The notes under the pieces: generated by a model
Databases searched by the model: none
The model's input: the letters and a program-made list of their open reading frames with translations, nothing else
What the model was told of the DNA's origin: nothing
Translations under genes and position numbers: made by a program
Part shown: piece by piece, positions 1-64,000 of the stretch
How positions within the stretch are numbered: position 1 is the first letter of the stretch
How the letters are laid out: each line of letters opens with the position of its first letter
Source of the DNA: Candidatus Uhrbacteria bacterium
GTDB lineage: Bacteria > Patescibacteriota > Patescibacteriia > 2-12-FULL-60-25
NCBI GenBank assembly: GCA_003576745.1
Contig: QEVR01000001.1
Span: 186,001-250,000 of the forward strand
Direction of reading: 5' to 3'
Length of the DNA stretch: 64,000 nucleotides

Positions 1-7
1 CGGAACC

Positions 8-1186
8 GTGTTTGTCCGCAATCGCGAACTCAAAAAGCGAACGGATAACCGCGTGGAATACATGGCCTATGAATACGGTTTGTACGAAGCGTATCGAGCC
101 GGCTGCCACATCGATCATCAGAGCGGACAGCTTCCGACCGTCCGCGACGGGGAACTTCAGGAAATCTACGATGATATCCGTACGGCTCGCGCGTACGTGC
201 GGGCCATGCTGTCGGCCGGCGCGCTGACCGCGGAAGATGCCGTCGCATTCAAAACCGCGCTTCAGCATCTCACCAGGCTTTTGAACGCCAAGCGTAATCC
301 TTGGAAACAGGGGGCCGAGACGCATTTTCTCCGCGCGCTCCGCCAAAAAGACAAGCTGGGTCGAATGAATATCCCGGCGGCCGCGATGGCCGGCGGGGGC
401 GGCATTGGCAATCTCCTGAAGCGCGAAGACGAGGTTCGTTCGATTCTACGCGTGGTAAGCGCGAGGACGGTGCGCGTCTTCCGCGTCATTCAGCATATCA
501 AAACGGTGTATGAGGAGCTGCGCGGTCTGCTTGGCAGGCGCGGACTTTTGCGCCTCATCGCCGCGCCACATGCGGGCACAGGCGCCATGAAGCGGACAAT
601 CGATATTCTGAACGAACAGGCGCGACGTTTCGACGCAATCCTCGAGACGCCGTTTCGTATGAATGCTCGGTTCACGGCGGAAGATCTTCGGGAAGCCTCC
701 CGTATTGCCTTCCGCATTGCCGCGGCCGAACGCCGACCACACGGCATGAAACACAAGATCGCGTCAACAGGTCAGGAACGGGACGGTGCGGCCATGCGCC
801 AGGAACTCAACGGGATCTACGATCGTCTGCAGAAAGGCATTGCCTGGATTTTTGCCCAGTATGCGCTGGAGGTGGAAATTATTTCTCCGCTTTCCTTTCT
901 CATGGAATCCCTTCGTCGTTCGGAGCGATATCGCCGAAGGTCCCACGGTTCCGGCGGCCGGAAGCGGCTTGTTATGACGCATGCGCTTGCTCCAGAGGCT
1001 TTCGACGTCATGTTGCGCCGCATGCGTGAGTATCGCGACAAGGTCGCGACCATGGATGATCGTACGCTTCGCTATCCCGTTCAGGATACGCTTCTTTCCA
1101 AGCTCGACGCCGCCATCGCCGCGGCCCGTGAGGACGACTGGATGCTGGCGAAGCTTTGTCTTAAAGAGGCGTCGGATCAGCTCTAG
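8..1186 (+). CDS. hypothetical protein, possibly 5'-truncated by the window edge
   Basis: The frame is open to the left edge, so the true start may lie outside the window. Internal options are GTG at 8 and ATG at 62 (MAYEYGLYEAY). The product has about 392 residues, is rich in Arg and Ala, and is predicted largely alpha-helical, with no signal peptide, membrane segment or catalytic motif that I recognise. A glycine run (AGGGGIG) sits near residue 130. A clear intrinsic terminator follows directly, so this is the last gene of its transcription unit. I cannot assign a function. The composition and helical character would suit a cytoplasmic structural or nucleic-acid-associated protein, but that is only inference. 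Confidence 0.75.
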   Translation: MFVRNRELKKRTDNRVEYMAYEYGLYEAYRAGCHIDHQSGQLPTVRDGELQEIYDDIRTARAYVRAMLSAGALTAEDAVAFKTALQHLTRLLNAKRNPWKQGAETHFLRALRQKDKLGRMNIPAAAMAGGGGIGNLLKREDEVRSILRVVSARTVRVFRVIQHIKTVYEELRGLLGRRGLLRLIAAPHAGTGAMKRTIDILNEQARRFDAILETPFRMNARFTAEDLREASRIAFRIAAAERRPHGMKHKIASTGQERDGAAMRQELNGIYDRLQKGIAWIFAQYALEVEIISPLSFLMESLRRSERYRRRSHGSGGRKRLVMTHALAPEAFDVMLRRMREYRDKVATMDDRTLRYPVQDTLLSKLDAAIAAAREDDWMLAKLCLKEASDQL

Positions 1187-1207
1187 GCTTTTTTCGGCGA
1201 CCTTCAC

Positions 1208-1235
1208 GCCCCCGTACATGCCGTACGGGGGCTTT
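1208..1235 (+). terminator. intrinsic terminator
   Basis: A perfect 10-bp stem (GCCCCCGTAC at 1208-1217, GTACGGGGGC at 1223-1232) with a 5-nt loop is followed by a short T run. It lies 20 bp after the stop codon of the first gene and separates it from the helicase gene. Confidence 0.85.
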
Positions 1236-1269
1236 GCATTCAAAACGTTCAGGCATTACGCTTACGGCC

Positions 1270-3414
1270 ATGACAAAACGATTCGTGCTTGAAGGCGCGG
1301 AATCCACGCGCAAGCTTTCCGTGGATTACTCGAACGCGCTGAATCAGGAACAGCGTGACGCCGTTCTTCACGGCGAAGGAGCCGCGCTCGTCCTGGCGGG
1401 CGCCGGTTCGGGAAAAACAACCACCATCACGTATCGCGTTGCCTACATGATCGAGCGCGGCACACCGCCATCGGACATTCTCCTGCTTACGTTTACGAAT
1501 AAAGCGTCCCGCGAAATGCTGGAACGGGTGGAACGCCTGCTCGGGAGCGCCGTTCACGGCATATGGGGCGGAACATTCCATTCCATTGCAAATCGCCTGC
1601 TCCGCATGAACGCCGAACGGCTGGGGTATACGCCCGGCTTTACCATTCTCGATATGGAGGATGCGAAAGGTCTGCTGAAGGCCGTGTTGAAGGACATGCA
1701 TATCGACATGACGCAACGACGGTTTCCGTCTCCGGCCGTATGCGCAAACATTCTTTCATATGCACGGAACATCTGCGGGAGCATTCAGGAAACCGTCGAG
1801 CTCAAGCATCCGTCATTTCGGGAACTGATTTCGGACCTTGAGGAGCTTGCACGCCGGTACGATGATCGGAAACAAAAAACAAACAGCATGGATTTTGACG
1901 ATCTCTTGCAGAATCTTCTCCGTCTGCTGGAAATGCCCGATGCGGGCGCGTCGATTTCGTCGCGTTTTCGGTACGTGCTTGTGGACGAATATCAGGATAC
2001 GAATGCCATTCAGGCGCGCATCGTGAACCGGTTCGCGCATGCGCACGGCAATGTATTTGTGGTGGGGGATGACGCGCAATCCATTTACGGGTTCCGCGGC
2101 GCGGATGTCCAGAACATTCTTTGTTTTCCTGAGGAACATGCGCAGGTTCGCGTATTCAAACTCGTCACGAACTACCGTTCTACGCCGGAAATTCTGCACC
2201 TCGCGAACGACTCGCTCCGGCATAATTTGGATCAGTTCGAAAAGGAGCTCGTCGGCGTTCAACGCGGAGGATCCAAGCCCGCCGTTATTCCCTGCGCCTC
2301 CGCAAAACAAGAGGCGCAGTACATTGCGGAGCAGGCGCTTCGTCTCCGCGAAGAGGGGACGGCGCTCCGGAATATGGCCGTGCTGTTCCGCGCTACCTCG
2401 CATTCCCAACAACTGGAGCTCGAGCTTTTGAAGCGGGACATTCCGTACGAATACCGCGGAGGATTGAAATTTTTCGAGCGGGCGCATATCAAGGACATTC
2501 AGGCGTTTCTCCGCGTATTTCAGAATCCCAAAGACGAGACCGCCTGGCGCCGCGTTCTTGTTATGCAGGCCGGCATCGGCGAGACGCTCGCGGGAGCCTT
2601 GAGCCGGCAGGCGATGACGCATGAACATTTTTCTGGCGCGCTTGCCGACCGCATGGACGGAATCGTGACGCCGCGCGCGGCATCCGGATGGGGAGAATTT
2701 CTCGCGATCGCCGGAAGCATGGTGACAGAAGCGCCGACTCCGTCGGCCATGATTCGGGCCGTGGCCGCCTCGAGCTATCAGCAGCTTCTCGAGCGCGAAT
2801 ACCCGAATTGGCGGGACCGGCTTGAAGATATCGAGCAGTTCGCCTTGTTCGCGGAAGGCTATGAATCGCTTGAATCGTTTCTCGCCGACGTGTCGTTATA
2901 TGATGATGTTCTAGCCAAACGCGAGGAGTATGGGCCGAACGACGACGAACGCATGGTGCTTTCAACGGTGCATCAGTCCAAAGGGCTCGAGTGGGACACG
3001 GTTTTTATTCTCCATCTCGCGGACGGGGCGTTTCCGAACGGGCGCGCGCTTGCGGAGGAAAACGGTATCGAAGAAGAGCGCCGCTTGTTTTACGTGGCCG
3101 TAACGCGCGCCAGGCGGCGGTTGTTTTTGAGTTATCCGCTCACGATGGGGCATGATTCGCTTGTCCTGAACCGGCCATCGCAGTTTTTGGACGAGATCGA
3201 CCCCAGACTCACGGAACGCATCGAGCTTGTGGATGCGTATCGCGCGAAGCCGCCACCCGATCACGGCTGGAACTGGGATTTGTCCGGGAGCGAGGACGTG
3301 ATTGAGCTCGACGCGCTCGGGGAACCGAGGGCGTCCGCATCGAGCAGGACAGCGTGGAAGGCGTCCACGAAATCCGCAAACAAGCCTCCGCGCGAACTGC
3401 TTCCGCCCGTGTAA
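1270..3414 (+). CDS. uvrD: UvrD/Rep/PcrA-type superfamily 1 DNA helicase
   Basis: ATP-dependent 3'-5' DNA helicase of the UvrD/Rep/PcrA group, acting in repair and in clearing replication blocks. All SF1A landmarks are visible: the Q motif (LNQEQRDAV), Walker A GAGSGKTTT near residue 45, motif Ia (LTFTNKAS), Walker B DEYQDTN near residue 236, motif III (VGDDAQSIYGFRGA), motif IV (NYRSTPEIL), motif V (STVHQSKGLEWDTVF) and motif VI (RRLFYVAVTRAR). The length of 714 residues is normal. I chose ATG 1270 rather than TTG 1234 because TTG 1234 overlaps the T run of the upstream terminator. The next gene starts 2 bases after the stop. A low-complexity tail after about residue 650 is typical of the family. 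Confidence 0.96.
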   Translation: MTKRFVLEGAESTRKLSVDYSNALNQEQRDAVLHGEGAALVLAGAGSGKTTTITYRVAYMIERGTPPSDILLLTFTNKASREMLERVERLLGSAVHGIWGGTFHSIANRLLRMNAERLGYTPGFTILDMEDAKGLLKAVLKDMHIDMTQRRFPSPAVCANILSYARNICGSIQETVELKHPSFRELISDLEELARRYDDRKQKTNSMDFDDLLQNLLRLLEMPDAGASISSRFRYVLVDEYQDTNAIQARIVNRFAHAHGNVFVVGDDAQSIYGFRGADVQNILCFPEEHAQVRVFKLVTNYRSTPEILHLANDSLRHNLDQFEKELVGVQRGGSKPAVIPCASAKQEAQYIAEQALRLREEGTALRNMAVLFRATSHSQQLELELLKRDIPYEYRGGLKFFERAHIKDIQAFLRVFQNPKDETAWRRVLVMQAGIGETLAGALSRQAMTHEHFSGALADRMDGIVTPRAASGWGEFLAIAGSMVTEAPTPSAMIRAVAASSYQQLLEREYPNWRDRLEDIEQFALFAEGYESLESFLADVSLYDDVLAKREEYGPNDDERMVLSTVHQSKGLEWDTVFILHLADGAFPNGRALAEENGIEEERRLFYVAVTRARRRLFLSYPLTMGHDSLVLNRPSQFLDEIDPRLTERIELVDAYRAKPPPDHGWNWDLSGSEDVIELDALGEPRASASSRTAWKASTKSANKPPRELLPPV

Positions 3415-3416
3415 GC

Positions 3417-3998
3417 ATGGATACACTCTTCTTGCTCCTCGCGCTTTTTGCCGCCGTCGTCCTCACGGCCGCCTATGCCGTGCACACATTCATCCAGCTC
3501 ATCCGTCTGCACCGCGGAGCCGTTCCGTTTGTTCGGAGCGATCGTCGGCTTGTGAAAAAAATCCTTGATGAACAGCTATTACCGAAACAGGGAATGATTC
3601 TGGATTTGGGTTGTGGAGACGGAACGCTCCTGTTTGCTCTTGAACGATTCGGGTATGCGGGTCCGCTCATCGGGTACGAACACAGCATCCATCCATGGGC
3701 TTCCGGCATTCTTTGGGCAAGGATATGCGGATCGAACGTGCGATTGGTCCGCGGGGATGCATCGCATGCGCCGTTAGAAAAAGCGTCGGCCGTATATCTC
3801 TTTTTGCTCGAAGAGGCGCTTCTGCATCTTCGACAGCCGCTTCAGGCATCTCTTGCGCCCGGAGCGATTGTCGTCTCCGCCGAGTTTGCCGTCCCCGGAT
3901 GGAATCCCATTCGCATCCTTCGTGCGCATGGCGTAACCTCGCGAGAGGCTCCTATTTATGTGTATCGTGCGGGGGAGAGTTGGGGGCAGGAAGTATAG
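3417..3998 (+). CDS. membrane-anchored class I SAM-dependent methyltransferase
   Basis: A protein of 193 residues. An N-terminal hydrophobic segment (about residues 3-27) is likely one transmembrane helix. It is followed by a Rossmann methyltransferase domain with motif I as LDLGCGDGTLLFAL and an acidic residue in the expected second-strand position (GYEHS). The substrate is unknown. Small membrane-tethered methyltransferases of this layout are common in Patescibacteria. ATG 3417 lies 2 bp after the helicase stop, so the two genes are probably cotranscribed. The gene ends against heptanucleotide tract A. Confidence 0.85.
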   Translation: MDTLFLLLALFAAVVLTAAYAVHTFIQLIRLHRGAVPFVRSDRRLVKKILDEQLLPKQGMILDLGCGDGTLLFALERFGYAGPLIGYEHSIHPWASGILWARICGSNVRLVRGDASHAPLEKASAVYLFLLEEALLHLRQPLQASLAPGAIVVSAEFAVPGWNPIRILRAHGVTSREAPIYVYRAGESWGQEV

Positions 3999-4043
3999 GA
4001 AGCAGAAAGTCGTGAGTAGGGGCGCGGCATACTCGCCCTCGTG

Positions 4044-4202
4044 GAGTACGTAGTTGCGTAGGACGTAGGTCGTGAGTCGTGATGTATGGGCCGCGGGCCA
4101 TGCGGTATGCGGGATGCACCATGCGGTATGCGGAAAGTGCGTAGTTGCGTAGGGGAGCATAATTCTCCCCGAACCCCTTTGCCCTTTGCCCTTTGCCCTT
4201 TG
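4044..4202. repeat. heptanucleotide tract A
   Basis: The 390-bp gap 3999-4389 holds no gene. From 4044 to 4155 the sequence divides into 16 consecutive 7-base units in one register, for example gtaggac, gtaggtc, then atgcggt, atgcggg. The unit pair tagttgc/gtagg occurs at 4051 and again at 4142, exactly 13 units apart. Four perfect ccctttg units follow at 4175-4202. Between them, 4142-4181 holds a core (tagttgcgtagg ... gcataattct ... cgaaccc) that recurs in inverted orientation at 28640-28680. The remainder (4203-4350) is lower in order but ends with similar aacccc-type words. Confidence 0.85.
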
Positions 4203-4353
4203 CCCTCAGCTCTTTTGCTAACAGCTAGCAGCTCCCACCTACAATCTTCCCCATAACCCCTGCCTTTAGCCCTTGCATCTGTCGTTCGTAGGCCCGTACG
4301 ACAGTAGGTTTGTTGGTAAGCGGTGTTCATCCTAGATCCGAACCCCGTAACCC

Positions 4354-4381
4354 TTGATTTTTCATGTCTTTTTGATACGGT
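4354..4381 (+). promoter_or_regulatory. promoter with extended -10, near-leaderless
   Basis: TTGATT (4354-4359), a 16-bp spacer and the extended -10 TGaTACGGT (4373-4381). The -10 ends 8 bases before ATG 4390, so transcription should begin at about the start codon. Confidence 0.55.
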
Positions 4382-4389
4382 CACGGCCT

Positions 4390-5409
4390 ATGCGGATTGC
4401 AAGGACGCTGTCACCCGGACATCCGGACCGGCTCTGCGACATGCTTGCCGAAACGATTTTGGATGAGTATCTCCGTCGTGACCCCGCGACTTCCATGCGC
4501 GTGCATGTATCGGGCGGACGCGGGGCTATTTTTGTGAGCGGTGTCGTATCGTCCAAGGCGGACTTTGATGTGGGATCGCTTGTCGTACGCACGGCCGCGG
4601 CATTGGGCGTTCGCAAACACGTGGAACCTTTCGTATCGCTCGAGTCGGTTCCAGGCTCCTTTGTGTTGGAAGCCACGAGATCCTCCCGCCCCATTTCCGT
4701 CACGGGATATGCCGCGGCGGAAAGCGAAGAATCGCTTCCCGGACATGTCAGTTTGTCGCGTCGACTCGCAAAAAAACTGGAAGATGCGCGCCAGCGTGAC
4801 CCGGAATGGTTCTGGCTCTCGCCCTCGTTTGAAATTATCGTTGCCGAATCATATGGTCATCCGCCGATCATTCACGTGAATTGCGGACACGGGGAAGAGG
4901 ATTTGGCGAATGTTCGCGCGCGAATCAAGCAACTGTTCAATGGGGAGACGAGCGGGATGGACGTACGCGTGAATCATAACGGGCCCATCCGTGCGAACGG
5001 GCTGGATGTTGATATGGGAAATTCCGGCATCTCCGCGGATCCGTATGGCAGCGGCATTTATATACGGGAATCCGTGATCGGCTATGACCCGTCCCATCCT
5101 GTAAAATTCGGTTCCTGGCTGGCGCGCGGTCTGGCAAGCATGACGCTTCGGCGCACCGGCTCCAAAGCTGTTATGGTGCAGGCAGTGTATTTGCCCGGCG
5201 AAAGCGCGCCCAGCTATCTTCGCGTCCGCAATGAACGAGGGGCAGACCTCGCTGATCCGACGGATGCGGATGGTATGCGCTATGCGAAATTGGCATCGAT
5301 GCTCCGATACGGTCTGAACGCCGATGCTGCGCGCTGGGGATTTGCGGGAGAAGCGGGATTGCCATGGGAGCCGGTTGACCCCGGAAGCGCCCTCGACGCT
5401 TCTGCGTGA
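4390..5409 (+). CDS. divergent S-adenosylmethionine synthetase (MetK) homologue with degenerate active-site motifs
   Basis: MetK makes SAM from methionine and ATP. The N-terminus matches the family (SPGHPDRLCDMLAETILDEY, with the His and Asp of GHPDK/R), and GYAAAESEESLPGHVSL aligns with the GYATNET...MPxxI region. The product has 339 residues, while the family usually has 380-400. The canonical GDQG before GYA is replaced by RPISVT, and the GDAGLTGRKxxVDTYGG phosphate loop is reduced to GNSGISADPYGSG. The Lys and several metal- or phosphate-binding acids are therefore not evident. It may have altered or no SAM synthetase activity. Homology is confident and activity doubtful. The surrounding methyltransferase genes make a SAM-related role attractive but unproven. 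Confidence 0.75.
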   Translation: MRIARTLSPGHPDRLCDMLAETILDEYLRRDPATSMRVHVSGGRGAIFVSGVVSSKADFDVGSLVVRTAAALGVRKHVEPFVSLESVPGSFVLEATRSSRPISVTGYAAAESEESLPGHVSLSRRLAKKLEDARQRDPEWFWLSPSFEIIVAESYGHPPIIHVNCGHGEEDLANVRARIKQLFNGETSGMDVRVNHNGPIRANGLDVDMGNSGISADPYGSGIYIRESVIGYDPSHPVKFGSWLARGLASMTLRRTGSKAVMVQAVYLPGESAPSYLRVRNERGADLADPTDADGMRYAKLASMLRYGLNADAARWGFAGEAGLPWEPVDPGSALDASA

Positions 5410-5413
5410 TGTT

Positions 5414-5422
5414 TGTTACCCT
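5414..5422 (+). promoter_or_regulatory. extended -10 element
   Basis: TGtTACCCT, ending 8 bases before ATG 5431. A weak TCGACG at 5393-5398 (18-bp spacer) could serve as the -35. It lies 5 bp after the metK-like stop. Confidence 0.4.
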
Positions 5423-5430
5423 TCGGCGAT

Positions 5431-6205
5431 ATGGTTGTGCCTCCTGTTATGAAAACGGCTCTGTGGGCCGCGGCACTCCGAGCCCGGTCGGCAAACGATC
5501 CGCAGTCGCTTGTCGCCGACCCGTTCGCTATACGCCTCATTGGTGAGGATGGGCTTGCGGAAGGCCTTGCGTATGAGCAGAAGCACGGGGCCGGCATACA
5601 CATGCTCCGGCGGACCAGACTGTTTGACGATCTCATTCTCCGCATTATCGGGGAACGGTCTGTCGGCACGGTGCTTTATCGCATCGCTCACGTGGATCGA
5701 AATCGATTTTCCGAATGTTTTGAATTGGAAAGCGCAGGCGCTCGCCGGACATGATCCGGCATGCAAACTCATTCGCGCGCCTGCTGATCTTACAAAACCT
5801 CATGCCGTTCAGGAAGCCGTCAAAGATATTCCGACAGAAGGAAAATGTCTGATTGTCATGGAGAATCTTCTGCATTATTTGGACGGGCTCCAGACACAGA
5901 ATTTTTTTCAGGATATCCGAAGCTTCGGATCGGCGAATATGGTGCTGGTGGATATCGGAAGTCCGGCATTGCCGACAAGCACCCTCGGAAAAGTCATGTT
6001 CGGAGAGCTGGAAAAAGCCGGGAGCCAGCGCGCGGGCATAGCCGACATTGCCGCCTTCGCCGGTCATGCAGGTTATCGTGTTCTGCAGTCGTTTCCTCTT
6101 TTTGCGCTCCGCGGGGCGCCTGATTCCTGGAAGGAAACCGCTCCGTGGTATGTGTCTCGCGCAAAACAGGATCTTCTGCGTATTGTTGTTCTTGAACGGA
6201 CCTAA
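5431..6205 (+). pseudogene. frameshifted leucine-carboxyl-methyltransferase (LCM/PPM1-like) family gene
   Basis: The first part, in frame 1 (5431 to about 5680), reads like the start of LCM-family O-methyltransferases: TALWAAALRARSANDP, DPFAIRL, then RRTRLFDDLILRII. The family continues with motif I (NLGAGLDTRxYR) and then WIEIDFPNVLNWK. The latter is present, but in frame 2 (from about 5690), and continues to 6205 with VMENLLHYL in place of the usual gLlmYL. No frame contains an intact GxGxD motif I at the junction. The simplest reading is a deletion of a few tens of bases, not a multiple of three, that removed motif I and shifted the frame. Frame 1 stops at 5754. A single-base error would not restore the motif. 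Confidence 0.65.
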
Positions 6206-6227
6206 TTCATTCATCCCTCTTCCTTCA

Positions 6228-6236
6228 TGCTACGCT
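6228..6236 (+). promoter_or_regulatory. extended -10 element
   Basis: TGcTACGCT, ending 8 bases before ATG 6245. No convincing -35, as expected for an extended -10 promoter. Confidence 0.45.
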
Positions 6237-6244
6237 ATCACTCT

Positions 6245-6847
6245 ATGAACCGCATTGCCCTTCCATTCGCCATGCTTCTTCTTCTCGGTCAAGGATGCGT
6301 CCCATCGCGGCCCCAACCGCGCGGCATCCCTCCAGCCCCCCAACCTATTCAAGAATCTCTTCCATCTGTGACCACACCAAACACCCTTTCATTTCCCGGC
6401 GTCCTTCCCGCGGAACAGACCAATGCCATCGTACGCATAAAAACCCCGAAGGGCGATATTGTGATTCAGATACTTCCAGACGAAGGGCCGAACGCAGCTT
6501 CCAATTTTGCGTATCTTGTTGGCCAGCGTTTCTATGACGGCCTCACCTTCCATCGCGTCGAGCCTGGATTCGTAATTCAGGGCGGAGATCCCCGGGGGAA
6601 TGGTACCGGAGGCCCAGGCTATAGCTTCGAGGACGATCCCGTGGGTTTGCCGTATGCCCGTGGCATCGTCGCCATGGCGAATGCCGGACCGAATACGAAC
6701 GGTTCGCAGTTCTTCATTATGCTGGCAGACACGCCTTTGCCTCCCGCGTATTCCATATTCGGGAAGGTGATTGAAGGGATGGACGTGGTGGATCAGATTC
6801 GCGTGGGCGATGTCATGACCTCCGTCACGATCGATGCAAACGAGTAG
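6245..6847 (+). CDS. cyclophilin-type peptidyl-prolyl cis-trans isomerase, lipoprotein
   Basis: A 200-residue protein. A type II signal peptide ends in the lipobox LLGQGC (Cys near residue 18), so the enzyme is probably anchored outside the cytoplasmic membrane. A proline-rich linker leads to a cyclophilin domain with the hallmark blocks TFHRVEPGFVIQGGDP, GIVAMANAGPNTNGSQFFI and YSIFGKVIEGMDVVD. It should catalyse prolyl isomerisation during folding of exported proteins. The Trp of the cyclosporin site is absent, as in most bacterial forms. ATG 6245 is preferred over an upstream ATG because it immediately precedes the signal peptide and fits the -10 element. The stop lies 8 bp before the next gene. 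Confidence 0.92.
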   Translation: MNRIALPFAMLLLLGQGCVPSRPQPRGIPPAPQPIQESLPSVTTPNTLSFPGVLPAEQTNAIVRIKTPKGDIVIQILPDEGPNAASNFAYLVGQRFYDGLTFHRVEPGFVIQGGDPRGNGTGGPGYSFEDDPVGLPYARGIVAMANAGPNTNGSQFFIMLADTPLPPAYSIFGKVIEGMDVVDQIRVGDVMTSVTIDANE

Positions 6848-6854
6848 GCGGGTC

Positions 6855-7685
6855 ATGGCTTCCGACATGAGAAGAATCATTCGCGGCGCGCTTTTTGTCG
6901 CGGCAATTTTCCTCGCCGGAGGTATTGCGTTTTCGCAACGTACGGCGATTCGAGAGGCCGTCCGGCGTTTTCAGGAGCCTCCGCTGCCGGCGGAAGAGGC
7001 ATCCCCATTTCCCCTTCCGGCGGAAGAAAGGAAGCCGCAGGCGCGCCCGGCCGAGGAGAGCGTAAAGCCTCCGCCACCGGAGGCGTCAGCGACGTCCTCT
7101 GCCGATATTCCGAGGGAAAAATTGCTTGCGGTTCCGTTTACGTCGCAGGCGCCGCATGCGAATTGGGATATGCCGTATCAGGAAGCCTGCGAGGAAGCGT
7201 CTGTTATTATGGTGGCCGCGTATTACGCACGCGAAAAGGGTATTATCGATCCGGATGAAGCCGATCGGCGCATTCGGAATATCGTGCGATTCCAGCAGGA
7301 TCGGTATGGGTTTTATGAAGATACGTCAGCCACAGAGACCGCCCGTCTCCTTGAAGAGTATTATCCCGATCTTACGGCGGACGTTCTGTCCGTCCGGGGT
7401 CCGGAGGACATCAAGCGGTTTATCGCCATGGGCGTTCCGGTTATTCTTCCCGCAGACGGGAAGACGCTCCCGAATCCGCATTTCCGGAACGGCGGGCCTG
7501 TCTATCACATGCTCGTGGTACGCGGCTATACGGAAGATCGGTTCATTACGAATGATCCCGGGACAAAATTCGGTGAACGATTCCTGTACACCTATGACGG
7601 ATTGCTCAACGCCGTCCATGACTGGAATAATGGTGATGTTGCAAACGGTGCGCCTGTGATGATCGTGATCCGTCCGCGTTCCTAA
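6855..7685 (+). CDS. exported C39-like (papain-fold) cysteine peptidase
   Basis: A 276-residue protein with an N-terminal transmembrane or signal segment (RRIIRGALFVAAIFLAGGIAF), a Pro/Glu-rich linker to about residue 85, then a peptidase_C39_2-type domain. The domain opens with LLAVPFTSQAPHANW and contains the probable catalytic Cys (QEACEEAS, about residue 112), His (YHMLVVRGY, about 218) and Asp (NDPGT, about 234). This triad order fits bacteriocin-processing-like peptidases, which in Patescibacteria are usually solitary secreted hydrolases. Starts at 6855 or 6867 are equally possible. The gene sits in a run of envelope proteins and its stop overlaps the start of the next small ORF. Confidence 0.85.
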   Translation: MASDMRRIIRGALFVAAIFLAGGIAFSQRTAIREAVRRFQEPPLPAEEASPFPLPAEERKPQARPAEESVKPPPPEASATSSADIPREKLLAVPFTSQAPHANWDMPYQEACEEASVIMVAAYYAREKGIIDPDEADRRIRNIVRFQQDRYGFYEDTSATETARLLEEYYPDLTADVLSVRGPEDIKRFIAMGVPVILPADGKTLPNPHFRNGGPVYHMLVVRGYTEDRFITNDPGTKFGERFLYTYDGLLNAVHDWNNGDVANGAPVMIVIRPRS

Positions 7686-7837
7686 TGTCTATGTCCTCGT
7701 CTGCATCCAGATACGGCCTTCCGCTGTTTCTCGCGATTGTACTTGGCATCGCGATTTCGCTTGCCTTTCTGATCCGCGTGAGAATAGACGTGCAGAGAGA
7801 AGCTCCGAATGCGGCGGCAGAACGCGCGCGTCCGTAA
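7685..7837 (+). CDS. small single-pass membrane protein (50 aa)
   Basis: ATG at 7685 overlaps the TAA of the peptidase gene (TAATG), which suggests translational coupling. The product (50 residues) has one strong hydrophobic helix, about residues 11-30 (GLPLFLAIVLGIAISLAFLI), then a basic and Ala-rich tail. No family is recognised. It could be a partner or anchor for the upstream peptidase. Alternatively it could be unrelated filler. Support comes from the stop-start overlap and the clean membrane segment. Confidence 0.6.
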   Translation: MSMSSSASRYGLPLFLAIVLGIAISLAFLIRVRIDVQREAPNAAAERARP

Positions 7838-7861
7838 TCGAGGTCGTCGGAACCCTCGGAG

Positions 7862-7890
7862 TTGTCCGGCGCGGTTTTGACACGTACAAT
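7862..7890 (+). promoter_or_regulatory. sigma70-type promoter predicting a leaderless transcript
   Basis: TTGTCC (7862-7867), a 17-bp spacer and TACAAT (7885-7890). The -10 ends 7 bases before ATG 7898, which puts the expected first transcribed base at the start codon. Confidence 0.6.
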
Positions 7891-7897
7891 GTCTTGT

Positions 7898-8830
7898 ATG
7901 AAGCGAATGGCGATCCTTTGCACGGGGATTTTGCTCTTAGGAGCCGGATGCCTGCGTACGACCATCGGCGAATTGCGCGGCGTAAAAAAATACCAGCTGC
8001 CGCCCGTTTCCGAGTACGCCTTTCAGGATTCCTTTCTGCCGGAGGAAGAGCCGACAACCTCTTCTGATATCCTTCCTTTGTTACCGGAGGACCCCAATGT
8101 TCAGCCTGGGGAAATTGCGTCGGAATCGCAGAACGTCATTGTTTCGAGCGTCATCGCGCATTCGGAATTGCCGAATCCGTTCGTGTTGCTGGGCCGGGCG
8201 CGCGCGTTTGAAAACGTGGTTTACTGGCGCATCCGGGATGCGCGCCGGCTTGTCCTTGCTTCGGGACAGGCCATCACCAATGCGCCTGATGCGGGACGAT
8301 TCGGCGCTTTCCGCATTCGCGCATTCATTGACACGCTGCCGGAAACGGACGGGGGAACCGTCGAGGTATTTACCCGGTCGCCACGCGATGGTTCCGAACA
8401 GGATACGGTGAACATCCCGGTGACGCTTTCCCGCGAGGTCACGATGCTTAAGGCCTATTTTTCTAACATCGAAAAGGATCCGGGAGCCGAGCGCTGCGAA
8501 CAAGTCTATCCGGTTACGCGGCGCGTGTATCGCACGCAGAATGCGGCAGAGGCCGCCGCGCTGGAACTTCTCAAGGGCCCCACGGCTCTCGAACGCGGCA
8601 CTGGATCCCGTACGTCGCTTTTACCGGGGACGGCGCTGCGATCCATCGTTTTAAAAGAAGGGGTGCTGACGGCGGATTTTTCACGCGATATCGTGTTCGC
8701 GCTTGCCGGTTCCTGTAATATTCAGGCCCTCCGCGCGCAGATTGAACAGACCTTCCTTCAATTTCCCACCGTTCAAGTTGTGCATATTCTGGTGGAAGGC
8801 GAGAATCTCGATAAACTTTTCAATCCATGA
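7898..8830 (+). CDS. Gmad2 and GerMN domain lipoprotein
   Basis: A 310-residue lipoprotein (signal peptide with lipobox LLGAGC). After a linker, residues about 80-180 form a Gmad2 immunoglobulin-like domain (VIAHSELPNPFVLLGRA ... VEVFTRSP). Residues about 185-305 form a GerMN domain (LKAYFSN ... AALELLKGPTALE ... GVLTADFSRDI). This pairing is known from spore germination and sporulation proteins of Firmicutes and is also frequent in Patescibacteria, where its role at the cell surface is unknown. A strong promoter precedes it. It overlaps the next gene by 4 bp (ATGA). Confidence 0.85.
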   Translation: MKRMAILCTGILLLGAGCLRTTIGELRGVKKYQLPPVSEYAFQDSFLPEEEPTTSSDILPLLPEDPNVQPGEIASESQNVIVSSVIAHSELPNPFVLLGRARAFENVVYWRIRDARRLVLASGQAITNAPDAGRFGAFRIRAFIDTLPETDGGTVEVFTRSPRDGSEQDTVNIPVTLSREVTMLKAYFSNIEKDPGAERCEQVYPVTRRVYRTQNAAEAAALELLKGPTALERGTGSRTSLLPGTALRSIVLKEGVLTADFSRDIVFALAGSCNIQALRAQIEQTFLQFPTVQVVHILVEGENLDKLFNP

Positions 8831-9261
8831 GCCCGATCATCTATGCCGGCGCCGCCGGCATTGCCGCCGCCGGCATTATGCTGTTTCTTTCCCATGTCGC
8901 GCCGTTCGCCGGAGCGGGACGGGTGGTAAAGGATACGGATACCATGCGGCTGTTCGGGCGGCAGTATAGCCGCCGCGAGGCGCATGTTGCGGGTATCTTG
9001 GTTCACATCGCCGCCTCGTTTTGTTTCGGCGTCCTGTACGCATGGAGCGTCTCGCTCGGCATTGTTTCGGGATACGGATTTTGGCCGTTGTCCGCGTACG
9101 CGCTTTTGCTCACCATTGTTGTCGGGGGCGTGCTTATGCCCCTCGAAGGGCACGGTTTGTTCGGCAGAAAGGAGGATCCATGGTTCGCGTTCGATCTTCT
9201 TCTCGCGAATATCGGGTGGGTTATTCTGTTTGCGCTCATTATCCGGCTCTTGCCCGTGTAG
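8827..9261 (+). CDS. four-helix integral membrane protein of unknown function
   Basis: A protein of 144 residues with four predicted transmembrane helices, at roughly residues 2-28, 53-76, 83-105 and 118-142. The loop between helices 1 and 2 is charged (RVVKDTDTMRLFGRQYSRREAH). I recognise no family. ATG overlaps the stop of the lipoprotein gene, and xseA starts 3 bp after its stop, so it belongs to one operon with both. Confidence 0.75.
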   Translation: MSPIIYAGAAGIAAAGIMLFLSHVAPFAGAGRVVKDTDTMRLFGRQYSRREAHVAGILVHIAASFCFGVLYAWSVSLGIVSGYGFWPLSAYALLLTIVVGGVLMPLEGHGLFGRKEDPWFAFDLLLANIGWVILFALIIRLLPV

Positions 9262-9263
9262 CT

Positions 9264-10445
9264 ATGCGGATCTTTTCCGTCACGGAGTTCATCGAGCTGG
9301 TGAATGAAACGCTGCAGGCGCTTGGCACCTATGAGGCATTTGCCGTGGAAGGGGAAGTCTCCGGATATCGGGTGAATCAGGGGCAGTGGGTGACATTCGA
9401 TCTGAAAGATGAGCGGTCTCTCGTGAATGTGTTTCTGCCGATATGGAAGCTCCGGACACCGCTTGAGGACGGCATGCGCATTCGCGTGGCCGGGACGGGC
9501 AGGGTGTATGCCAAGTACGGAAAATTTTCCCTTTCTGCCGAGCAGATAGAGCTTGTTGGAGAGGGCGCTCTACGCAAGGCGCTTGCGCTTTTGCGCCATC
9601 GGCTCGAACAGGAGGGGCTGTTTACCTCGGAGCGAAAACGCGAATTGCCCCGTTTTCCACGCCGTATCGCGCTTATCGCCTCTCGCGACAGCGCGGCCTA
9701 CGGCGATTTTACGCGCATTGTCTGCGAGCGGTGGCCGCTTCTCGACATCCACCTCTACAATGTTCTCGTGCAGGGCGAGAGAGCTCCCGAGGATATCCGC
9801 CGCGCGTTGGCTGCCGTGCAGGCATCCGGCGAAGCGTATGACGCCGTCGTGCTGACCCGCGGCGGCGGATCATTCGAGGAACTCATGGCGTTCAACGATG
9901 AACAGCTCGCTCGCGACATTTTTGCCTCGCGCATACCCGTTCTGGCCGCGATCGGCCATGAGCGGGACGTCACGCTCGCGGAGGAAGCGGCGGACGTGCG
10001 CGGTTCCACCCCCACGGATGCGGCGCGACGCCTGGTTCCCGACCGGCGCGACGTGGAATATGAAATCGCGAGCCGCATACGGTCGATGTCGGATTCCTTG
10101 TTACGGCGTCTTCAGGAAAACCGCACCGCCCTTCACCGTATCCTCGAGTCTGGATCGCACTGGGCTTCTCGGTATCGCATTCAGGTAGACGCGTGGGCTT
10201 CCGCGACCGAGGGCGGTATGCGACAACTCCTCGAGTCGAATCGCGAACGGCTTCAGCATCTTACGCGCCTTCTCAAGGGTCTGGATCCTACGGCGGTGCT
10301 TGCGCGCGGATATTCCTTCGTTCAGGATACCCGCGGACGCGTCATTTCAGGCGTCAGCCGTCTTGGCAGGGGACAAGCTATTTTTGTCCGCATGAAAGAC
10401 GGCACTGCCGGCGCAACGGTCAATGTCGTGAAGAAACAATTCTAA
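9264..10445 (+). CDS. xseA: exodeoxyribonuclease VII large subunit
   Basis: Catalytic subunit of exonuclease VII, which degrades single-stranded DNA to oligonucleotides. The product has 393 residues. The N-terminal OB-fold (FAVEGEVSGYR..GQWVTFDLKDE) is followed by the family core: RIALIASRDSAAYGDF, VLTRGGGSFEELMAFNDE, PVLAAIGHERDVTLAEEAADVRGSTPTDAA, then a coiled-coil stretch and the C-terminal DPTAVLARGYSFV. ATG 9264 matches the usual N-terminus (SVTEFIELVNETLQ). xseB follows after 11 bp, the standard arrangement. Confidence 0.96.
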   Translation: MRIFSVTEFIELVNETLQALGTYEAFAVEGEVSGYRVNQGQWVTFDLKDERSLVNVFLPIWKLRTPLEDGMRIRVAGTGRVYAKYGKFSLSAEQIELVGEGALRKALALLRHRLEQEGLFTSERKRELPRFPRRIALIASRDSAAYGDFTRIVCERWPLLDIHLYNVLVQGERAPEDIRRALAAVQASGEAYDAVVLTRGGGSFEELMAFNDEQLARDIFASRIPVLAAIGHERDVTLAEEAADVRGSTPTDAARRLVPDRRDVEYEIASRIRSMSDSLLRRLQENRTALHRILESGSHWASRYRIQVDAWASATEGGMRQLLESNRERLQHLTRLLKGLDPTAVLARGYSFVQDTRGRVISGVSRLGRGQAIFVRMKDGTAGATVNVVKKQF

Positions 10446-10456
10446 CCCTATACGTT

Positions 10457-10684
10457 ATGGCGAAGAAAAAAGTTGCAGGAGATTTCGGCGCGAACTTCAA
10501 GGAACTTGAAGACATCGCCGAATGGTTCGAGCGGGAAGAACCGGATATCGACAAGGGACTCGCGAAGTTTGAACGCGCCATGGAACTCGCGGCCCAATGC
10601 CGCGACGAACTGGCAAAGGCCGAGCAGAAGGTAAAGGAGATTAGGAAAAAATTCGGCGAGCATGATACCGTCTCATTAGATTAA
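10457..10684 (+). CDS. xseB: exodeoxyribonuclease VII small subunit
   Basis: A 75-residue protein of the XseB family, recognisable from FKELEDIAEWFEREEPDIDKGLAKFERAMELAAQCRDEL. It forms the helical hairpin that multimerises on XseA. The start is ATG 10457, giving MAKKK, directly downstream of xseA in the same operon. The length is normal. Confidence 0.93.
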   Translation: MAKKKVAGDFGANFKELEDIAEWFEREEPDIDKGLAKFERAMELAAQCRDELAKAEQKVKEIRKKFGEHDTVSLD

Positions 10685-10685
10685 T

Positions 10686-11030
10686 ATGCGCCTCTTTGTC
10701 CGTTGGGCCATAAACGCCCTCGCGATTTTCCTGGTTCCCATGATCGTTCCCGGCGTTGAAATTGCGAATTTTTATACAGCTGTCATCGTCGCGCTTATCA
10801 TTGGACTCATCAATACTTTCATTCGTCCCGTTCTGCTGCTTTTTACGCTGCCGATTAATATTCTAACGCTCGGCTTGTTTACGTTGGTCGTGAATGCCCT
10901 GCTTTTTTGGCTGGCGTCCACCATTGTCAAAGGGTTTACCGTAACGGGATTTACGGCGGCATTTCTCGGCGCCCTGACTTTTTGGCTCATCGCCTGGGTT
11001 GGCAATGCCGTTGCCGGCACCAAAAAATGA
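10686..11030 (+). CDS. phage holin 4 superfamily IV-type membrane protein
   Basis: A 114-residue, four-helix membrane protein of the Phage_holin_4_2 (PF04020-type) family. Typical features are the N-terminal LFVRWAINALAIFLVPMIVPGV, the central LINTFIRPVLLLFTLPINILTLGLFTLVVNALLFWLAS and the glycine-rich end. Family members are widespread chromosomal genes of unknown physiological role, and the holin name comes from topology only. It starts 1 bp after the xseB stop. Confidence 0.88.
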   Translation: MRLFVRWAINALAIFLVPMIVPGVEIANFYTAVIVALIIGLINTFIRPVLLLFTLPINILTLGLFTLVVNALLFWLASTIVKGFTVTGFTAAFLGALTFWLIAWVGNAVAGTKK

Positions 11031-11040
11031 CTGATGCGGC

Positions 11041-11760
11041 ATGGACCGCTTGTTTTTCATGAATCGCATTCCACCTGTATCCGGCATCGTCGTCCTCTCC
11101 ATAGGAGGATCTCTCGTGGTTCCGAAGCAGGGAATCGACGCGGGGTTTCTCCGCGAACTTCGCCGATTCGTCCTCCGGCAAATACGAAGGGGGAGGCGTC
11201 TCATTCTCGTGGTAGGGGGCGGCCATACGGCGAGAGCCTATCAGCAGGCCGCCGTACGCATCGTAAAACTCCCGCCGGACGACATGGACTGGATCGGCAT
11301 TCATGCCACGCGACTGAATGGACAGCTGCTTCGGAATATTCTTCGGGACGTGGCCCAGCATGTGGTTCTGAAGGATCCAACGCGTCCCGTAACATGGAAC
11401 AGGCCCGTCCTCATCGCCGCCGGCTGGAAGCCGGGATGGTCCACGGATTATGTCGCCGTCCGTCTCGCGCACAGGTTCGCGTCCAAACTCGTTCTCAACC
11501 TTTCCAATATTGATGCCGTCTATGACAGGGATCCCTATCGCCACGAGGATGCGAAAAAGCTCGAGGCGATTTCTTGGAGTGAATTCCGCAAACTCGTAGG
11601 ATCCTCATGGGAACCGGGGACAAACGCCCCATTCGATCCCATTGCATCCAAACGCGCCGCGGCATGGAAGATGACAGTTGTCGTTGCCGGGAAACGGCTC
11701 GCGAATATCGAAAAGGTTCTGGATGGCAGCCCGTTTCGCGGTACCGTGATATCCGAGTGA
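11041..11760 (+). CDS. pyrH: UMP kinase, archaeal-type amino-acid-kinase fold
   Basis: Phosphorylates UMP to UDP for pyrimidine nucleotide and sugar-nucleotide synthesis. The amino acid kinase fold shows VVLSIGGSLV (phosphate loop), LILVVGGGHTARAY, DWIGIHATRLNGQLLR (signature of the archaeal-type branch), STDYVAVRLAHRF, LNLSNIDAVYDRDP and PGTNAPFDPIASK. The product has 239 residues, or 233 from the internal ATG 11059. The GGGHTAR and NLSNIDxVY motifs separate it from the standard bacterial PyrH. UDP supply is relevant to the UDP-sugar enzymes in this window. Confidence 0.88.
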   Translation: MDRLFFMNRIPPVSGIVVLSIGGSLVVPKQGIDAGFLRELRRFVLRQIRRGRRLILVVGGGHTARAYQQAAVRIVKLPPDDMDWIGIHATRLNGQLLRNILRDVAQHVVLKDPTRPVTWNRPVLIAAGWKPGWSTDYVAVRLAHRFASKLVLNLSNIDAVYDRDPYRHEDAKKLEAISWSEFRKLVGSSWEPGTNAPFDPIASKRAAAWKMTVVVAGKRLANIEKVLDGSPFRGTVISE

Positions 11761-11811
11761 TGAAGCCCGGGCATGCGGTTTTCGGCGCCGGCTGTCACTT
11801 CAGTTTCATTC

Positions 11812-11840
11812 TTGACGAAAAGGGTCGCCTCATGTATTGT
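11812..11840 (+). promoter_or_regulatory. rplJ-rplL promoter
   Basis: TTGACG (11812-11817), a 17-bp spacer and TATTGT (11835-11840). Transcription would start near 11847, just upstream of the leader RNA. Confidence 0.7.
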
Positions 11841-11857
11841 TCCGCCAACATCCCAAG

Positions 11858-11940
11858 ACATCGTGTCCGAAGACCGTAAGGCTCCACCACGTGGAGGTAA
11901 TAGGCCGAATGGCCCCCTTACCGAGGCTTGTCCCGAAAGC
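11858..11940 (+). ncRNA. ribosomal protein L10 leader-like RNA
   Basis: The untranslated region before rplJ contains gaccgtaagg (11872-11881) paired with ccccttaccg (about 11913-11922), enclosing a small GGTGGAG-type hairpin and a taggccgaatggcc arm. The order and the cuuaccgagg-like 3' strand resemble the L10 leader that binds the L10(L12) complex in Firmicutes and other bacteria. I judge this by eye; a covariance search for the L10 leader family would settle it. Confidence 0.6.
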
Positions 11941-11999
11941 GAGCGCATGCGCGTATTTCGGGACGCGACGTCCATTCCGGTTTTTGGCCGGGACGAACG

Positions 12000-12026
12000 C
12001 CCGCAGGACATGCCTGCGGGTGTTTT
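12000..12026 (+). terminator. attenuator-type terminator hairpin between the L10 leader and rplJ
   Basis: An 8-bp stem CCCGCAGG/CCTGCGGG (12000-12007, 12013-12020) with a 5-nt loop is followed by tgtttt. It lies upstream of rplJ in the same transcript, so it fits premature termination under L10 autoregulation. No gene is seen between here and 12210. Confidence 0.7.
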
Positions 12027-12209
12027 CAAAGGTCGAAAGAAACATAACGAATCCGCACAATATTTACGAATATACGAATCGTCGGGAGCGGGTAGGAGGG
12101 TTGTGCCATATGTCAAGAGTCTTGCATCATGCGAAAAGCCAAACGCTCATCGCCCATTGATCATCGCTGACTCTTCACGTGTACCCAAATCTTCCCGACG
12201 GACTCACGT

Positions 12210-12878
12210 ATGCCGAAAACAAGAATCCAAAAGGAAACCATCGTATCCGAACTGTCTGACGCGTTCAAAAAGGCCGCGTCAGTGGCATTCGCCGATTATC
12301 GCGGACTGACCGTTTTGCAGGCGGACGAGATGCGGAAGAAATTCCGCGACGCCAACGTGGACTATCGCGTGGCGAAAAAGTCGCTGCTTACGCTCGCCGC
12401 AAAACAGGCGGGATACGATCTCGATGCAAAGCAGTTCAATGGCATGGTCGGCGCGGCGTTCGGCCGCGAGGATGAAATCGCTCCGGCAAAAATCCTTGGC
12501 GACATGGCCAAAGCCACCGAACATATCACCATCCTTGGCGGTATTTTCGAAGGGCAGATTGTCCCACAGGACAAGATGATCGCGCTTTCCAAGCTTCCGT
12601 CGAAGCAGCAGCTCCGCGGAATACTGGTGGGCACCATGTATGCCCCCGTATCTGCATTTGCACGCGTTTTGAACGCCATTCGAGAGGCACGCGAAGCGTC
12701 GGAGGTGAAATTAGCCGGAGCCCCGGCCTCTGAAGCGAAGGCGGAAGAATCCGCGCCGGCAGACGTTCCGGCCGCCGAAGCAGCCGTCGTCGAGGCCCCG
12801 AAAGCCGGAGCAGACGCCGCAGAAGCGCCTGCCGACTCTGCTCAGGAAAACGCAATGAATGAGACTCCTACAGCCTAA
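12210..12878 (+). CDS. rplJ: 50S ribosomal protein L10
   Basis: Stalk base protein that carries L7/L12 dimers. The product has 222 residues. The N-terminal rRNA-binding domain is typical ([47 protein letters not shown], then [12 protein letters not shown]). After the domain that ends near residue 170 there is an acidic Ala/Glu/Pro tail (about 50 residues) not found in standard 165-175-residue L10 proteins. No Shine-Dalgarno sequence is visible before ATG 12210. rplL follows after 26 bp. Confidence 0.96.
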
Positions 12879-12904
12879 CGAACAATCACGTATTACAAAC
12901 TCCT

Positions 12905-13312
12905 ATGGACGAAGCAACAAAAACCGAGGTTCAGGTTCCTGAAAAGTTCAAGAACCTTGTGGAATCCATTGAAAAGCTCTCTGTGCTCGATCTGTCCGAG
13001 CTCGTGAAGACGCTGGAAGACAAATTCGGCGTTTCCGCGGCCGCTCCGGTCGCGATGATGGCCGGAGGCGCTGCCGGCAGTGAAGGCGCCGCCGAGGAAA
13101 AGAGCGAATTCAACGTGGAGCTCGCCGAAGCCGGATCCAACAAAATCGGTGTCATCAAGGCGGTACGCGAAGCCACGGGCCTTGGCCTCAAGGAGGCGAA
13201 AGATCTCGTGGATGCCGCTCCGAAAGTTATTAAGGAAGGCGTCGCCAAAGCCGATGCCGAAGAGATGAAGAAGAAGATCGAGGAAGCCGGGGGTAAAGTA
13301 AATCTGAAGTAA
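12905..13312 (+). CDS. rplL: 50S ribosomal protein L7/L12
   Basis: Multicopy stalk protein that recruits translational GTPases. The product has 135 residues. The N-terminal dimerisation helix region is [26 protein letters not shown], followed by an Ala/Gly hinge. The C-terminal domain ([34 protein letters not shown]) carries the conserved factor-binding residues. It is slightly longer than usual at the N-terminus (about 10 extra residues). No Shine-Dalgarno sequence is visible despite expected high expression. An intrinsic terminator follows. Confidence 0.97.
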
Positions 13313-13324
13313 TTGAACAACAAA

Positions 13325-13352
13325 AACACCCTCCCGGCCGGGAGGGTGTTTT
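13325..13352 (+). terminator. rplJL intrinsic terminator
   Basis: A perfect 13-bp stem AACACCCTCCCGG/CCGGGAGGGTGTT followed by TT, 12 bp after the rplL stop. Confidence 0.9.
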
Positions 13353-13466
13353 GTATGCATGAGACGTCGTTTTGCGCGTGAAAAGAGTGCGGATTCTTCG
13401 TTACCTTGCGCGCATCACGGCATGTTTGCGAGATCGGATGGTTCCGGACATGATGTCCGGCGGTTT

Positions 13467-15563
13467 CTACGGCAGAATCAATTCGTAGATGTTGTTCCCG
13501 TCGACGATGTAAAGCGATTTCGTTTCGATATTCACGGCGATATCCGTGGGGCCCGTAAAAGCAGGTGACATATATTGGGCCACGAGTTTTCCTTCTTTGG
13601 TAAACATGATCACGCGTTTTCCGGTTTGGTCCGCGATAACAATATACGGATTGTCCGCGTCCGTCCATATATGATTGCCGTTCGTGAGCGGGGGATCGAT
13701 GGGAGACAGGGCGAAGCCGTCCTGTCCGCCGCCGTAGTATCGCGCAACCGATCCGTCGCGTTTTAGTATGTACACGTTGGAATCGATGGCGAGCGATACC
13801 GCATCATTCAGTTTTGCCGAGGAGGCTTCCAGATATTTTTGTCCGGCGCCGAAGCCACCAGAGGCATTCGGGTGGCGCCAAATCTGCTCCGTTCCGGGAT
13901 CGAGGATGTACAAACGGTTGGCATACACCACCATGTCCGCCGCGGAGGCGGCTTCGGAACTGCCGAGCGACAGCTCGCTTACGTCTTTGGTGTCCAGGTT
14001 TACGGCAAGGAGTTTCCGTTTTTCCGTCATGAGGATGACGGACGTTTTTCCTTCGCCGGCGCCGATGATTCTTCCTGATTGTTCGGGCATGTCGATGGTG
14101 AAGGTTTCCTGCGAGGCGGGGTTGATGACCACGAGTTTTTCTCCGGATCGGTCGCTCACAATCAGCCTGCCTTTCACGACAAGAGGGGCGCTCAGTGCGC
14201 CGTCCGCCAGGCCGTCCGAAAGGCTATAGATGCGTTTCGGCTGATCAACCTTCACGATACGGCGGAGTTTTGCGCGCAAGCCTTCCGTTTGTGACCGCAG
14301 GCTGTCGATGGCCTGTCTCCGTTCGTCTTTTGCGGCATCGAGATTCGCCAGAATATCATCCGCTTCCGCGAGGCTCTTTCGTGCCCGGTCTTCGGAATAC
14401 ACCACCTCGCCCTCTGCACGCTCAATGGTATTTTTTGCCTGGTCATAGGCGCCGTTCCATGCCGCCTGCTCTGCCGCGACCGCACGCTGATGTTTGACTG
14501 CCGATCCGATAATGAGGATGCCGACAAGCAAAAGAAGAGCGCTCACCATGAGCGTCTTCCGTTTTTTGGAGATCCAGCTTCCGAATCCGTCATTCATGCC
14601 GCGCAGGCTCACCATGTTTGCAACATCGCGCGTTTTCTGGCGGCTCACAAGGCTCCGAAGTTTGCCGAGGAGCCCCAGCGGTCCGCCGACAATCGGTGCT
14701 TGCGGTTCGCCTTTGGACGTATCCGCATTCTGGGGAGCGATGGTCGGTCCGAGATGCTTGGTTGTTTCCGTTTCCGTCTTTCGGAGGTTCAAAATGCTGG
14801 CCGTGCTCCCGATGCGTTCCTTGAGCGTTTGTTGCGCAGGTTCTTCCGCAGGCAGTGAGGTGATGACGGTGGCCACGAAGTCGTCGGGGATGCCGCGCCG
14901 CTCCAGGTCTTGTTTGATCTCGAGCGATGCCGTGACGGGCGGCAAGGTGGTGAGCCGTTCCTTGATGCGCAATTCATTCCGGATTCGTTCAAAGTTGCGC
15001 GACCCTGCAATGAGAATGTCTCCCTCCTTAAAGTCCCCGCAGATGATACTCGAGAAAAATTTTTGCGGATCCACCTCTGGCGGCTGGTCGAGCGATCCCA
15101 GGAGGTCGAATGTCCGATAACTTCCATCCGTTTGTTTTTGGAGGAACATGTTCATGAGGCTTCCGTAACCGGCCATACACAAATGGTCGTCGGAAAGCTC
15201 GATGACGAAGACATTCATGCGATTCCAGTTGATCGGCGTCTGTGCCGTGTTCAGGAAATCTGCAATGGCCTGGTTTAAATTCTGTACGATCTTTTCGAAT
15301 CGGGTCACGGGATCGTGCTCCACGCCTGATAAAAGATTTCTGGAATGTTCCGCTTCATTGTTCAGCGCGTCGATGAATTGATCATAAACATATCCAATGC
15401 TCTCGATGTCTGTGAGAACCAGAAGAATAGGGCCTCGCTTCATGGGGCCGGTGGATTCGAAACGAAAAATGCCGACGATTTTATCGTCAATTTGGCTGTT
15501 CGCGAATTCAATGTCGGTAATTCTGAACAGCGGCTTTTTCTGGCTCTTTTTTTGCATTTCCAT
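13467..15563 (-). CDS. membrane protein with degenerate PP2C-like domain, coiled coil and C-terminal beta-propeller
   Basis: About 698 residues from ATG 15563; ATG 15587 and 15608 are alternatives and none has a Shine-Dalgarno site. Residues 1-240 have a PP2C-like layout (FVIELSDDHLCMAGYGSLMNMFL, then GDFKEGDILIAGSRNFERI). The metal-binding aspartates expected in a phosphatase are not evident, so this may be a pseudo-phosphatase sensor. A linker, a transmembrane helix (TLMVSALLLLVGILIIGSAV, about residue 345), an Ala/Glu-rich coiled coil and a propeller of at least five NHL-like blades (VVKGRLIVSDRSGEKLVVINP, NRLYILDPGTEQIWRHP, and others) follow. The propeller would be outside the cell. It could be a surface sensor; substrate unknown. 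Confidence 0.75.
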   Translation of the reverse strand: MEMQKKSQKKPLFRITDIEFANSQIDDKIVGIFRFESTGPMKRGPILLVLTDIESIGYVYDQFIDALNNEAEHSRNLLSGVEHDPVTRFEKIVQNLNQAIADFLNTAQTPINWNRMNVFVIELSDDHLCMAGYGSLMNMFLQKQTDGSYRTFDLLGSLDQPPEVDPQKFFSSIICGDFKEGDILIAGSRNFERIRNELRIKERLTTLPPVTASLEIKQDLERRGIPDDFVATVITSLPAEEPAQQTLKERIGSTASILNLRKTETETTKHLGPTIAPQNADTSKGEPQAPIVGGPLGLLGKLRSLVSRQKTRDVANMVSLRGMNDGFGSWISKKRKTLMVSALLLLVGILIIGSAVKHQRAVAAEQAAWNGAYDQAKNTIERAEGEVVYSEDRARKSLAEADDILANLDAAKDERRQAIDSLRSQTEGLRAKLRRIVKVDQPKRIYSLSDGLADGALSAPLVVKGRLIVSDRSGEKLVVINPASQETFTIDMPEQSGRIIGAGEGKTSVILMTEKRKLLAVNLDTKDVSELSLGSSEAASAADMVVYANRLYILDPGTEQIWRHPNASGGFGAGQKYLEASSAKLNDAVSLAIDSNVYILKRDGSVARYYGGGQDGFALSPIDPPLTNGNHIWTDADNPYIVIADQTGKRVIMFTKEGKLVAQYMSPAFTGPTDIAVNIETKSLYIVDGNNIYELILP

Positions 15564-15640
15564 GCTACGGGAAGTATAGGCGTCCATGCGGCAGACGTCG
15601 AGAGCCATTGAAGCAGTTTCGCAAGGGCAGAACCACCCCC

Positions 15641-15647
15641 TTGTCAA
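15641..15647. promoter_or_regulatory. overlapping divergent -35 hexamers
   Basis: TTGTCA on the plus strand (15641-15646) and TTGACA on the minus strand (15647-15642) overlap in ttgtcaa between two divergent genes. The -10 elements are weak: TTGCGA at 15624-15619 for the minus gene, and a GGATAG/TAGTCT area at 15667-15680 for the plus gene. Confidence 0.4.
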
Positions 15648-15680
15648 GAACTGAATGCCACGGCAGGATAGGGGTAGTCT

Positions 15681-16274
15681 ATGCTCGAACACCTTTTTGG
15701 TTCACGGACTCGGGTAAAGCTGATTGCGCTTTTTTTGAGCCAGCCGGAGGATCCGATTTTTGTTCGTGAAGTTACCCGGCGCATCAATACGCAAATCAAC
15801 GCCGTCCGTCGCGAGCTTGCCAATCTTACGACGTTCGGACTGATCATGGAGTCTCGAGATATTCCTGATGACGGGGAAAAGAAGCGTCCCGGCCTGAAGC
15901 GAAAATATTACAAACTGAACGCGATGTTTCCGCTTCTGCCCGAAGTGCGTTCGCTCATGACTAAGGCGCAGCTTTTGGTGGAACACAAAATCGATAAGGA
16001 GCTTCTTTCGCATGACGGCGTAAAATATGCGGCCCTCATGGGTGCGTTCTTGGGCTCTTCCGCTCCCGTTGATTTGTTCGTCGTCGGCTCCATTGATCGG
16101 ACCACGCTTCAGCGCATTGTCGACAAAATGCAAAAGGCCGTAGGCCAGGAAATCAATTACACCGTTCTGTCCGTGAAGGAATACCAGTACCGGAAGGAAA
16201 TGTCCGATAAATTCCTGTATAGTATTTTCGATGCGCCGAAAAACGAGGTCGTCAACCGGCTCGACACCGAATAG
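15681..16274 (+). CDS. winged-helix regulator fused to a nucleotidyltransferase-like domain
   Basis: A 197-residue protein. Residues 1-85 form a winged helix (MLEHLFGSRTRVKLIALFL, FVREVTRRINTQINAVRRELANLTTFGLI, GLKRKYYKLN). Residues about 95-190 resemble the nucleotidyltransferase-fold domain found in MNT-HTH proteins (PVDLFVVGSIDRTTLQRIVDKMQKAVGQEINYTVLS), where GSxDxxxL takes the place of the GSxxxGxxxxxSDxD motif. Such regulators are frequent in Patescibacteria; no target is known. It is divergent from the propeller protein, with which it may form a sensor-regulator pair, and is followed 7 bp later by tsaB. Confidence 0.8.
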   Translation: MLEHLFGSRTRVKLIALFLSQPEDPIFVREVTRRINTQINAVRRELANLTTFGLIMESRDIPDDGEKKRPGLKRKYYKLNAMFPLLPEVRSLMTKAQLLVEHKIDKELLSHDGVKYAALMGAFLGSSAPVDLFVVGSIDRTTLQRIVDKMQKAVGQEINYTVLSVKEYQYRKEMSDKFLYSIFDAPKNEVVNRLDTE

Positions 16275-16281
16275 ATCGAAT

Positions 16282-16659
16282 ATGTGGCTGTTCGTGGATA
16301 CGAGCGAGCGCGATTTTGCGCGCGTCGCGCTCCTTGGACCCCGTATTGTGATACGAACGGCAACGGGAAGGGGACGCGTTCTCCATGCTCTGTCCGCCGT
16401 CCTCCCTGCGCGGCGATTGTCCGCCGTTTCCGGCGTGTGCGTGGTAGCAGGACCCGGGCCGTTTTCCGCGGTTCGCTCGGGCGTCCTCGTCGGCAATCTC
16501 CTCGCCCGCGTCCTCGGGGTGCCGCTTATGCGGATTCTCAAGGACGACGCGTCGGATCTCCGGCGGGTGCAAGCGCGGCTCCGCGAAGGGTATCTTCGTC
16601 CGGTGGCCTATGTTTCGCCCATCTACGATGCCGAGCCCAATATTACCTGCCGCCCATGA
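16282..16659 (+). CDS. tsaB: short TsaB-like protein (tRNA t6A modification)
   Basis: TsaB partners TsaD in making the threonylcarbamoyl adenosine of ANN-decoding tRNAs. The product begins MWLFVDTSERDFARVALL and contains VVAGPGPFSAVRSGVLVGNLLARVLGVPL, which matches the TsaB signature GPGSFTGLRxG...A.gLa. It has only 125 residues against about 220 in most bacteria; the second ASKHA-like half is missing. Short TsaB forms are seen in reduced genomes. ATG 16282 starts directly at the first beta strand. The stop overlaps the following glycosyltransferase start (ATGA). Confidence 0.7.
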   Translation: MWLFVDTSERDFARVALLGPRIVIRTATGRGRVLHALSAVLPARRLSAVSGVCVVAGPGPFSAVRSGVLVGNLLARVLGVPLMRILKDDASDLRRVQARLREGYLRPVAYVSPIYDAEPNITCRP

Positions 16660-18146
16660 TACATTCGATGAATGAACGCCTCATTCGATCCATTCCCGGC
16701 CTCCTTATTTGGACGACACTTCTTGGATCTCTCGTGTTTTCCTATCTCGCGCCGATTTGGGTGATCTATTTTATCATTATCTTTGACTTATACTGGCTTT
16801 TTCGTATCGTATATTACATTCCGTTTCTTTTGGTCGCTTGGTACCGTTACCGCAGGGACATACGGCGGAACTGGCAGGCCGATGTTATGCAGATCGAGGG
16901 ATATGGCCGTATCCGTCATCTCATCTTCCTTCCCACCTACAGGGAAGATATCGGCGTTGTCCGGGAAACGCTTCGGAACCTTACGCGTTCGGCTCTGCCG
17001 AGCGACCGCATGATCATTTGTCTCGCAGGCGAAGAACGCGACCGCGAACGCTTCGCGGCCATCGCCGAGGCCATGAAGCGGGAATTCGGCTCTTCTTTTT
17101 TGTCGCTCATCACGACGGAGCACCCCGCGGATCTCCCGGACGAGATTCCCGGAAAGGGGAGCAATCTCAACTGGGCCGCGCATCAGATGGTGCCGGTCAT
17201 TGAATCCCTGGGCATCCGTCCCGAAGACCTGATCGTGTCCTCCTTCGATATCGATACGCAGGCGCATGAGCAGTATTTTTCCTGCCTGACGCATACATAT
17301 CTCACCGTCGCTGACCCTACGCGGAGCTCCTATCAGCCGATCGCGCTCTATAACAATAATTTGTGGGAAGCCAAAGCGCCGGTCCGCGTGGCTATGTTCG
17401 GCACCACGTTCTGGCTCTTGTCGGAGCTTGCGCGGCCGGAGAGAGCGCTCACGTTTTCTTCTCATTCCATGAGCTGGCGCATGCTGTTGGACGTAGGATT
17501 CTGGCAAAAAGACATCGTGTCGGAAGATTCGCGTATTTTTCTTCAGGCACTCGTGAAGTATCACGGCGATTACCGCGTGACGCCCCTGTATTTGCCCGTA
17601 TCCATGGATTCCGTGGATAGCGTGAATTACGCGAGCTCGCTTCGAGCGCTCTATAAGCAAATTCGACGCTGGGCATGGGGCGTGGAGAATTTTTCGTACA
17701 TGGTCGAGCATTTCCACAAAGACCGTATCATGCCGTTCCGCGTGAAATTCAGTTTTTTGTTCAAACAGCTTGAGGGTTCATATACTTGGGCCACGGCTCC
17801 CGTCATTATTACACTTTTAGGCCAGCTGCCCTTCTGGCTCGCATCGGAGCACTATCGATCCTTTGCTATTTTTCAGAATACGCCGTTTACGCTCCAGCGT
17901 CTTATGCAGCTTGCGCTCGTGGGGGTATTCGTCTCTGCCGCCTTAGCGCTCACGCTCCTGCCGCCCCGTCCGGCACATGTCCCGCGGCATCGGGCATTCG
18001 CCGTCATTCTTCTTCAGTGGCTTCTCCTGCCTGTTACCTTCGTCGTGTTCGGATCGATTCCGGCCATCGATGCTCAAACGAGATATCTTCTTGGCGGACG
18101 CTTCCGTCTGGGCTTCAATGTGTCGGCCAAGCGCAAGCTCGGCTGA
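16656..18146 (+). CDS. membrane-bound GT2 family glycosyltransferase (processive-type)
   Basis: A 496-residue protein. Two N-terminal transmembrane helices (about residues 10-60) are followed by a GT2 domain with HLIFLPTYREDIGVVRETL, a DxD-type SSFDIDTQ, the acceptor SEDSRIF and the QxxRW motif as QIRRWAWG. Three further helices lie near the C-terminus (from WATAPVIITLLGQLPFWL). This D,D,D,QxxRW architecture belongs to synthases such as cellulose or hyaluronan synthase relatives; the polymer made here is unknown. The start overlaps the tsaB stop. Confidence 0.85.
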   Translation: MIHSMNERLIRSIPGLLIWTTLLGSLVFSYLAPIWVIYFIIIFDLYWLFRIVYYIPFLLVAWYRYRRDIRRNWQADVMQIEGYGRIRHLIFLPTYREDIGVVRETLRNLTRSALPSDRMIICLAGEERDRERFAAIAEAMKREFGSSFLSLITTEHPADLPDEIPGKGSNLNWAAHQMVPVIESLGIRPEDLIVSSFDIDTQAHEQYFSCLTHTYLTVADPTRSSYQPIALYNNNLWEAKAPVRVAMFGTTFWLLSELARPERALTFSSHSMSWRMLLDVGFWQKDIVSEDSRIFLQALVKYHGDYRVTPLYLPVSMDSVDSVNYASSLRALYKQIRRWAWGVENFSYMVEHFHKDRIMPFRVKFSFLFKQLEGSYTWATAPVIITLLGQLPFWLASEHYRSFAIFQNTPFTLQRLMQLALVGVFVSAALALTLLPPRPAHVPRHRAFAVILLQWLLLPVTFVVFGSIPAIDAQTRYLLGGRFRLGFNVSAKRKLG

Positions 18147-18164
18147 GGCGTCTGCACTCCTCTT

Positions 18165-19220
18165 ATGGAACCGGCCAAAACCCTTGTCGTAAATGTGGTG
18201 ACGTGGAATTCTGCGCGTTTTTTGCCGCATCTGTTCGAATCGATCGCGGCGCAGACCACGAACGCTTTTACGGTGACCGTCGTGGATAATGCCTCGAGCG
18301 ACGGTACGCTCGCATGGCTCCGGGAAAAGGCTCGGGGCGTTCCCGTCCTGAAGAATTTTCGCAATGGAGGGTTTGCGCGAGCGCATAATCAGGCCATTGC
18401 CTTTGCGCTTCAGCGCTGGGAAGCGGAAGGCGCGCTGGACCGGAAATACATTTTGGTACTGAACCCGGACATCCTGCTTGCGCCCACCTGCATCGCGCAG
18501 TTGCTTTCTTTTATGGATACGCATCCCGACGTGGATATGGCCGGGCCGAAGCTTCTCCGCGCCGATCGCCGGACAAATGAAGACGGAGAGATTGTCGATA
18601 TCGAACGATCTTCTCTCATCGATTCCGCCGGCATATCTCTTTTGAAAAGCCGGCGTGTTATCGACCGCGGGGCGGGAGAAAAGGATTCCGGGCAGTATGA
18701 TGGAGGAGAGCCGTTCGGCATTTCGGGAGCCGCCATGCTCCTCCGCGCGTCTGTGATTCCGAGCATCGTGCTCCAAAACGGCGAGGTCTTTGATGAAGAT
18801 TTTTTTGCCTATAAGGAAGATGCGGATCTTTCCTGGCGTTTCCGGCTTTTGGGAAAACGCATCGCGTTCGTGCCCGGCGCAGTCGCGTGGCATCATCGAA
18901 CCGCCCGCGCATCCCGGGGCGGCTTGATCGAGCAGTATGCTATTCGGCGGAATCGAGCATCCGTCATTATGAAATATTCTCGGAGAAATCAGTTATGGCT
19001 TGAGTGGAAGAACGATGATGCCGGAAGCCGCCTTCTGCATTTTCCCTGGATTGCGGCGGAAAAAATACGACGCGTCTGCGCCGCCACGCTGTTTCCGTCA
19101 TCCGCTGTTCCCGCATTGTTTGAAGCTTGGGCGGGATTCGGACGCATGCGGCGCAAACGGAAAGAACTTTTGACCCGTCGCCGTTTATCCCCGGGACAGA
19201 TCCGCGCGCTGTTCTCGTAA
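18165..19220 (+). CDS. GT2 family glycosyltransferase (rhamnosyltransferase-like)
   Basis: A 351-residue soluble enzyme with the WbbL/rhamnosyltransferase-like pattern: VVTWNSARFLPHLFESI, VVDNASSDGTLAWL, the nucleotide-sugar site YILVLNPDILLAP, SGAAMLLRASV and FAYKEDADLSWRFRLLGKRI with the catalytic-region acids. The C-terminal 60 residues are basic and may touch the membrane. It starts 18 bp after the previous glycosyltransferase and is followed by another GT2 one base later, so these act in one pathway for a surface glycan. Donor and acceptor cannot be read from the sequence. Confidence 0.88.
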   Translation: MEPAKTLVVNVVTWNSARFLPHLFESIAAQTTNAFTVTVVDNASSDGTLAWLREKARGVPVLKNFRNGGFARAHNQAIAFALQRWEAEGALDRKYILVLNPDILLAPTCIAQLLSFMDTHPDVDMAGPKLLRADRRTNEDGEIVDIERSSLIDSAGISLLKSRRVIDRGAGEKDSGQYDGGEPFGISGAAMLLRASVIPSIVLQNGEVFDEDFFAYKEDADLSWRFRLLGKRIAFVPGAVAWHHRTARASRGGLIEQYAIRRNRASVIMKYSRRNQLWLEWKNDDAGSRLLHFPWIAAEKIRRVCAATLFPSSAVPALFEAWAGFGRMRRKRKELLTRRRLSPGQIRALFS

Positions 19221-19221
19221 T

Positions 19222-20103
19222 ATGGCCGAAACGCCGAAGGTTTCTTTTATCACGGTCTGCTATCGCACGCCGAATCTCATCCGCGTCCTTTTGAAAGGAA
19301 TCGAACGCGCGAATTTTTCTTTTCCGTTCGAATATTTTCTTGTGGATAACGGGCAAGACGGGACAGCGGCGATGGTTCGCGAGCGTTTTCCGTGGGTGAC
19401 GGTGCTCGCCCCCGGCGCGAATGTGGGGTTCGCACGGGGGAATAATCTGGCATTCCGGCGCGCCGCCGGAACGTATTGCATGCTCGTCAATCCCGACCTA
19501 ACCGTGTTCCCCGGGCAAATGGAGGCGCTGCTGGCATTCGCCGATACCCATCCCGATATCGGCATGGCGGGCCCGCGCATCGAGAACCCCAATGGCACGC
19601 GGCAGGAAACGTGTACACGGTTTCCGACTCCGCTCACGCCGGTATGCAGCCGCACCGTTCTCGGAAAACTCCCCTGGGGCCGTTCCGTCATTGACAGATA
19701 TCTTATGCGCGATATTCCGCATGACGAGCCGCACGACGCCGACGGCCTGTACGGATCCGCCATCCTCATCCGTCGTTCCGTCCTTGAGGATGTCGGATAT
19801 TTCGACGAAGGATTCTTTATGTACTATGAGGATGTGGACCTGTGCCGCCGCGTGTGGGAGCGGGGCTGGCGGGTCACGTATGCGCCGGTAGCCCGATTTG
19901 TGCATTATCACCAGCGCGAAAGCCTGGTTCGCACGCCGCTGGACCTGTTTACGAACCGCCTGCTACGCATTCATATCGCAAGTGGTGTACGATACTTCTG
20001 GAAATACCGGAATACGCCGTTCCCGGCGCGCCGTATCGTATCCGAACGATCCGTCGAAAGCGCACAGACGGCGCCAACAGAAACGCCGTCATCTCTATCT
20101 TAA
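19222..20103 (+). CDS. GT2 family glycosyltransferase
   Basis: A 293-residue protein of the same subfamily as its upstream neighbour: SFITVCYRTPNLIRVLL, FLVDNGQDGTAAMV, the donor-site MLVNPDLTVF, DADGLYGSAILIRRSVLEDVGYFDEGFFMYYEDVDLCRRVWERGW. Catalytic and binding acids are intact. There is one base between the upstream stop and this ATG. It probably adds a different sugar in the same chain. Confidence 0.88.
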   Translation: MAETPKVSFITVCYRTPNLIRVLLKGIERANFSFPFEYFLVDNGQDGTAAMVRERFPWVTVLAPGANVGFARGNNLAFRRAAGTYCMLVNPDLTVFPGQMEALLAFADTHPDIGMAGPRIENPNGTRQETCTRFPTPLTPVCSRTVLGKLPWGRSVIDRYLMRDIPHDEPHDADGLYGSAILIRRSVLEDVGYFDEGFFMYYEDVDLCRRVWERGWRVTYAPVARFVHYHQRESLVRTPLDLFTNRLLRIHIASGVRYFWKYRNTPFPARRIVSERSVESAQTAPTETPSSLS

Positions 20104-20132
20104 GGGACATGGCGACATGATTCTTGAGGGGC

Positions 20133-22268
20133 ATGCCTACGAATAAACCTCCAAAAAGGGAAAGTCCGAATTTTTTAACCTGTCCCGGGGTTCCTGCATT
20201 GTCGTCTCCCGATTCCTCATCTCCCGCAGCTCCCGCGTCTGACGCATCTCTCCCGAAGCCGTATCCGCCTTCTTTGGACGCGGCGACGAGGGCGCCCGGT
20301 ATCCCTGTTGTTTTGTCGAGACGTCGAAAAGGGCGCAACAAACCCCTCCTATGGATCTCGCTCGCGCTCATGCTGCTCGTCGCCATTGCCACGGGTCCGG
20401 CTTTGTTTTCGCTGGGGAGGGCGGGGGTATCCGCCCAGTCGGCCAAACAGGCCGTAACCCGCATGCAGACGCGCATGGAGGCGCGCGATTTTCAGGGAGC
20501 GTCCCGGGAACTCGACACGGCCTATACGTCCCTGCTCACCATGAAAGACGCCCTGCGCGGCGTGGGATTTTGGAGGGATGTTCCCGGCATCGGAACGCAA
20601 ATACGCGCATTGGAAGACGCCGCGTCGGCCGGTGCGGAAACGCTGGATGGCGTGCGGGGCATTGTCGCTGTCGCCGCGCAAATACACGACATTGCGAGCC
20701 ATGCCGAGGCGCTGACAGGCGAGCTGGGCGCCGGCGTGGATACGAGCAAATCATTCGAGGCGCTCACCGCCCAAGAAAAACGATCCATTCTTTCGCGTCT
20801 CGACGCCGCATTGCCCGACATGCGCGCGGCGCAGGCGAAAATCGACATCGCGCTCCAAACATATGAGCGCATTCCGCAAAACGAGCTCGTGGCGCCGCTT
20901 CGAACCGCGCTTGCTCCCGTCACGGAACTGCTCCCGAAACTCAAACGGACGCTTGATGAGGCCGTCCCGTTGCTCGAAGTCATGATTCCGCTTGCCGGGT
21001 ATCCGGAACCCGCCGAATATCTTATTCTCCTGCAAAATACCGATGAAATCCGCCCGACCGGAGGCTTTATCGGTACGGTTGGAAAACTAACCATCGACGG
21101 CGGAGATATTCAGCGTTTCGAATTCGACGACGTATATAACATCGATAATCCCGCGTCCGGTTCGTGGAAAGAACCGGCACCAGAGCCCATGACAACATGG
21201 CTTCGCGTGCCAACGCTGTTCTTTCGGGATGCCAACTGGTCTCCGGATTTCCCCACCTCGGCCGAAACGCTTCTGGATTTTTATGTACGTGAGGTGGAAA
21301 TCGGCACAGGCGCGAGGCCGCAGGCACCGAATATCGTTCTGGCATTGAACCCGCCACTGTTCCGCGAGCTTTTACGCATAGTGGGTCCCATTACCATCGA
21401 GAACTTCACCTTCACCGCGGACGATTATTTCGACATTCTCGAATACCAGGTGGAAGTCGGATTCCTGGAGCAGGGTATTCCGAGGACGCAGAGGAAAGCC
21501 CTCATTTCCAAGCTTGGGGATGAGCTTATGGCGCGACTACTTAAACTCCCGGTATCTCGATGGCCCGAACTCCTTGATCTCCTGACCAGGTCGCTCGACC
21601 AAAAACAAGTAATTGTATACGCGCGCGACCCTCACACGCTTTCGCGGCTCGATCAGCTCGGTTGGACTGGGAGGGCGCTTCCCGCCCGAGGCGACTTCAT
21701 ATGGATTGTGGACGCGAATCTTGCCGCCTTAAAGACGGACGGCGTCATGGATAAGCGCGCGGAATATTCGCTGGATGCCACGGATCCGAATAATCCCATT
21801 GCGACTCTTCGCCTTCGCTACACGAATAATGCTCCCGGATTTACGGAGTACAGATATACGCGGTATCGGAGCTATACCCGCGTATATGTACCGGACGGAG
21901 CAGAGCTTCTTTCCTCGAATGGCGCCATGAAAAACGATCGCGTGTTCGGCGGACGCGTGGATGTTATGCGGGAACTCGGGAAAACCGTATTTGGCGCATT
22001 CTGGTCCATTGAGCCGGGCCGCACGCAGGATCTCGTTTTTACCTATCGTCTGCCCGCATCTGTCGGAAGGCAAATACAGGAGGGGGCATATCGTCTTGAC
22101 TGGCAAAAGCAACCAGGGAATGATACGGCCGAATGGACGATGGACATCGCCTTCGGAAAACCTCTTAGGAGCGCTTCGCCGCCGGAAGACTCCGAGGATC
22201 ACGGAGACGATCGATACCGCTTTGAAACGCAAAGCCTCACAGATAGGTCCATTGACGTCGCCTTTTGA
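20133..22268 (+). CDS. DUF4012 domain-containing membrane protein
   Basis: About 711 residues. A Pro/Ser-rich cytoplasmic N-terminus is followed by one transmembrane helix (LWISLALMLLVAIATGPALFSL, about residues 71-92), then a helical region to about residue 270. The DUF4012 core is recognisable from YLILLQNTDEIRPTGGFIGTVGKLTIDGGDI, DANWSPDFPTSAETLLDFY and NIVLALNPPLFRELLRIVGPI. DUF4012 proteins occur with exopolysaccharide genes in Actinobacteria, Chloroflexi and Patescibacteria, and share a fold hint with LytR-CpsA-Psr proteins in the NTDEIRPTGG motif. A role in glycan attachment or export is inference. ATG 20133 is preferred over TTG 20124. Confidence 0.85.
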   Translation: MPTNKPPKRESPNFLTCPGVPALSSPDSSSPAAPASDASLPKPYPPSLDAATRAPGIPVVLSRRRKGRNKPLLWISLALMLLVAIATGPALFSLGRAGVSAQSAKQAVTRMQTRMEARDFQGASRELDTAYTSLLTMKDALRGVGFWRDVPGIGTQIRALEDAASAGAETLDGVRGIVAVAAQIHDIASHAEALTGELGAGVDTSKSFEALTAQEKRSILSRLDAALPDMRAAQAKIDIALQTYERIPQNELVAPLRTALAPVTELLPKLKRTLDEAVPLLEVMIPLAGYPEPAEYLILLQNTDEIRPTGGFIGTVGKLTIDGGDIQRFEFDDVYNIDNPASGSWKEPAPEPMTTWLRVPTLFFRDANWSPDFPTSAETLLDFYVREVEIGTGARPQAPNIVLALNPPLFRELLRIVGPITIENFTFTADDYFDILEYQVEVGFLEQGIPRTQRKALISKLGDELMARLLKLPVSRWPELLDLLTRSLDQKQVIVYARDPHTLSRLDQLGWTGRALPARGDFIWIVDANLAALKTDGVMDKRAEYSLDATDPNNPIATLRLRYTNNAPGFTEYRYTRYRSYTRVYVPDGAELLSSNGAMKNDRVFGGRVDVMRELGKTVFGAFWSIEPGRTQDLVFTYRLPASVGRQIQEGAYRLDWQKQPGNDTAEWTMDIAFGKPLRSASPPEDSEDHGDDRYRFETQSLTDRSIDVAF

Positions 22269-22289
22269 ACACTCAAACGATTCAACCTC

Positions 22290-23294
22290 ATGTTCGCCAA
22301 AAAAATTGGCATTGATTTGGGCACCACAACGGTTCTCGTCTACATGCCGAAAAAGGGGATTATCATCAATGAGCCTTCCGTGGTTGCTATTTCGGTTGTC
22401 GATAAAAAAGTCCTCGCTGTCGGCAAGGAAGCAAAAGAAATGCTTGGGCGCACGCCAGACACTATCGTGGCAAAACGCCCCCTGAAAGACGGGGTTATCG
22501 CTGACTATCGGACAACCGAAGCCATGCTCCGGTATTTTATCAATAAGGCTTTGGGAGGCATGCGTCTGTTTCGCGTGGAGGTCATGGTAGCCGTTCCGGG
22601 GGGAATCACCTCTACCGAGCGACGCGCCGTTATCGATGCGACCATCTCCGCGGGAGCGAAGGCGGCATACATCATTAAAGAACCGGTGGTGGCTGCAATT
22701 GGAGCCGATATTCCCATTGGTTCCGCATCCGGGCACATGATTATCGACATTGGCGGCGGCACGTCGGAAATCGCCGTGATTTCCCTCGGCGGCATCGTTT
22801 CTTCTTCATCCATCCGTATCGGCGGCAATAAGCTCGATACGGCCATTATGGAGCATATCCGCCGTAAGTTCGGTCTCGCTATCGGAGAGCGGACCGCGGA
22901 AGAAGTAAAAATCCAAATCGGTTCCGCCCTGTATCTTGAAGATAAGCTGGAGATGCAGGTAAAAGGCCGCGATATGGTATCGGGACTGCCGCGCATTTCC
23001 ACTATTTCGAGCGACGATATTACGGATGCTATCCAGCATGAGCTGCAGGGAATGGTGGAAGCCGTAAAGGACGTCCTGCACAATACGCCGCCGGAATTGT
23101 CCGCGGATGTTATGGAAAAGGGGATGGTGCTCTCCGGCGGCTCAGCGCAGCTCCGGAATCTCGACAAACTTTTTTCGGAAGCTACGGGCGTCCCCGCATT
23201 CGTCGCCCAGGATCCCCAGCAGTGCGTGGCTCGCGGCACGGGCATTGCGCTCGAAAATCTCGACAGCTACAAGCGGAGTATTTTTTCATCATAG
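22290..23294 (+). CDS. mreB: rod shape-determining protein MreB
   Basis: Bacterial actin that directs peripheral peptidoglycan synthesis. The product has 334 residues. Actin-family motifs are intact: phosphate-1 IGIDLGTTTVLVYM, connect-1 AVPGGITSTERRAVIDA, phosphate-2 MIIDIGGGTSEIAVISLGG, adenosine VLSGGSAQLRNLDKLF. The amphipathic N-terminus MFAKK matches family members. It lies 21 bp after the DUF4012 gene without a Shine-Dalgarno site. mreC/D are not in the window. Confidence 0.95.
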   Translation: MFAKKIGIDLGTTTVLVYMPKKGIIINEPSVVAISVVDKKVLAVGKEAKEMLGRTPDTIVAKRPLKDGVIADYRTTEAMLRYFINKALGGMRLFRVEVMVAVPGGITSTERRAVIDATISAGAKAAYIIKEPVVAAIGADIPIGSASGHMIIDIGGGTSEIAVISLGGIVSSSSIRIGGNKLDTAIMEHIRRKFGLAIGERTAEEVKIQIGSALYLEDKLEMQVKGRDMVSGLPRISTISSDDITDAIQHELQGMVEAVKDVLHNTPPELSADVMEKGMVLSGGSAQLRNLDKLFSEATGVPAFVAQDPQQCVARGTGIALENLDSYKRSIFSS

Positions 23295-23362
23295 AATGTT
23301 TTTCGGAGATATATTGCGTTCATCGCGATGTTTGATAAGGTTGTCCCGGAGGTTGGTTTTTC

Positions 23363-23599
23363 ATGAATGATGTACATGTCCGCATCCGTTCCTTCCTACA
23401 TACAAAGCAATGTCCGTGCGCTTTTGGCGAAATCGCCGAGGGTGTCTGCCTCGATGCCGCGACCTTGCGAGTCGAACTACACACCCTCTGCAGAGAAGGA
23501 TTCATCGAAGAGATCGGTGAAGATTCTTTTGTCTGCCTGCATGAAGCGGATCAGAAAATTGCTCCGCGTGTTGCGGAGAACGGCATTGTTCACGCATGA
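23363..23599 (+). CDS. small winged-helix-like protein (78 aa)
   Basis: A 78-residue protein with a predicted helix-turn-helix of MarR/FaeA-like type: IRSFLHTKQCPCAFGEIAEGVCLDAATLRVELHTLCREGFIEEIGEDSFVCL. A Shine-Dalgarno sequence (cggaggt, about 12 bp upstream) and an extended -10 TGaTAAGGT (23333-23341) support ATG 23363. It is followed by a strong terminator. The function is unknown; it is probably a DNA-binding regulator. Confidence 0.7.
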   Translation: MNDVHVRIRSFLHTKQCPCAFGEIAEGVCLDAATLRVELHTLCREGFIEEIGEDSFVCLHEADQKIAPRVAENGIVHA

Positions 23600-23620
23600 T
23601 CGCGCTTCGCGATACATGCG

Positions 23621-23649
23621 AAAGCCCCCGCCGTCGGCGAGGGCTTTTT
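23621..23649 (+). terminator. intrinsic terminator
   Basis: Stem AAAGCCC-CGCC/GGCG-GGGCTTT with a short loop and a T run (ttttt). It may also end the opposing gene at 23656, since the stem is symmetrical. Confidence 0.85.
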
Positions 23650-23655
23650 CGTGAG

Positions 23656-24123
23656 TCAGGGGACAGGAAGGCTCATCCCCGAAGATAAGGGATACAGCGT
23701 CAGGCGAAACCAGGCGCTGTCCCGCACCGGTTCGGTGCCGGGGACGATGGGCAGGAGCGCAGGTTTTGGCGGAGGAGCGGAAAGGCGAAGTAGAAGATCG
23801 GCCGGCATCGGACCGCCGATGTTGCGCAGGAGAAGCATGGGCGCCGGACCTTCAGCGTCGTCGAAGGCATACGCGTACCCGCGTGTTCCATTCGCGCCTC
23901 CATGCCACATGTGCGCCCTCTGGTACGCCTCGATGCGCGCCATGCGCAGGGCGTCATGCAGCTTCGGAAGGAATCGTCGCGCAAAGGCTTCCGTGTCCTG
24001 TGCCGACACGTGATAGGGCAGGCGATTCGGCTCGGGGTCGAGCGGCGGCGTATACGCGTTCGCGCGGGCGGGCATGCAAACGAAGCAAAGAAGGAACATG
24101 GCTACAATCATTTTTCGGTTCAT
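23656..24123 (-). CDS. exported hypothetical protein
   Basis: A 155-residue protein with a clear signal peptide (MNRKMIVAMFLLCFVCMPARANA, cleavage after ANA). The mature part is small, rich in Pro, Arg and Leu, with no recognised domain. It has one of the best ribosome binding sites in the window, aaggagga 6 bp before the ATG, in contrast to most neighbours. It is convergent with the small HTH gene and divergent from the GT4 gene at 24221. Confidence 0.8.
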   Translation of the reverse strand: MNRKMIVAMFLLCFVCMPARANAYTPPLDPEPNRLPYHVSAQDTEAFARRFLPKLHDALRMARIEAYQRAHMWHGGANGTRGYAYAFDDAEGPAPMLLLRNIGGPMPADLLLRLSAPPPKPALLPIVPGTEPVRDSAWFRLTLYPLSSGMSLPVP

Positions 24124-24204
24124 GGTTTCCTCCTTGGCATACGGAAAAGGGCGAAGGTCGCCAGTATACTCGCCGGATCGTTCACGTTCAACCGCTATTC
24201 CGTG

Positions 24205-24213
24205 TGTTACACT
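24205..24213 (+). promoter_or_regulatory. extended -10 element
   Basis: TGtTACACT ending 7 bases before ATG 24221, predicting a leaderless mRNA. No good -35. Confidence 0.5.
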
Positions 24214-24220
24214 TCACTTC

Positions 24221-25354
24221 ATGCTCATCGGTATTGACGCGACCCGAGCCAATAAACCCGAAAAAACGGGCGTAGAATGGTATGCATGGCATCTTATTCA
24301 GGAGATGAAAAAGCTTACCGTCAATGACGGGAATTCCTGGGTGCTCTATACGCGCGAGCCGCTCCGCGGCGAGCTTTCGGCCCTTCCGGAAAACTGGTAT
24401 GAGGTTCGAGCAGGCTGGCCCCCAAGACGGCTGTGGACGCAGGTACGATTGTCTTGGGAAATGTGGCGACGGCCGGTGGATGTTCTTTTTGTGCCGGCAC
24501 ACGTTTTGCCCTCCATTCGTCCGGAAAAAAGCGTTGTCACGGTTCATGACGTTGGGTTCCGCCGGCATCCGAGACTCTATCAGCGCGCGGATATCGAATA
24601 CCATGAAGCCAGCACGCGGCATTTGGCAAAAACCGATGCGCGTATTATCACCGTTTCGGAGTTTTCGGGGAAAGAGCTCGTGGAGTTGTATCATGTGGAT
24701 CCGAAACGCATCGCCATTATTCCGAATGGCATCGATCATGAACGGTATAAGCCCGCGACCGACCGTTCGGCGATTGACGCCGTCCTCACGCGGTTGCAGA
24801 TTCCGACGCCGTATTTTTTGACGGTGGGCAGGCTGGAAGCCAAAAAGAATATCGTCAATATCGTAAAGGCATTCAATGCATTCAAGGTGCACCGCGGCCT
24901 TGGCGATCCCACGCGTCTCGTTTTTGCCGGCAAGCCCGGGTATCAGTATTCCGTCATCAAGAAAGCCATCGAAGCATCGCCCTACAGGGATCAGATTATC
25001 GAGCTCGGCTATACAGACGAAAACGATCTTCCGTCGCTTTTCTCCGGCGCCGTGGGCCTTATCCATCTGTCATGGTATGAGGGCTTCGGTATTCCGCCGG
25101 TGCAGGCAATGGCATGCGGCTGTCCCGTTATCGCCTCGAGCGTCGCATCCCTGCCGGAGATTATCGGCGCGGAGAATGGGCTGTTCGTTTCGCCTGCGGA
25201 ACCGGATCAGGCGGCTCGGGCCATGGATAGACTGCTGAATGAACCCGCGCTTCGGCAATCGTTGTCGAGCAAGGGGATGCAGCGGGCCGCCATATACACC
25301 TGGAAAAGCGCCGCGGAAAAAACCATTCCCGTATTGACGCAATGGGTCGTGTAA
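24221..25354 (+). CDS. GT4 family glycosyltransferase (mannosyltransferase-like)
   Basis: A 377-residue retaining glycosyltransferase of GT-B fold. The N-domain begins [25 protein letters not shown] and includes [13 protein letters not shown]. The C-domain includes [20 protein letters not shown], the conserved [18 protein letters not shown] and the EX7E-type donor site [22 protein letters not shown]. It resembles the WbaZ/MtfB-like mannosyltransferases. ATG 24221 begins at the first beta strand. It lies 15 bp before the TrmB-like regulator, which may control it. Confidence 0.9.
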
Positions 25355-25369
25355 GGTGAATTGTTGCAT

Positions 25370-26149
25370 ATGCTTGACCGCCTGGCGCGGCATCTTGCGG
25401 ATGCGGGTCTCGGAGAAAAAGAGGCCCGTGTGTATTTGGCGCTGCTTGGTTTGGGAACGGCCTCTGCGCAGGACATCGCCGCACATTCCGATGTTCATCG
25501 TGCCACAACCTATCTTGCTCTGGAGTCGCTTAAGCAGCGCGGGCTCGTGAAAGCATCCGACCAGAACAAACGGACGGTTTTTTCCGCGGAACATCCAGAA
25601 CGCTTGCGAGATCACGTTCGGGAAGAGCTTCAGCGCGCGCAGGAAAAAGAACGAAACGCCAATGCATATCTCCCGGAATTGGAGGCGCTGTTCCGGGCGC
25701 CTGCGCAAAAGCCCGTTGTCCGGTATTTTCAGGGAACCGAGGGTCTCCGCGCATTCCGGGAAGCCCTCGCGAATATCTCCAGTGAACGTTGCGATGCGTT
25801 CATCCGTCTCGATGATTCTCTGCGCGCTATCGCAGACGAGGGGAGCGATGCGCGTTTCGAGAGCTTTCGAAGCAAGCTGAAATTCCGTTTCTTGTATGTG
25901 GCGGAAGCAGGAACGCCGCTTCCCGCATTTCCGGATATCTATCGTTCGCGTATCGAAACGCGCATCATTCCGTTGCCGCCGTTCGAATTCAGCGGGGAGA
26001 TCGGTTTGCTCGATCATGTCATGTATTTCGTCTCCGCATCTCCCGACATTGTTGGCTGCGTCGTGGAGAGTCCGCATGTTGCGGCGCTCTTTCGCGCACA
26101 ATTCGACCATGCGTGGAAATACGCCGCTTCCCAGTTGTCCAAAAAGTGA
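25370..26149 (+). CDS. TrmB-family transcriptional regulator
   Basis: A 259-residue protein. The N-terminal winged helix is typical of TrmB: LADAGLGEKEARVYLALLGLGTASAQDIA...HRATTYLALESLKQRGLVKA. A coiled-coil linker (about residues 75-105) follows, then an effector-like domain with VRYFQGTEGLRAFREALA. TrmB proteins were described as sugar-responsive regulators in Archaea and are abundant in Patescibacteria. Shine-Dalgarno-like aaggtga lies 10 bp before ATG 25370. A strong hairpin follows. Confidence 0.85.
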   Translation: MLDRLARHLADAGLGEKEARVYLALLGLGTASAQDIAAHSDVHRATTYLALESLKQRGLVKASDQNKRTVFSAEHPERLRDHVREELQRAQEKERNANAYLPELEALFRAPAQKPVVRYFQGTEGLRAFREALANISSERCDAFIRLDDSLRAIADEGSDARFESFRSKLKFRFLYVAEAGTPLPAFPDIYRSRIETRIIPLPPFEFSGEIGLLDHVMYFVSASPDIVGCVVESPHVAALFRAQFDHAWKYAASQLSKK

Positions 26150-26150
26150 A

Positions 26151-26174
26151 GCGCTCCGGCCGAAGCCGGAGCGC
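26151..26174 (+). terminator. strong hairpin after the TrmB gene, probable terminator
   Basis: A perfect 10-bp GC stem (GCGCTCCGGC/GCCGGAGCGC) with CGAA loop, starting 1 bp after the stop. It lacks a T run, so termination is likely but not certain. Confidence 0.55.
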
Positions 26175-26530
26175 GTTGGAGGGCGTCCCGATGGGATCGG
26201 GACGCATGCAGGCAGGAAGTCAGGCCGCGCCGACGGAAAAGCGTCGTGCTACATGTTGGCCTGGACACCAAACCTGATACGTATAAAGGCCCATGCATCC
26301 GCCTGGACCGACGCGCAAAATGCGCGGCCACATGGCGATGGCAGGGGTTTGCGTGGGTGAGAAAGACCGGGAGTACCGCGAGGCATGATGACGCGCGGAG
26401 TCCGGCCGTACGATTGAGCCCGTAAGGCCCATGGCGTTCCCTTTCTGCTCCTCTCTGGGCCTCCTTCGGGGAGGCGCCGCTTATCGTCGTGTAGGTTCGA
26501 TAAGTCTTGGAAATATCCAAGGTTGCATCA
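26175..26530. other. hairpin-rich intergenic region, unassigned
   Basis: No convincing gene in about 350 bp. On the plus strand four clean hairpins occur: GTCCCGAT/ATCGGGAC near 26185, GCCTCC-ttcg-GGGAGGC near 26460, CTTATCG/CGATAAG near 26482-26507 and CTTGGA/TCCAAG near 26508-26523. This density suggests a structured RNA. A 70-codon open frame on the minus strand (26432-26220, preceded by aaaggga) is an alternative reading but matches no family I know. The region from 26540 to 26695 is AT-rich and would act as an upstream element for the next promoter. Confidence 0.4.
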
Positions 26531-26697
26531 GAGACTATTTCGGCGTACGCCTATTTTAATCATAACATGAACTTTTGGCTGAATTCTGTGGATAGATAGA
26601 CAATCGTATATGTTTTTTCCTCCTGTGCGGTAAGAAAGACATTTTTTGGCTCAATAGAGAGTCATTTTAAGATTTTCAGATAGGCTGTCTAGTACCC

Positions 26698-26726
26698 TTG
26701 ACAAAATGCGGCTTTTCTGCTATATT
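26698..26726 (+). promoter_or_regulatory. strong sigma70-type promoter for the Gly-rich lipoprotein gene
   Basis: Consensus TTGACA (26698-26703), 17-bp spacer, TGcTATATT -10 (26721-26726) and AT-rich upstream DNA. It predicts a leader of about 115 nt with a ribosome binding site (agaggaag) before ATG 26848. Confidence 0.8.
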
Positions 26727-26847
26727 TTTCGGTTCATCTTTTGCGCGAATCGCGTGAAATGGGCCGGCCCTGGATACCCCGGGTCGTGAGGAGAGATCTT
26801 TTGACATTAGCCCGCGGAAGAGACCGCGGAGAAAGACAGAGGAAGCA

Positions 26848-28518
26848 ATGAAGACGATGGCTATCGTTGCCTTTGCCGTACTCGCCGCGGTCCAGACGGG
26901 CTGTACCGGGTACGCATTCAATGCTGCGGAGGATGCGCCGGAGGAAACCGGCGGCGCGGCCGGACAGTCTGCTGCAGGCCAAGCCGGCATCCCTTCACTG
27001 GGAGGTATGGGCGGCTTGTCTGCCGGAGGAAGTTCCGGTACCGGCGGTTCGCTGGGCAATCCGCCGCACCCATCCACGGGTGGAACCTCTTCATACGGAG
27101 GAAGCGGCGGTACTCCAGGTTCGGGCGGAACCTCGATCGGCGGTTCATCCGGCATCGGCGGCATTCCGTCCACCGGCGGCGCGAGCGGTTCGTTTGGGAG
27201 CGGCGGCAACTCCGGATCGTATGGCACGGGAGGGACATCGACAGGAGGCTCTTCCAGCGTCGGTGGCAGTTCCGGCTCTCCGTCAACCGGCGGCACCGGA
27301 GGCGCAACTTCCTGCACGCAAGGAAATTGCAGCGGCTGTACGAGCTGCTGGAGCCTGTGTCAGTGCCTCGGATACGACGGTATGTGTCCGCAGCTCTGCG
27401 GCACTTCGTCGACCGGAGGGAGCGGCGGCACGTCTGGTTCGGGAGGAACCACATCAACCGGTGGAAGCGGCGGCAACTCCGGATCTTCTGGCTCTGGCGG
27501 TACGTCGACCGGCGGAGTCTCCGGTACGGGCGGGAGCGGAGGATCGAGCGCGACGGCAAAGAAGCTCTCGATCATCTTCGATACGGCTTCGGCCATGTCG
27601 AACTTTTTGTTCACGCACATGTCGGACGCGGGAGGATTTTTCTTCCCCGGCCAGGCATGCGAGGGAACGGGGAGTACCCGCATCTGTTCGGTGGAGATCG
27701 AGCCCTCCTTCCGTTGGGACTTTTGGGCCTATACGGGCGCTACAGGCGACAGCCAGTGGAGTCCGGGCCTCGACTGGAACACCAATGCCTGTAAGTCCTT
27801 CGCGGCCGTGCAGGTAAAGGAAGGTTCCGCAGAGGTCCCGTTCCGGATGGAGAAGGTTGGCAGCGGCTGTCACTTCGTCATCGAGTACGGGGCTTCAAAC
27901 ACCTCGGATTCGGATGGCGACGGCTCGCCGGACTCTTCGGACTGCAAACCGCACAATCCCTCCGCTCTTCCGGGTGGCAAGGAAATCTGCGGGAATGGTC
28001 TCGACGAGGATTGCTCTGGCGGCGACGCGTTCTGCGGTGGCGGCTCGAGCGGTTCCGGCGGTACGGGTGGCACAGGCGGTACGGGTGGCAGCGGAGGAAG
28101 CGGCGGCGGGAGCAGTCTCACCGACATGACCTTCGATGTCTTCGGCCAAAGCGGGAGCGGAACCTTCATGGCCATCGCGCCCGTATTCAGTAGCACCGGC
28201 TGTTCGTCGCAATCCCTCAAAGATCCCGTGTCGAACAGCTGGGTCGGCGCCGCACGATGCCAGCTCAAGGTGGACCGGAGCCAGAATCTGGAATTCAATG
28301 TCCAGGTGAACAACACATGGGCCACCGGGTACAGCACGCCGGGAACCTGTCAGAAGTATCTCCGCGTGTATGCGTGGACGAACTTCTGCTCGGACAGCAA
28401 TCAGACCGGCTGCTATCCCGCCGCCGACTATGACGATTCATCGTCAACGTCCTTCCCCCAGCAAATGTGGCACGCTTACGCGAACAATACGTGCCATATC
28501 TTCCTTCCGAAGCTCTGA
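26848..28518 (+). CDS. Gly/Ser/Thr-rich lipoprotein with MopE-like metal-binding segment
   Basis: A 556-residue lipoprotein (lipobox AVQTGC). Residues about 30-225 are a low-complexity Gly/Ser/Thr region with GGTSTGGSSG-type repeats and a Cys cluster near residue 155. A globular domain follows (AKKLSIIFDTASAMSNFLF ... WDFWAYTGATGDS). Next come a calcium/metal-binding stretch (DSDGDGSPDSSDCKP, CGNGLDEDCSGGD), another Gly linker, and a C-terminal Cys-rich domain. This architecture is typical of myxobacterial surface lipoproteins. GC and codon choice differ from the neighbours, and it has a normal Shine-Dalgarno site. Transfer from a deltaproteobacterial source is inference. Confidence 0.8.
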   Translation: MKTMAIVAFAVLAAVQTGCTGYAFNAAEDAPEETGGAAGQSAAGQAGIPSLGGMGGLSAGGSSGTGGSLGNPPHPSTGGTSSYGGSGGTPGSGGTSIGGSSGIGGIPSTGGASGSFGSGGNSGSYGTGGTSTGGSSSVGGSSGSPSTGGTGGATSCTQGNCSGCTSCWSLCQCLGYDGMCPQLCGTSSTGGSGGTSGSGGTTSTGGSGGNSGSSGSGGTSTGGVSGTGGSGGSSATAKKLSIIFDTASAMSNFLFTHMSDAGGFFFPGQACEGTGSTRICSVEIEPSFRWDFWAYTGATGDSQWSPGLDWNTNACKSFAAVQVKEGSAEVPFRMEKVGSGCHFVIEYGASNTSDSDGDGSPDSSDCKPHNPSALPGGKEICGNGLDEDCSGGDAFCGGGSSGSGGTGGTGGTGGSGGSGGGSSLTDMTFDVFGQSGSGTFMAIAPVFSSTGCSSQSLKDPVSNSWVGAARCQLKVDRSQNLEFNVQVNNTWATGYSTPGTCQKYLRVYAWTNFCSDSNQTGCYPAADYDDSSSTSFPQQMWHAYANNTCHIFLPKL

Positions 28519-28535
28519 AGAACTCGTTCGCACTC

Positions 28536-28583
28536 GCCCCCGCATTCCAAGGATTCATCCAAGGAGTGTCGGGGGCTTTGCTT
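28536..28583 (+). terminator. intrinsic terminator
   Basis: GCCCCCG-cattcc pairs with ggagtgt-CGGGGGC across a loop of about 14 nt, followed by tttgcttt. It lies 18 bp after the stop. Confidence 0.7.
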
Positions 28584-28620
28584 TGGGGAAAGTAATTCGC
28601 TTTTGATGTTAGCAAAATGG

Positions 28621-28797
28621 AACAGGGCAAAGGGCTAAGGGAACGGGGTTCGGGAGAATTATGCCCCCTACGCAACTATGTCCTACAGGGCGCGGCATGC
28701 CGCGCCCCTACATCCTACTCCCCACACTCCCTATTCCGCATCCTACGCACCACGTCCTACGTACTTTTCGCATCCCGCATGGCTCAAGGCTCACGGT
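28621..28797. repeat. heptanucleotide tract B with palindromic centre
   Basis: Five in-register units at 28621-28655 (for example aacaggg, caaaggg). Then a stretch of about 40 bp that is the inverted counterpart of 4142-4181. Then a perfect 20-bp palindrome (28688-28707, centre gcggcatgccgc). Then 13 in-register units at 28707-28797 (for example cctacat, cctactc). It fills most of the gap between the two high-GC lipoprotein genes. Confidence 0.85.
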
Positions 28798-28940
28798 CCA
28801 TAAATTGCTGTCCAACATACTTTACATATCAAACATGATTTTTTGCTCTGTCCAGCTGTTTCGGGAACAATTCAATTTCTTGGTCATATAATGTGCTGCG
28901 GATTCATTCCCATCGTTTTTGGCTTATTTGTTGAATACTC

Positions 28941-28969
28941 TTGACAAAAGCCAAAAATAATGATGAACT
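28941..28969 (+). promoter_or_regulatory. possible promoter for the TSP3-repeat lipoprotein
   Basis: Consensus TTGACA at 28941-28946 in the same ttgacaaaa context as the promoters at 26698 and 39571. The -10 is unclear (TGAACT at 17 bp, or TAATGA at shorter spacing). A perfect TATAAT also occurs at 28887-28892 without a -35. The leader to 29140 would be about 165 nt. Confidence 0.35.
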
Positions 28970-29139
28970 CGCTTCTTACCTTCGTGACCCAAATGTCGCG
29001 GATTTGTATTCAGAAACTCCTTAAGTAGGGACGGGGCGGGGTAAGACGAGCTCGTTCGACAACTTAACCGGTTTGCCATGGTGGCAGGCCGGCTTGACCG
29101 CAACCTTCCAACAGAACTCCAAACCCTCCGGAGGTCCTC

Positions 29140-31836
29140 ATGAGTTCGAACGGAAACCGAGTGGCGGGGCGTGCCTGGAAATGGATGTTCCTTTCCAGCG
29201 TTCTCCTCGCGGCGGCAACGGGCTGTGTGGCCGGCAAAGATGCCGGCGACAATGGCTCCGACACCGCCAGCCGTACCCAGAATCTGGATACGGATGACGA
29301 CGGCATTTTGGACTGTTCGCAGTCCTGGCTGTCCTACGCCGACACGGGTTGCACGCCCGTGGACAACTGTCCCCTGAATCCCAACAACAACCAGCTCGAC
29401 TTCGATCTGGACGGGGACGGGGACGCCTGCGACGCCGATTTGGACGGCGATGGCGTGAACAACTGCGTGGATGGCGCGCTCTACCCGTGCTCGGACACGA
29501 GCTCGGGAAGCGGCCGCACCACGCCGTCGACGGATTTGGACAACTGCATGTTCGTCCCGAACGCAAGCCAGGTGGACACCGACAACGACGGCATGGGCGA
29601 TGCCTGCGATCCCGACAAGGACAATGACGGGATCACAGACGCGGACGACAATTGCCCGACCACCGCCAACCCCAACCAGGCGGACAAGGACAATGACGGA
29701 CAGGGCGACCTGTGTGACTTCGACACCGACAACGACGGCGTGTGCGATCCCGGCAACCCCCAGGTGGGCTGCGTGGGCTCGGACAACTGCCCCACCATTC
29801 CGAACGCCTTTCTCACCTGCGTGCCCGGCGACCCCAATCAAGGGGATGCCTACTGCGCCATGTTCGGCAGCGGCACCTGCGGCGCCGACAAGCGTTGTAC
29901 CACGCAAATGGACAACGATGCCGACGGCTTGGGCGACGTGTGCGATCCCGACGACGACAATGACGGGGTTCTGGACAGCCAGGACAACTGTCCGCTCGTC
30001 GCGAACGCAAACCAGGCCGACACCAACAAGGACGGCGTGGGCGATGCCTGCTCCGACGACAAGGACGGCGACGGCGTTCTGGATGGCAAGGACAATTGTC
30101 CGCTCGTCGTAAATCCGGGTCAGCAGGACACCAACCACGACGGCGTGGGCGATGCTTGCACCAATGACAAGGACGGCGACGGCATCGCGGACGGGCAGGA
30201 CAACTGTCCGGACGTGGCGAACAACAGCCAGCTCGATTCCGACTCGGACGGCATGGGCAATGCCTGTGACGCCGATGACGACAATGACGGCATCCTCGAC
30301 GTGAACGACAACTGTCCGCTCACGCCCAACCCTTCGCAGGCCGACCTCGACAATGACGGATTGGGTGACGCGTGCGATACGGACGATGACGGTGACGGCG
30401 TGCCCGATGCCACGGACAACTGTCCCTTGGTCGCGAATCCCACGCAGGCGAATGCCGACGGCGATGCCTTCGGCGACGCGTGCGACGACGACAGCGACAA
30501 TGACGGGGTTTGCAACCCCGGCGTCACGAGCTCCAGCCAGTGCACGGGCACGGACAACTGTCCCTTGGTCGCGAATCCCACGCAGTCGAATCTTGACGGC
30601 GATGCTTTCGGCGACGCGTGCGATCCGGATGCCGACGGAGACGGAGCGAACAGCCCCGCTTTTGGCGGCAACGACTGCTGCGACACCGGTCAGGAGTCCG
30701 GGCAGGGTCTGCGCATTTGCAATACCGTGGTGGCCTCGAGCATCAACCCGAGTGCAACCGAGGTGTGCGATTTGCAGGACAATGACTGCGACGGCGTCAT
30801 CGACGACGGCGTAGACGACGACAAGGACGGCTGGGCCGATGCGGCCACCGGCCTTTCGTGCCCGAGCCCCGGCGGCGCCGGCGACTGCAATGACAACGAT
30901 CCGTCCGTGCATCCCACGGCTGGCGAGCTCTGCGACGGCAAGGACAACAACTGCAATGGCTCGGTGGACGAGGGTTGCAGCGGCGGTCCGAGCGCGGAAA
31001 TCTGCGACGGGCTCGACAATGACATGGACGGCTTCGTGGACGAAGGCTTCCCGTGCGTGCAAAACACCACGGGGCTTCCGTGCACGAGCGTCTGCGGCAC
31101 GGCCGGCACCAGGAGCTGCTCCGCGACCTGCACGTTCATGACGTGCATGCCGCCGGCAGAGGCCTGCGCCAACGGCATCGACGATGACTGTGACGGTCTC
31201 GTCGACTGCCTCGACCCGAACTGCGCCGGCTATCCGGGCTGTTCGGGCGGATGCTCCGATTCGGACGGCGACGGGTACTATTTGCAGGCCGGCTGTGGAA
31301 CGCCACAGGACTGCAATGACGGGAACCCGAACGTGAACCCGGGCAAGACCGAGGTGTGCGGCAACGGCATCGACGATGACTGCAACGCTCTCACGAGCGA
31401 TGCATGCAGCGGCAGCGCCAATGTGCATATCAAATACGATGCCACGGGCTCCGGCTCGGCCTTCGCCCTCGCAGGCGGCGGCAACATCCACATCGAAGGC
31501 TGGTATGGGAGTACCCCGTGGGGCACCATCTGCACCGACACCAATGCGGCTCCGCTCGTGTTCGACTGCGACGTGAGTCTGCCGTCGGGCGTGTTCGTGG
31601 AGTTCCAGGTGTTCCTGCAGACCGCGGGCGCGCCGGGCGGGTATTCCTACTGGGGCGACCAGAGCTACACCACATGGGGCGGCAAGGGTTCGCTTCAGGG
31701 TGTGGTCACCGTTACCTCGGGCGGATCTCCGCGCGTGGTTTCGCTCGTGCAGGCGCCTTCGTACAGCAACCCGAATCCGGCAACCACCGGGGAGCCGGGC
31801 GAGCTGCTCACGTACAACGGGCGTTTCACCCCGTAA
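29140..31836 (+). CDS. large lipoprotein with thrombospondin type 3 and MopE-like repeats
   Basis: An 898-residue secreted lipoprotein (signal with AAATGC lipobox near residue 27). Residues about 45-510 contain some ten thrombospondin type 3 calcium-binding repeats of the form DxDxDGxxDxxDNCPxxxNPxQ. Residues about 520-770 carry MopE-type metal-binding repeats (CNDNDPSVHPTAGELCDGKDNNCNGSVDEGC pattern). A C-terminal domain of about 120 residues is unassigned. The protein would be a stiff, calcium-loaded surface stalk or adhesin. It has a good Shine-Dalgarno site (ggaggt, 6 bp before ATG) and high-GC codons unlike the flanking genes. It pairs with the upstream Gly-rich lipoprotein. Confidence 0.88.
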   Translation: MSSNGNRVAGRAWKWMFLSSVLLAAATGCVAGKDAGDNGSDTASRTQNLDTDDDGILDCSQSWLSYADTGCTPVDNCPLNPNNNQLDFDLDGDGDACDADLDGDGVNNCVDGALYPCSDTSSGSGRTTPSTDLDNCMFVPNASQVDTDNDGMGDACDPDKDNDGITDADDNCPTTANPNQADKDNDGQGDLCDFDTDNDGVCDPGNPQVGCVGSDNCPTIPNAFLTCVPGDPNQGDAYCAMFGSGTCGADKRCTTQMDNDADGLGDVCDPDDDNDGVLDSQDNCPLVANANQADTNKDGVGDACSDDKDGDGVLDGKDNCPLVVNPGQQDTNHDGVGDACTNDKDGDGIADGQDNCPDVANNSQLDSDSDGMGNACDADDDNDGILDVNDNCPLTPNPSQADLDNDGLGDACDTDDDGDGVPDATDNCPLVANPTQANADGDAFGDACDDDSDNDGVCNPGVTSSSQCTGTDNCPLVANPTQSNLDGDAFGDACDPDADGDGANSPAFGGNDCCDTGQESGQGLRICNTVVASSINPSATEVCDLQDNDCDGVIDDGVDDDKDGWADAATGLSCPSPGGAGDCNDNDPSVHPTAGELCDGKDNNCNGSVDEGCSGGPSAEICDGLDNDMDGFVDEGFPCVQNTTGLPCTSVCGTAGTRSCSATCTFMTCMPPAEACANGIDDDCDGLVDCLDPNCAGYPGCSGGCSDSDGDGYYLQAGCGTPQDCNDGNPNVNPGKTEVCGNGIDDDCNALTSDACSGSANVHIKYDATGSGSAFALAGGGNIHIEGWYGSTPWGTICTDTNAAPLVFDCDVSLPSGVFVEFQVFLQTAGAPGGYSYWGDQSYTTWGGKGSLQGVVTVTSGGSPRVVSLVQAPSYSNPNPATTGEPGELLTYNGRFTP
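30415..30623 (+). repeat. near-identical internal TSP3 repeat copies
   Basis: The 72-bp blocks 30415-30486 and 30552-30623 within the lipoprotein gene differ at only a few positions, over 30 identical bases in a row included. Other repeats in the gene have diverged further. This points to recent duplication or gene conversion of one repeat. Confidence 0.8.
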
Positions 31837-31900
31837 CGCGGGCGCAATACAGGGCAGGGGAGTCCGGAATGTTCCGGGCTCCCCGCCCGCTCTTTCTCTC

Positions 31901-31932
31901 AAGAGCCGATACATTCGTGTCGGCTCTTTTTT
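31901..31932 (+). terminator. intrinsic terminator
   Basis: Stem AAGAGCCGATAC/GTGTCGGCTCTT with a short loop and TTTTTT. A second GC hairpin (ggggagtccgga/tccgggctcccc, about 31858-31885) lies just upstream. Confidence 0.9.
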
Positions 31933-31992
31933 ATGCCATTTCGCGCGTCGCCAAACATCCTTCGGGCGCATGCGCGTTTCCGCTCTTCCGCA

Positions 31993-32001
31993 TGATACAC
32001 T
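31993..32001 (+). promoter_or_regulatory. extended -10 element
   Basis: TGaTACACT, ending 10 bases before ATG 32012. The hexamer is identical to that upstream of 24221. No clear -35. Confidence 0.5.
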
Positions 32002-32011
32002 TTCCTTACGC

Positions 32012-33475
32012 ATGCATTCTTCGGAACATCAGGCCGTCCATGCAAAAACCCACAGCCTGCAAACGCTCGGCTGGGGAATGTTTGCGATTCTCATTGTCGC
32101 GGCGGTTTTTATTTCATCCGGTATGCCTTTGGGAATCGTCACCATCTTGGGGGGCATTGCGGCGATTCTTTTTGCCTTTACGTATCCGTATGCCGCCTTC
32201 GGGCTTTTTGTGGCGCTTATTCCTTTTTTGGGACTGTTCGTTCACTTGCCGACAGGGTCATTCGCCATCGGCGAACGGGCATTCGGCGGCGCCATCGATG
32301 TGTTGGTGGGAGAGGTCGTCGCCATGGTGCTTATGATCTCATGGGGGCTCAAGGTTCTCTTTCTCTGGGTCAGGCGGCATGACGTAAATTGGAAGCCTTG
32401 GCTGCCGCTCCTTTTGCCAATGTCAGGAATTCTCCTTGCGCATCTTGCGTCGGTATTTTCTTCATTTCAGCCGGATCCCGTTCTTGTTTTGAAATATACG
32501 CTCCGGCCGGTTTTCTGGTCGTATTTGTTGTATGTGGCGCTCACGGTGAATTTTATACGATCTGCGCGGCGCCTGCGCATGGCGCTCGGCATCGCCGCGG
32601 GGACGGGGATATTTATGGCGGTTCTGGGGTTTTTATCGTTCGGTCTTACGGATCAGTCGGGACAGCTCTTGCCCCGTGCGCGCCCTCTTCCCATTTTCGG
32701 CACGCATGCGCTGGGGGAAAATCACAATCTTCTCGCCGAATGGCTGAGCGTCACGATTCCGTTTACTATCGCGCTCATGTATATGGCGCGCGGCCGGGCA
32801 CGGCGTTTGTTGGTGGTCGCGGCGATATTTCAAACGGCCATCGCCCTTCTTACCTTCGCTCGCACCGTGTGGATTGTGCTGTTGTTCGAGGCCGTTCTGC
32901 TCGGCTGGTTTGTGTGGCGTGAACAATTAAAGCGCTACGCTTCCGCCGCGCTCATCGGCCTGTTGCTTCTGTTGCCTCTCGGGATTTCCATGATCGCGTT
33001 TTCGAGCACGCCGCTCGTGCAAAGCTCCACATCCACGCGTCTCATGCTTTCGGAAATCGCGTTTAACACATGGATGCAGAGTCCATGGATCGGGGCGGGG
33101 GCGGGAACCTTCGTGGAACGCGTGGGATCCGCGGCAGTGTTCGTGATTGAATACGGGAATCCGCTCGATTCCCACGGCTGGATACAAAAACTCCTCGCAG
33201 AAGTGGGACTCCTTGGGCTTGCGGCCGTGGCATGGTTCGTGTGGGAAACGGGAATCTTTGTACGCAAAACACTTCCGCGGTTCCGGGCGCGTTCTTCTGA
33301 ATGGAATGTCTTCGTCATTTTAGCCATTGGCGCGGCGGGCGCGCTCGTGTATCAGCTTTTCAACACGAATTACTGGACGGGAAAACTATGGTTCCCGCTC
33401 GGCATTCTCCTCGCCTCGTCCCGCGCGCTTCTGTCGCGCCAAAAACGGCCGGAAGCGGATCCCATTCATGAATAA
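32012..33475 (+). CDS. O-antigen ligase/polymerase family membrane protein (Wzy_C)
   Basis: A 487-residue, multi-pass membrane protein with about 11 helices. The Wzy_C region includes LLTFARTVWIVLLFEAVLLGWFV and the periplasmic loop motif NPLDSHGWIQKLLAEVGLLGLAA, the counterpart of the HNxxLxxxxExGxxG signature of ligases and polymerases. It should join or transfer a lipid-linked glycan at the cell surface. It is the first gene of a run with two overlapping GT4 genes (8-bp overlap with the next). The short promoter-to-ATG distance predicts a nearly leaderless mRNA. Confidence 0.85.
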   Translation: MHSSEHQAVHAKTHSLQTLGWGMFAILIVAAVFISSGMPLGIVTILGGIAAILFAFTYPYAAFGLFVALIPFLGLFVHLPTGSFAIGERAFGGAIDVLVGEVVAMVLMISWGLKVLFLWVRRHDVNWKPWLPLLLPMSGILLAHLASVFSSFQPDPVLVLKYTLRPVFWSYLLYVALTVNFIRSARRLRMALGIAAGTGIFMAVLGFLSFGLTDQSGQLLPRARPLPIFGTHALGENHNLLAEWLSVTIPFTIALMYMARGRARRLLVVAAIFQTAIALLTFARTVWIVLLFEAVLLGWFVWREQLKRYASAALIGLLLLLPLGISMIAFSSTPLVQSSTSTRLMLSEIAFNTWMQSPWIGAGAGTFVERVGSAAVFVIEYGNPLDSHGWIQKLLAEVGLLGLAAVAWFVWETGIFVRKTLPRFRARSSEWNVFVILAIGAAGALVYQLFNTNYWTGKLWFPLGILLASSRALLSRQKRPEADPIHE

Positions 33476-34595
33476 CGCTCCCCTCGTTCTCCATGTTATT
33501 CCCACGCTTCGACGCGGCGGGGCGGAGCGTTTGGCGCTGGAGCTGTGCGCACGCCTGCCGGCATACGGATACCGGACAAAACTGGCCGGCTTGTTCGGCG
33601 GAGGATCGCTCTGGGGGGAAATGCGAGACCGGAACATACGCTGGATCGAGCTCGCGTCTTCGACGCATGCACATCGAGCGGCCCTTCTCCGCCGTCTGTT
33701 GCGAGTCATCTATGCGGATCCGCCGCGGCGTCCCGCCATTGTACATACGCATCTTTTCGGCGGGGACGTGTGGTCTATCGCCGCGAAGTCCATTCATCGC
33801 GTTGGCTGGGGGGCAATCTTCGACGCCTCGTCGCGCATGAAACCGTTTTTTATTTCCACGGCCCATAATATCGATCGCGACGATACATCCGCGCGACGCG
33901 CCGCGCGGCGCTGGGCTGTGCGCCGCATGCACAGGGTCATCGCCATTTCAAAAGACGTCGGACACTATGCGGAGCGCGATCTGGGAGCAGCGCCGTCCCG
34001 CGTGCAGGTGATTCCAAACGGCATTGATGTGGATGCCATACCGCTCCGCCGAGGCATTGCCGCTCCGCATACGCCGCGTTTTTTTATGACGGGCAGACTG
34101 GAGCCCCAAAAGGGCCATGCCATTCTTTTTCGCGCCCTTGCGGATGTTCCACCTCCATGGACTTTGGACATCGCCGGTACGGGATCATTGGAAAGGGATT
34201 TGAAAGAGCTCGCCGAACGGCTCGGCATTTCCTCGCGCATCAGGTTTTTAGGTGAGCGCGACGATATTCCGGCCCTGCTGGGAACGGTGGACGTGTTTCT
34301 GTTCCCTTCGCAATGGGAAGGCATGGGCCTGGCCCTGCTCGAAGCCATGGCAGCGGGCGTGCCTGCGCTCGCCTCGGATCTTCCCTCCATCCGCGAATAC
34401 GCGCCTGCGTCCATGCTCGTGGCCGCGCATGAGCCGTCGGCCTGGACGGCGGCGATTATGCGGGTGATGGCCGATCCGGTTTTGGCCGCCGAAGTAGCGA
34501 TGGAACGTTCGACGGCGATACGCGCCCGCTATACCATTGATCGAATGGTCCGCGCTTATGCCGCGGTATATGATGATATTCTTTCGAACGCATGA
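33468..34595 (+). CDS. GT4 family glycosyltransferase
   Basis: A 375-residue GT-B enzyme: N-terminal VLHVIPTLRRGGAERLALELCARL, the mid-domain VIAISKDVGHYAERDLGAAPSRVQVIPNGIDVD, then FFMTGRLEPQKGHAILFRAL and the donor-site SQWEGMGLALLEAMAAGVPALASDLPSIRE. Unlike most GT4 proteins the linker after the two-domain junction is short and clean. ATG 33468 overlaps the ligase gene and the stop overlaps the next GT4 start, so the three are one operon. Confidence 0.9.
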   Translation: MNNAPLVLHVIPTLRRGGAERLALELCARLPAYGYRTKLAGLFGGGSLWGEMRDRNIRWIELASSTHAHRAALLRRLLRVIYADPPRRPAIVHTHLFGGDVWSIAAKSIHRVGWGAIFDASSRMKPFFISTAHNIDRDDTSARRAARRWAVRRMHRVIAISKDVGHYAERDLGAAPSRVQVIPNGIDVDAIPLRRGIAAPHTPRFFMTGRLEPQKGHAILFRALADVPPPWTLDIAGTGSLERDLKELAERLGISSRIRFLGERDDIPALLGTVDVFLFPSQWEGMGLALLEAMAAGVPALASDLPSIREYAPASMLVAAHEPSAWTAAIMRVMADPVLAAEVAMERSTAIRARYTIDRMVRAYAAVYDDILSNA

Positions 34596-35818
34596 GGATA
34601 CTTCACATCCATAAGTTTTTCGACGACAAAGGAGGGGCGGAGCAGTATGTGCGCCGCCTCATGCGCATGCAGGCGGCGGAGGGGGACGATGTTCATATTC
34701 TCACCACCAGGGCGCCGGACAATGTTCCGTCGGAGGATGCGGCGTACAGCATCCACCGTTATGATTTTTCCCGGCGGCAAGGCATGCGCGCCGATGCAAA
34801 AAAAGCCCTTGCATTCATCTGGAACACGGAGGCGCGGCGAATGACCGAACGCATGATCCGGGATCTGCGGCCGGATATCATTCATCTTCATAATATTTAT
34901 CACCATTTTTCCACGTCCATTCTCGAACCCATCCGCCGTTCCGGCATTCCCTGCGTCCAAACCCTGCATGACCTGAAGCTCGCCTGTCCGAATTACAGCA
35001 TGTTCACGGAAGGCGCCGTCTGCGAACGATGCAAGGGCGGAAAATACTGGAATCCCATCCTGCATCATTGTTTGTCATCTTCGACGCTTCCGAATATGCT
35101 GGCGGCCTTTGAAATGACCATGACGAAAATCGCCCAGTCCTATGAGCGTACCGTGCGCCGTTTTATTTGTCCGTCGGAGTTCTTCATGCGAAAAATGATC
35201 GAGTTTGGCGAACCGGCATCCGCGTTTCGCGTGATCCGGAATCCGGCAGAAATCAGTCCTTCGCCCGCGCCGCGCGGCGGCGGGTATGTGCTGTACACGG
35301 GACGGCTGACCGTGGGCAAGGGCGTGGAAACGCTCTTGCGCGCATCGGTGCGCGTTCCCACGCTTCCGCTCCGCATTGCGGGAACCGGACCCGACGAGGA
35401 CAGGCTGCGGCATGTGGCGAAAATCCTCCATGCGAATCATGTCACGTTTCTCGGATTTGTGGCGCCGGACGCGCTCTGTGACCTGCGCCGGTCCGCAGAG
35501 GCCGTAGTGGTTCCGTCCATCCAATATGAAAACAGTCCGCTCGCCGTGCTGGACGCCATGGGAGACGGAGTGCCGGTTATCGCATCCGAGATCGGAGGCA
35601 TTCCCGAGCTTGTTCGAGATGGTGAGAACGGTTTTCTCGTCCCTCCCGGAAATGTGGACGCATGGACGCGCGCGCTTGAACGATTTTTTATCCTGAATGC
35701 CGAGGGACGCGAACGGTTGGGAGCCTCCGGCCGCGTTATTGCCCGGGAACGGCATTCCTGGGAGGGGCATCTTTCGGATATACGCGCGATCTATGCCGAA
35801 GCAGGGAAGCCGTCTTGA
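34592..35818 (+). CDS. GT4 family glycosyltransferase
   Basis: A 408-residue GT-B enzyme: MRILHIHKFFDDKGGAEQYVRRL, the acceptor-side PDIIHLHNIYHHFSTSIL, then YVLYTGRLTVGKGVETLLRA, and the donor-site SIQYENSPLAVLDAMGDGVPVIASEIGGIPELV. A Cys-rich insertion (ACPNYSMFTEGAVCERCKGG) near residue 135 matches a subfamily with a zinc-knuckle-like loop, common in surface polysaccharide loci. ATGA overlap with the upstream gene. Confidence 0.9.
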   Translation: MRILHIHKFFDDKGGAEQYVRRLMRMQAAEGDDVHILTTRAPDNVPSEDAAYSIHRYDFSRRQGMRADAKKALAFIWNTEARRMTERMIRDLRPDIIHLHNIYHHFSTSILEPIRRSGIPCVQTLHDLKLACPNYSMFTEGAVCERCKGGKYWNPILHHCLSSSTLPNMLAAFEMTMTKIAQSYERTVRRFICPSEFFMRKMIEFGEPASAFRVIRNPAEISPSPAPRGGGYVLYTGRLTVGKGVETLLRASVRVPTLPLRIAGTGPDEDRLRHVAKILHANHVTFLGFVAPDALCDLRRSAEAVVVPSIQYENSPLAVLDAMGDGVPVIASEIGGIPELVRDGENGFLVPPGNVDAWTRALERFFILNAEGRERLGASGRVIARERHSWEGHLSDIRAIYAEAGKPS

Positions 35819-35842
35819 CGGAAACTCTGCATTGGTTAGGTT
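35815..35842 (+). promoter_or_regulatory. promoter overlapping the stop of the upstream GT4 gene
   Basis: TTGACG (35815-35820), a 15-16-bp spacer and TGgTTAGGT (35833-35841). The -10 ends 13 bases before ATG 35855. The small dyad gagaacaatctc (35843-35854) lies between them. Confidence 0.5.
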
Positions 35843-35854
35843 GAGAACAATCTC

Positions 35855-37888
35855 ATGAATCAAAAACGCGGATGTCGGCACATCTTCGCCGCGCTGCTCG
35901 CAAGCGCGGTTTTGACGACTCCCGTTCCCGCCATCGGCGCCTACGGATCGCAGGAGCCTCCGCGCATTCTCAATCTGTGGTTCGACTGGCGCATGCCGGA
36001 CGAGGAGCTCGCGCGTCTTGCAAAATGGGACATCATCGTATTGGACATGGATCAGCAGGCGCGAAACCCGGACCGTATTCGTAAACTGCGCACACTGAAT
36101 CCCAAGGCAAAGATTCTCGCGTACATCAGTTCTTCGAACATTGCGGCTGCGCGTTTCGTGGAAGAGCCGCATTTTCCCGGATATCGACTGGCTCATGCGA
36201 TTCCGGAGGAATGGTATATGCATCGCGGAACCCAGCGCGTGGGCTTTTGGTCCGGCGCATGGCTCTTGAACAATACGGCGCAGGGCCCGACGGATTCAAA
36301 AGGACGGCGGTGGACGGATTTTCTTCCTGAATTTATCGCCACCGAGCTTTGGTCCACCGGCCTCTGGGACGGCATATTTTTGGACGATGCCCTGCCGGGC
36401 GCCACGTATTTCGTGGGCGGGGGACTGGACGCCACGGGCGACGGAAAAGCCGATGATGATGCCTGGGTCAACAGCCAGTGGCAAGCCGGATGGAAGCATA
36501 TGGCGGCAGAGCTACGCCGTCGCTTGGGACCGAACGCGCTTATTATGGGGAACGGCTCCGTGCAGTATGCGTCCGATACGAACGGGATTCTCTTTGAGAG
36601 TTTTCCGCGATACGGCGGCTGGGCGCAGGGGTTTCGGGATTATCAAACGGCCATCCGAACGAATGCGCGGCCGAGCATTACCGCGTTCAATGCGAACACG
36701 AATAACAGCAATACGCCGACAAACTATGCCCTCATGCGTTTTACGCTCGTAACGAGCATGCTTGCCGACGGGTATTTTTCTTTCGATTTCGGGGAAAAAA
36801 ATCACGGGCAGACATGGTGGTATGACGAGTATGACGCGCAATTGGGGCCGGCCTCGGTACCGGCAACGCTGTTGGAACCGGCAGGGGAGAGCGGCATCGT
36901 GGAAGGTGTCTGGTGGAGGGAGTATGCCCGGGGCGCCGTGCTTGTAAATAGCACAAAGGACGCGAAACGCATTACGCTCGCTTCCCCGTACGAGCGTTTG
37001 CGCGGCACGCAGGATCCCACCGTCAATAACGGGAAAATCGTGGCAGAGGTTGATATTCCGGCGCAGGACGGTTTGCTCTTGTATCGCCGCATCGAACCGT
37101 CGGCGCTCAAGAAGAGTTCGGATTTCCGGAACGGATCATTCGTTCGCGTGTATGCAAAAGACGGCATGCAGGTTCGCAGCGCGTTTTTTGCCCAGCGAGC
37201 CGGCGTACCCGGCGGAGCGCGCGTCGTGATCGCGGACGCGGACGGCGACGGCAAAACAGATGTTTTTTGGTCCAAAGACGGAGCGGTTTCCATGCAGTTC
37301 GGCAATGGAACCCGCCGGACCATCCGGCCATTCGGTTCGGCGTATCGCGGGGATATATCGCTTGCCGTGGGGAATGTTGATCGCGACAGCGCTTTGGAGC
37401 TCGTGGTCGGCATCGGCAATAAGGCGCAGGTGCGCGTGTTGGAATTGAGCGGCGTGTCCCGCGCCGCATGGGACGCATATGTGCCGTGGTTTCGGGGAGG
37501 CGTACATGTCGCCATCGGCGATCTTGACGGCGACGGCCTTCGGGAAATCGTTACCGGAGCCGGGCCTACGGGCGGCCCGCACATCCGCATTTGGCAAACG
37601 GACGGAAATGTATGGGGCGGCGGATTTTTCGCCTTCGACGCCAAGGAGCGCGGCGGCGTGAGCGTGGCGGTTGGGGACGTGAACGGCGACGGAAAGGATG
37701 AAATTATCGCCGGCTCCGGCGAGGGAAGTATTCCGCGCGTGCGCGTCTTTGCCTTTGACGGTACGCTGCTGAATGAATTTACGCTCGCATCACATCCATC
37801 CGCCATCGGGGTGCATGTGAGCGTAAGCGACATTGACGATGACGGCGTCCCGGAAATTCTTGCATCGGGCATAGAACCCGCTTCCTAA
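35855..37888 (+). CDS. secreted GHL15-like putative glycosidase with FG-GAP/VCBS repeats
   Basis: A 677-residue protein. The signal peptide ends near residue 29 (TPVPAIGA). Residues about 35-400 resemble hypothetical glycosyl hydrolase family 15 (TIM barrel): NLWFDWRMPDEELARLAKWDIIVLDMD, AKILAYISSS, LWSTGLWDGIFLDDALPG, ADGYFSFDFGEKNHGQTWWYDEYD. Acidic residues in FLDD and GYFSFDFGE are plausible catalytic or binding groups. Residues about 430-670 hold at least four FG-GAP/VCBS blades (IADADGDGKTDVFW, IGDLDGDGLREIV, VGDVNGDGKDEII, VSDIDDDGVPEIL). Probably a surface glycan-modifying or glycan-binding protein within this glycan operon. Confidence 0.8.
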   Translation: MNQKRGCRHIFAALLASAVLTTPVPAIGAYGSQEPPRILNLWFDWRMPDEELARLAKWDIIVLDMDQQARNPDRIRKLRTLNPKAKILAYISSSNIAAARFVEEPHFPGYRLAHAIPEEWYMHRGTQRVGFWSGAWLLNNTAQGPTDSKGRRWTDFLPEFIATELWSTGLWDGIFLDDALPGATYFVGGGLDATGDGKADDDAWVNSQWQAGWKHMAAELRRRLGPNALIMGNGSVQYASDTNGILFESFPRYGGWAQGFRDYQTAIRTNARPSITAFNANTNNSNTPTNYALMRFTLVTSMLADGYFSFDFGEKNHGQTWWYDEYDAQLGPASVPATLLEPAGESGIVEGVWWREYARGAVLVNSTKDAKRITLASPYERLRGTQDPTVNNGKIVAEVDIPAQDGLLLYRRIEPSALKKSSDFRNGSFVRVYAKDGMQVRSAFFAQRAGVPGGARVVIADADGDGKTDVFWSKDGAVSMQFGNGTRRTIRPFGSAYRGDISLAVGNVDRDSALELVVGIGNKAQVRVLELSGVSRAAWDAYVPWFRGGVHVAIGDLDGDGLREIVTGAGPTGGPHIRIWQTDGNVWGGGFFAFDAKERGGVSVAVGDVNGDGKDEIIAGSGEGSIPRVRVFAFDGTLLNEFTLASHPSAIGVHVSVSDIDDDGVPEILASGIEPAS

Positions 37889-37894
37889 CGACGT

Positions 37895-39502
37895 ATGGCA
37901 AAAAAATCCCCGCGCGTTCAAACGCGCATTCTGGGTGAAGCCGCGCACGCGGCGCTTGGCGGCGCGCGCGGGATGACGTCATACGTTAAATGCCTGTATG
38001 ACGCGAAATATTGCCGCCGATACCGACTTCCCAGATTCGTATTTGCCTTCGACGCCATCCTTATCGTCATGATGTTTGCGGTCGCCGGCCTTTTTGTATG
38101 GATCCTGCTCGTGCCGGCCGCGCCTCCCACCATGTCTGCGTCGTTTTCCGCGCCGGAAATCATTGCCGCGCATAAAACGCCCATGGCGATCCACCTTCGC
38201 GCAAAGGACGGCGCGAGCCATGAAAACGTCCGTCTGACATGGCATCTCCCGCCGGGAGTGGAGGTGCTTTCGTCGAATCCGCCCATGAATGCGGATGGGA
38301 CCATCTATCTCGGCGCGCTTCGTTCCGGCGAAACCGCGTCGTCCCACGTGATTGCGCGGATGTTTTATCCTCCTGGAACCCAGGTACGCATGGGGTTCAC
38401 GATTGAGAGCCAAGAAGGCGGCGAGCGTCGGGAATATGTCGGCGGCGGCGAGCGCGCGGTGGCAAAAAGCGCCCTCACGGCCAAGGTCCCCGACGCATTC
38501 GCCGTCGATTCCGTTCCGGCGGAGGGAGCGGTTATTCCCGTCGCGGTTACAAACGAGAGCGATCTCGTTCTCCCGTCGGTGGAGCTCCGGCATGAGGATG
38601 GCGGTTCTGTTTTCTTCCCGCGCATGCGTTTCGGGGATCTCGAACCGGGCGAACGGAGATACGCCTTCCTTCGTTTGGGAACGCTTGCGGCTCCACCTAC
38701 GCTTTCATGGTCCGTTTTTTCCGCTTCGCGCGAACTGGAGCGAGGAACGTGGACATCCGGCATCGGATCTTGGCCGTATCCCGTCATCGAAGAACCTTTG
38801 ATCGCCCGACCACATATTGAAACAACGGTTCGGGCAACTGCCTCGCAGGCAAAACAAGCTCTCATTGTCGTCCAGCCCTTATGGGAGAACTCGGTACAGA
38901 CTTGGCCTCTTTTGCAGGGTGCGTCCATCATCAGCCTCCCTGCCATTTCCGCGCCCGAAACTCCGGTTCAGGAATGGTTCGTGTTCCCCGTGAGGGAAGA
39001 CCTTTCGGGGAGGCGCGAACTGGGCCCGGGAATTCGGGGGCTCGCGACCGTGCCGTTTCCCGTGGACGCGCAGATTCGCTACACCTCGGACGCCGGCGAT
39101 CAGCTGGGAATCGGTCCGCATCCGCCGCGCGCGGGACATGAAACGCGCTACTGGGTGTTTTGGACGGCAGGGCCTTTTGACGGCGATGTCCGGAATGTTC
39201 GTATTGAGGCCACACTCGACCGCCGCGTAAGAGCCACCGGGCTTGTAGCGGCGCCGAATGGGGGAATGTGGTCTTTCGGACAGGATGGCCGCGTCGTATG
39301 GACGCTCAATGCGTTCGGGGCCGGCTCTGGGTTGACCAAAGCCTTGTTTGGGTTTGAGATCGTTCTTACACCCGCCCCGGAGGATGCGGGACGCTCCATG
39401 CCTATTCTCGGGGAAACGCGTGCGGTCGCAGAGGATGCCGAAACCGGTCTTCCGTATGATGCTGTCGATGAAGCGGTCTCAACCATCGAGATACTTCCGT
39501 AA
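37895..39502 (+). CDS. single-pass membrane protein with large extracytoplasmic region, unknown function
   Basis: A 535-residue protein with a basic cytoplasmic N-terminus of about 45 residues (possible Cys pair KCLYDAKYC) and one transmembrane helix (AILIVMMFAVAGLFVWILLV, about residues 51-70). The all-beta external part of about 460 residues contains DUF11-like phrases (LTWHLPPGVEVLSSNPPMNADGTIYLGAL). Such domains build repeated immunoglobulin-like modules on surfaces. It lies 6 bp after the glycosidase gene and is presumably cotranscribed. No enzymatic motif. Confidence 0.75.
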   Translation: MAKKSPRVQTRILGEAAHAALGGARGMTSYVKCLYDAKYCRRYRLPRFVFAFDAILIVMMFAVAGLFVWILLVPAAPPTMSASFSAPEIIAAHKTPMAIHLRAKDGASHENVRLTWHLPPGVEVLSSNPPMNADGTIYLGALRSGETASSHVIARMFYPPGTQVRMGFTIESQEGGERREYVGGGERAVAKSALTAKVPDAFAVDSVPAEGAVIPVAVTNESDLVLPSVELRHEDGGSVFFPRMRFGDLEPGERRYAFLRLGTLAAPPTLSWSVFSASRELERGTWTSGIGSWPYPVIEEPLIARPHIETTVRATASQAKQALIVVQPLWENSVQTWPLLQGASIISLPAISAPETPVQEWFVFPVREDLSGRRELGPGIRGLATVPFPVDAQIRYTSDAGDQLGIGPHPPRAGHETRYWVFWTAGPFDGDVRNVRIEATLDRRVRATGLVAAPNGGMWSFGQDGRVVWTLNAFGAGSGLTKALFGFEIVLTPAPEDAGRSMPILGETRAVAEDAETGLPYDAVDEAVSTIEILP

Positions 39503-39570
39503 AGCGGTTTTTTCGCTGTACAGACGCAAAAAAAGCAAAGGGAGCATATAGGCCATCACAGCAAGGAGGC

Positions 39571-39599
39571 TTGACAAAAAAGCCTTTTTTGTGTATTCT
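39571..39599 (+). promoter_or_regulatory. sigma70-type promoter with palindromic spacer
   Basis: TTGACA (39571-39576), 17-bp spacer, TATTCT (39594-39599). The spacer contains the perfect inverted repeat ACAAAAAAG-c-CTTTTTTGT (39574-39592), which could be an operator or a weak terminator for the upstream gene. Leader about 42 nt with a ribosome binding site (aggaaat) before ATG 39648. Confidence 0.75.
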
Positions 39600-39647
39600 C
39601 ATCGGTTCTCTTTACTGAGTTCATGGACTCGGAAAGGGGCAGGAAAT

Positions 39648-40811
39648 ATGACCATTGTCATGATCGGCCATAAGGGCGTGCCTTCGCGCTCCGGCGGCAT
39701 CGAGCGTTGCGTTGAGGAGCTCTCGACGGCTCTTGTAAAACGCGGAGTTCGCGTGATTTCGTTTGACCGGAAATGGTATGTGGGCGACGAACCCTCGCCG
39801 GCAGGCGTATTGCGGCGCTGGAGTTATGGCATCAAAACCAAGCATTTGGATGCGATTACGCATACGTTTACCGCAATCATCCTTGCCCGTCGCGACCGGC
39901 CGGATATCATACATATTCATGGCGTTGGTCCGTCTTTGCTTGCGCCTTTCGCGCGCATTCTTCATCCGCGCGCGAAAATCGTTTCAACCTTCCATTGCGT
40001 GGACCGCACGCATGCTAAATGGGGCGTTGTGGCGCGCGCCATGCTTCGAATGGGTGAAGCGTTCACGTGCCGTTTTGCGGATCGCACCATTACCGTTTCC
40101 GAAACCCTTGCGTTGTACTGCCTGAATACCTATGAATGCCAGCCCTGCGTGATTCCGAACGGCGTCCGTATTGAAGCGGGTTCTGACATGAGTTTGCTTT
40201 CGGTATTTGGTCTGAAACCGTACAAATATTTTGCCATGGTGACGCGATTGGTTCCGCATAAGAACGCGCATCTTGCCATTCAGGCGCATAAGATTTTGGC
40301 AACACAGCGTCCGGATCTCGCGGCACAGTATCCGCTCGTGATTGTCGGCGGCTCCGCCTTTACTGGCGAATACGCAAAAGAACTGGAAGCGGCCTGCCGC
40401 GCGTATCCGCATGTCCGCATGGTTGGCGAGCAGTATGGCTCCATGCTTTCCGCGCTTCAGGAATTTGCGCTCGCGCATCTTTCCATTGCTTCGTCCGAAG
40501 GCATGTCCATTTCACTGCTCGAGGCCATGGCCATGTGCCGTCCGGTCATTGTTTCGGATATTCCGGAAAATACCGGCGTTACGGGCACGGATGCGATTAT
40601 TGTCCGAACAGGGGATGTGGATAACTTGGCGCATGCGCTCGAAACGGTTTGCGACCTTCCGGAAGATGAGCGTTTTCGCATGGGAGTGCGTTTGGCTGAA
40701 CGCGTGAATGAGCGTCATAACTGGGACGTCATCGCCGACGATACATTGGCCCTGTATAGGGAGATTTCGTCTTCCCCTGTTTCTTCGTTTTTTCGAATGA
40801 AAGCGGTATAA
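39648..40811 (+). CDS. GT4 family glycosyltransferase
   Basis: A 387-residue GT-B enzyme: MTIVMIGHKGVPSRSGGIERCVEELSTAL (the rhamnosyl/DUF1972-like N-terminus), PDIIHIHGVGPSLLAPF, TITVSETLALYCLNTYECQPCVIPNGV, then FAMVTRLVPHKNAHLAIQAH and donor-site IASSEGMSISLLEAMAMCRPVIVSDIPEN. It is a single gene with its own promoter and Shine-Dalgarno site, unlike the overlapping GT4 genes nearby. Confidence 0.9.
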   Translation: MTIVMIGHKGVPSRSGGIERCVEELSTALVKRGVRVISFDRKWYVGDEPSPAGVLRRWSYGIKTKHLDAITHTFTAIILARRDRPDIIHIHGVGPSLLAPFARILHPRAKIVSTFHCVDRTHAKWGVVARAMLRMGEAFTCRFADRTITVSETLALYCLNTYECQPCVIPNGVRIEAGSDMSLLSVFGLKPYKYFAMVTRLVPHKNAHLAIQAHKILATQRPDLAAQYPLVIVGGSAFTGEYAKELEAACRAYPHVRMVGEQYGSMLSALQEFALAHLSIASSEGMSISLLEAMAMCRPVIVSDIPENTGVTGTDAIIVRTGDVDNLAHALETVCDLPEDERFRMGVRLAERVNERHNWDVIADDTLALYREISSSPVSSFFRMKAV

Positions 40812-40888
40812 TGAATCTACAAAATCAAAAATTCTTTAAAATAAAAACTCAAAAAAGTTTGAAGGGTTTGATTTTGTTTTTTAGCTTT
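40808..40888 (+). promoter_or_regulatory. AT-rich control region before the 41026 gene
   Basis: A perfect TATAAT sits at 40808-40813 across the GT4 stop codon, without a good -35. Further down, TTGAAG (40860-40865), 17 bp and TAGCTT (40883-40888) form a second candidate promoter. The inverted repeat CAAAATCAAA/TTTGATTTTG (40821-40830, 40868-40877) could fold between them. Confidence 0.4.
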
Positions 40889-41025
40889 CAATAACCCATT
40901 GAGAATGGCTCCGTATCTCCCAATTCCCTGGCAGATATCGGGCCGTTTTCAACAAAAGGCCAGCGTTCCTCCGCAATGGGTGCGGATGAACGCCAGTTGA
41001 ACGGCAGCGAAAAGGAGCCAGCAAA

Positions 41026-41670
41026 ATGGCAAGCTATTTTTCGTGTACCATCGGTGAAGAACAGCAATTCCGCGTAGCACTTTCGAAAGGCGGCCTCACA
41101 AAGGAACTCGTACAGGTCGTCGGCAACGATTCTAATTTGGGGCGGGTCATGGTTGAGGCCCTCAAAGCCGAGCTCGCGAAGAACGATGAGCCCGCCATTG
41201 TCACCTTCAATGCCGTCCCCGTCGACTATGCCATTCGGCCCACGGACGACTTTTCGAAGTTGTTCGACTTGGTATCGGATGGATACGTTAAGGCCACAAA
41301 CTGGCAGCGCGACAAGAGCTGCAGGGACGTGTCTACCAAGGGCCAAGCCGAGCTCACCTTCGAGCTCGTGCACTTTAATAAGATCATGGCGACGAAGGAT
41401 GTGCTCGAAGTCTTGGATTCCATAAGCCTCCGTCCCGCCACCCTAGAGGAGCTCGTTTCCTTTAGTCTCAAGCATCCGGAGCTACAGCGTGAGTTTTGGA
41501 TTGCTGGCCTCGGATCGTATTGCCGTTGGCCTAGCGACCGAAGCGTGCCGGTCCTTCGCAGGACCGGTGACAAGCGCGGTCTGAGCCTGGACTGGGGCGA
41601 TCTCGGCGACTCGTGGCGCAAGGACGATCGCTTCCTCGCTGTTCACAAGACGGAAGAGACAGCAGCCTGA
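41026..41670 (+). CDS. hypothetical cytoplasmic protein
   Basis: A 214-residue acidic protein with no signal or membrane segment. A good Shine-Dalgarno sequence (aaggag, 11 bp upstream) supports ATG 41026. The N-terminal half has alpha/beta character (FRVALSKGGLTKELVQVVGNDSNLGRVMVEALKAEL). The C-terminal part has Trp-rich phrases (REFWIAGLGSYCRWPSDRSVPVL, GLSLDWGDLGDSWRKDDRFL). That C-terminal style is familiar from Patescibacteria hypothetical proteins of this size, but I know no function. Its own promoter region and terminator make it monocistronic. Confidence 0.8.
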   Translation: MASYFSCTIGEEQQFRVALSKGGLTKELVQVVGNDSNLGRVMVEALKAELAKNDEPAIVTFNAVPVDYAIRPTDDFSKLFDLVSDGYVKATNWQRDKSCRDVSTKGQAELTFELVHFNKIMATKDVLEVLDSISLRPATLEELVSFSLKHPELQREFWIAGLGSYCRWPSDRSVPVLRRTGDKRGLSLDWGDLGDSWRKDDRFLAVHKTEETAA

Positions 41671-41710
41671 TCTCAACATACGAGGCACAGCTACTGTGAT
41701 CCTGCATTAC

Positions 41711-41742
41711 ACACCAAGCTCTTGAATGGGGCTGGGTGTTTT
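41711..41742 (+). terminator. intrinsic terminator
   Basis: ACACC-a-AGC pairs with GCT-g-GGTGT across a loop of about 11 nt, followed by tttt. Confidence 0.75.
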
Positions 41743-42065
41743 AATTGTATTCGTAGGGTCGACGCGCGCGTCACCTCTACGGGATAGCGATTTACAAATC
41801 ATTCGAGATCCTCTGTCGATATGTCGAAACAGTCACAAGCGTAGGGGCGTGTTACTACGCCCCTACGGGATGGGCAGTCTAATTTTTTTTCTGAATCCCC
41901 CGGACCCCGTCCGACGGGGGAAGGGGGATGAAGAATCCCTGTTTCAGCAAGGACAGTTTTGCTTGTATTGACCTCTTCGTGTACAAGGACGTCCACGTCT
42001 AGACAGGAATCCTTCGTCCCCGCCAGAGGCGAGAGAGTTAGGAAAAATGTTTCTGCAGGTTTCCT
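41743..42065. repeat. REP-like intergenic repeats
   Basis: No gene is seen. A perfect 10-bp stem GTAGGGGCGT/ACGCCCCTAC (41841-41866) resembles gtaggggcgcggcat in tracts A and B. A GC palindromic stretch near 41896-41925 ends in gaagaatccctg, a word that recurs at 51181-51190 and, inverted, at 51252. The block 42003-42044 (acaggaatccttcgtccccgcc then ttaggaaa) is closely related to 51461-51502. Confidence 0.6.
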
Positions 42066-42073
42066 ACTGATGT

Positions 42074-42364
42074 TCATACACCATCCGGCGGGCGCGGCGA
42101 ATACAGCGTATTGCGAATTTTCCATTGTTCCACCCATTGCCCGATGCCGCGCGAATCGCGTTTATTCCGTATGGTCGTTTTTTTCTGCGACCAGACCATA
42201 AGGGAATCAAAATGAAGCCGGTAACGTCCGCGCACGACGATATATCGGATTTCCCCGGAATGGATTGCGCGGCGAAGGGTTTTTTCATGGACTCCGAAGA
42301 GACGCGACGCTTCGGAAAGCGTGACCCGGAGGGGCGCGGAAAGCTGTTCTGCCATTAAAGACAT
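42074..42364 (-). CDS. small helix-turn-helix (excisionase/MerR-like) DNA-binding protein
   Basis: A 96-residue protein. The HTH_17-type domain is VTLSEASRLFGVHEKTLRRAIHSGEIRYIVVRGRYRLHFDSLMVW, where the wing residues RGRYRLH follow the recognition helix KTLRRAI. A basic tail (KKTTIRNKRDSRGIGQWVEQW) follows. ATG 42364 is chosen because it is 13 bases after the -10 of a good promoter; a second ATG at 42355 is possible. No phage or integrase gene is nearby, so it is more likely a regulator than an excisionase. The promoter contains a palindrome that the protein itself may bind. Confidence 0.75.
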   Translation of the reverse strand: MSLMAEQLSAPLRVTLSEASRLFGVHEKTLRRAIHSGEIRYIVVRGRYRLHFDSLMVWSQKKTTIRNKRDSRGIGQWVEQWKIRNTLYSPRPPDGV

Positions 42365-42377
42365 GATAGTGGAATTC

Positions 42378-42406
42378 TTTCTATTTGTCCACACTGTTCT
42401 GGACAA
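42378..42406 (-). promoter_or_regulatory. promoter with embedded operator-like palindrome
   Basis: On the minus strand: TTGTCC (42406-42401), 17-bp spacer, TAGAAA (42383-42378). The perfect inverted repeat TTGTCCA-n8-TGGACAA (42385-42406) covers the -35 and spacer, the ideal position for autorepression by the small HTH protein it drives. Confidence 0.6.
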
Positions 42407-42450
42407 AAGAAAGATTCTTGAAAGGGCGATTTTTTACCCTCATTTCATGC

Positions 42451-42479
42451 TTGTCAGAAATCGGCCCCTCCTGTAGCCT
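42451..42479 (+). promoter_or_regulatory. promoter of the sigma factor gene
   Basis: TTGTCA (42451-42456), 17-bp spacer, TAGCCT (42474-42479). The leader to ATG 42533 would be about 47 nt. Confidence 0.45.
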
Positions 42480-42532
42480 CACCCGCAGACTCCGATGAAT
42501 CTGGCGCCAGGCAGAGGCATCGGTTATCACAC

Positions 42533-43102
42533 ATGTCGGGTCTTCTCGACCGCTATCTCCTGTTTCGGATTCGTGAACAGCAGGATCCCGAGGCGTTCGC
42601 ACGCCTGTATGATCGGTATGTTCAGGCGATTTATCGTTTTGTATATCTCAAATTGCCGTCAAAGCAGGACTCGGAAGACATTACCTCCGAGGTGTTTTTA
42701 AAGTGCTGGAATTTTCTTCAGGAGCATCGGGATGTGAGGGAAATCCGCGCGCTTTTATATAAGATCGCGCGCAATGCCATTGCGGACTGGTATCGCGAGC
42801 GGTCAGGCTGGCCCGACAGGTCGCTTGCTGTAACGTTTCGCTTCGAAGACACGTCTTCTGAAATAGAGGCCGTATCGGATAGCGGGCGGGGCCGCGAACT
42901 CCTCGAAGCTCGGGCGGAACTCGCCCTGCTCATGGGGAAACTGGAGCGCTTAAAAGATGAATATCGCGACGTGTTGAGCCTTCGACTTATTGACGGGCTT
43001 CCGTTCTCCGTGATTGCGGAGATTATGGAAAAGACGCCTGGGCATGCGCGCGTTCTTTATCACCGGGCAAAAAAGGCGCTCGATCAGCTCAATGCATCAT
43101 AA
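42533..43102 (+). CDS. sigma-70 family RNA polymerase sigma factor (ECF type)
   Basis: A 189-residue sigma factor. Region 2: DPEAFARLYDRYVQAIYRFVYLKLPSKQDSEDITSEVFLKCWNFLQE (with the DAEDLTQEVFLRVW-like core). Region 4: LERLKDEYRDVLSLRLIDGLPFSVIAEIMEKTPGHARVLYHRAKKALDQL, including the helix-turn-helix. Regions 1.1 and 3 are absent, as expected for ECF sigmas. It overlaps the DUF5667-type membrane protein gene by 11 bp, an arrangement typical of Patescibacteria in which the partner may act as an anti-sigma factor. Confidence 0.93.
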   Translation: MSGLLDRYLLFRIREQQDPEAFARLYDRYVQAIYRFVYLKLPSKQDSEDITSEVFLKCWNFLQEHRDVREIRALLYKIARNAIADWYRERSGWPDRSLAVTFRFEDTSSEIEAVSDSGRGRELLEARAELALLMGKLERLKDEYRDVLSLRLIDGLPFSVIAEIMEKTPGHARVLYHRAKKALDQLNAS

Positions 43103-44258
43103 AATCATGGGCCAGCCAGATCTCTATTGCGTCATGAAGTCCCTCCGGGACCACGAACGCGGAATCAAACCTGATTCCGCGTGGGTTCGCGCGAACAGGG
43201 AAACGCTGCTCATGCAGGTGCGGAACAGCATTCCCTCCGCAGACGTCGCGGCGAAAAATCGCATTCTGGCGCAAACAGGTTCGCGCATGCTCAAAATCAT
43301 CCGCGGTCCGGTATTGTCGTTTACCGCCATTCTCGCCGCGCTTTTGGGCGGATCGCTCGTGTCCGTAAGCGCGGCGGAACGTTCCCTGCCCGGCGATTCC
43401 TTATATGCGCTCAAACTCGTTACGGAACAGGCGCGGCTTGCGCTCACCACCGAGCAGTCCGCGCGCATGAAGTTGAAGGTAGAATTCACCAAGCGCCGCG
43501 TTGAGGAACTTCGGACCATTGCTACAACGCCGGTCAGCAAAAAAGACGAGCGCGCGGCAAAGGCCGCGGAAATTTTGAAACAGGATTTGAATACGCTCAA
43601 ACAGCAGCTGGAGAATGCAAAAACGTCCGGCACCACGAAAGAACTCGCGGACGCCGTGAAGGTGGTTGAAAAAGAAACGGTACAGGTCGTCAAAACGCTC
43701 ACGGAAACGAAAAAAGAATTGGGCGGAGACGTTCAGCTTACCGTTTCCGATGCGCAGGCGAGCGCGGCGGATATTGGCATTCAGGCGCTTCAGGCGCTTG
43801 TGGACGTGCAGGGTTCCGATGAAGGCGGCGTAACAGATGAGGGTCTCGAGGCATCGCTTGCGGCGCATGCGGAGGTTGCAAAGAACGTTGCCGCGAACAC
43901 CATGGAGCTGGCCGCGCAGTCGGAAGCGTCCACCGCCTCGTCGACCACGTCCGTTACCTCAACGTCCGCCATCGCGCTCGCTAAAAACGTCGAAGCCATG
44001 CTCTTTGAAGCGCAGCAGCTCCTGTTGGATGGAAAGTCCGCCGAGGCCATTCAGAAAATAAAGGAGGCGAGTCTCCAGTCCTTCCTCGCGCAAAAACAAA
44101 TGGAGGGCATTCAGCAGATCTCGGGCGATTCGGGTATGGCGGGGATCACCAACGCTGCCGCGATCTCCACATCAACGTCCGTGACGGGGAACGCAGACGT
44201 CTCCGCATCTTCCTCGCAGGAAACGCAGGACGCATCATCCGCATCGGGCGGCCAATAA
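43092..44258 (+). CDS. DUF5667-type membrane protein, putative anti-sigma partner
   Basis: A 388-residue protein. The cytoplasmic N-terminus of about 70 residues could bind the sigma factor. One transmembrane helix follows (VLSFTAILAALLGGSLVSVSAA, about residues 74-95). The DUF5667-like start AERSLPGDSLYALKLVTEQARLALTTEQSARMKLKVEFTKRRVEEL comes directly after it, then long coiled-coil-prone helices and a Ser/Thr/Ala-rich C-terminus. ATG 43092 overlaps the sigma gene stop. Anti-sigma function is inferred from gene order; the DUF itself is uncharacterised. Confidence 0.82.
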   Translation: MHHKIMGQPDLYCVMKSLRDHERGIKPDSAWVRANRETLLMQVRNSIPSADVAAKNRILAQTGSRMLKIIRGPVLSFTAILAALLGGSLVSVSAAERSLPGDSLYALKLVTEQARLALTTEQSARMKLKVEFTKRRVEELRTIATTPVSKKDERAAKAAEILKQDLNTLKQQLENAKTSGTTKELADAVKVVEKETVQVVKTLTETKKELGGDVQLTVSDAQASAADIGIQALQALVDVQGSDEGGVTDEGLEASLAAHAEVAKNVAANTMELAAQSEASTASSTTSVTSTSAIALAKNVEAMLFEAQQLLLDGKSAEAIQKIKEASLQSFLAQKQMEGIQQISGDSGMAGITNAAAISTSTSVTGNADVSASSSQETQDASSASGGQ

Positions 44259-44329
44259 CCATCATTCATTCACGAACATCCTTTCCCTTCCACGCTTTCT
44301 CTTTATCCCTCCCGATCATTCTAGGCATA

Positions 44330-44547
44330 CCCCGCCTCATTGGGCGCCCCTCTCGATTTCGACAGAGGCGTCCAACCGGGCGGGGGGAGGATCGTCACCC
44401 GGATGCGGGTTTCCGTCCTTGTAAACGCCCGCTCGCATTTCTCAAGCATCCTCGCCAGGCCATTTCGTTTCAAAGGTCGATCCCGGCTATGCCGGGAAAC
44501 GGATGGGTACTATTCACCATCCGATGCGCCGATTCCTACGGATCGGC
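44330..44547 (+). promoter_or_regulatory. structured 5' leader of the candidate S-layer gene
   Basis: The 317-bp gap 44259-44575 holds no gene but many hairpins: an outer stem CCCCGCC/GGCGGGG (44330-44336, 44379-44385) that encloses a CGCC-CTCT/AGAGGCG stem; ACCCG/CGGGT (44397-44410); TCCCGGC-tat-GCCGGGA (44481-44497); GGATGG/CCATCC (44501-44522); and GCCGAT/ATCGGC (44528-44547). No known riboswitch class is recognised. It could stabilise a very abundant mRNA or regulate its translation. Confidence 0.5.
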
Positions 44548-44575
44548 AGCATCAACTCCAACATCATTCAACAAC

Positions 44576-47500
44576 ATGCATTCCATCAAGAAAGCATTCT
44601 CAACGTTCGTCACCTTTACGACCGTCCTTTGGTCCATGGGTGGAGCGTTGCTCTTCCCGGGAGTTGCGCAAGCCGCAACCCTTTCCCCCGGCGACCTTAT
44701 TAAGGCCTCCGGCCCGGCGGTGTATTACTATGCCGCTGACGGGAAGCGTTACGTATTCCCGAACGAAAAGACCTATTTCTCGTGGTATAACGATTTCTCG
44801 TCCGTGGTGACCATTACGGATGCAGAACTCGCCGCCATCATGATTGGCGGAAATGTCACGATCCGCCCGGGCACCAGCCTGGTGAAGATCACGACAGACC
44901 CGAAGGTCTATGCCATCTCCAGCAATTGCGGGATGCTCCACTGGATTCAAAGCGAAACGCTTGCGCAGCAGCTCTACGGAGCCAACTGGGCACAGCGCGT
45001 CGTTGACGTTCCAGACGCATTCTTCGTCGACTATGAAGTCGGTTCTCCGATTTCCAGCGCCGTCCACCCGGACGGGACCGTAGTAAACTACGCGTCCAAT
45101 CCGAGCATGTGGTACGTGGTCTGGAACGGCCAGAAGCGCGAGCTTCAGGGCACCGCGGCAGCCGACAACATGCTTAACCCCGCAACGTGGGGCATGACAA
45201 CCACCATCGATTACACGACCGGTTCCCCGATTACGGGCAAGATTGCCGAACTCTCGGACGTCGGCTGCCCCTCGGCGACTCCGTCGGTAACCGGCGGCGT
45301 GACCGTTACGCTGGCGTCTGACACGCCGGCCGGCGTCACAGTTCCGCGCAACTCCTCCTCCAATGCCGTTGTCAAGGTTAACTTGACGGCCGGCAATGCG
45401 GCGGCGCGCGTGAACGGTTTGCGCTTTAAGCGCGTGGGCGTAGGAAACGCGAGCGATATCGCCAATGCGTACGTCTACGACCAGAACAAGGTTCGTCTCA
45501 CCACGGGACGCACCATCAATTCCACCACACACGAAGTGGAATTCAGCTCGCTTGGCATTGATGTCCCGGCAAACAGCACCGTTGCGGTGTATGTATACCT
45601 CGACTTCAGCGTCGCCTCCGGTTCTGAAGGCGGCGTCCACGCCATGCAGCTCGCTGACGCCGCAAGCGTCGTTATCGAAGGAACGGGCACGGTCACCGGG
45701 AACTTCCCGATTACCGGTAACTCGTTCACGGTCGGTGCCGCTTCCGCGGCCCGCGTAGACGTCGAAAAGGGCGTTACGCCGTCAAATCCGACCATCGGCG
45801 CCAAGGACAAGGAAATCTCGAACTTCCGAATTACGGCCAACACCAATGATGTCGAAATTCGCCAGATCAACGTGTACCAGGCCGGTTCGGTAAACAACTC
45901 TGACTTGAGCAACTTCAAGCTCTGGCAGGGCAGCACGCTCGTTGCAACGGGCGGCGCGGTATCCAGCGACAACCTCATTACCCTGGTTTTCAATCCCGCC
46001 TTCGTTATTACGAACGGGACAACCAAGGTGTTCAGCCTCACGGCTGATGTAGGCGGACGCGCAGGTCGCACCATCCGCACCTACGTTGAATACACCACGG
46101 ACGTTACGGCCATAGACAAGGTCTATAATGCCGGCGCATTCGTATGTATCAACAATACGGTGACGGGTTGTACGACAGGCAACTCCAACTTCGACGGAAC
46201 CGGTACGAATTACGTTGAAGTGACCACCGAGGGCGGAACCCTTACGGTGACCTTCAACGGCCCCACCACGCAGAACGTGGCCAAGGGCACGCTCGGCGTT
46301 CCGTTGTTCAATGTCACGCTGACCGCAGCGGACAGTGCGCTCGAAATCCGTAAACTGAACATCGTGCTCACGGCCGGCGGCGGCGGAGTTGTGAAGGGTT
46401 CGGCAGGTACCGAATACTTCCGCAACTTCCGTCTTCGCGACATCAACACGGGTGTCACGGTCATGGGTCCGATCAATATGCCTTCGGGCGTGGCGAACAG
46501 CGCCGCAACCACGGGCGCCTTCACGTTCACGGACAGCTGGAACCTGAACGCAAACCAGGTCCGCGATCTTGAGCTCGTGGCTGACATCTCCAATTCGGAA
46601 GATGGCGCGAACGAACTCTTCGGCGACGGCAATAACACCTACACCCTCACGATGAACGCCTTCGGCTCGTCCGATGTGCGCGTGGTGGACACGGGTGAAT
46701 TCCTCGCGACCTCGCAGATCGTTCCGAATTCCAACATCGTCGGCAATCCGCTCACCGTAAAGGCTTCGAGCCTTTCGGCCGCGCTTGCGACCAACCCGGT
46801 TGGAACCACCATTGTGAAGAAGCAGGCTGACGTTGACGCGGTGGGCATTACGCTTTCCGCGGGTCAGCAGAGCGACGTAACCATAACCTCCATGAAGGTG
46901 AGTGGTATGGCCCAGACGGCATTCGTGCCGGGCTACACGGCGGCCAAGTTCGGCCAGCTCGTGACGTCCCTCAAGCTCTTCGACGGAACAACGCAGCTCG
47001 GCACCGCCAAGGCGCCGAACACCACCACGGGCGACGCCACATTCACCGGCATTAACCTCCTGATCCCGAAGGGAACCACCAAGCAGCTGACCGTCAAGGC
47101 CACGCTCGCCTCCACGGTTTCCACCACCACGTCCACGGACGACTTTGCCATCGGCATTGCCGCAGCCGCGGATATTACGGCCCAGGACGGCGACGCCAAC
47201 ACGGTGAATGCCACGCTCTCCGCCGGACTCGTCGCGAACGCGTCGGCCGCCGGACAGACCGTGATTCAGAGCGTCCGCAACAGCGGTACGATTACCTACC
47301 AGCAGGACAGCCATCCGCAGACGACCATCCTCGTTGCCGGAGGCTCCACCTGGAAGGTCTTCTCCCGCTATAAGGCAACGGCACAGTACGAAAGCGCCGA
47401 ACTCGACCGCGTTCAGGTGATTCACCCGAATGACGGCGGCAAGAACGGCGACTTCTCGATGATTGCCGTGGCTGTGGGCGGCGATGTGACCAATCGTCAG

Positions 47501-48472
47501 GACATCCTCTCGGCCGGCGCAACCGGTACGAAGGACGTTGACATGAGCCAGAACAAGATTACGGTTCCGAAAGACGGTTCCGTGAACTTCGAACTCTGGG
47601 GTCAGATCTCCAGCCTCTCGTCCACCTCATCTGCAACCGCCAACTCCCCGCGCTCCGGCGACACGCCGAGTCTGGGCGTTGCAACGAATACGCAGACGGG
47701 CGAATGGGACGCAAACTATGCCGCGAAGATCAACATCCGGGCAACCGGTTTGGCATCCGGCGAACGTCTGTATGACGGCGCCAAGAACGGCCTTGTCGGA
47801 AACACCATGGTGCTCCGCAAGACCAAGCCGACCGTAACCAAGCTCGCTGTTGGCAGCACCACCATTACGAACGGCGCCGACACGGAACTCTACAAGTTCC
47901 AGGTGACGCCTGACGCCAATGGCGGCTCCGTGGCATGGAAACAGATTATCTTCACGGTAAGCTTCTCGGGCACGCAGACCCTGAACAACTTCAGGCTCTA
48001 CAAGGGCTCGCAGATGCTCTCGGTTACCCCGGGATCCCGCGAAGTCTTCATTACCGGCGCAACCGGTACGGACCTGACAGGTTCCAATAACCTGCAGGGC
48101 AATACCGTTGTTGTCCGCTTGGTAAACGAAGAATCCGTTTCCGGCTCCGGCACGGTGTACACCTTGCGTGCCACACCGAACGGCGCTTCTGCCGGCGACT
48201 CGATCGCTACGCAGTTCAAGCGAAACACGACAGGCACCGTTACCGGGTATCTCACCGATGACGGCGGCGTCTCCGGCTACGTAGGCTCGCTCGGTATTGA
48301 CACCGCAGTGTCACCGGACAACACCTCGAATGCCGACGGCAGCTTCGTGTGGTCCGATAACGTCGATGTTCCGCACAGCTTCGCCTCTGGCACGGCTGGC
48401 GGCTCTCGCGACTGGACGGACGACGTGCTCGTCGAAGACCTGACGCAGACGCAATCCCTCAGCAAGTCGTAA
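44576..48472 (+). CDS. large secreted beta-rich protein, candidate S-layer protein
   Basis: A 1298-residue protein. The signal peptide (TVLWSMGGALLFPGVAQA) is cleaved before ATLSPGD. Residues about 35-220 hold a domain with GDLIKASGPAVYYYAADGKRYVFPNEKTYFSWYNDF and WIQSETLAQQLYGANW, familiar from Patescibacteria surface proteins. The rest is a long array of beta-sandwich modules rich in Thr, Asn, Gly and Val, with repeated phrases (TKVFSLTADV, TLTVTFNGP, NTVVLRNT-like strands). Codon choice is strongly biased (AAC, ACC, AAG, GGC), as in highly expressed genes. Size, secretion, composition, dedicated leader and a strong terminator suggest the S-layer subunit; that is inference. No Shine-Dalgarno site. 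Confidence 0.8.
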   Translation: MHSIKKAFSTFVTFTTVLWSMGGALLFPGVAQAATLSPGDLIKASGPAVYYYAADGKRYVFPNEKTYFSWYNDFSSVVTITDAELAAIMIGGNVTIRPGTSLVKITTDPKVYAISSNCGMLHWIQSETLAQQLYGANWAQRVVDVPDAFFVDYEVGSPISSAVHPDGTVVNYASNPSMWYVVWNGQKRELQGTAAADNMLNPATWGMTTTIDYTTGSPITGKIAELSDVGCPSATPSVTGGVTVTLASDTPAGVTVPRNSSSNAVVKVNLTAGNAAARVNGLRFKRVGVGNASDIANAYVYDQNKVRLTTGRTINSTTHEVEFSSLGIDVPANSTVAVYVYLDFSVASGSEGGVHAMQLADAASVVIEGTGTVTGNFPITGNSFTVGAASAARVDVEKGVTPSNPTIGAKDKEISNFRITANTNDVEIRQINVYQAGSVNNSDLSNFKLWQGSTLVATGGAVSSDNLITLVFNPAFVITNGTTKVFSLTADVGGRAGRTIRTYVEYTTDVTAIDKVYNAGAFVCINNTVTGCTTGNSNFDGTGTNYVEVTTEGGTLTVTFNGPTTQNVAKGTLGVPLFNVTLTAADSALEIRKLNIVLTAGGGGVVKGSAGTEYFRNFRLRDINTGVTVMGPINMPSGVANSAATTGAFTFTDSWNLNANQVRDLELVADISNSEDGANELFGDGNNTYTLTMNAFGSSDVRVVDTGEFLATSQIVPNSNIVGNPLTVKASSLSAALATNPVGTTIVKKQADVDAVGITLSAGQQSDVTITSMKVSGMAQTAFVPGYTAAKFGQLVTSLKLFDGTTQLGTAKAPNTTTGDATFTGINLLIPKGTTKQLTVKATLASTVSTTTSTDDFAIGIAAAADITAQDGDANTVNATLSAGLVANASAAGQTVIQSVRNSGTITYQQDSHPQTTILVAGGSTWKVFSRYKATAQYESAELDRVQVIHPNDGGKNGDFSMIAVAVGGDVTNRQDILSAGATGTKDVDMSQNKITVPKDGSVNFELWGQISSLSSTSSATANSPRSGDTPSLGVATNTQTGEWDANYAAKINIRATGLASGERLYDGAKNGLVGNTMVLRKTKPTVTKLAVGSTTITNGADTELYKFQVTPDANGGSVAWKQIIFTVSFSGTQTLNNFRLYKGSQMLSVTPGSREVFITGATGTDLTGSNNLQGNTVVVRLVNEESVSGSGTVYTLRATPNGASAGDSIATQFKRNTTGTVTGYLTDDGGVSGYVGSLGIDTAVSPDNTSNADGSFVWSDNVDVPHSFASGTAGGSRDWTDDVLVEDLTQTQSLSKS

Positions 48473-48539
48473 TCTTCCGGCTCGGGCTACGGCCTAGGCC
48501 TCTAGAAAACGCTTGCGAGCGCGTCTCGCGTACAAGCAG

Positions 48540-48564
48540 CCCCCCGGGTTTTTCCGGGGGGTTT
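48540..48564 (+). terminator. intrinsic terminator
   Basis: Perfect 8-bp stem CCCCCCGG/CCGGGGGG (48540-48547, 48554-48561) with a T5-6 loop, followed by TTT. Strong end for the candidate S-layer transcript. Confidence 0.9.
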
Positions 48565-48570
48565 GCTATG

Positions 48571-48718
48571 GGGAGGTTGGTGGTTATTGGATATTCGTTA
48601 TTGGTTGTTGGTTTGGAGAATGAGAAGCGTTCCTGTGTAAAACCCGATAGAAAAAAACCAGCAACCAATAACCAACAACTATCAATCGGCTGCCATTTAC
48701 CAATTGCTATTTTCTGTC
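48571..48718. repeat. heptanucleotide tract C
   Basis: Eight units at 48571-48626 (for example tattggt, tgttggt) and nine at 48656-48718 (for example aaccagc, aaccaat), separated by about 30 bp. The second block is the approximate reverse complement of the first (ttggttg against caaccaa), so the tract is also an imperfect inverted repeat. The downstream end provides the promoter of the next gene. Confidence 0.8.
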
Positions 48719-48733
48719 CTTGCCTGCTATCCT
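48704..48733 (+). promoter_or_regulatory. promoter formed at the end of heptad tract C
   Basis: TTGCTA (48704-48709), 18-bp spacer and TGcTATCCT (48725-48733). The -10 ends 12 bases before ATG 48746. Confidence 0.5.
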
Positions 48734-48745
48734 CTTCCCATTCTT

Positions 48746-51145
48746 ATGAATCGAGACACTGCTTTGAAAATTTTTAAGTTCCTGACATACGTAGGGATAT
48801 ACGGGGGGTTGCTCATGCCGGTAATGTTTTTACCGGTGGTGATTTTCCCCTTTGTTTTTTCCAAGCTGGTGTTTTTACAGGTTCTTATCGGCCTTACCTT
48901 TCCGGCATACGTGGCGCTCGCTTGGATGGATCCGGCCTATCGTCCGCCGAAGTCAATGCTCTATTGGGCGATTATCGCGTATTTCGTTGCCCTGTCGCTT
49001 TCCACGGCTTTTTCGGTTGATCCTATCCGTTCCTGGTGGGGGAATCAGGAGCGCATGAACGGCTTGTTTACGCTTTTGCATTTGTTCGCCTGGCTCACCA
49101 TGACCATCGGCGTCTTAAAGTCATGGAAGCAGTGGTATCGGCTCCTGAATTATCAGGTTGCCCTGTCCGTATTCATGGCCGTGATCGCGCTTTTGCAAAA
49201 GCCGTTTCCACGGCTGCTTCAGTTCCAGGCAGGGGATCGCGTGGGTGGACTGCTCGATAACCCCATTTACATGGGGGCGTATCAAATTTTCAGTCTCGCC
49301 TTTATTGCCCTGCTCTTTTTGAAAACAAAGGACAAGCTCGCGCGTTTTTGGTTTATCGTGGCGGCCTGCATCGATCTTGCGGCATTTTTTGCCGCCCAGT
49401 CGCGCGGGGCGCTCATCGGGCTCGCCGCCTTCGTGGCCGTGTTCGCTCTGTACTATGCCGTGTTTACGAAGCAGAAAAAGGTGAAGCTGGCCGTGTTGGG
49501 AGGCGCCGGGGCATTCTTCGGTCTGTATGTGGTGGCATTCCTCTTCCGTGCAACGGCATTCGTGCAGAGCATTCCGTTTTTGCCGCGTCTGTTGAATTTG
49601 CAGGCCGCCACGGAAACGCGATTTATCGCCTGGCGTATTGCGTGGGAAGGCTTTCTGGAGCGTCCGCTTACCGGATGGGGCTTTGATGCCTTCCACATTC
49701 TTTTCAATCTCAAATACAATCCGCGTTCGCTCGAATTCGGCTATTATGAAACCTGGTTCGACCGCGCGCACAATACCGTGATGGACGTTATTTCCATGAC
49801 AGGGCTCTTCGGTATTGTCACGTTCGCCGCCATTTTTCTTACGCTGTTCATTTTGGTATGGAAAGCATGGAGGCGCGGCTGGATTGACCTGCCCATCGCG
49901 GCCATTCTTACGGCTTTGCCTGTCGGCTATTTCCTTCAAAATCTATTCGTGTTCGACCATCCCGCGGCATTTTCCATGAGCTATTTGATGTTTGCGCTTA
50001 CCATCGCGGCAACACAGCCGGCATTCATCGGAGAAAAAGAAGAGAGCGAGGCGGCAAAAGCCGCGGCCGCAAAGCCGAAAACGCGCACGGCTCCGTGGGT
50101 GCTGTTCGCCGCGCTTCAAATCGCCATGCTTTTTGTGGTGTGGCGGTATTCGGTATTGCCGTTCAAGGCATCCACGCTTTCCATACGTGGCAATCAGCTG
50201 TTGTCCGTGGGGCGCATTGATGAGGGATGGCAGTTATTGAAGCAGGCGGGAACCATCCCAACGCCCTATGTGGACGAGCAAACATTCCTGCTGTCCCGGG
50301 ACATGATTGACCTTGCCCGCAGCGGCGCTCTGGCCAATTATCCCAAATGGCCCGAAATGTTCGATCACGTAAAGCGGATTTCGGAGGCGCATTTGAAAGA
50401 CCACCCGCGCAATACGCACCCATTATTTATTTATGCGCGATTCCTTCAGGAAATGATCCCTCTGCTTCCGGAAGAAGAGCGCATGCAAACCGCCATTCTT
50501 TCGGAGCAAATGTACAAGCGCGCCATCGACACGTCTCCTAAACGCCAACAGCTGTATTTCGGCCTTGCGCGTTTGTATTCTTCAGCAGGCCAGAAAGATC
50601 AGGCCTATGACACGCTTAAAACCGCGCTTGATTTTAACCGCGATGTGGGGGAGAGCTGGTGGTATGTGGGGCTCACGGACTGGTTCGATCGCGGCAATGA
50701 AGATGCCGGATCGCAGGCCATCTTAAACGCCGTGGATGCGAAATCGCCGTATCAGTTGCAGGTAGTGAATGATGCTTTCCTGCTTGCACAGGCGGCTGCC
50801 CTGCACAATGACGTGGAAACGCTTAAAGCTGTTTTGGCGGCTCTTCCCAAACTCGGCGGCGGGAGCGTGCAGCTGTATCTGCAGATTGCGCGCGTTATGG
50901 AACGCGCGGGTCTCATTGAAGAGCGGAACATTATTCTGAACGCCATTCTGCAAATCGATCCGAGCATCGGGCCCCAGCTGGAAGGGTTGCGCACTGGACT
51001 CGCGTCAAGCATTGATGAATCCATACAAATGGCGGGAGCATTTATTCCTACCACCACACCCGACATTGTCCCGCCTTCGGATGCCGTTCCGGAAGAGAAC
51101 AATACGACCACGGCTTCGGCCGGCGGCTCCGGACCGCGACGGTAG
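48746..51145 (+). CDS. O-antigen ligase family membrane protein with C-terminal TPR region
   Basis: A 799-residue protein. About 12 transmembrane helices occupy residues 8-480. The Wzy_C region includes AAQSRGALIGLAAFVAVFALYY, the arginine-rich ETRFIAWRIAWEGFLERPLTGWGFDAFHILF and YETWFDRAHNTVMDVISMTGLFGI, matching the RxxW and HNxxLxxxxExGxxG landmarks (Asp-Arg-Ala-His-Asn). Residues about 520-770 contain tetratricopeptide-like repeats (YFGLARLYSSAGQKDQAYDTLKTALDF). Ligase plus TPR proteins are common in Patescibacteria and may glycosylate surface proteins. Its position after the candidate S-layer gene makes that protein a plausible acceptor; this is inference. Confidence 0.85.
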   Translation: MNRDTALKIFKFLTYVGIYGGLLMPVMFLPVVIFPFVFSKLVFLQVLIGLTFPAYVALAWMDPAYRPPKSMLYWAIIAYFVALSLSTAFSVDPIRSWWGNQERMNGLFTLLHLFAWLTMTIGVLKSWKQWYRLLNYQVALSVFMAVIALLQKPFPRLLQFQAGDRVGGLLDNPIYMGAYQIFSLAFIALLFLKTKDKLARFWFIVAACIDLAAFFAAQSRGALIGLAAFVAVFALYYAVFTKQKKVKLAVLGGAGAFFGLYVVAFLFRATAFVQSIPFLPRLLNLQAATETRFIAWRIAWEGFLERPLTGWGFDAFHILFNLKYNPRSLEFGYYETWFDRAHNTVMDVISMTGLFGIVTFAAIFLTLFILVWKAWRRGWIDLPIAAILTALPVGYFLQNLFVFDHPAAFSMSYLMFALTIAATQPAFIGEKEESEAAKAAAAKPKTRTAPWVLFAALQIAMLFVVWRYSVLPFKASTLSIRGNQLLSVGRIDEGWQLLKQAGTIPTPYVDEQTFLLSRDMIDLARSGALANYPKWPEMFDHVKRISEAHLKDHPRNTHPLFIYARFLQEMIPLLPEEERMQTAILSEQMYKRAIDTSPKRQQLYFGLARLYSSAGQKDQAYDTLKTALDFNRDVGESWWYVGLTDWFDRGNEDAGSQAILNAVDAKSPYQLQVVNDAFLLAQAAALHNDVETLKAVLAALPKLGGGSVQLYLQIARVMERAGLIEERNIILNAILQIDPSIGPQLEGLRTGLASSIDESIQMAGAFIPTTTPDIVPPSDAVPEENNTTTASAGGSGPRR

Positions 51146-51600
51146 TTTTTGTCATTCTTCAACCGTCCGCGTGCGGACGGTTGAAGAATCCCTTGGCAGA
51201 GTAGCAGTTTCATTATCCACGTATCAGTTCAAAAAACCTTTGCGCCATCCAAGGGATTCTTCGTGGTCCCGGCAAGCCGGGACTCCTCAGAATGACAAAA
51301 GGCTACTTTCTTGCTTTCACCTTCCTGAGTCCCGACGCATGTCGAGGCACTGACCGCATGTGTCTCCATGGGGTCGGTACAAGCAGAAACGTCCAATCGA
51401 GACGCTGATCGCTATTGCCTCTCCGGGACCACCAATACATACAGAGTCGTCCATACTGCAACAGGGATCCTTCACCCCGCCTTTGGCGGGGTTCAGGAAA
51501 GTCGTTTACGTATGTCGGCGGCGGGGTTCAGGAAAGAAGGAGGTGTGTTGTGCATGAAGGCGGGGCTTAGAAAGAAGAAATGTTCGATTTGATCAGGATA
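51146..51600. repeat. REP-like palindromes and repeats between convergent genes
   Basis: No gene seen in about 460 bp. A perfect 17-bp palindrome with 2-nt centre lies at 51154-51189 (attcttcaaccgtccgc and its complement). A second hairpin gtcccggc-aa-gccgggac lies near 51264. The words gattcttc and cagaatgac occur as in REP-type elements of other bacteria. The block 51461-51502 resembles 42003-42044, and ggcggggttcaggaaag occurs twice (near 51486 and 51520). Confidence 0.65.
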
Positions 51601-51612
51601 ACAGGAGAATCT

Positions 51613-52791
51613 TTACGCCACGCCATGTTTCGGCGCGAGCACGCGGAATGTGTCGTCCCACATGCGCTGTTCCTGAAATCGTTCCTGAATTTGGCTGCGT
51701 CCCGCTTGCCCCATCATCCCGCGTTTTTCCGGGCGCTGCATTATATTATCTATCGCATCCGCCAGCGCCTTTGGCGTTTTCGGCGGCACGATGATGCCCG
51801 CATCGCCAAGCATCCAGCGGTTGGCGCCGACATCCGTTGCAATGCAGGGAATAGAGGCCGCCATGGCCTCGAGCAGAGTCCATGGCATGCCTTCTTTGGC
51901 GGAGGGGAGGACAAAGATATCCGCTCCGCGGAGCAGGGAAGCGATATTGTTCCGTTTTCCCGGGAGCGAAACCCTATCTTCTAGTCCGAGTTCCCCACGC
52001 TTCGCTTCCAGCATGCGCCGTTCATCTCCGTCGCCGACAATGAGAAAACGAAGGTCGTTCTTATTCCGGATGAGTTTTATGGCGTCCATATATCCGAGAA
52101 GATCTTTTGTCGGATAAAAATTCGCGATCGTCAGAATGATGTACGCAGCATCACGATTGCGCGATGCTGTTGCCACATCCGTTTCCCAGAGATCGTGGAG
52201 CGCGCTCCGTGCCGCCTCGCGCGGCAGGAGCCGGCTTTCAAAAGTTTCGATGTCGAGACCATTCGGAATGGCCGCAATCGCTTCCCGCGCTATAATGCCG
52301 TGGCGTTTTGCGAGCTCCGCATCGCCGGGATGTACGACGATAATGACATCTTTCAGAGGCGCCGTCAGCTTTTCCATCCAGAGACGAAGCGTTTTTTGCA
52401 GCGGAGAAACGGGATCCAAAAAAGACCATCCCCCGATGCGGTATACAATACGCGGAACGTCCTCGCGGTGCGCGGCAATGGAACCGAGAACCCCGGCCTT
52501 GGAACTGTGAAGATACACGGTATCCGGTTTCCATTCGCGGAGCAGCGCGCGTATTTCGCGTATGCCCTTTATGTCTTTCATTGGCGCGAGCGGCCGCACG
52601 AGATGCTCAAGCGCACGCGATGCGATTCCGGCTCCTGCGCATTCGTCGGGTAAATCTCCTTTACCACCATACGCCACCAAAACATCAAATCCGCGCCGAC
52701 GGGCTTCCATGGCGGCTTTCACGATATATTGCTGAACGCCGCCCCAATCCGCCTGGGTCACGATAAAGAGAATTCGCCCGTTTTCCTGCAT
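51613..52791 (-). CDS. GT4 family glycosyltransferase
   Basis: A 392-residue GT-B enzyme: MQENGRILFIVTQADWGGVQQYIVKAAMEA, PDTVYLHSSKAGVLGSIAA, VVHPGDAELAKRHG, AIPNGLDIETFES, then TIANFYPTKDLLGYMDAI and the donor-site PSAKEGMPWTLLEAMAASIPCIATDVG. ATG 52791 is preferred over ATG 52800 because the -10 hexamer of a good promoter overlaps the latter, so the expected transcript begins at 52791. It is the only glycosyltransferase gene of the region on the minus strand. Confidence 0.9.
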   Translation of the reverse strand: MQENGRILFIVTQADWGGVQQYIVKAAMEARRRGFDVLVAYGGKGDLPDECAGAGIASRALEHLVRPLAPMKDIKGIREIRALLREWKPDTVYLHSSKAGVLGSIAAHREDVPRIVYRIGGWSFLDPVSPLQKTLRLWMEKLTAPLKDVIIVVHPGDAELAKRHGIIAREAIAAIPNGLDIETFESRLLPREAARSALHDLWETDVATASRNRDAAYIILTIANFYPTKDLLGYMDAIKLIRNKNDLRFLIVGDGDERRMLEAKRGELGLEDRVSLPGKRNNIASLLRGADIFVLPSAKEGMPWTLLEAMAASIPCIATDVGANRWMLGDAGIIVPPKTPKALADAIDNIMQRPEKRGMMGQAGRSQIQERFQEQRMWDDTFRVLAPKHGVA

Positions 52792-52798
52792 ACATGCC

Positions 52799-52827
52799 AT
52801 CTTAGTCAGGTCCGGTCATCTTGACAA
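52799..52827 (-). promoter_or_regulatory. promoter predicting a leaderless mRNA
   Basis: On the minus strand: TTGTCA (52827-52822), 17-bp spacer, TAAGAT (52804-52799). Seven bases separate the -10 from ATG 52791. Confidence 0.6.
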
Positions 52828-52871
52828 ATCGGCTAAATGTAGCTGAAAAGGTAGAATGCAGGGGATGGGGA

Positions 52872-53039
52872 GTAGGACGTAGGTCGTGAGGTATGTGTCG
52901 TGAGTCATGCGGTTTGCGGGATGCGGGGGTGCGGTATGCGCCCCGTAACCCGAACCCCATAACCAATAACCCGTAACCCGAACCCCGTCACCCTTCCCTT
53001 TGCCCTCTTTTCCCAATTCCCAATTGCTAATTGCCAAAA
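52872..53039. repeat. heptanucleotide tract D, longest uninterrupted register
   Basis: Twenty-four consecutive 7-base units in one register (168 bp). The unit motif drifts along the tract: gtaggac/gtaggtc, then atgcggt/ttgcggg, then cccgtaa/cccgaac, then cccaatt/cccaatt and gctaatt. The word gtaggacgtaggtcgtgag is shared exactly with tract A (4058). The tract ends 13 bp before the asnB start codon. Confidence 0.9.
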
Positions 53040-53051
53040 GAAGCCCCCAGT

Positions 53052-54899
53052 ATGTGCGGCATTGCAGGAATGATTACCAAATACGGAGCTCCTCCTGACG
53101 AGGGGATGCTTCGGCGCATGACGTCTCTGCTCGCGCATCGGGGACCGGACGGGGAAGGGGTGTGGGCGGCGCCGGGTGTTGGCCTGGGACATCGGCGTCT
53201 TGCGATTATCGACGTATCGCCAACCGGAGCCCAGCCAATGCATTCCGCGGACGGCCGATTGACTATTGTCTATAACGGAGAGCTGTATAACTATAAGGAA
53301 TTGCGCAAAGTGTTTGAGGCGGACGGTTCGGTGTTTCGATCCGCATCGGATACGGAGGTTCTTTTGGAAACATATCGACGGTATGGAAAGGATTGCGTCA
53401 AACATCTCCGCGGCATGTTCGCGTTTGCCATTTGGGATGCGGAACAGAAGCAACTTTTTTTCGCCCGAGATCGCATCGGCAAAAAACCATTCTTCTACCG
53501 GACGCTCCCAGACGGGAGCCATGCGTTCGCCTCTGAACTGAAAGCGCTGCTACCACTCGCGCCGGCGACCGTTGATGCCTGCGCGATACGCCTGTTCTTT
53601 GGTCTGCAATATGTGCCATCCCCGCGCACAGGGTATGAAAATATTTTCAGCCTTCCGCCCGGGTATCGCGGCTTCGCCGATGCATCAGGCGTGCGCGTGG
53701 AATCGTACAATGACTGGAAGGATGTCATGCCGCCGACCGAGGGCGCGACGGAGGAAACGATACGCCGCCTGCTTGAAGACGCGGTAAGAGTTCGCCTGCA
53801 GGCCGACGTTCCCGTCGGAGCATTCCTTTCCGGCGGCATTGATTCCGCCGCGGTCATTGCATTCGCGTCAAAACACGCTTCATCTCCGATACGCACGTTC
53901 ACCATGGGATTTCCAGAAGCGCATATGGACGAGCGCGCGGAAGCCCGGCGCCTTTCCGAATACTTTCATACCGATCATACGGAATTCGAAGCAAAACCGG
54001 AGGATCTGCTCGCCATCGGTTCACAGGTCATCGCGCAGTATGACGCACCGTACGCGGATTCATCCGCGCTCCCGCTCTGGCTTTTGGCGCGCGAGACGGC
54101 TAAAGAGATCAAGGTTGTGCTCACGGGCGATGGCGGCGATGAACTCTTCGGCGGCTATCGCCGTTATATGGCCTATGCGCAGGCGCTTCTGCTCTCCAAG
54201 TTGCCGGGCGTGTCGACCGCGCTTCTGGCCGCGGGTCATTCCGTGAACGATGCCGGGCTCATTCGCATGGGCGAGACGGTATTCCATGCATCAAAAAATC
54301 CATCGCGCGCGTATGGCGAGCTTTTTACCGGATCGTATTTTTCCACCAATCGTTCCGCATCGCTCCTTTCGCCCGCCTTCGCGGGAGCAACGGCAACCTG
54401 CGATCCCGCGCATTTTGTCGAGAGTATGATGAAGGGCGACGGTAAGCCGCTTGAACGCGCAATGCGTTTCGACCTCGCCTCGTATCTCCCGGACGATCTG
54501 AACGTGAAAATGGACCGCGCAACCATGGCATTCGGTTTGGAAGCCCGATCGCCGTTTTTGGACCAGTATTTGGTGGGTTTTGCGATTGGTTTACCCTTGA
54601 AAACAAAGGTGAATTATGGTAATACCAAGGTCGGCCTGAAGCGCGCGCTACGGGGCATTGTTCCTGAAGAAGTCTTGAAGCGGAAAAAGCGCGGATTCCA
54701 GGTGCCATTGGCGCAATGGTTCCGCGGTCCGCTTGCACCGCGCTGGAAGGAACGTTGCCTCGATCCGCATGCCAAGCTCGCGGCATACGTAAAAACGGAT
54801 CAGACAGAAAGGCTTTTCCGCGAGAATGCGCAGGGCGCGGATCACGGCAATCGCCTGTATATGCTGTATGCGCTGGCGGAATGGCTGGGTAGGAATTAG
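53052..54899 (+). CDS. asnB: asparagine synthetase (glutamine-hydrolysing)
   Basis: A 615-residue enzyme. The N-terminal glutaminase (class II amidotransferase) has the nucleophile as Cys2 (MCGIAGM), followed by HRGPDGEG, GLGHRRLAIID and YNGELYNYKELR. The synthetase domain has the PP-loop-type LSGGIDSAAV, GDGGDELFGGYRRY and NVKMDRATMAFGLEARSPFLD. It converts aspartate to asparagine. In glycan loci, AsnB paralogues may instead amidate sugar carboxylates; the neighbouring uronic-acid SDR makes this worth noting. It is framed by heptad tracts D and E, and its last codons and stop lie within tract E. Confidence 0.93.
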   Translation: MCGIAGMITKYGAPPDEGMLRRMTSLLAHRGPDGEGVWAAPGVGLGHRRLAIIDVSPTGAQPMHSADGRLTIVYNGELYNYKELRKVFEADGSVFRSASDTEVLLETYRRYGKDCVKHLRGMFAFAIWDAEQKQLFFARDRIGKKPFFYRTLPDGSHAFASELKALLPLAPATVDACAIRLFFGLQYVPSPRTGYENIFSLPPGYRGFADASGVRVESYNDWKDVMPPTEGATEETIRRLLEDAVRVRLQADVPVGAFLSGGIDSAAVIAFASKHASSPIRTFTMGFPEAHMDERAEARRLSEYFHTDHTEFEAKPEDLLAIGSQVIAQYDAPYADSSALPLWLLARETAKEIKVVLTGDGGDELFGGYRRYMAYAQALLLSKLPGVSTALLAAGHSVNDAGLIRMGETVFHASKNPSRAYGELFTGSYFSTNRSASLLSPAFAGATATCDPAHFVESMMKGDGKPLERAMRFDLASYLPDDLNVKMDRATMAFGLEARSPFLDQYLVGFAIGLPLKTKVNYGNTKVGLKRALRGIVPEEVLKRKKRGFQVPLAQWFRGPLAPRWKERCLDPHAKLAAYVKTDQTERLFRENAQGADHGNRLYMLYALAEWLGRN

Positions 54900-54954
54900 C
54901 AATTAGGAATTGGCAATTGGACGAATTCCCAATTCCAAATTCCCAATTGCTGCA
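54892..54954. repeat. heptanucleotide tract E
   Basis: Nine in-register units (for example ggaatta, gcaatta, then tcccaat, tccaaat). The first unit contains the asnB stop codon (TAG 54897-54899), so the tract encodes the last residues of AsnB. Its first half is the reverse complement type of the end of tract D, so asnB is bracketed by inverted related repeats. Confidence 0.85.
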
Positions 54955-54960
54955 TTCATC

Positions 54961-55893
54961 ATGAAACGCATTCTCGTTACCGGCGGAGCCGGGTTTGTTG
55001 GTTCGCACTTGTGCGACCGTCTTGTTCGTGACGGTCATGAAGTGGTGTGTCTTGATAATCTGTTTACCGGCTCCAAGCGGAATATTGAGCATCTTTTGCG
55101 TCATCCGAAATTTTTATTCGTCGAACGTGATATACAGGAACCGTTTTTCGGGCACTTCGACCGCATATACAATCTGGCATGTCCGGCATCGCCGCCGCAT
55201 TATCAGCACGATCCGGTTGAAACCATGCGCACGAATGTGCTCGGCATGATCACATGCCTCGAGCTCGCAAAGCAAACCGGCGCGCGCGTATTGCAGGCGT
55301 CTACGTCCGAAATCTACGGCGATCCGGAAGTGCATCCCCAGCACGAGGAATACTGGGGCAATGTGAATCCTCTGTCGCGCCGCGCATGTTATGATGAAGG
55401 CAAACGCTGCGCTGAAACGCTTTGTTTCGATTATCATCGCGAATACGGCGTGGATGCGCGCATTGTCCGCATTTTTAATACCTATGGCCCGAACATGGCC
55501 AAGAATGACGGACGCGTGGTCTCGAACTTTATTTTGCAAGCGCTCCGGGGAGAACCCATAACCATTTACGGCGACGGTTCGTTTACGCGCAGTTTTCAGT
55601 ACGTGGACGATCTTGTCGACGGCATGATCATGATGATGGAGAATGAATCGGGTTTTTTCGGGCCGGTGAATCTTGGCAATCCCGGCGAGTTCACCATTCG
55701 AGAGCTTGCGGACATGGTGATTTCGCTTACCGGTTCAACGTCGACGATTCAGCACCTTCCGGAGGTTCCTCATGATCCAAAACAGCGAAAGCCGGATATT
55801 ACGCTCGCGCGGACGCGGCTTGGCTGGGCGCCGCGCGTGCCGCTTCGCGAGGGGCTCAAAAAAACCATCGAATATTTCCGCAGAGTCATATGA
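54961..55893 (+). CDS. SDR-family nucleotide-sugar enzyme, UDP-glucuronate decarboxylase (UXS)-like
   Basis: A 310-residue extended SDR. The NAD-binding motif is [17 protein letters not shown]. The UXS marker is [22 protein letters not shown], the active site is [14 protein letters not shown] with Tyr/Lys in YDEGKRCAE, and it ends in [35 protein letters not shown]. These features match UXS, which oxidises and decarboxylates UDP-glucuronate to UDP-xylose. It should supply a pentose donor for the glycosyltransferases downstream. Overlaps the next gene by 4 bp. Confidence 0.88.
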
Positions 55894-57131
55894 GAGTCCT
55901 GATTTTTTCCACGGTGTATGTTCCGCTTGTTGGCGGCGCAGAGGTGGCCATGAGGGAAATTACGGATCGTATTTCGGATATCGAGTTCGACCTTATTTGC
56001 GCGCGCGTTCGTCCCGGCCTTGCTTCTATGGAACGCATCGGGAATGTCACGGTACATCGGGTGGGGTTTGGCAGGCCATTCGATAAATTTTTGCTTCCAT
56101 TCCTCGGCCCGGTACGCGCCCTTCTTTTGAAGGGGTCGGGTGACATCAAGGTCGTCTGGGCACTCATGGCGAGTTATGGAGGCTTTGCAGCGCTTGTATA
56201 CACCTGGATCCGTCCGCGCTCGAAATTCCTCCTCACGCTTCAGGAAGGCGACCCGCTCGAGCATTATGCCAAGCGAGCAGGGATGCTCCGGTTTTTGCAT
56301 AAAAAGGTTTTTGAGCGCGCAGACGCCGTGCAGGCCATTAGCCATTTTTTGGCGAAATGGGCCACGAACATGGGATTCAAAGGACGGCCGGAAGTGGTGC
56401 CGAATGGGGTGGACTTGAAGTTGTTCGGGAAGTCGGGAGTCGGGAGTGGGGAGTCGGAGGAAGGAGCAATGAGCAATGGGCAATGGGCAGAGGGCATGGA
56501 TATGAAAGATCAGATTGACCCACAACCCACGATGTACGACGTTCGGGAAGCTGGAAGCGGGAAGCGGGACGCAATACGCCATCAATACGGCTTTGGAACG
56601 GATGACGTCATTTTGATCACAACCTCGCGGCTCTCACTCAAGAACGGTGTGGATGACCTTATCCGCTCGCTTATCCATCTGCCTGCGAAGTATAAAACGC
56701 TCGTCGTGGGAGAAGGGGAGGATCGCGACAAACTCGTGTCTTTGGCGAAACAGAAAGGACTTGAAGATCGAGTGGTGTTTGCGGGACTTAAACAACATCA
56801 CGAACTTCCAAATTTACTCCGCGCTTCGGATGTGTTTGTCCGTCCTTCGCTTTCCGAAGGGCTCGGCATTTCGTTTTTGGAAGCCATGGCCGCCGGCATT
56901 CCCATTATCGGTACGCCCGTGGGCGGCATTGTGGATTTCCTTTTGGACGGTCATACGGGCTTGTTTTGCCAGCCGCGTGATCCTGAATCTATCGCCAAGG
57001 CCGTCCTGCATGTGCAGGAAGACCCGTCGCTTCGAGAGCGCATCATTCTGCAGGCAGGGGAGCTGGTTCGGAAAAGCTATGACTGGGACAAGATCGCTGG
57101 CCGCATGAAAGAGATGCTTACATCCCTATGA
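55890..57131 (+). CDS. GT4 family glycosyltransferase with in-frame heptad-tract insertion
   Basis: A 413-residue GT-B enzyme. N-domain: [57 protein letters not shown]-domain: [70 protein letters not shown], with the EX7E-like donor site. Between them, residues about 180-229 ([18 protein letters not shown] and on) have no counterpart in other GT4 enzymes and are encoded by heptad tract F. Most GT4 proteins pass from PNGVD to the C-domain in about 15-20 residues. It overlaps both neighbours by 4 bp. Confidence 0.9.
56428..56574 (+). repeat. heptanucleotide tract F inside a glycosyltransferase gene
   Basis: Twenty-one consecutive 7-base units (147 bp = 49 codons) in one register, for example gggagtc, gggagtg; tgggcaa, tgggcag; gaagcgg, gaagcgg. 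The reading frame of the host gene is kept because 21 units are divisible by 3. The units drift in the same way as in the intergenic tracts. Confidence 0.9.
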
Positions 57132-57847
57132 TTTTTTCTCATAACAATCCGGCCAAGGAATGGATTCTCCAGGAGCTTGCCGCGCGCGCGGATCGCGGAC
57201 CGTTTTCGGTGTGCGACCTTGCCTGCGGAAGTGGATCTGTTTGGCCGGCATTTTTGCTCGAATATCCGAGTGTCCGGTATGTGGGCAAGGATACGGACGC
57301 GGCGGCGATTGAGCGCGGGAGAAAAGCTATGGCGGGTATTCCGAATGCGCGGATGGATGTAGCGGATGCGCAAATTCTTCCGGAAGAAGAGGGGAGCTAT
57401 GATGTCGTAACCGCGCTTTCCGCGCTGGAACACGTGGTGCGTATCGATAAATTTCTGGATACGGTCTTCCGCCTGTTGAAGCCGGGCGGCGTAGCGTATT
57501 TGAATTACGACGACGGGCATTTTACATCCCATAACCCGAAAGAACGCATCATGGTTCCCGTAAGTCAGGTTCTTGCCCTGGTCGGCATTGAAGGGCCGTA
57601 TATGAAGCGCGTGAATGATGCGGACATTATACGGCTGATCGAAGAACGCGGCGGGAAGGTTCTTGCCGTCCGGAAAAATAATCTGGCGGCGATGAAAGGT
57701 TTCACAAAGGGGCACAAGAGCGGGCTCATGGGCGACGACGTGCTTCGGGAATGGTTCGCATTCGAGAACCGGCTGAATGACATGCTCTCGCCTGCGCAGC
57801 TTTCGAAGATTTTCGGCGCAACCACGGTGGTGATGCAAAAGACATGA
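57128..57847 (+). CDS. class I SAM-dependent methyltransferase
   Basis: A 239-residue protein. The Rossmann core has motif I CDLACGSGSVWPAFLLEYP, an acidic motif in VGKDTDAAAIE, and DVVTALSALEHVVRIDKFLDTVFRLLKPGGVAYLNYDDGHF, as in Methyltransf_11/25 enzymes. Likely O-methylates a sugar, given overlaps with glycosyltransferase genes on both sides (ATGA at 57128 and 57844). Confidence 0.85.
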   Translation: MIFSHNNPAKEWILQELAARADRGPFSVCDLACGSGSVWPAFLLEYPSVRYVGKDTDAAAIERGRKAMAGIPNARMDVADAQILPEEEGSYDVVTALSALEHVVRIDKFLDTVFRLLKPGGVAYLNYDDGHFTSHNPKERIMVPVSQVLALVGIEGPYMKRVNDADIIRLIEERGGKVLAVRKNNLAAMKGFTKGHKSGLMGDDVLREWFAFENRLNDMLSPAQLSKIFGATTVVMQKT

Positions 57848-58926
57848 AATACCTTTTTGCCTGTGGCATTCTGCCTCCGGAGATCGGCGGACCATCGACG
57901 GTGGTTTCGGATCTGGCGAAAACGCTCGCCGGCGCGGGGCATGCGGTTACGATCGTGACATATACAGAGCGGCCTGATCCGATCGAGGGCGTGCGCATCG
58001 TTTCCATTCCGCGTGGAGGCTCCGCGTTGTCCCGTTATTTTCGTTTCGCGCACGCACTCCGATCCGCCATGCATGACGCGGACGCCGTGTGTGCGACAGA
58101 TGTCTTTTCCGTCGGCATTCCGACGCGATTCGCCCTCATGGGGACGACAAAAAAGTTCGTGCTCCGCTTGGGCGGCGAATGGCGATGGGAATCTGCCGTG
58201 AACCGGGGAGAGCTCGTGACGCTTGCGGAGGTGTGGGCGCGGTCTTTGGGCGTGCGCGGACGCATGGAAATGCTGAATTACCGCTGGATCATGAGGCGAG
58301 CGTTTCGCATCTTTGTGACGTCGAGTCTGCTGAAAGAAAAACTACAGGGAGTTGCTGCAACGCCGATCGAAGTGATCCCGAATCTTCCGCTGACAAACTG
58401 TGAGCATCCTGTTTCGCATACAGCGCATCAGCCTCTCCGCCTACTCTATGTCGGCCGCTTCGAGCCGGTGAAGAACATGCCGTTTTTTGCGAAGGTTCTC
58501 GCAACGCTCCATGAACGCGGCGTCCCGTTCATCTGCAGTTTCGTCGGCGACGGCTCGGAATTGCCGAAATGCAGAGATATTTTGAAAGATGTGCCGGGCA
58601 TTTCTTTTTTCGGTATTCGGCCGCATGCGGAATTGCAGAAGCTGTTTGCCGAACACGATCTTCTTATTCTTCCGTCCTTAAGCGACATTTGTCCGAATAG
58701 CGTGGTAGAAGCCCTTGCCTGCGGCCTTCCGTGCATCGTAACGAATGGACATGGACTCCCTCGGCCGCTTCAGGGCGCCATTGAATGCGATCCGAAGAAT
58801 GTTGATGACTGGATTCGCGCCATTCAGTCCCTTACGGACGCGAAGGCGTATCGGATGCTTTTCGAAGCGGTGCGACCCGTTTCCGTTCCTGCGCGTACGC
58901 TCCTTCATGCCATGCAAGCGCTATGA
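57844..58926 (+). CDS. GT4 family glycosyltransferase
   Basis: A 360-residue GT-B enzyme: MKYLFACGILPPEIGGPSTVVSDLAKTLAGAGH, DADAVCATDVFSVGIPTRF, VTSSLLKEKLQGV, then LLYVGRFEPVKNMPFFAKVLATLHE and IRPHAELQKLFAEHDLLILPSLSDICPNSVVEALACGLPCIVTNG. The usual first Glu of EX7E is replaced in the SDICPNSVVEAL region (Asp), a variation seen in some subfamilies. Overlaps its neighbours by 4 bp on each side. Confidence 0.88.
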   Translation: MKYLFACGILPPEIGGPSTVVSDLAKTLAGAGHAVTIVTYTERPDPIEGVRIVSIPRGGSALSRYFRFAHALRSAMHDADAVCATDVFSVGIPTRFALMGTTKKFVLRLGGEWRWESAVNRGELVTLAEVWARSLGVRGRMEMLNYRWIMRRAFRIFVTSSLLKEKLQGVAATPIEVIPNLPLTNCEHPVSHTAHQPLRLLYVGRFEPVKNMPFFAKVLATLHERGVPFICSFVGDGSELPKCRDILKDVPGISFFGIRPHAELQKLFAEHDLLILPSLSDICPNSVVEALACGLPCIVTNGHGLPRPLQGAIECDPKNVDDWIRAIQSLTDAKAYRMLFEAVRPVSVPARTLLHAMQAL

Positions 58927-61556
58927 GGATTCTCGTTTTCGGATACGACCGTGATTTGCTAAAACCGGATTCGGATGCCGCGCGGCGGCAGATGGCGTTT
59001 GCGGAACAGCGGAATCTGTATTTGGATATCGCGCTTTTGTCACGCGGCGAGCGGGATCAGGACATTCGTCTTTCCGAGCGCGTGCGCGTCCGCATGTTCC
59101 GTGGGAATATTTTTCGAAGGCTCTGGAAGAGTTTTCGAGCCGGCATTCACGAAAGCATGCATCTCGTGAGTGCCCAAGATCCATTCGCGTCCGCGATGCT
59201 CGCCTTCGCGGTTTCCCGATGGCGGAATATCCCGTTCGAAATACAAGAGCATGCGGATTTTTATTCCGGCGAATGGGAGAAGGAAACCCCCTTCATCAAC
59301 CGTTTTCTTGCCTTCCTCGGCAAACGCTTCTTGAAGCGCGCGGACGCCGTGCGCGCCGTGAGCGAGCGCGTGAAAGAGCATCTCATCGCGCGAGCGGGAG
59401 TATCGCCCGAACGGATCTCGTTTTTTTCCGTCTCCCAGGACCTCTCCGGGCTCCTCGCGCTTCCATTGCGTCCGTGGCCATCAGATGCGCCGACCATTGT
59501 CATGCCGTGCCGTTTTGTGAGGCAGAAGGGGATAGGGATGGCTTTAGAAGCATTTACGCGTGTTCGAGATTCGGGAAGCGGGGTTGAGCAGGGCAAAGGG
59601 AAAAGGGCAAAGGGTGGATATCGACGCACGACGCACGACGAATCCGGTTCGGCCAACGACCCACGTCCCATGACCCATGGCTTCCGAGTGGAGTTGTATG
59701 GAAGCGGGAAGCTTGAAGGGTGGATCAAGAAAAGGATAGACGAGCTTGGCCTGCAGGACGTCGTTTCCGTGATGCCGTGGACGGAGCCTGTGGATATCTG
59801 GAAGCGTGCGGATCTCTTCGTATTATCGTCGACCTATGAAGGATGGGGGAGGACCGTTGTCGAAGCCATGGCTGCCGGCGTTCCGGTGGTGACGACGAAT
59901 GTCGGATGCGTCGGTTCATTTTTCCGTCCACAGCTCGACGGCCGCGTGGTTGAACCGCATGACGCGGATGCGCTCGCGTCCGCCATTCGCGAACAGTTTG
60001 ACGAAGGCGAACGGAGAGAGAGGATGCGCGTGAATGCCCGTGAACGTGCGCGAAGTTTTCCGAACCGTGAAATGCTCCAACATTCGCAAATAGAATCCTG
60101 GCGCCATGCGCGCGAGCGCGTAACGGATGGGAGCCGGCGTTTTGATTTGTGGGTCATCGCCTTTGTCGCATTCGCCGTTCTTTCGCGCGCGGCATCGGTG
60201 ATCCTTTTTCATCACTCGCTTTTGAATCGCGATGACGGCCCGTTCATTCTTGTTCAATCATGGTTTCAGGAACTTGGATATACCTTCGCCAATCAGCTTG
60301 GGTGTCCGTCCGCATATCGCTCGCCGGGATTTTTGTTCTTCCTGACAGCGCTGTACACATTCTTTTCGCCGGACAATACGCTTGCGCAGGCTATCGTTCA
60401 GAATATCGTGGCCGTGGGAATACTCTGGCTCGTGTATGTTGTGGGAAAAGAGCTCGTGGGAAAACGCGCGGCTCTCATCGGCGCATTTCTCATGGCCGCG
60501 TATCCGTACACGTTCTATCATTACACGCAGTATTATCACACCTTCCTTTCCAGTTTCTTTTTGCTTCTTCTCGTTTGGTTTTTGCTGAAGCTCGCAAAGA
60601 CCAAACGGCCTTCATTCGCATTCGGCGCCGGCGCGAGCATTGCCGCGCTTGCCTATGTGCAGGGAACGATTTTAGCCGCGACGCCGTTTATCGTGCTATG
60701 GCTCTGGTGGTATTGGCGTTTTGACTGGAAAAAAACATGTATCGCCGCGGCGATCATGGCCGTGGTTTCCGCCGGTCTCATTGCGCCATGGACATACAGG
60801 AATTCCAAAGCGTTCCATGCATTCGTTCCATTAACCACGGATTTGGGCTTCGGATTCGCAAAAGCGAATAATGAGAATATTTACGCGCTCACGAAATACG
60901 GGTATCCGCAGGAAAGCGTGAACGATATCATCGTTTCCTCAACGAATCCCGGCTATGTGCAGTATCACGTTCCCATTGACACTCGGGAATCGTTCGCTGC
61001 CGACGGCTTGGCGGTTATCCCATCCGTACTGTGGACGGAATGGCATCCGAAAGAACCCGTCCGCGATACGGATGAAAACAATGTTTCCTGTTCGGAACTT
61101 GGTCCTTTGAATGAAGCGGAATACGGCGAGTATTGGAAGAATATCGGCATGACATGGCTTTCATCGAATTGGTTCAGCGAGGGGTGGAAGCTTCAGCTCC
61201 TCAAAATCAAAACGTTCTGGCAGCCGTCGCTGTTCCCGTCCGTGAAAATGGGCGCGGCTTGGCCATTTGCCGACAATCCTCTTAAGGTTTGGTTTGCGAG
61301 GCTATCACTGACCGTTGCCGCGAGTATCGTCATCTTTGGCGGGTTCTTCGGTCTCGGCCTTTCGCTCGCGAAAAAGAACAGGCGCGTCTGGCTTCCGATT
61401 GCTATTATCGTCATCTATACGGTTATGCATTCCCTCTTCGCCGGATATACCAAATACCGCATTCCGTTGGATAATCTCATGGCGATGTATGCCGGCTATG
61501 CGCTCGTGACCCTCTGGGACGCTTTCCGTAATCGGAAACAGAAGACTTCCGTATGA
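58923..61556 (+). CDS. GT4 glycosyltransferase fused to a GT-C (GT39/ArnT-like) membrane glycosyltransferase
   Basis: An 877-residue two-enzyme protein. Residues 1-390 form a GT4 GT-B enzyme: RILVFGYDRDLLKPDSDAARRQ, ADAVRAVSERVKEHL, PTIVMPCRFVRQKGIGMALEAF, FVLSSTYEGWGRTVVEAMAAGVPVVTTNVG. Residues about 410-870 form a multi-helix GT-C module with the first-loop acid (LLNRDDGPFIL) and YRSPGFLFFLTALYTFF, matching the RSPGYPLFLA-type motif of PMT_2/GT39-like enzymes, and a large external loop. The first half would use nucleotide sugars in the cytoplasm; the second would use lipid-phosphate sugars outside. Heptad tract G adds residues about 216-255. The downstream DPM1-like GT2 may supply the lipid donor. 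Confidence 0.85.
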   Translation: MRILVFGYDRDLLKPDSDAARRQMAFAEQRNLYLDIALLSRGERDQDIRLSERVRVRMFRGNIFRRLWKSFRAGIHESMHLVSAQDPFASAMLAFAVSRWRNIPFEIQEHADFYSGEWEKETPFINRFLAFLGKRFLKRADAVRAVSERVKEHLIARAGVSPERISFFSVSQDLSGLLALPLRPWPSDAPTIVMPCRFVRQKGIGMALEAFTRVRDSGSGVEQGKGKRAKGGYRRTTHDESGSANDPRPMTHGFRVELYGSGKLEGWIKKRIDELGLQDVVSVMPWTEPVDIWKRADLFVLSSTYEGWGRTVVEAMAAGVPVVTTNVGCVGSFFRPQLDGRVVEPHDADALASAIREQFDEGERRERMRVNARERARSFPNREMLQHSQIESWRHARERVTDGSRRFDLWVIAFVAFAVLSRAASVILFHHSLLNRDDGPFILVQSWFQELGYTFANQLGCPSAYRSPGFLFFLTALYTFFSPDNTLAQAIVQNIVAVGILWLVYVVGKELVGKRAALIGAFLMAAYPYTFYHYTQYYHTFLSSFFLLLLVWFLLKLAKTKRPSFAFGAGASIAALAYVQGTILAATPFIVLWLWWYWRFDWKKTCIAAAIMAVVSAGLIAPWTYRNSKAFHAFVPLTTDLGFGFAKANNENIYALTKYGYPQESVNDIIVSSTNPGYVQYHVPIDTRESFAADGLAVIPSVLWTEWHPKEPVRDTDENNVSCSELGPLNEAEYGEYWKNIGMTWLSSNWFSEGWKLQLLKIKTFWQPSLFPSVKMGAAWPFADNPLKVWFARLSLTVAASIVIFGGFFGLGLSLAKKNRRVWLPIAIIVIYTVMHSLFAGYTKYRIPLDNLMAMYAGYALVTLWDAFRNRKQKTSV
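59569..59687 (+). repeat. heptanucleotide tract G inside the fused glycosyltransferase gene
   Basis: About 15-17 units in one register, for example agggcaa, agggaaa, agggcaa; cgcacga, cgcacga; cccacgt, cccatga, cccatgg. If the insert is 59576-59680 it is 15 units (105 bp, 35 codons), which keeps the frame. The encoded segment (SGSGVEQGKGKRAKGG, then RRTTHDESGSANDP) separates AFTRVRD from RVELYGSGKL, where other GT4 proteins have a few residues. Confidence 0.85.
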
Positions 61557-62263
61557 TCTCTTTTGTTTTTCCCGCGTTCAATGAAGCAGAAAATCTCCGC
61601 CGTTTTCCGTCGGAGGTCTTTCCCATTTTCAATACCTTAAACGAATCGTATGAGATCGTGGTTGTGGATGACGGCAGTATTGATGATACGAATGCGGTTG
61701 CTTCATCGCTCGGCGGACCTGTGCGCGTGATAGCGCATACCAAGAATCAGGGTCTCGGCGCGGCTCTGCGCACGGGAATTCGCGAAGCCCGCGGCGATAT
61801 CGTCATTACCATGGATACGGACCTCACCTTTGCGCCGGAACTTGTGTCGCGACTGCTCGAACGTTTCCGCAAAGGCGATGTTGACGCCGTTTCCGGTTCG
61901 CCCAAGCTCGCGGGATACGGGAACGATATTCCTTCCTATCGTGTCTTCATTGGGAAGGTTTCGACGCTCGTGTATTCGCTTCTTCTTGGTAGCCGTATCA
62001 CCGCGGTGACCCCGATTTTCCGCCTGTATAAGCGCGAAGACCTTGCGCATCTTCCGCTTCAGGCGACAGGATTCGATATTAATGCTGAAATACTTTTTCA
62101 TCTCATCCAGCGAGGCAAACGCATTGCCGAGGTACCGGCGCCTCTTACCCAGCGCATTCATGGCGAGAGCAAGCTCGATTATCCGAAAGAAATGAAACGC
62201 CATCTCCGGCTGGTCCGGCGCATGTTGGCGTGGAGGTTGGGGTTAAAGAAAACGGGAACATGA
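61553..62263 (+). CDS. GT2 family glycosyltransferase, dolichol/polyprenyl-phosphate mannose synthase-like
   Basis: A 236-residue protein: ISFVFPAFNEAENLRRFPSEVF, VVVDDGSIDDTNAVASSL, HTKNQGLGAALRTGIREARGDIVITMDTDLTFAPE, then GFDINAEILFHLIQRGKRIAEVPAPLTQRIHGESKLDY. This is the DPM1/GtrB pattern without C-terminal membrane helices. It probably charges undecaprenyl phosphate with a sugar for GT-C enzymes such as the module encoded just upstream. ATGA overlap on both sides. Confidence 0.9.
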   Translation: MISFVFPAFNEAENLRRFPSEVFPIFNTLNESYEIVVVDDGSIDDTNAVASSLGGPVRVIAHTKNQGLGAALRTGIREARGDIVITMDTDLTFAPELVSRLLERFRKGDVDAVSGSPKLAGYGNDIPSYRVFIGKVSTLVYSLLLGSRITAVTPIFRLYKREDLAHLPLQATGFDINAEILFHLIQRGKRIAEVPAPLTQRIHGESKLDYPKEMKRHLRLVRRMLAWRLGLKKTGT

Positions 62264-63351
62264 GCAAACATCTCGCTATTATCTTAGGGACAAGACCGGA
62301 GATCATTAAATGCGCCCCGGTTATTTTGCAGGCGCCAAAGCAACATATCGATGTCAGTATTATTCATACTGGGCAGCATTATTCGCGCGAGCTTGATGGT
62401 ATTTTTTTTCAGGAATTGAATGTGCCCGAACCGCGGGCGCATGTGCATGTAGGCTCCCATGCAGCGTCGATCCAGATCGGACTCATGATACAGCGCGTCG
62501 CTGACGTTCTTGATACGATGAGGCCGGATGCCGTTCTGGTGCAAGGGGATACGAATTCCGTCCTGGCTGGCGCGCTTGCGGCCACGAAAATGGGAATACC
62601 AATCGCGCATCTTGAAGCGGGCTTGCGGAGCGACGATTGGTCCATGCCTGAGGAGGCAAATCGTGTGCTGGCGGATCGCATATCCCGATGGCTCTTTTGT
62701 CCGACAACTCTGCAGAAAGAACGTCTGCACCAAGAAGGGATCACGAACGGCATTTACGTGGTCGGAAATACGGCGGTTGATTCTGCTCTTCATTATGCAA
62801 AAATCGCGTATGAAAAAAGCGATATCGCAGAACGGCTCGGGATCGCGGAAAAACCATTCGGTTTGCTCACCATGCATCGGCCGAGTAATGTGGATGATCC
62901 GCAACGTCTTCAGGACATTCTTCGTGCGCTTGGACAGGCATCTGATCGCCTTGGATTAACGGTTATTTTTCCCATCCATCCACGAACGGCAAGAGCTATC
63001 GATCGTGCGCATCTCAAGATTCCTTCGTCATTTTTGGGCACGGAACCCCTTGGGTATTTAGACTTGCTTCGGCTCCAGTCTTCCGCGGAACTCATTTTGA
63101 CGGATTCCGGGGGCATACAGGAGGAAGCGTGCACGCTTCGCATACCATGCGTTACATTGCGTCCGAATACGGAGCGTCCCGAGACGCTTGAGGTCGGGTC
63201 GAATGTTCTTTGTGATTCAACGGACGCGGATGTTCTGTGCCGTGCGATGGAATCACAAATAAAGAAGGAGAGGAATTGGGCGAATCCTTTCGGAGACGGG
63301 AAAACCGCGGAGCACGTCGTTCGCATACTAGCAAACGAAATGAAAGTATGA
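62260..63351 (+). CDS. wecB: UDP-N-acetylglucosamine 2-epimerase (non-hydrolysing)
   Basis: A 363-residue enzyme interconverting UDP-GlcNAc and UDP-ManNAc. Family blocks are present: AIILGTRPEIIKCAPVI, HTGQHYSRELDGIFFQEL, DAVLVQGDTNSVLAGALAA, HLEAGLRSDDWSMPEEANRVLADRIS, LTMHRPSNVDD, FPIHPRTA and ILTDSGGIQEEACTLRIPCVTLRPNTERPET. The catalytic Asp/Glu/His residues are in place. ATG 62260 overlaps the GT2 stop. It supplies ManNAc-type donors to the locus. Confidence 0.95.
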   Translation: MSKHLAIILGTRPEIIKCAPVILQAPKQHIDVSIIHTGQHYSRELDGIFFQELNVPEPRAHVHVGSHAASIQIGLMIQRVADVLDTMRPDAVLVQGDTNSVLAGALAATKMGIPIAHLEAGLRSDDWSMPEEANRVLADRISRWLFCPTTLQKERLHQEGITNGIYVVGNTAVDSALHYAKIAYEKSDIAERLGIAEKPFGLLTMHRPSNVDDPQRLQDILRALGQASDRLGLTVIFPIHPRTARAIDRAHLKIPSSFLGTEPLGYLDLLRLQSSAELILTDSGGIQEEACTLRIPCVTLRPNTERPETLEVGSNVLCDSTDADVLCRAMESQIKKERNWANPFGDGKTAEHVVRILANEMKV

Positions 63352-64000
63352 AGAAGCAGCGTACATTACTCATCTGTGTTGAAACCGTCGATCTGGACGA
63401 TCGCGCATATGGATTTTTCAACGACTGGCTATTGGAACTTGAGCGCCAGAATATTAAAGCAATCGTCATCTGTCTCCGAAAAGGCCGCATGTCCGCATTT
63501 GCCCAACACGAGATTATCACTCTTCCACGGCCTGGAGCATTTCTTGCACTGAGACGATTATTCGAACTGTGGCGCATTTCCTGGGATCGGCGGCACGAGT
63601 ATTCAGCGGTTTTTGTGCGCCAGGCACCCGTATTTGTGATGGCGTCGGGATGGTTGTGGCGACTTCTCGGTATGCGCATCATCCTCTGGTATGCGCATTA
63701 CAAAGGACGATGGGACCTGAATATTGCGGCTTGTATCGCTCACGTCGTCGTGACCTCTGTGCCGGAAGCATGCCGCATCTGGTCCAGAAAGGCGATCGCG
63801 ATCGGCCAATCCATCGATACTGACCGTTTTCGGATTCCCGCAACCAAAGCACATAACGGATTTCGCGCCTTGGTTCTTGGACGGGTGTCGCCCGTTAAAC
63901 GGGTGGATGAGATTATTGATGTTTTTGAAACCAGCGCCTTCAAAACAATGCACGGGAGTCTTACTATTATCGGGAAAGCGACGGATCGCGCATATGAAAA
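63348..64000 (+). CDS. GT4-like glycosyltransferase, truncated by the window end
   Basis: ATG 63348 overlaps the wecB stop and the frame stays open to the window end (217 codons visible). N-terminus: KKQRTLLICVETVDLDDRAYGFFNDWLLELERQNIKAIVICL. Then GMRIILWYAHYKGRWDLNIAACIAHVVVTSVPEACRIWSRKAIAIGQSIDTDRF and ALVLGRVSPVKRVDEIIDVF, the standard passage from N- to C-domain in GT4 enzymes. The donor site is outside the window. Confidence 0.8.
   Translation, partial: MKKQRTLLICVETVDLDDRAYGFFNDWLLELERQNIKAIVICLRKGRMSAFAQHEIITLPRPGAFLALRRLFELWRISWDRRHEYSAVFVRQAPVFVMASGWLWRLLGMRIILWYAHYKGRWDLNIAACIAHVVVTSVPEACRIWSRKAIAIGQSIDTDRFRIPATKAHNGFRALVLGRVSPVKRVDEIIDVFETSAFKTMHGSLTIIGKATDRAYE

Follow-up and report, generated by a model that had tools for sequence, protein, structure and literature searches.

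Sigma70-type promoters adjoining start codons predict leaderless or near-leaderless mRNAs in a Candidatus Uhrbacteria genome and in most of the Patescibacteria checked

The S-adenosylmethionine synthetase-like gene at 4390-5409 (+ strand) lies downstream of an extended -10 element, TGATACGGT (4373..4381, +), which ends only 8 bases before its ATG and has a weak -35, TTGATT, at 16 bp. This locus raises the question of whether promoters are systematically placed so close to start codons in this genome and its relatives, an arrangement that would give leaderless or near-leaderless mRNAs. With their reduced genomes and ribosomes, Patescibacteria form a very large bacterial branch with almost no cultured members, and to our knowledge little is known of how transcription and translation start in them. 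The window, meaning the whole stretch of 64,000 nucleotides analysed here, covers positions 186001-250000 of its contig, in a genome of 1.06 Mb (97% complete, four contigs, GC ~55%). The RpoD of this host shares 78% identity with Candidatus Uhrbacteria RpoD, the next matches being from other Patescibacteria, and its ribosomal protein S12 contains an insertion of a kind known from this group.

The sequence-only reading had listed nine starts in the window preceded by a -10 element, and when each site was checked in the sequence eight of them matched. Besides TGATACGGT, the exact TGnTAnnnT form was found, always on the + strand, as TGTTACCCT (5414..5422; 8 bases before ATG 5431 of a leucine carboxyl methyltransferase-like gene), TGCTACGCT (6228..6236; 8 bases before ATG 6245 of a cyclophilin-type peptidyl-prolyl isomerase, 6245-6847, +), TGTTACACT (24205..24213; 7 bases before ATG 24221 of a family 4 glycosyltransferase), TGATACACT (31993..32001; 10 bases before ATG 32012 of a Wzy_C/O-antigen ligase-like gene), and TGCTATCCT (48725..48733; 12 bases before ATG 48746 of a gene encoding a Wzy_C plus TPR protein). 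The two non-extended elements are also present 7 bases before their starts, and each is paired with a -35-like hexamer across a 17-bp spacer: TACAAT (7885..7890, +) before ATG 7898 of a gene for a Germane/Gmad2-domain protein, with TTGTCC (4/6 matches) at 7862..7867 (+), and TAAGAT (52799..52804, - strand) before ATG 52791 (-) of a glycosyltransferase gene, with TTGTCA (5/6) at 52822..52827 (-). Both 24221 and 52791 (-) are transcription-unit heads whose upstream gene is on the opposite strand. The extended -10 proposed 13 bases before 35855 was rejected: in the sequence there, TGGTTAGGTT, the TG is too far from the TA and the promoter score is about zero; TAGGTT (35837..35842, +) ends 12 bases before this start, and the upstream same-strand gene is only 36 bp away. 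For the listed genes, the stated lack of a Shine-Dalgarno (SD) site was borne out: the 20 bases preceding each of the nine starts contain no SD-like motif.

Several neighbouring genes deserve mention in their own right. The leucine carboxyl methyltransferase-like gene (5431-6205, +) is split by a frameshift, with its N-terminal half in the 5431-5754 frame and its C-terminal half in the 5510-6205 frame, matching PF04072 positions 1-81 and 105-186, respectively; the promoter before it is intact, and the frameshift reflects either a decayed gene or an assembly error. An 898-aa protein with many thrombospondin type 3 repeats and MopE-like metal-binding motifs is encoded at 29140-31836 (+), in a neighbourhood of surface-polysaccharide genes that includes the Wzy_C ligases at 32012 and 48746 and glycosyltransferases. 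A 1327-aa ORF at 44489-48472 (+) gave no Pfam match.

Use of the arrangement beyond the window was assessed with gene calls from an inhomogeneous Markov model based on coding statistics only and blind to upstream sequence (920 genes), of which 588 transcription-unit heads were used for genome-wide counts. The motif TGNTANNNT ended 6-9 bases before the start in 49 of these heads, against 2.58 expected (Poisson p about 1e-44). Counts at gaps of 5, 6, 7, 8, 9 and 10 bases were 0, 16, 12, 12, 9 and 4, over a background of 0.62 per gap, and the complete absence of the motif at gaps 1-5 gives the distribution a sharp lower edge at 6. When the TG was not required, TANNNT still occurred 34, 36, 31, 25 and 18 times at gaps 6-10, compared with 6.7 expected. 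Simpler searches were less informative: in plain counts of TANNNT plus ATG strings over the whole genome the signal was lost in noise and only the TG-extended form revealed it, and a -35-anchored pattern used without annotation was too sparse. These numbers bear directly on the possibility that -10-like hexamers are merely common and that those near starts had been picked out by eye. In favour of this view, one of the nine sites fails outright and about half of all TGNTANNNT-N6-9-ATG strings in the genome are background. Nevertheless, the positional scan showed strong enrichment at blind starts while shifted controls stayed at background, which refutes chance as the source of the pattern; we regard it as the least credible of the explanations considered, with a negligible probability. 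The systematic use in this genome proposed from the window is thus upheld well outside it.

The extent of the arrangement was estimated with a cross-validated position weight matrix (PWM) for the -10. At gaps 5-12, 17.9% of heads scored above threshold, against 2.4% in shifted windows, a fraction that is approximate because gene starts come from a home-made gene finder. Among heads preceded by a gene on the opposite strand, the proportion rose to 30.8% (1.9% in the control) with the PWM trained on all heads, and was 28.0% (1.6% in the control) when gaps were restricted to 6-11. The resulting 28-31% is probably a lower bound, as are the extent figures generally, because weak -10s and misplaced starts are lost; where the start was unambiguous and the preceding gene lay on the opposite strand, 12 of 20 heads had the arrangement. 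At the same threshold, only 6% of inner operon genes scored positive, against 1% in the control, so that enrichment is strongest at first genes, declining from 31% of opposite-strand-preceded heads to 18% of all heads and 6% of inner genes. The -10-like sites before inner genes could be internal promoters or codon effects.

Inner genes as a whole showed raised TANNNT counts at gaps 6 and 9 (9 and 12, respectively, vs. 1.6). Two genes, at 8827 and 34592 (+), overlap the upstream gene by 4 bases in the ATGA manner and yet score strongly for a -10-like element 9 bases ahead of the start; either these are internal promoters, or the overlap produces a codon effect.

The identity of the motif was addressed by aligning on the -10 the 139 genes with TANNNT at gaps 6-10. 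Features that had not been selected for emerged from this alignment, namely TTG at -23..-21, which places a -35 (TTGaca) at a spacing of 17 bp, a TG at -3/-2, and C or T at position -5. The core of the -10 is preferentially TA[CT][AG][AC]T. Of 132 genes, 30 match TTGACA in at least four of its six bases at spacer 17, whereas other spacers gave 0-9. In addition, a -35 was used by 27 of 77 -10s lacking TG but by only 5 of 47 with TG (Fisher p=0.003), a trade-off that is the classical compensation between both elements, and TTGACA-N17-TANNNT was also found ~10-20 bases upstream of several tRNA genes. On this anatomy, we take the motif to be a real sigma70-type promoter, because the unselected -35 at 17 bp, the TG/-35 trade-off and the same elements before tRNA genes all point to one. 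The genome encodes one RpoD-type sigma factor.

An AT-containing motif at this position might instead be a translation signal, either an A/U-rich S1 element or a non-canonical ribosome-binding site (RBS) like that of Bacteroidetes. The motif sits where an RBS would, S1-like proteins are encoded in the genome along with IF2, IF3 and an S21-like protein, and in other phyla AT-richness between -20 and -10 has been considered as either a promoter or an S1 site (PMC5397173). The Bacteroidetes (FCB group) signal resembles the host motif in being AT-rich, upstream of starts and accompanied by little SD use, but neither a -35 nor a fixed promoter geometry is expected there. The fixed TA...T, the TG extension, the -35 at exactly 17 bp and its compensation with TG are at odds with a translation signal, as are the concentration of the motif at transcription-unit heads and its weakness inside operons. 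Likewise, the near-zero count at fewer than 6 bases fits a transcription start that is barred from falling inside the AUG. Furthermore, the near-absence of SD use typical of Bacteroidetes was not observed in this genome: the 16S rRNA retains a canonical anti-Shine-Dalgarno at its 3' end (...GGATCACCTCCTTTC), and SD motifs peak at gaps 3-8 before starts. We therefore consider a translation signal very improbable.

Initiation in the host is thus mixed, with SD-led genes beside promoter-proximal ones. An SD motif precedes only 3 of 117 promoter-proximal heads, compared with 74 of 471 other heads (p=4e-5), a deficit that arises in part by construction, since the -10 takes up the positions where an SD would lie.

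Returning to the promoter reading, the bases next to the ATG give an indication of where transcripts may begin. A pyrimidine stands immediately before the ATG in 59 of 68 cases at gaps 6-7, against 47% of all ATGs, and the dinucleotide AT precedes ATG in 23 of 56 cases at gaps 8-9 but in 4 of 68 at gaps 6-7 (p=2e-6). This shift with the gap is as expected if transcription starts 7-8 bases downstream of the -10, at a purine that follows a pyrimidine. The sharp edge at gap 6 likewise fits initiation 7 bases downstream of the -10 under the constraint that the whole AUG be transcribed. The predicted transcripts are 5'-AUG... and 5'-AUAUG..., their 5' ends being those we infer from this geometry. 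A -10 at 6-10 bases from the ATG thereby supports predicted initiation on the AUG or no more than about 4 bases from it; from sequence, leaders of 1-6 nt are indistinguishable from zero. The leaderless interpretation offered by the sequence-only reading gains support from promoter anatomy, position and positional enrichment over shifted controls.

The model that we propose is as follows. A housekeeping sigma70-type promoter, TTGaca - 17 bp - [TGn]TAYRMT, would have its -10 located 6-10 bases ahead of the ATG that opens the first gene of a transcription unit, and RNA polymerase would initiate 7-8 bases after the -10, favouring a purine after a pyrimidine. With a gap of 6-7, the start should fall on the A of the AUG and yield a leaderless mRNA; with a gap of 8-10, it should fall 1-4 bases upstream of the AUG, often giving 5'-AUAUG. 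Since leaderless mRNAs leave no room for a Shine-Dalgarno, the ribosome, probably in its 70S form as in other bacteria, should begin translation by recognising the 5'-terminal AUG directly, and this mode would be used beside SD-led initiation. Overall, it is very probable that sigma70 promoters adjoining the ATG of first genes give leaderless or near-leaderless mRNAs in this genome, mixed with SD-led initiation.

The promoters could be real and translation nevertheless begin at a downstream codon, in which case the leaders would be ordinary and the called ATGs wrong. Coding statistics alone favour another start in four of the nine listed genes, downstream in three (6368 over 6245, 7907 over 7898 and 48815 over 48746) and upstream in one (31970 over 32012); the starts 32012 and 48746 are ambiguous with 31970 and 48815, respectively, and 6245 is supported by conservation in relatives. 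However, the starts used to measure the enrichment had been picked by coding statistics only, and the enrichment is seen in the unambiguous opposite-strand-preceded heads. It is also specific to ATG: in the whole genome, TG.TA...T-N6-9 is enriched when followed by ATG, and the same string followed by GTG, TTG, GAT or GTA is not. Among the 139 aligned genes, 137 start with ATG, a codon that also makes up 886 of all 920 calls and is favoured by the caller's prior.

Orthologs bear on the same alternative, as the ATG is kept in them at a near-fixed distance from the promoter. For the cyclophilin gene (6245), TGNTANNNT ends 8-10 bases before the ATG in 13 of 21 informative genomes of the genus or family, over a background of ~0.1% per position per gene, and the same placement is found in the ortholog from another family of the class (L308). 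For the gene at 4390, 12 of the 15 genus- or family-level genomes with readable starts have TANNNT at a gap of 6-12 bases from the ATG, often with TTG at the -35 position, at protein identities of 31-59%; in this count, one genome with its sole match at a GTG (L298) was scored as a miss, and one whose start was not readable (L293) was left out. Taken with the evidence from blind starts, this conservation leaves little probability for translation from downstream codons.

To examine relatives at starts called in the same way, the blind gene-calling pipeline was applied to 100-kb samples, leaving out two genomes (G100 and G057: few genes; GC 0.16 and 0.10, presumably because most letters are N). 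In both sampled members of the family, TGNTANNNT at gaps 6-9 was enriched 13- and 18-fold, in two members of the class enrichment was weaker (4-5-fold), and in several other classes it reached 24-fold, all single-genome folds being rough because 100-kb samples hold small counts. With the same pipeline, no enrichment was found in E. coli (1 observed vs. 0.8 expected) or in one phylum member (G078), and in Bacillota contigs totalling 1.06 Mb the motif was depleted (1 vs. 4.3 expected) and SD strong.

An annotation-free survey, in which TGNTAYRMT-N6-9-ATG was counted against the same string with N15-18, extended the comparison. Across 143 Patescibacteria genomes, 5512 occurrences were found vs. 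1843 (3.0-fold; median ratio 3.05), whereas 18 Bacillota genomes gave 1478 vs. 1384 (1.07-fold), a difference that again speaks against chance. The ratio exceeded 1 in 135 of the 143 genomes, 101 were individually significant at 0.01, and none was significantly below; the survey conveys breadth and not an exact gene fraction, because it counts one strong form of the element without start validation. Named Patescibacteria with enrichment included Uhrbacteria (28 vs. 8), Kerfeldbacteria (52 vs. 13) and Peribacteria (38 vs. 6). No enrichment was found in this survey in Candidatus Moranbacteria GW2011_GWF2_35_54 (L211; 17 vs. 32) or in three other Patescibacteria (G076, G083 and G098), which together with the phylum member negative in the blind pipeline suggests loss or a changed initiation mode within the phylum. 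Leaderless or near-leaderless promoters thus appear, on these sequence patterns, to be used in the host and in most of the relatives checked. A broader proposition is that such sigma70 initiation is phylum-wide and probably the ancestral main mode, serving about a third to half of heads alongside SD-led initiation, with loss or reduction in some lineages; to this we would assign even chances.

Two cases stood out in the survey. Counts were exceptionally high in one Patescibacteria family (f32; 168 vs. 27 in G159, 102 vs. 17 in G065 and 86 vs. 23 in G172). Lachnospiraceae FE2018 (L214) was the sole Bacillota control of the 18 with a significant excess (97 vs. 58).

The mechanism is of an already established bacterial kind, since leaderless mRNAs are known in bacteria, and it is the lineage for which we found no report: our literature search for leaderless mRNA in Patescibacteria, CPR, Saccharibacteria or Parcubacteria, from which subscription papers were mostly outside reach, returned none. 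In E. coli and Firmicutes, an SD-containing leader normally follows the extended -10 promoter at a distance of tens of bases. The host resembles them in that TGn before the -10 compensates for a weak -35, but the E. coli and Bacillota controls lack its placement of the extended -10 beside the ATG. Zheng et al. (2011) described leaderless genes with a TA-like box ~10 bp before the start in 207 of 953 bacterial genomes, amounting to ~20% of genes in Actinobacteria and 40% in Deinococcus-Thermus, and Patescibacteria are not named among the groups with leaderless genes in that study (PMC3160421). The TA-led genes of Actinobacteria and Deinococcus-Thermus are like those of the host in having TAnnnT ~10 bp before the start, in mixing SD-less with SD-led genes, and in forming a large minority of genes. 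They belong to other phyla, and unlike them the host prefers TAYRMT, often TG-extended and with a partly conserved -35 at 17 bp. Similar to the present prediction is the leaderless class of GeneMarkS-2, which, as summarised in StartLink, predicts leaderless transcription in 21.6% of bacterial species, with up to 40% of transcripts; Patescibacteria are not named in that summary (PMC9581028).

The rule that the promoter lies next to the AUG supplies the lineage with a consensus promoter. It can also help to place start codons correctly in metagenome-assembled genomes, in which SD-oriented gene finders may misplace them, and for expression of such genes in SD-dependent hosts it means that constructs need an added leader. 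Finally, it makes testable a link between leaderless initiation and the reduced ribosomes of Patescibacteria.

Follow-up and report, generated by a model that had tools for sequence, protein, structure and literature searches.

Since 2007, heptamers have reportedly been recognised as the most frequent of the long simple repeats in the genomes of many bacteria, and the STRR heptanucleotide repeats of cyanobacteria are said to have been described by Mazel in 1990. The class – heptameric repeats that are over-represented in many bacteria – is a known one. PMC4692102, which cites three Calothrix heptanucleotides, reports G-rich heptamers, GGGNATC, in Xanthomonas and Nostoc (Rehm 2015). Sites shared by related species vary in sequence and length; in Xanthomonas, the heptamers often form inverted pairs and no preference for the leading or the lagging strand was found (Rehm et al., PMC4692102). 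Direct repeats of TAACTGA have been described in Beggiatoaceae, cyanobacteria and Bacteroidetes (MacGregor 2015, PMC4679880). No earlier report of heptamer arrays in Patescibacteria was found in the literature searched.

The arrays described here lie in a 64,000-nucleotide stretch (the window) of contig QEVR01000001.1 from a Candidatus Uhrbacteria bacterium, in which seven tracts of seven-base units had been noticed and likened to the cyanobacterial STRR repeats. The likeness was borne out in kind: both are dispersed, intergenic tandem arrays of 7-bp units. Compared by description only, the present arrays are unlike STRR repeats in being degenerate and in having many vocabularies per genome, an order of modules and a replication polarity. 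With the GGGNATC heptamers they share a GGG in every 7 nt, an intergenic location and, among congeners, common sites with varying sequence; they differ in that they are oriented by replication, include octamers, and in related species are often free of G runs. Like the TAACTGA repeats they are intergenic heptamer direct repeats by gene starts, but those consist of one fixed heptamer, whereas here there are many degenerate arrays, including in-frame arrays within genes. The replication polarity, the insertions within genes and the turnover of sequence at a fixed period are new.

Tract D (52872–53039) has a lag-7 identity of 0.61 and a segment score of 39; in 1,000 dinucleotide shuffles the score averaged 4.0 and peaked at 10. 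The six other tracts (Table 1) have scores from 15 to 42, the lowest being those of 28621–28797 (15) and 59569–59687 (17), and none of 1,000 dinucleotide shuffles equalled them at lags 4 to 12. The seven tracts are genuine, and all of them beat the shuffles at lag 7. The original prediction was to be given up if lag 7 showed no excess or if such tracts were absent from the rest of the genome. Stretches totalling 393 kb of this genome hold 42 segments periodic at lag 7 and 9 at lag 8, with 0–2 segments at each of the other non-harmonic lags (the harmonic lag 14 excepted) and none in first-order Markov sequence. The congeners G001 and G003 have a similar lag profile. With this excess, and with tracts elsewhere in the genome, neither ground for giving it up applies. 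Tandem 7-bp units are present beyond chance, and the arrays belong with the bacterial heptameric tandem repeats; in place of one or a few fixed heptamers, there are many heptamers and octamers per genome. The arrays are dispersed and mainly intergenic, as judged from crude gene calls (the longest open frames). Two of the seven tracts, 56428–56574 and 59569–59687, sit within genes rather than spacers.

Table 1. Periodic tracts of the window and neighbouring genes (positions are those of the window).
Feature	Position	Strand	Remarks
Tract D	52861–53040	+	Mosaic repeat family element; lag-7 segment, shuffle test, self-homology depth 16
Mosaic family element	4045–4358	+	Modules GTAGTTGCGTAGG, GGGGAGCATAATTCTCCCC hairpin, (CCCTTTG)n, period-8 GTAGGCCCGTACGACAGTAGG
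Mosaic family element, minority orientation	28609–28780	-	Carries GTAG-tagged palindrome GGGCGCGGCATGCCGCGCCC
Heptamer hairpin	48571–48718	.	Arms of TTGGTTA / TAACCAA type; just 3' of canonical-looking terminator (~48538–48566)
Heptamer hairpin TAGGAATTAGCAATT / AATTCCCAATTCC	54890–54954	.	Between asnB and epimerase gene
Private heptamer array in glycosyltransferase gene 55890–57131	56425–56582	+	In frame
Heptamer array in glycosyltransferase gene 58923–61556	59569–59687	+	In frame
asnB (asparagine synthase)	53052–54899	+	Directly downstream of tract D; between-species anchor
Divergent gene, other flank of tract D	51613–52800	-	Orthologues adjoin asnB in three congeners

The pattern (CCCNNNN)3CCC occurs 91 times, at about 55 loci, in the 1.06-Mb genome. 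Of 41 genomes from the family, 16 contain it, and it has at least one match in 76 of 287 sampled across the phylum, with few matches in most and 40 or more in a few; some of the matches in the phylum and family samples are poly-C or chance. The genomes of the phylum sample are small (0.4 to 2.0 Mb), which fits the placement of this organism in Patescibacteria. A set of contigs from many phyla (563 kb, which had been picked for a different purpose) gave 13 segments at lag 7 and 1 to 6 at other lags. Outside the phylum, period-7 arrays were found in Oscillochloris (L198), Kuenenia (L213), Chloroflexus (L215) and a Gemmatimonadetes bacterium (L222). The view that such repeats are unexpected in Patescibacteria was thus only partly right, given the matching genomes of the phylum and the arrays in other phyla. 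The Oscillochloris contig carries a very long GAAATGC heptamer array as well as a heptamer hairpin, GATTTTG / CAAAATC. Heptamer arrays seemingly within an Ala/Ser-rich coding region were seen in L080 and in L310:12798–12893 (G031).

An all-against-all comparison around the (CCCNNNN)3CCC loci gave 58 self-similar segments with a mean length of 191 bp. One of these (L054), which is coding-repeat-like, was set aside and 57 elements were kept, a number that is a lower bound: because elements were selected by a C-rich pattern, the family has further members beyond these. Its modules come in a common order – GGGAGTAGG and GTAGTTGCGTAGG, in some elements a GTAG-tagged palindrome, ATGCGG and CATGCGCC, CCCGTAA-CCCGAAC-CCCATAA, CCCTTTG, CCCAATT – and the best pair of elements, with the same module order, is up to 93% identical over 212 bp. 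Three of the seven tracts are members (4045–4358, 28609–28780 and 52872–53040), and those at 48571, 54892, 56428 and 59569 lie outside the family, so that what had been presented as one family is a mixture.

Tract D has the G-rich heptamers GTAGGAC and ATGCGGG and then the C-rich series CCCGTAA, CCCGAAC, CCCATAA, CCAATAA, followed by CCCTTTG and CCCAATT. A four-unit block forms a 28-bp higher-order repeat at 52942–52992, and there is no palindrome inside. Since the modules have a common order, the apparent free drift along the tract is an inherited order; the motif drift described earlier fails for all three members of the family, whose modules recur in fixed order genome-wide. A strict register, also claimed, is kept by tract D overall (a 5+7+9 step near 52986 compensates) and not by the family, in which lags 8 and 15 stand out.

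Unit identity within the elements is 0.487 at lag 7 and falls to 0.404, 0.349, 0.306, 0.290 and 0.274 at lags 14, 21, 28, 35 and 42, reaching the random level, 0.254, at lag 49. Adjacent units are thus most alike, which fits local duplication of units followed by mutation, and strand slippage, as had been suggested, is the likeliest process of growth. Lags 8, 15 and 22 form a further series (0.344 at lag 8 and 0.325 at lag 15), from which it follows that the register slips by one base at times; several modules of the family are octameric (GGTCCGTA). The 13-bp marker GTNGTTGCGTAGG has 216 matches with at most one mismatch, against 12 for a control. The elements have no fixed ends, their alignments stopping at differing modules, and long matches to the mosaic element are confined to this species.

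At 29538–30644 of the window, tandem 108-bp coding repeats (GACGGC / GATGCC runs) lie in a long open frame and resemble calcium-binding thrombospondin type-3 repeats; L054 has a similar repeat. The palindrome GGGCGCGGCATGCCGCGCCC has a run of N inside it at L049:1042–1314 and a contig end inside it at L039, and the assembly therefore breaks at this palindrome.

The main rival to slippage and template switching is that the mosaic family consists of REP/BIME-like non-autonomous elements with the heptamers as passengers, and that these elements were spread, on the single-stranded template of the lagging strand, by a Y1 (HUH) transposase since lost. It is the main rival because the GTAG palindrome is found in many elements and is widespread among phyla: GTAG followed by an imperfect palindrome (GTAG-GGGCGCGGCATGCCGCGCCC; GTAG-GGGGAGCATAATTCTCCCC) is the signature of GTAG-tagged REPs (PMC3733652). 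The first of these two, tag included, has exact matches in more than 100 contigs from many phyla, as has the exact 23-mer GTAGGGGCGCGGCATGCCGCGCC, a cosmopolitan GTAG-tagged palindrome (L163–L242). Like GTAG REPs and BIMEs with RAYT (PMC3733652), the elements are mosaic and intergenic; their replication polarity is compatible with transposition of single-stranded DNA, and REP hosts may be without transposase genes (Di Nocera et al.). Unlike those systems, they contain period-7 arrays, for which a palindrome cannot account; many of them, tract D among them, are without the palindrome, and the family has no fixed ends. A REP transposase Y1 (PF01797) had no match in this genome (G000), G001 or G003, the single genome of the genus with a match being G002. 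We consider such an origin unlikely.

The site upstream of asnB, occupied here by tract D, has an octamer hairpin in G001 (GTGCTTGA / TCAAGCAC), an octamer-like hairpin in G003 (TTGTTNNA / AACAATAC) and a TCTACCC array in G002, so that an array is found at this divergent site in all four species. The other species of the genus retain the period (7 or 8) and not the sequence, even at the asnB site. At the corresponding position, two congeners lack the heptamer hairpin that lies downstream of asnB here. At the 48571 site, a terminator-like hairpin common to three species is followed in each by a different inverted repeat, which is periodic in two of the three. The coincidence of sites may be due in part to the small number of spacers.

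All 17 long hairpins found in 60 kb of G003 are built of period-7 or period-8 arms. Across 19 hairpins of this species (one stretch added), complementarity between arms is 95%, against 74% identity between the units of one arm, and therefore the arms were copied from each other. The array GTGAGTAG GTGAGTAT GCGAGTAG GTAAGTAG, for example, has its exact reverse complement opposite, variant units included. Such hairpins are rare in this genome, with 5 in 393 kb. The arrays of the relatives are often without G runs, as in AATTTCT, AACTCTT and TAACCAT.

A regulatory role for the arrays, as G-quadruplexes (in DNA or RNA), as terminators or as arrays in 7-nt steps for an RNA- or DNA-binding protein, would agree with the end of tract D ca. 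12 bp upstream of asnB and with the presence of an array at that site in four species. A GGG in every 7 nt is a putative quadruplex, as shown for GGGNATC repeats (PMC4692102), and runs of at least four GGG at 7-nt steps occur at about 55 loci here but not in the AT-rich arrays of the relatives; for TAACTGA repeats, cold-shock or Csr proteins have been proposed as binders. Against this role, arrays occur in every gene arrangement (13 convergent, 23 tandem, 9 divergent) and within genes as well, a separate terminator adjoins the 48571 array, the RNA fold of the elements is barely better than that of shuffles (mean z −0.6), many arrays of the relatives lack G runs, and Rfam has no match. We hold regulation to be quite unlikely as the explanation. 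Three narrower candidates were rejected: structured RNA (z ca. −0.6 for the G-to-C strand and −0.15 for the opposite one, Rfam empty), terminators (convergent genes have no clear excess of arrays between them, and one array has a separate terminator next to it) and the G-quadruplex as a general cause (G runs are missing from many arrays).

The elements are oriented with respect to replication. In the stretches sampled, contigs C1 and C2 have a positive GC skew; that of C3 is positive at its start and mostly negative beyond 97 kb. The terminus is placed from GC skew only. The orientation of the marker flips from + at C3:85,683 to − at C3:89,811, and marker loci divide 49:8 on one side and 2:16 on the other (Fisher p=1e-8). 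The leading orientation is found in 45 of the 55 elements on strand-assigned contigs (binomial p=2e-6). Genes adjoining the elements have no orientation preference (28:22 and 26:26), so the bias tracks replication and not transcription, and its origin as a by-product of gene direction was rejected; nor are the C3 genes past the flip predominantly on the minus strand. Base skew was likewise rejected as the source of the bias. The elements run from G-rich to C-rich, with a G share of 0.81 falling to 0.27, and this layout is the same when inverted, so the bias must depend on sequence.

It is decidedly unlikely that a dedicated, replication-coupled activity writes steps of 7–8 nt into spacers and protein loops in many bacterial phyla, with the letters left free and, in this lineage, in one fork orientation. 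Nor do we think it at all probable that the elements are selected polar signals for a translocase, kept in orientation by selection in the way that KOPS/AIMS octamers guide FtsK to the terminus: very unlikely is our estimate. As with those octamers (PMC5993296), there is a skew to one strand that switches at the inferred terminus, where GC skew flips, and the 13-bp motif is present in ca. 216 copies. Unlike them, the elements are long and degenerate, no gradient was shown (judged by eye, their density did not clearly increase towards the terminus), and long matches to them are found in this species only, while G003 has symmetric hairpins.

Outside the mosaic family, arrays can be private to their site. 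A genome-wide search with the 48571 tract found only pieces of 28–48 bp elsewhere, and one with the 56428 tract only a 24-bp piece. The 56428 insert has no full-length donor, so it either arose in place or came from a donor since lost or diverged. The host gene encodes, by Pfam matches, a group-1 glycosyltransferase (P0002), whose linker at the array has 53 aa compared with 15–16 aa in the orthologues of G001 and G002 (ca. 60% overall identity). The 59569 tract lies in the gene of a second glycosyltransferase (P0003); at this point three orthologues are ca. 33 residues shorter. Both arrays keep the frame, and the orthologues of the genus are without either insert; on the simplest reading, periodic DNA would have been added to both genes in this lineage. 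In G003, the first glycosyltransferase has an orthologue (L358 ~9106–9822) of 239 codons only, with most of the middle missing.

The private array without a donor, and the sharp limit to 7–8 nt with free sequence, would suit a novel enzyme, a primase-polymerase or similar, that adds units by recopying a short template. No candidate was found, the reverse transcriptase (PF00078) that the original prediction named as a possible linked enzyme is absent from this genome, and the decay between units and the higher-order repeats look like ordinary slippage; we regard such an enzyme as highly improbable. Spread by phages or plasmids was rejected, a 383-bp element having no match in either the phage or the plasmid collection.

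We give about an even chance to the reading that the tracts are degenerate tandem arrays from a replication-linked process, made up of slippage in 7-nt steps, template switching from arm to arm, and fork-coupled copying of the family. Local slippage would add or remove DNA by 7 nt (less often 8) or multiples of it, and point mutations afterwards would make the units drift. In the related species, one arm of an array would also serve as the template for the other, probably through template switching within a hairpin. Some arrays of this genome would have become a mosaic family, whose segments reached many spacers by copying, in an orientation that depends on the fork. Arrays would persist where they do little harm: in spacers, and in protein loops if in frame. 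Slippage and template switching are favoured as the agents because of the decay between units, the higher-order blocks, the copying of arms and the private array without a donor.

Plain slippage leaves it unexplained that the unit is 7–8 nt rather than longer. Contact with the polymerase may be the source of the seven: Mrazek 2007, as cited in PMC4679880 and PMC4692102, proposed 7 nt as the length that contacts the polymerase. The polarity of a non-symmetric family also needs more than slippage, and copying between loci is needed for a mosaic family. That this family is polar suggests that such copying occurs at the fork, which would in turn give the family its polarity.

The preference of bacterial repeats for seven has lacked a tested cause since 2007, which is what makes these arrays a matter of interest. 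Across four species of the genus, genes and gene order agree, and so does the step length at one and the same spacer, and yet the letters differ: a natural experiment. Conserved enzymes carry ca. 30–40 extra, array-coded residues in loops, and the replication-strand bias was unseen in an earlier study of another heptamer family. The natural experiment, the loops and the strand bias make the question of why seven a testable one.
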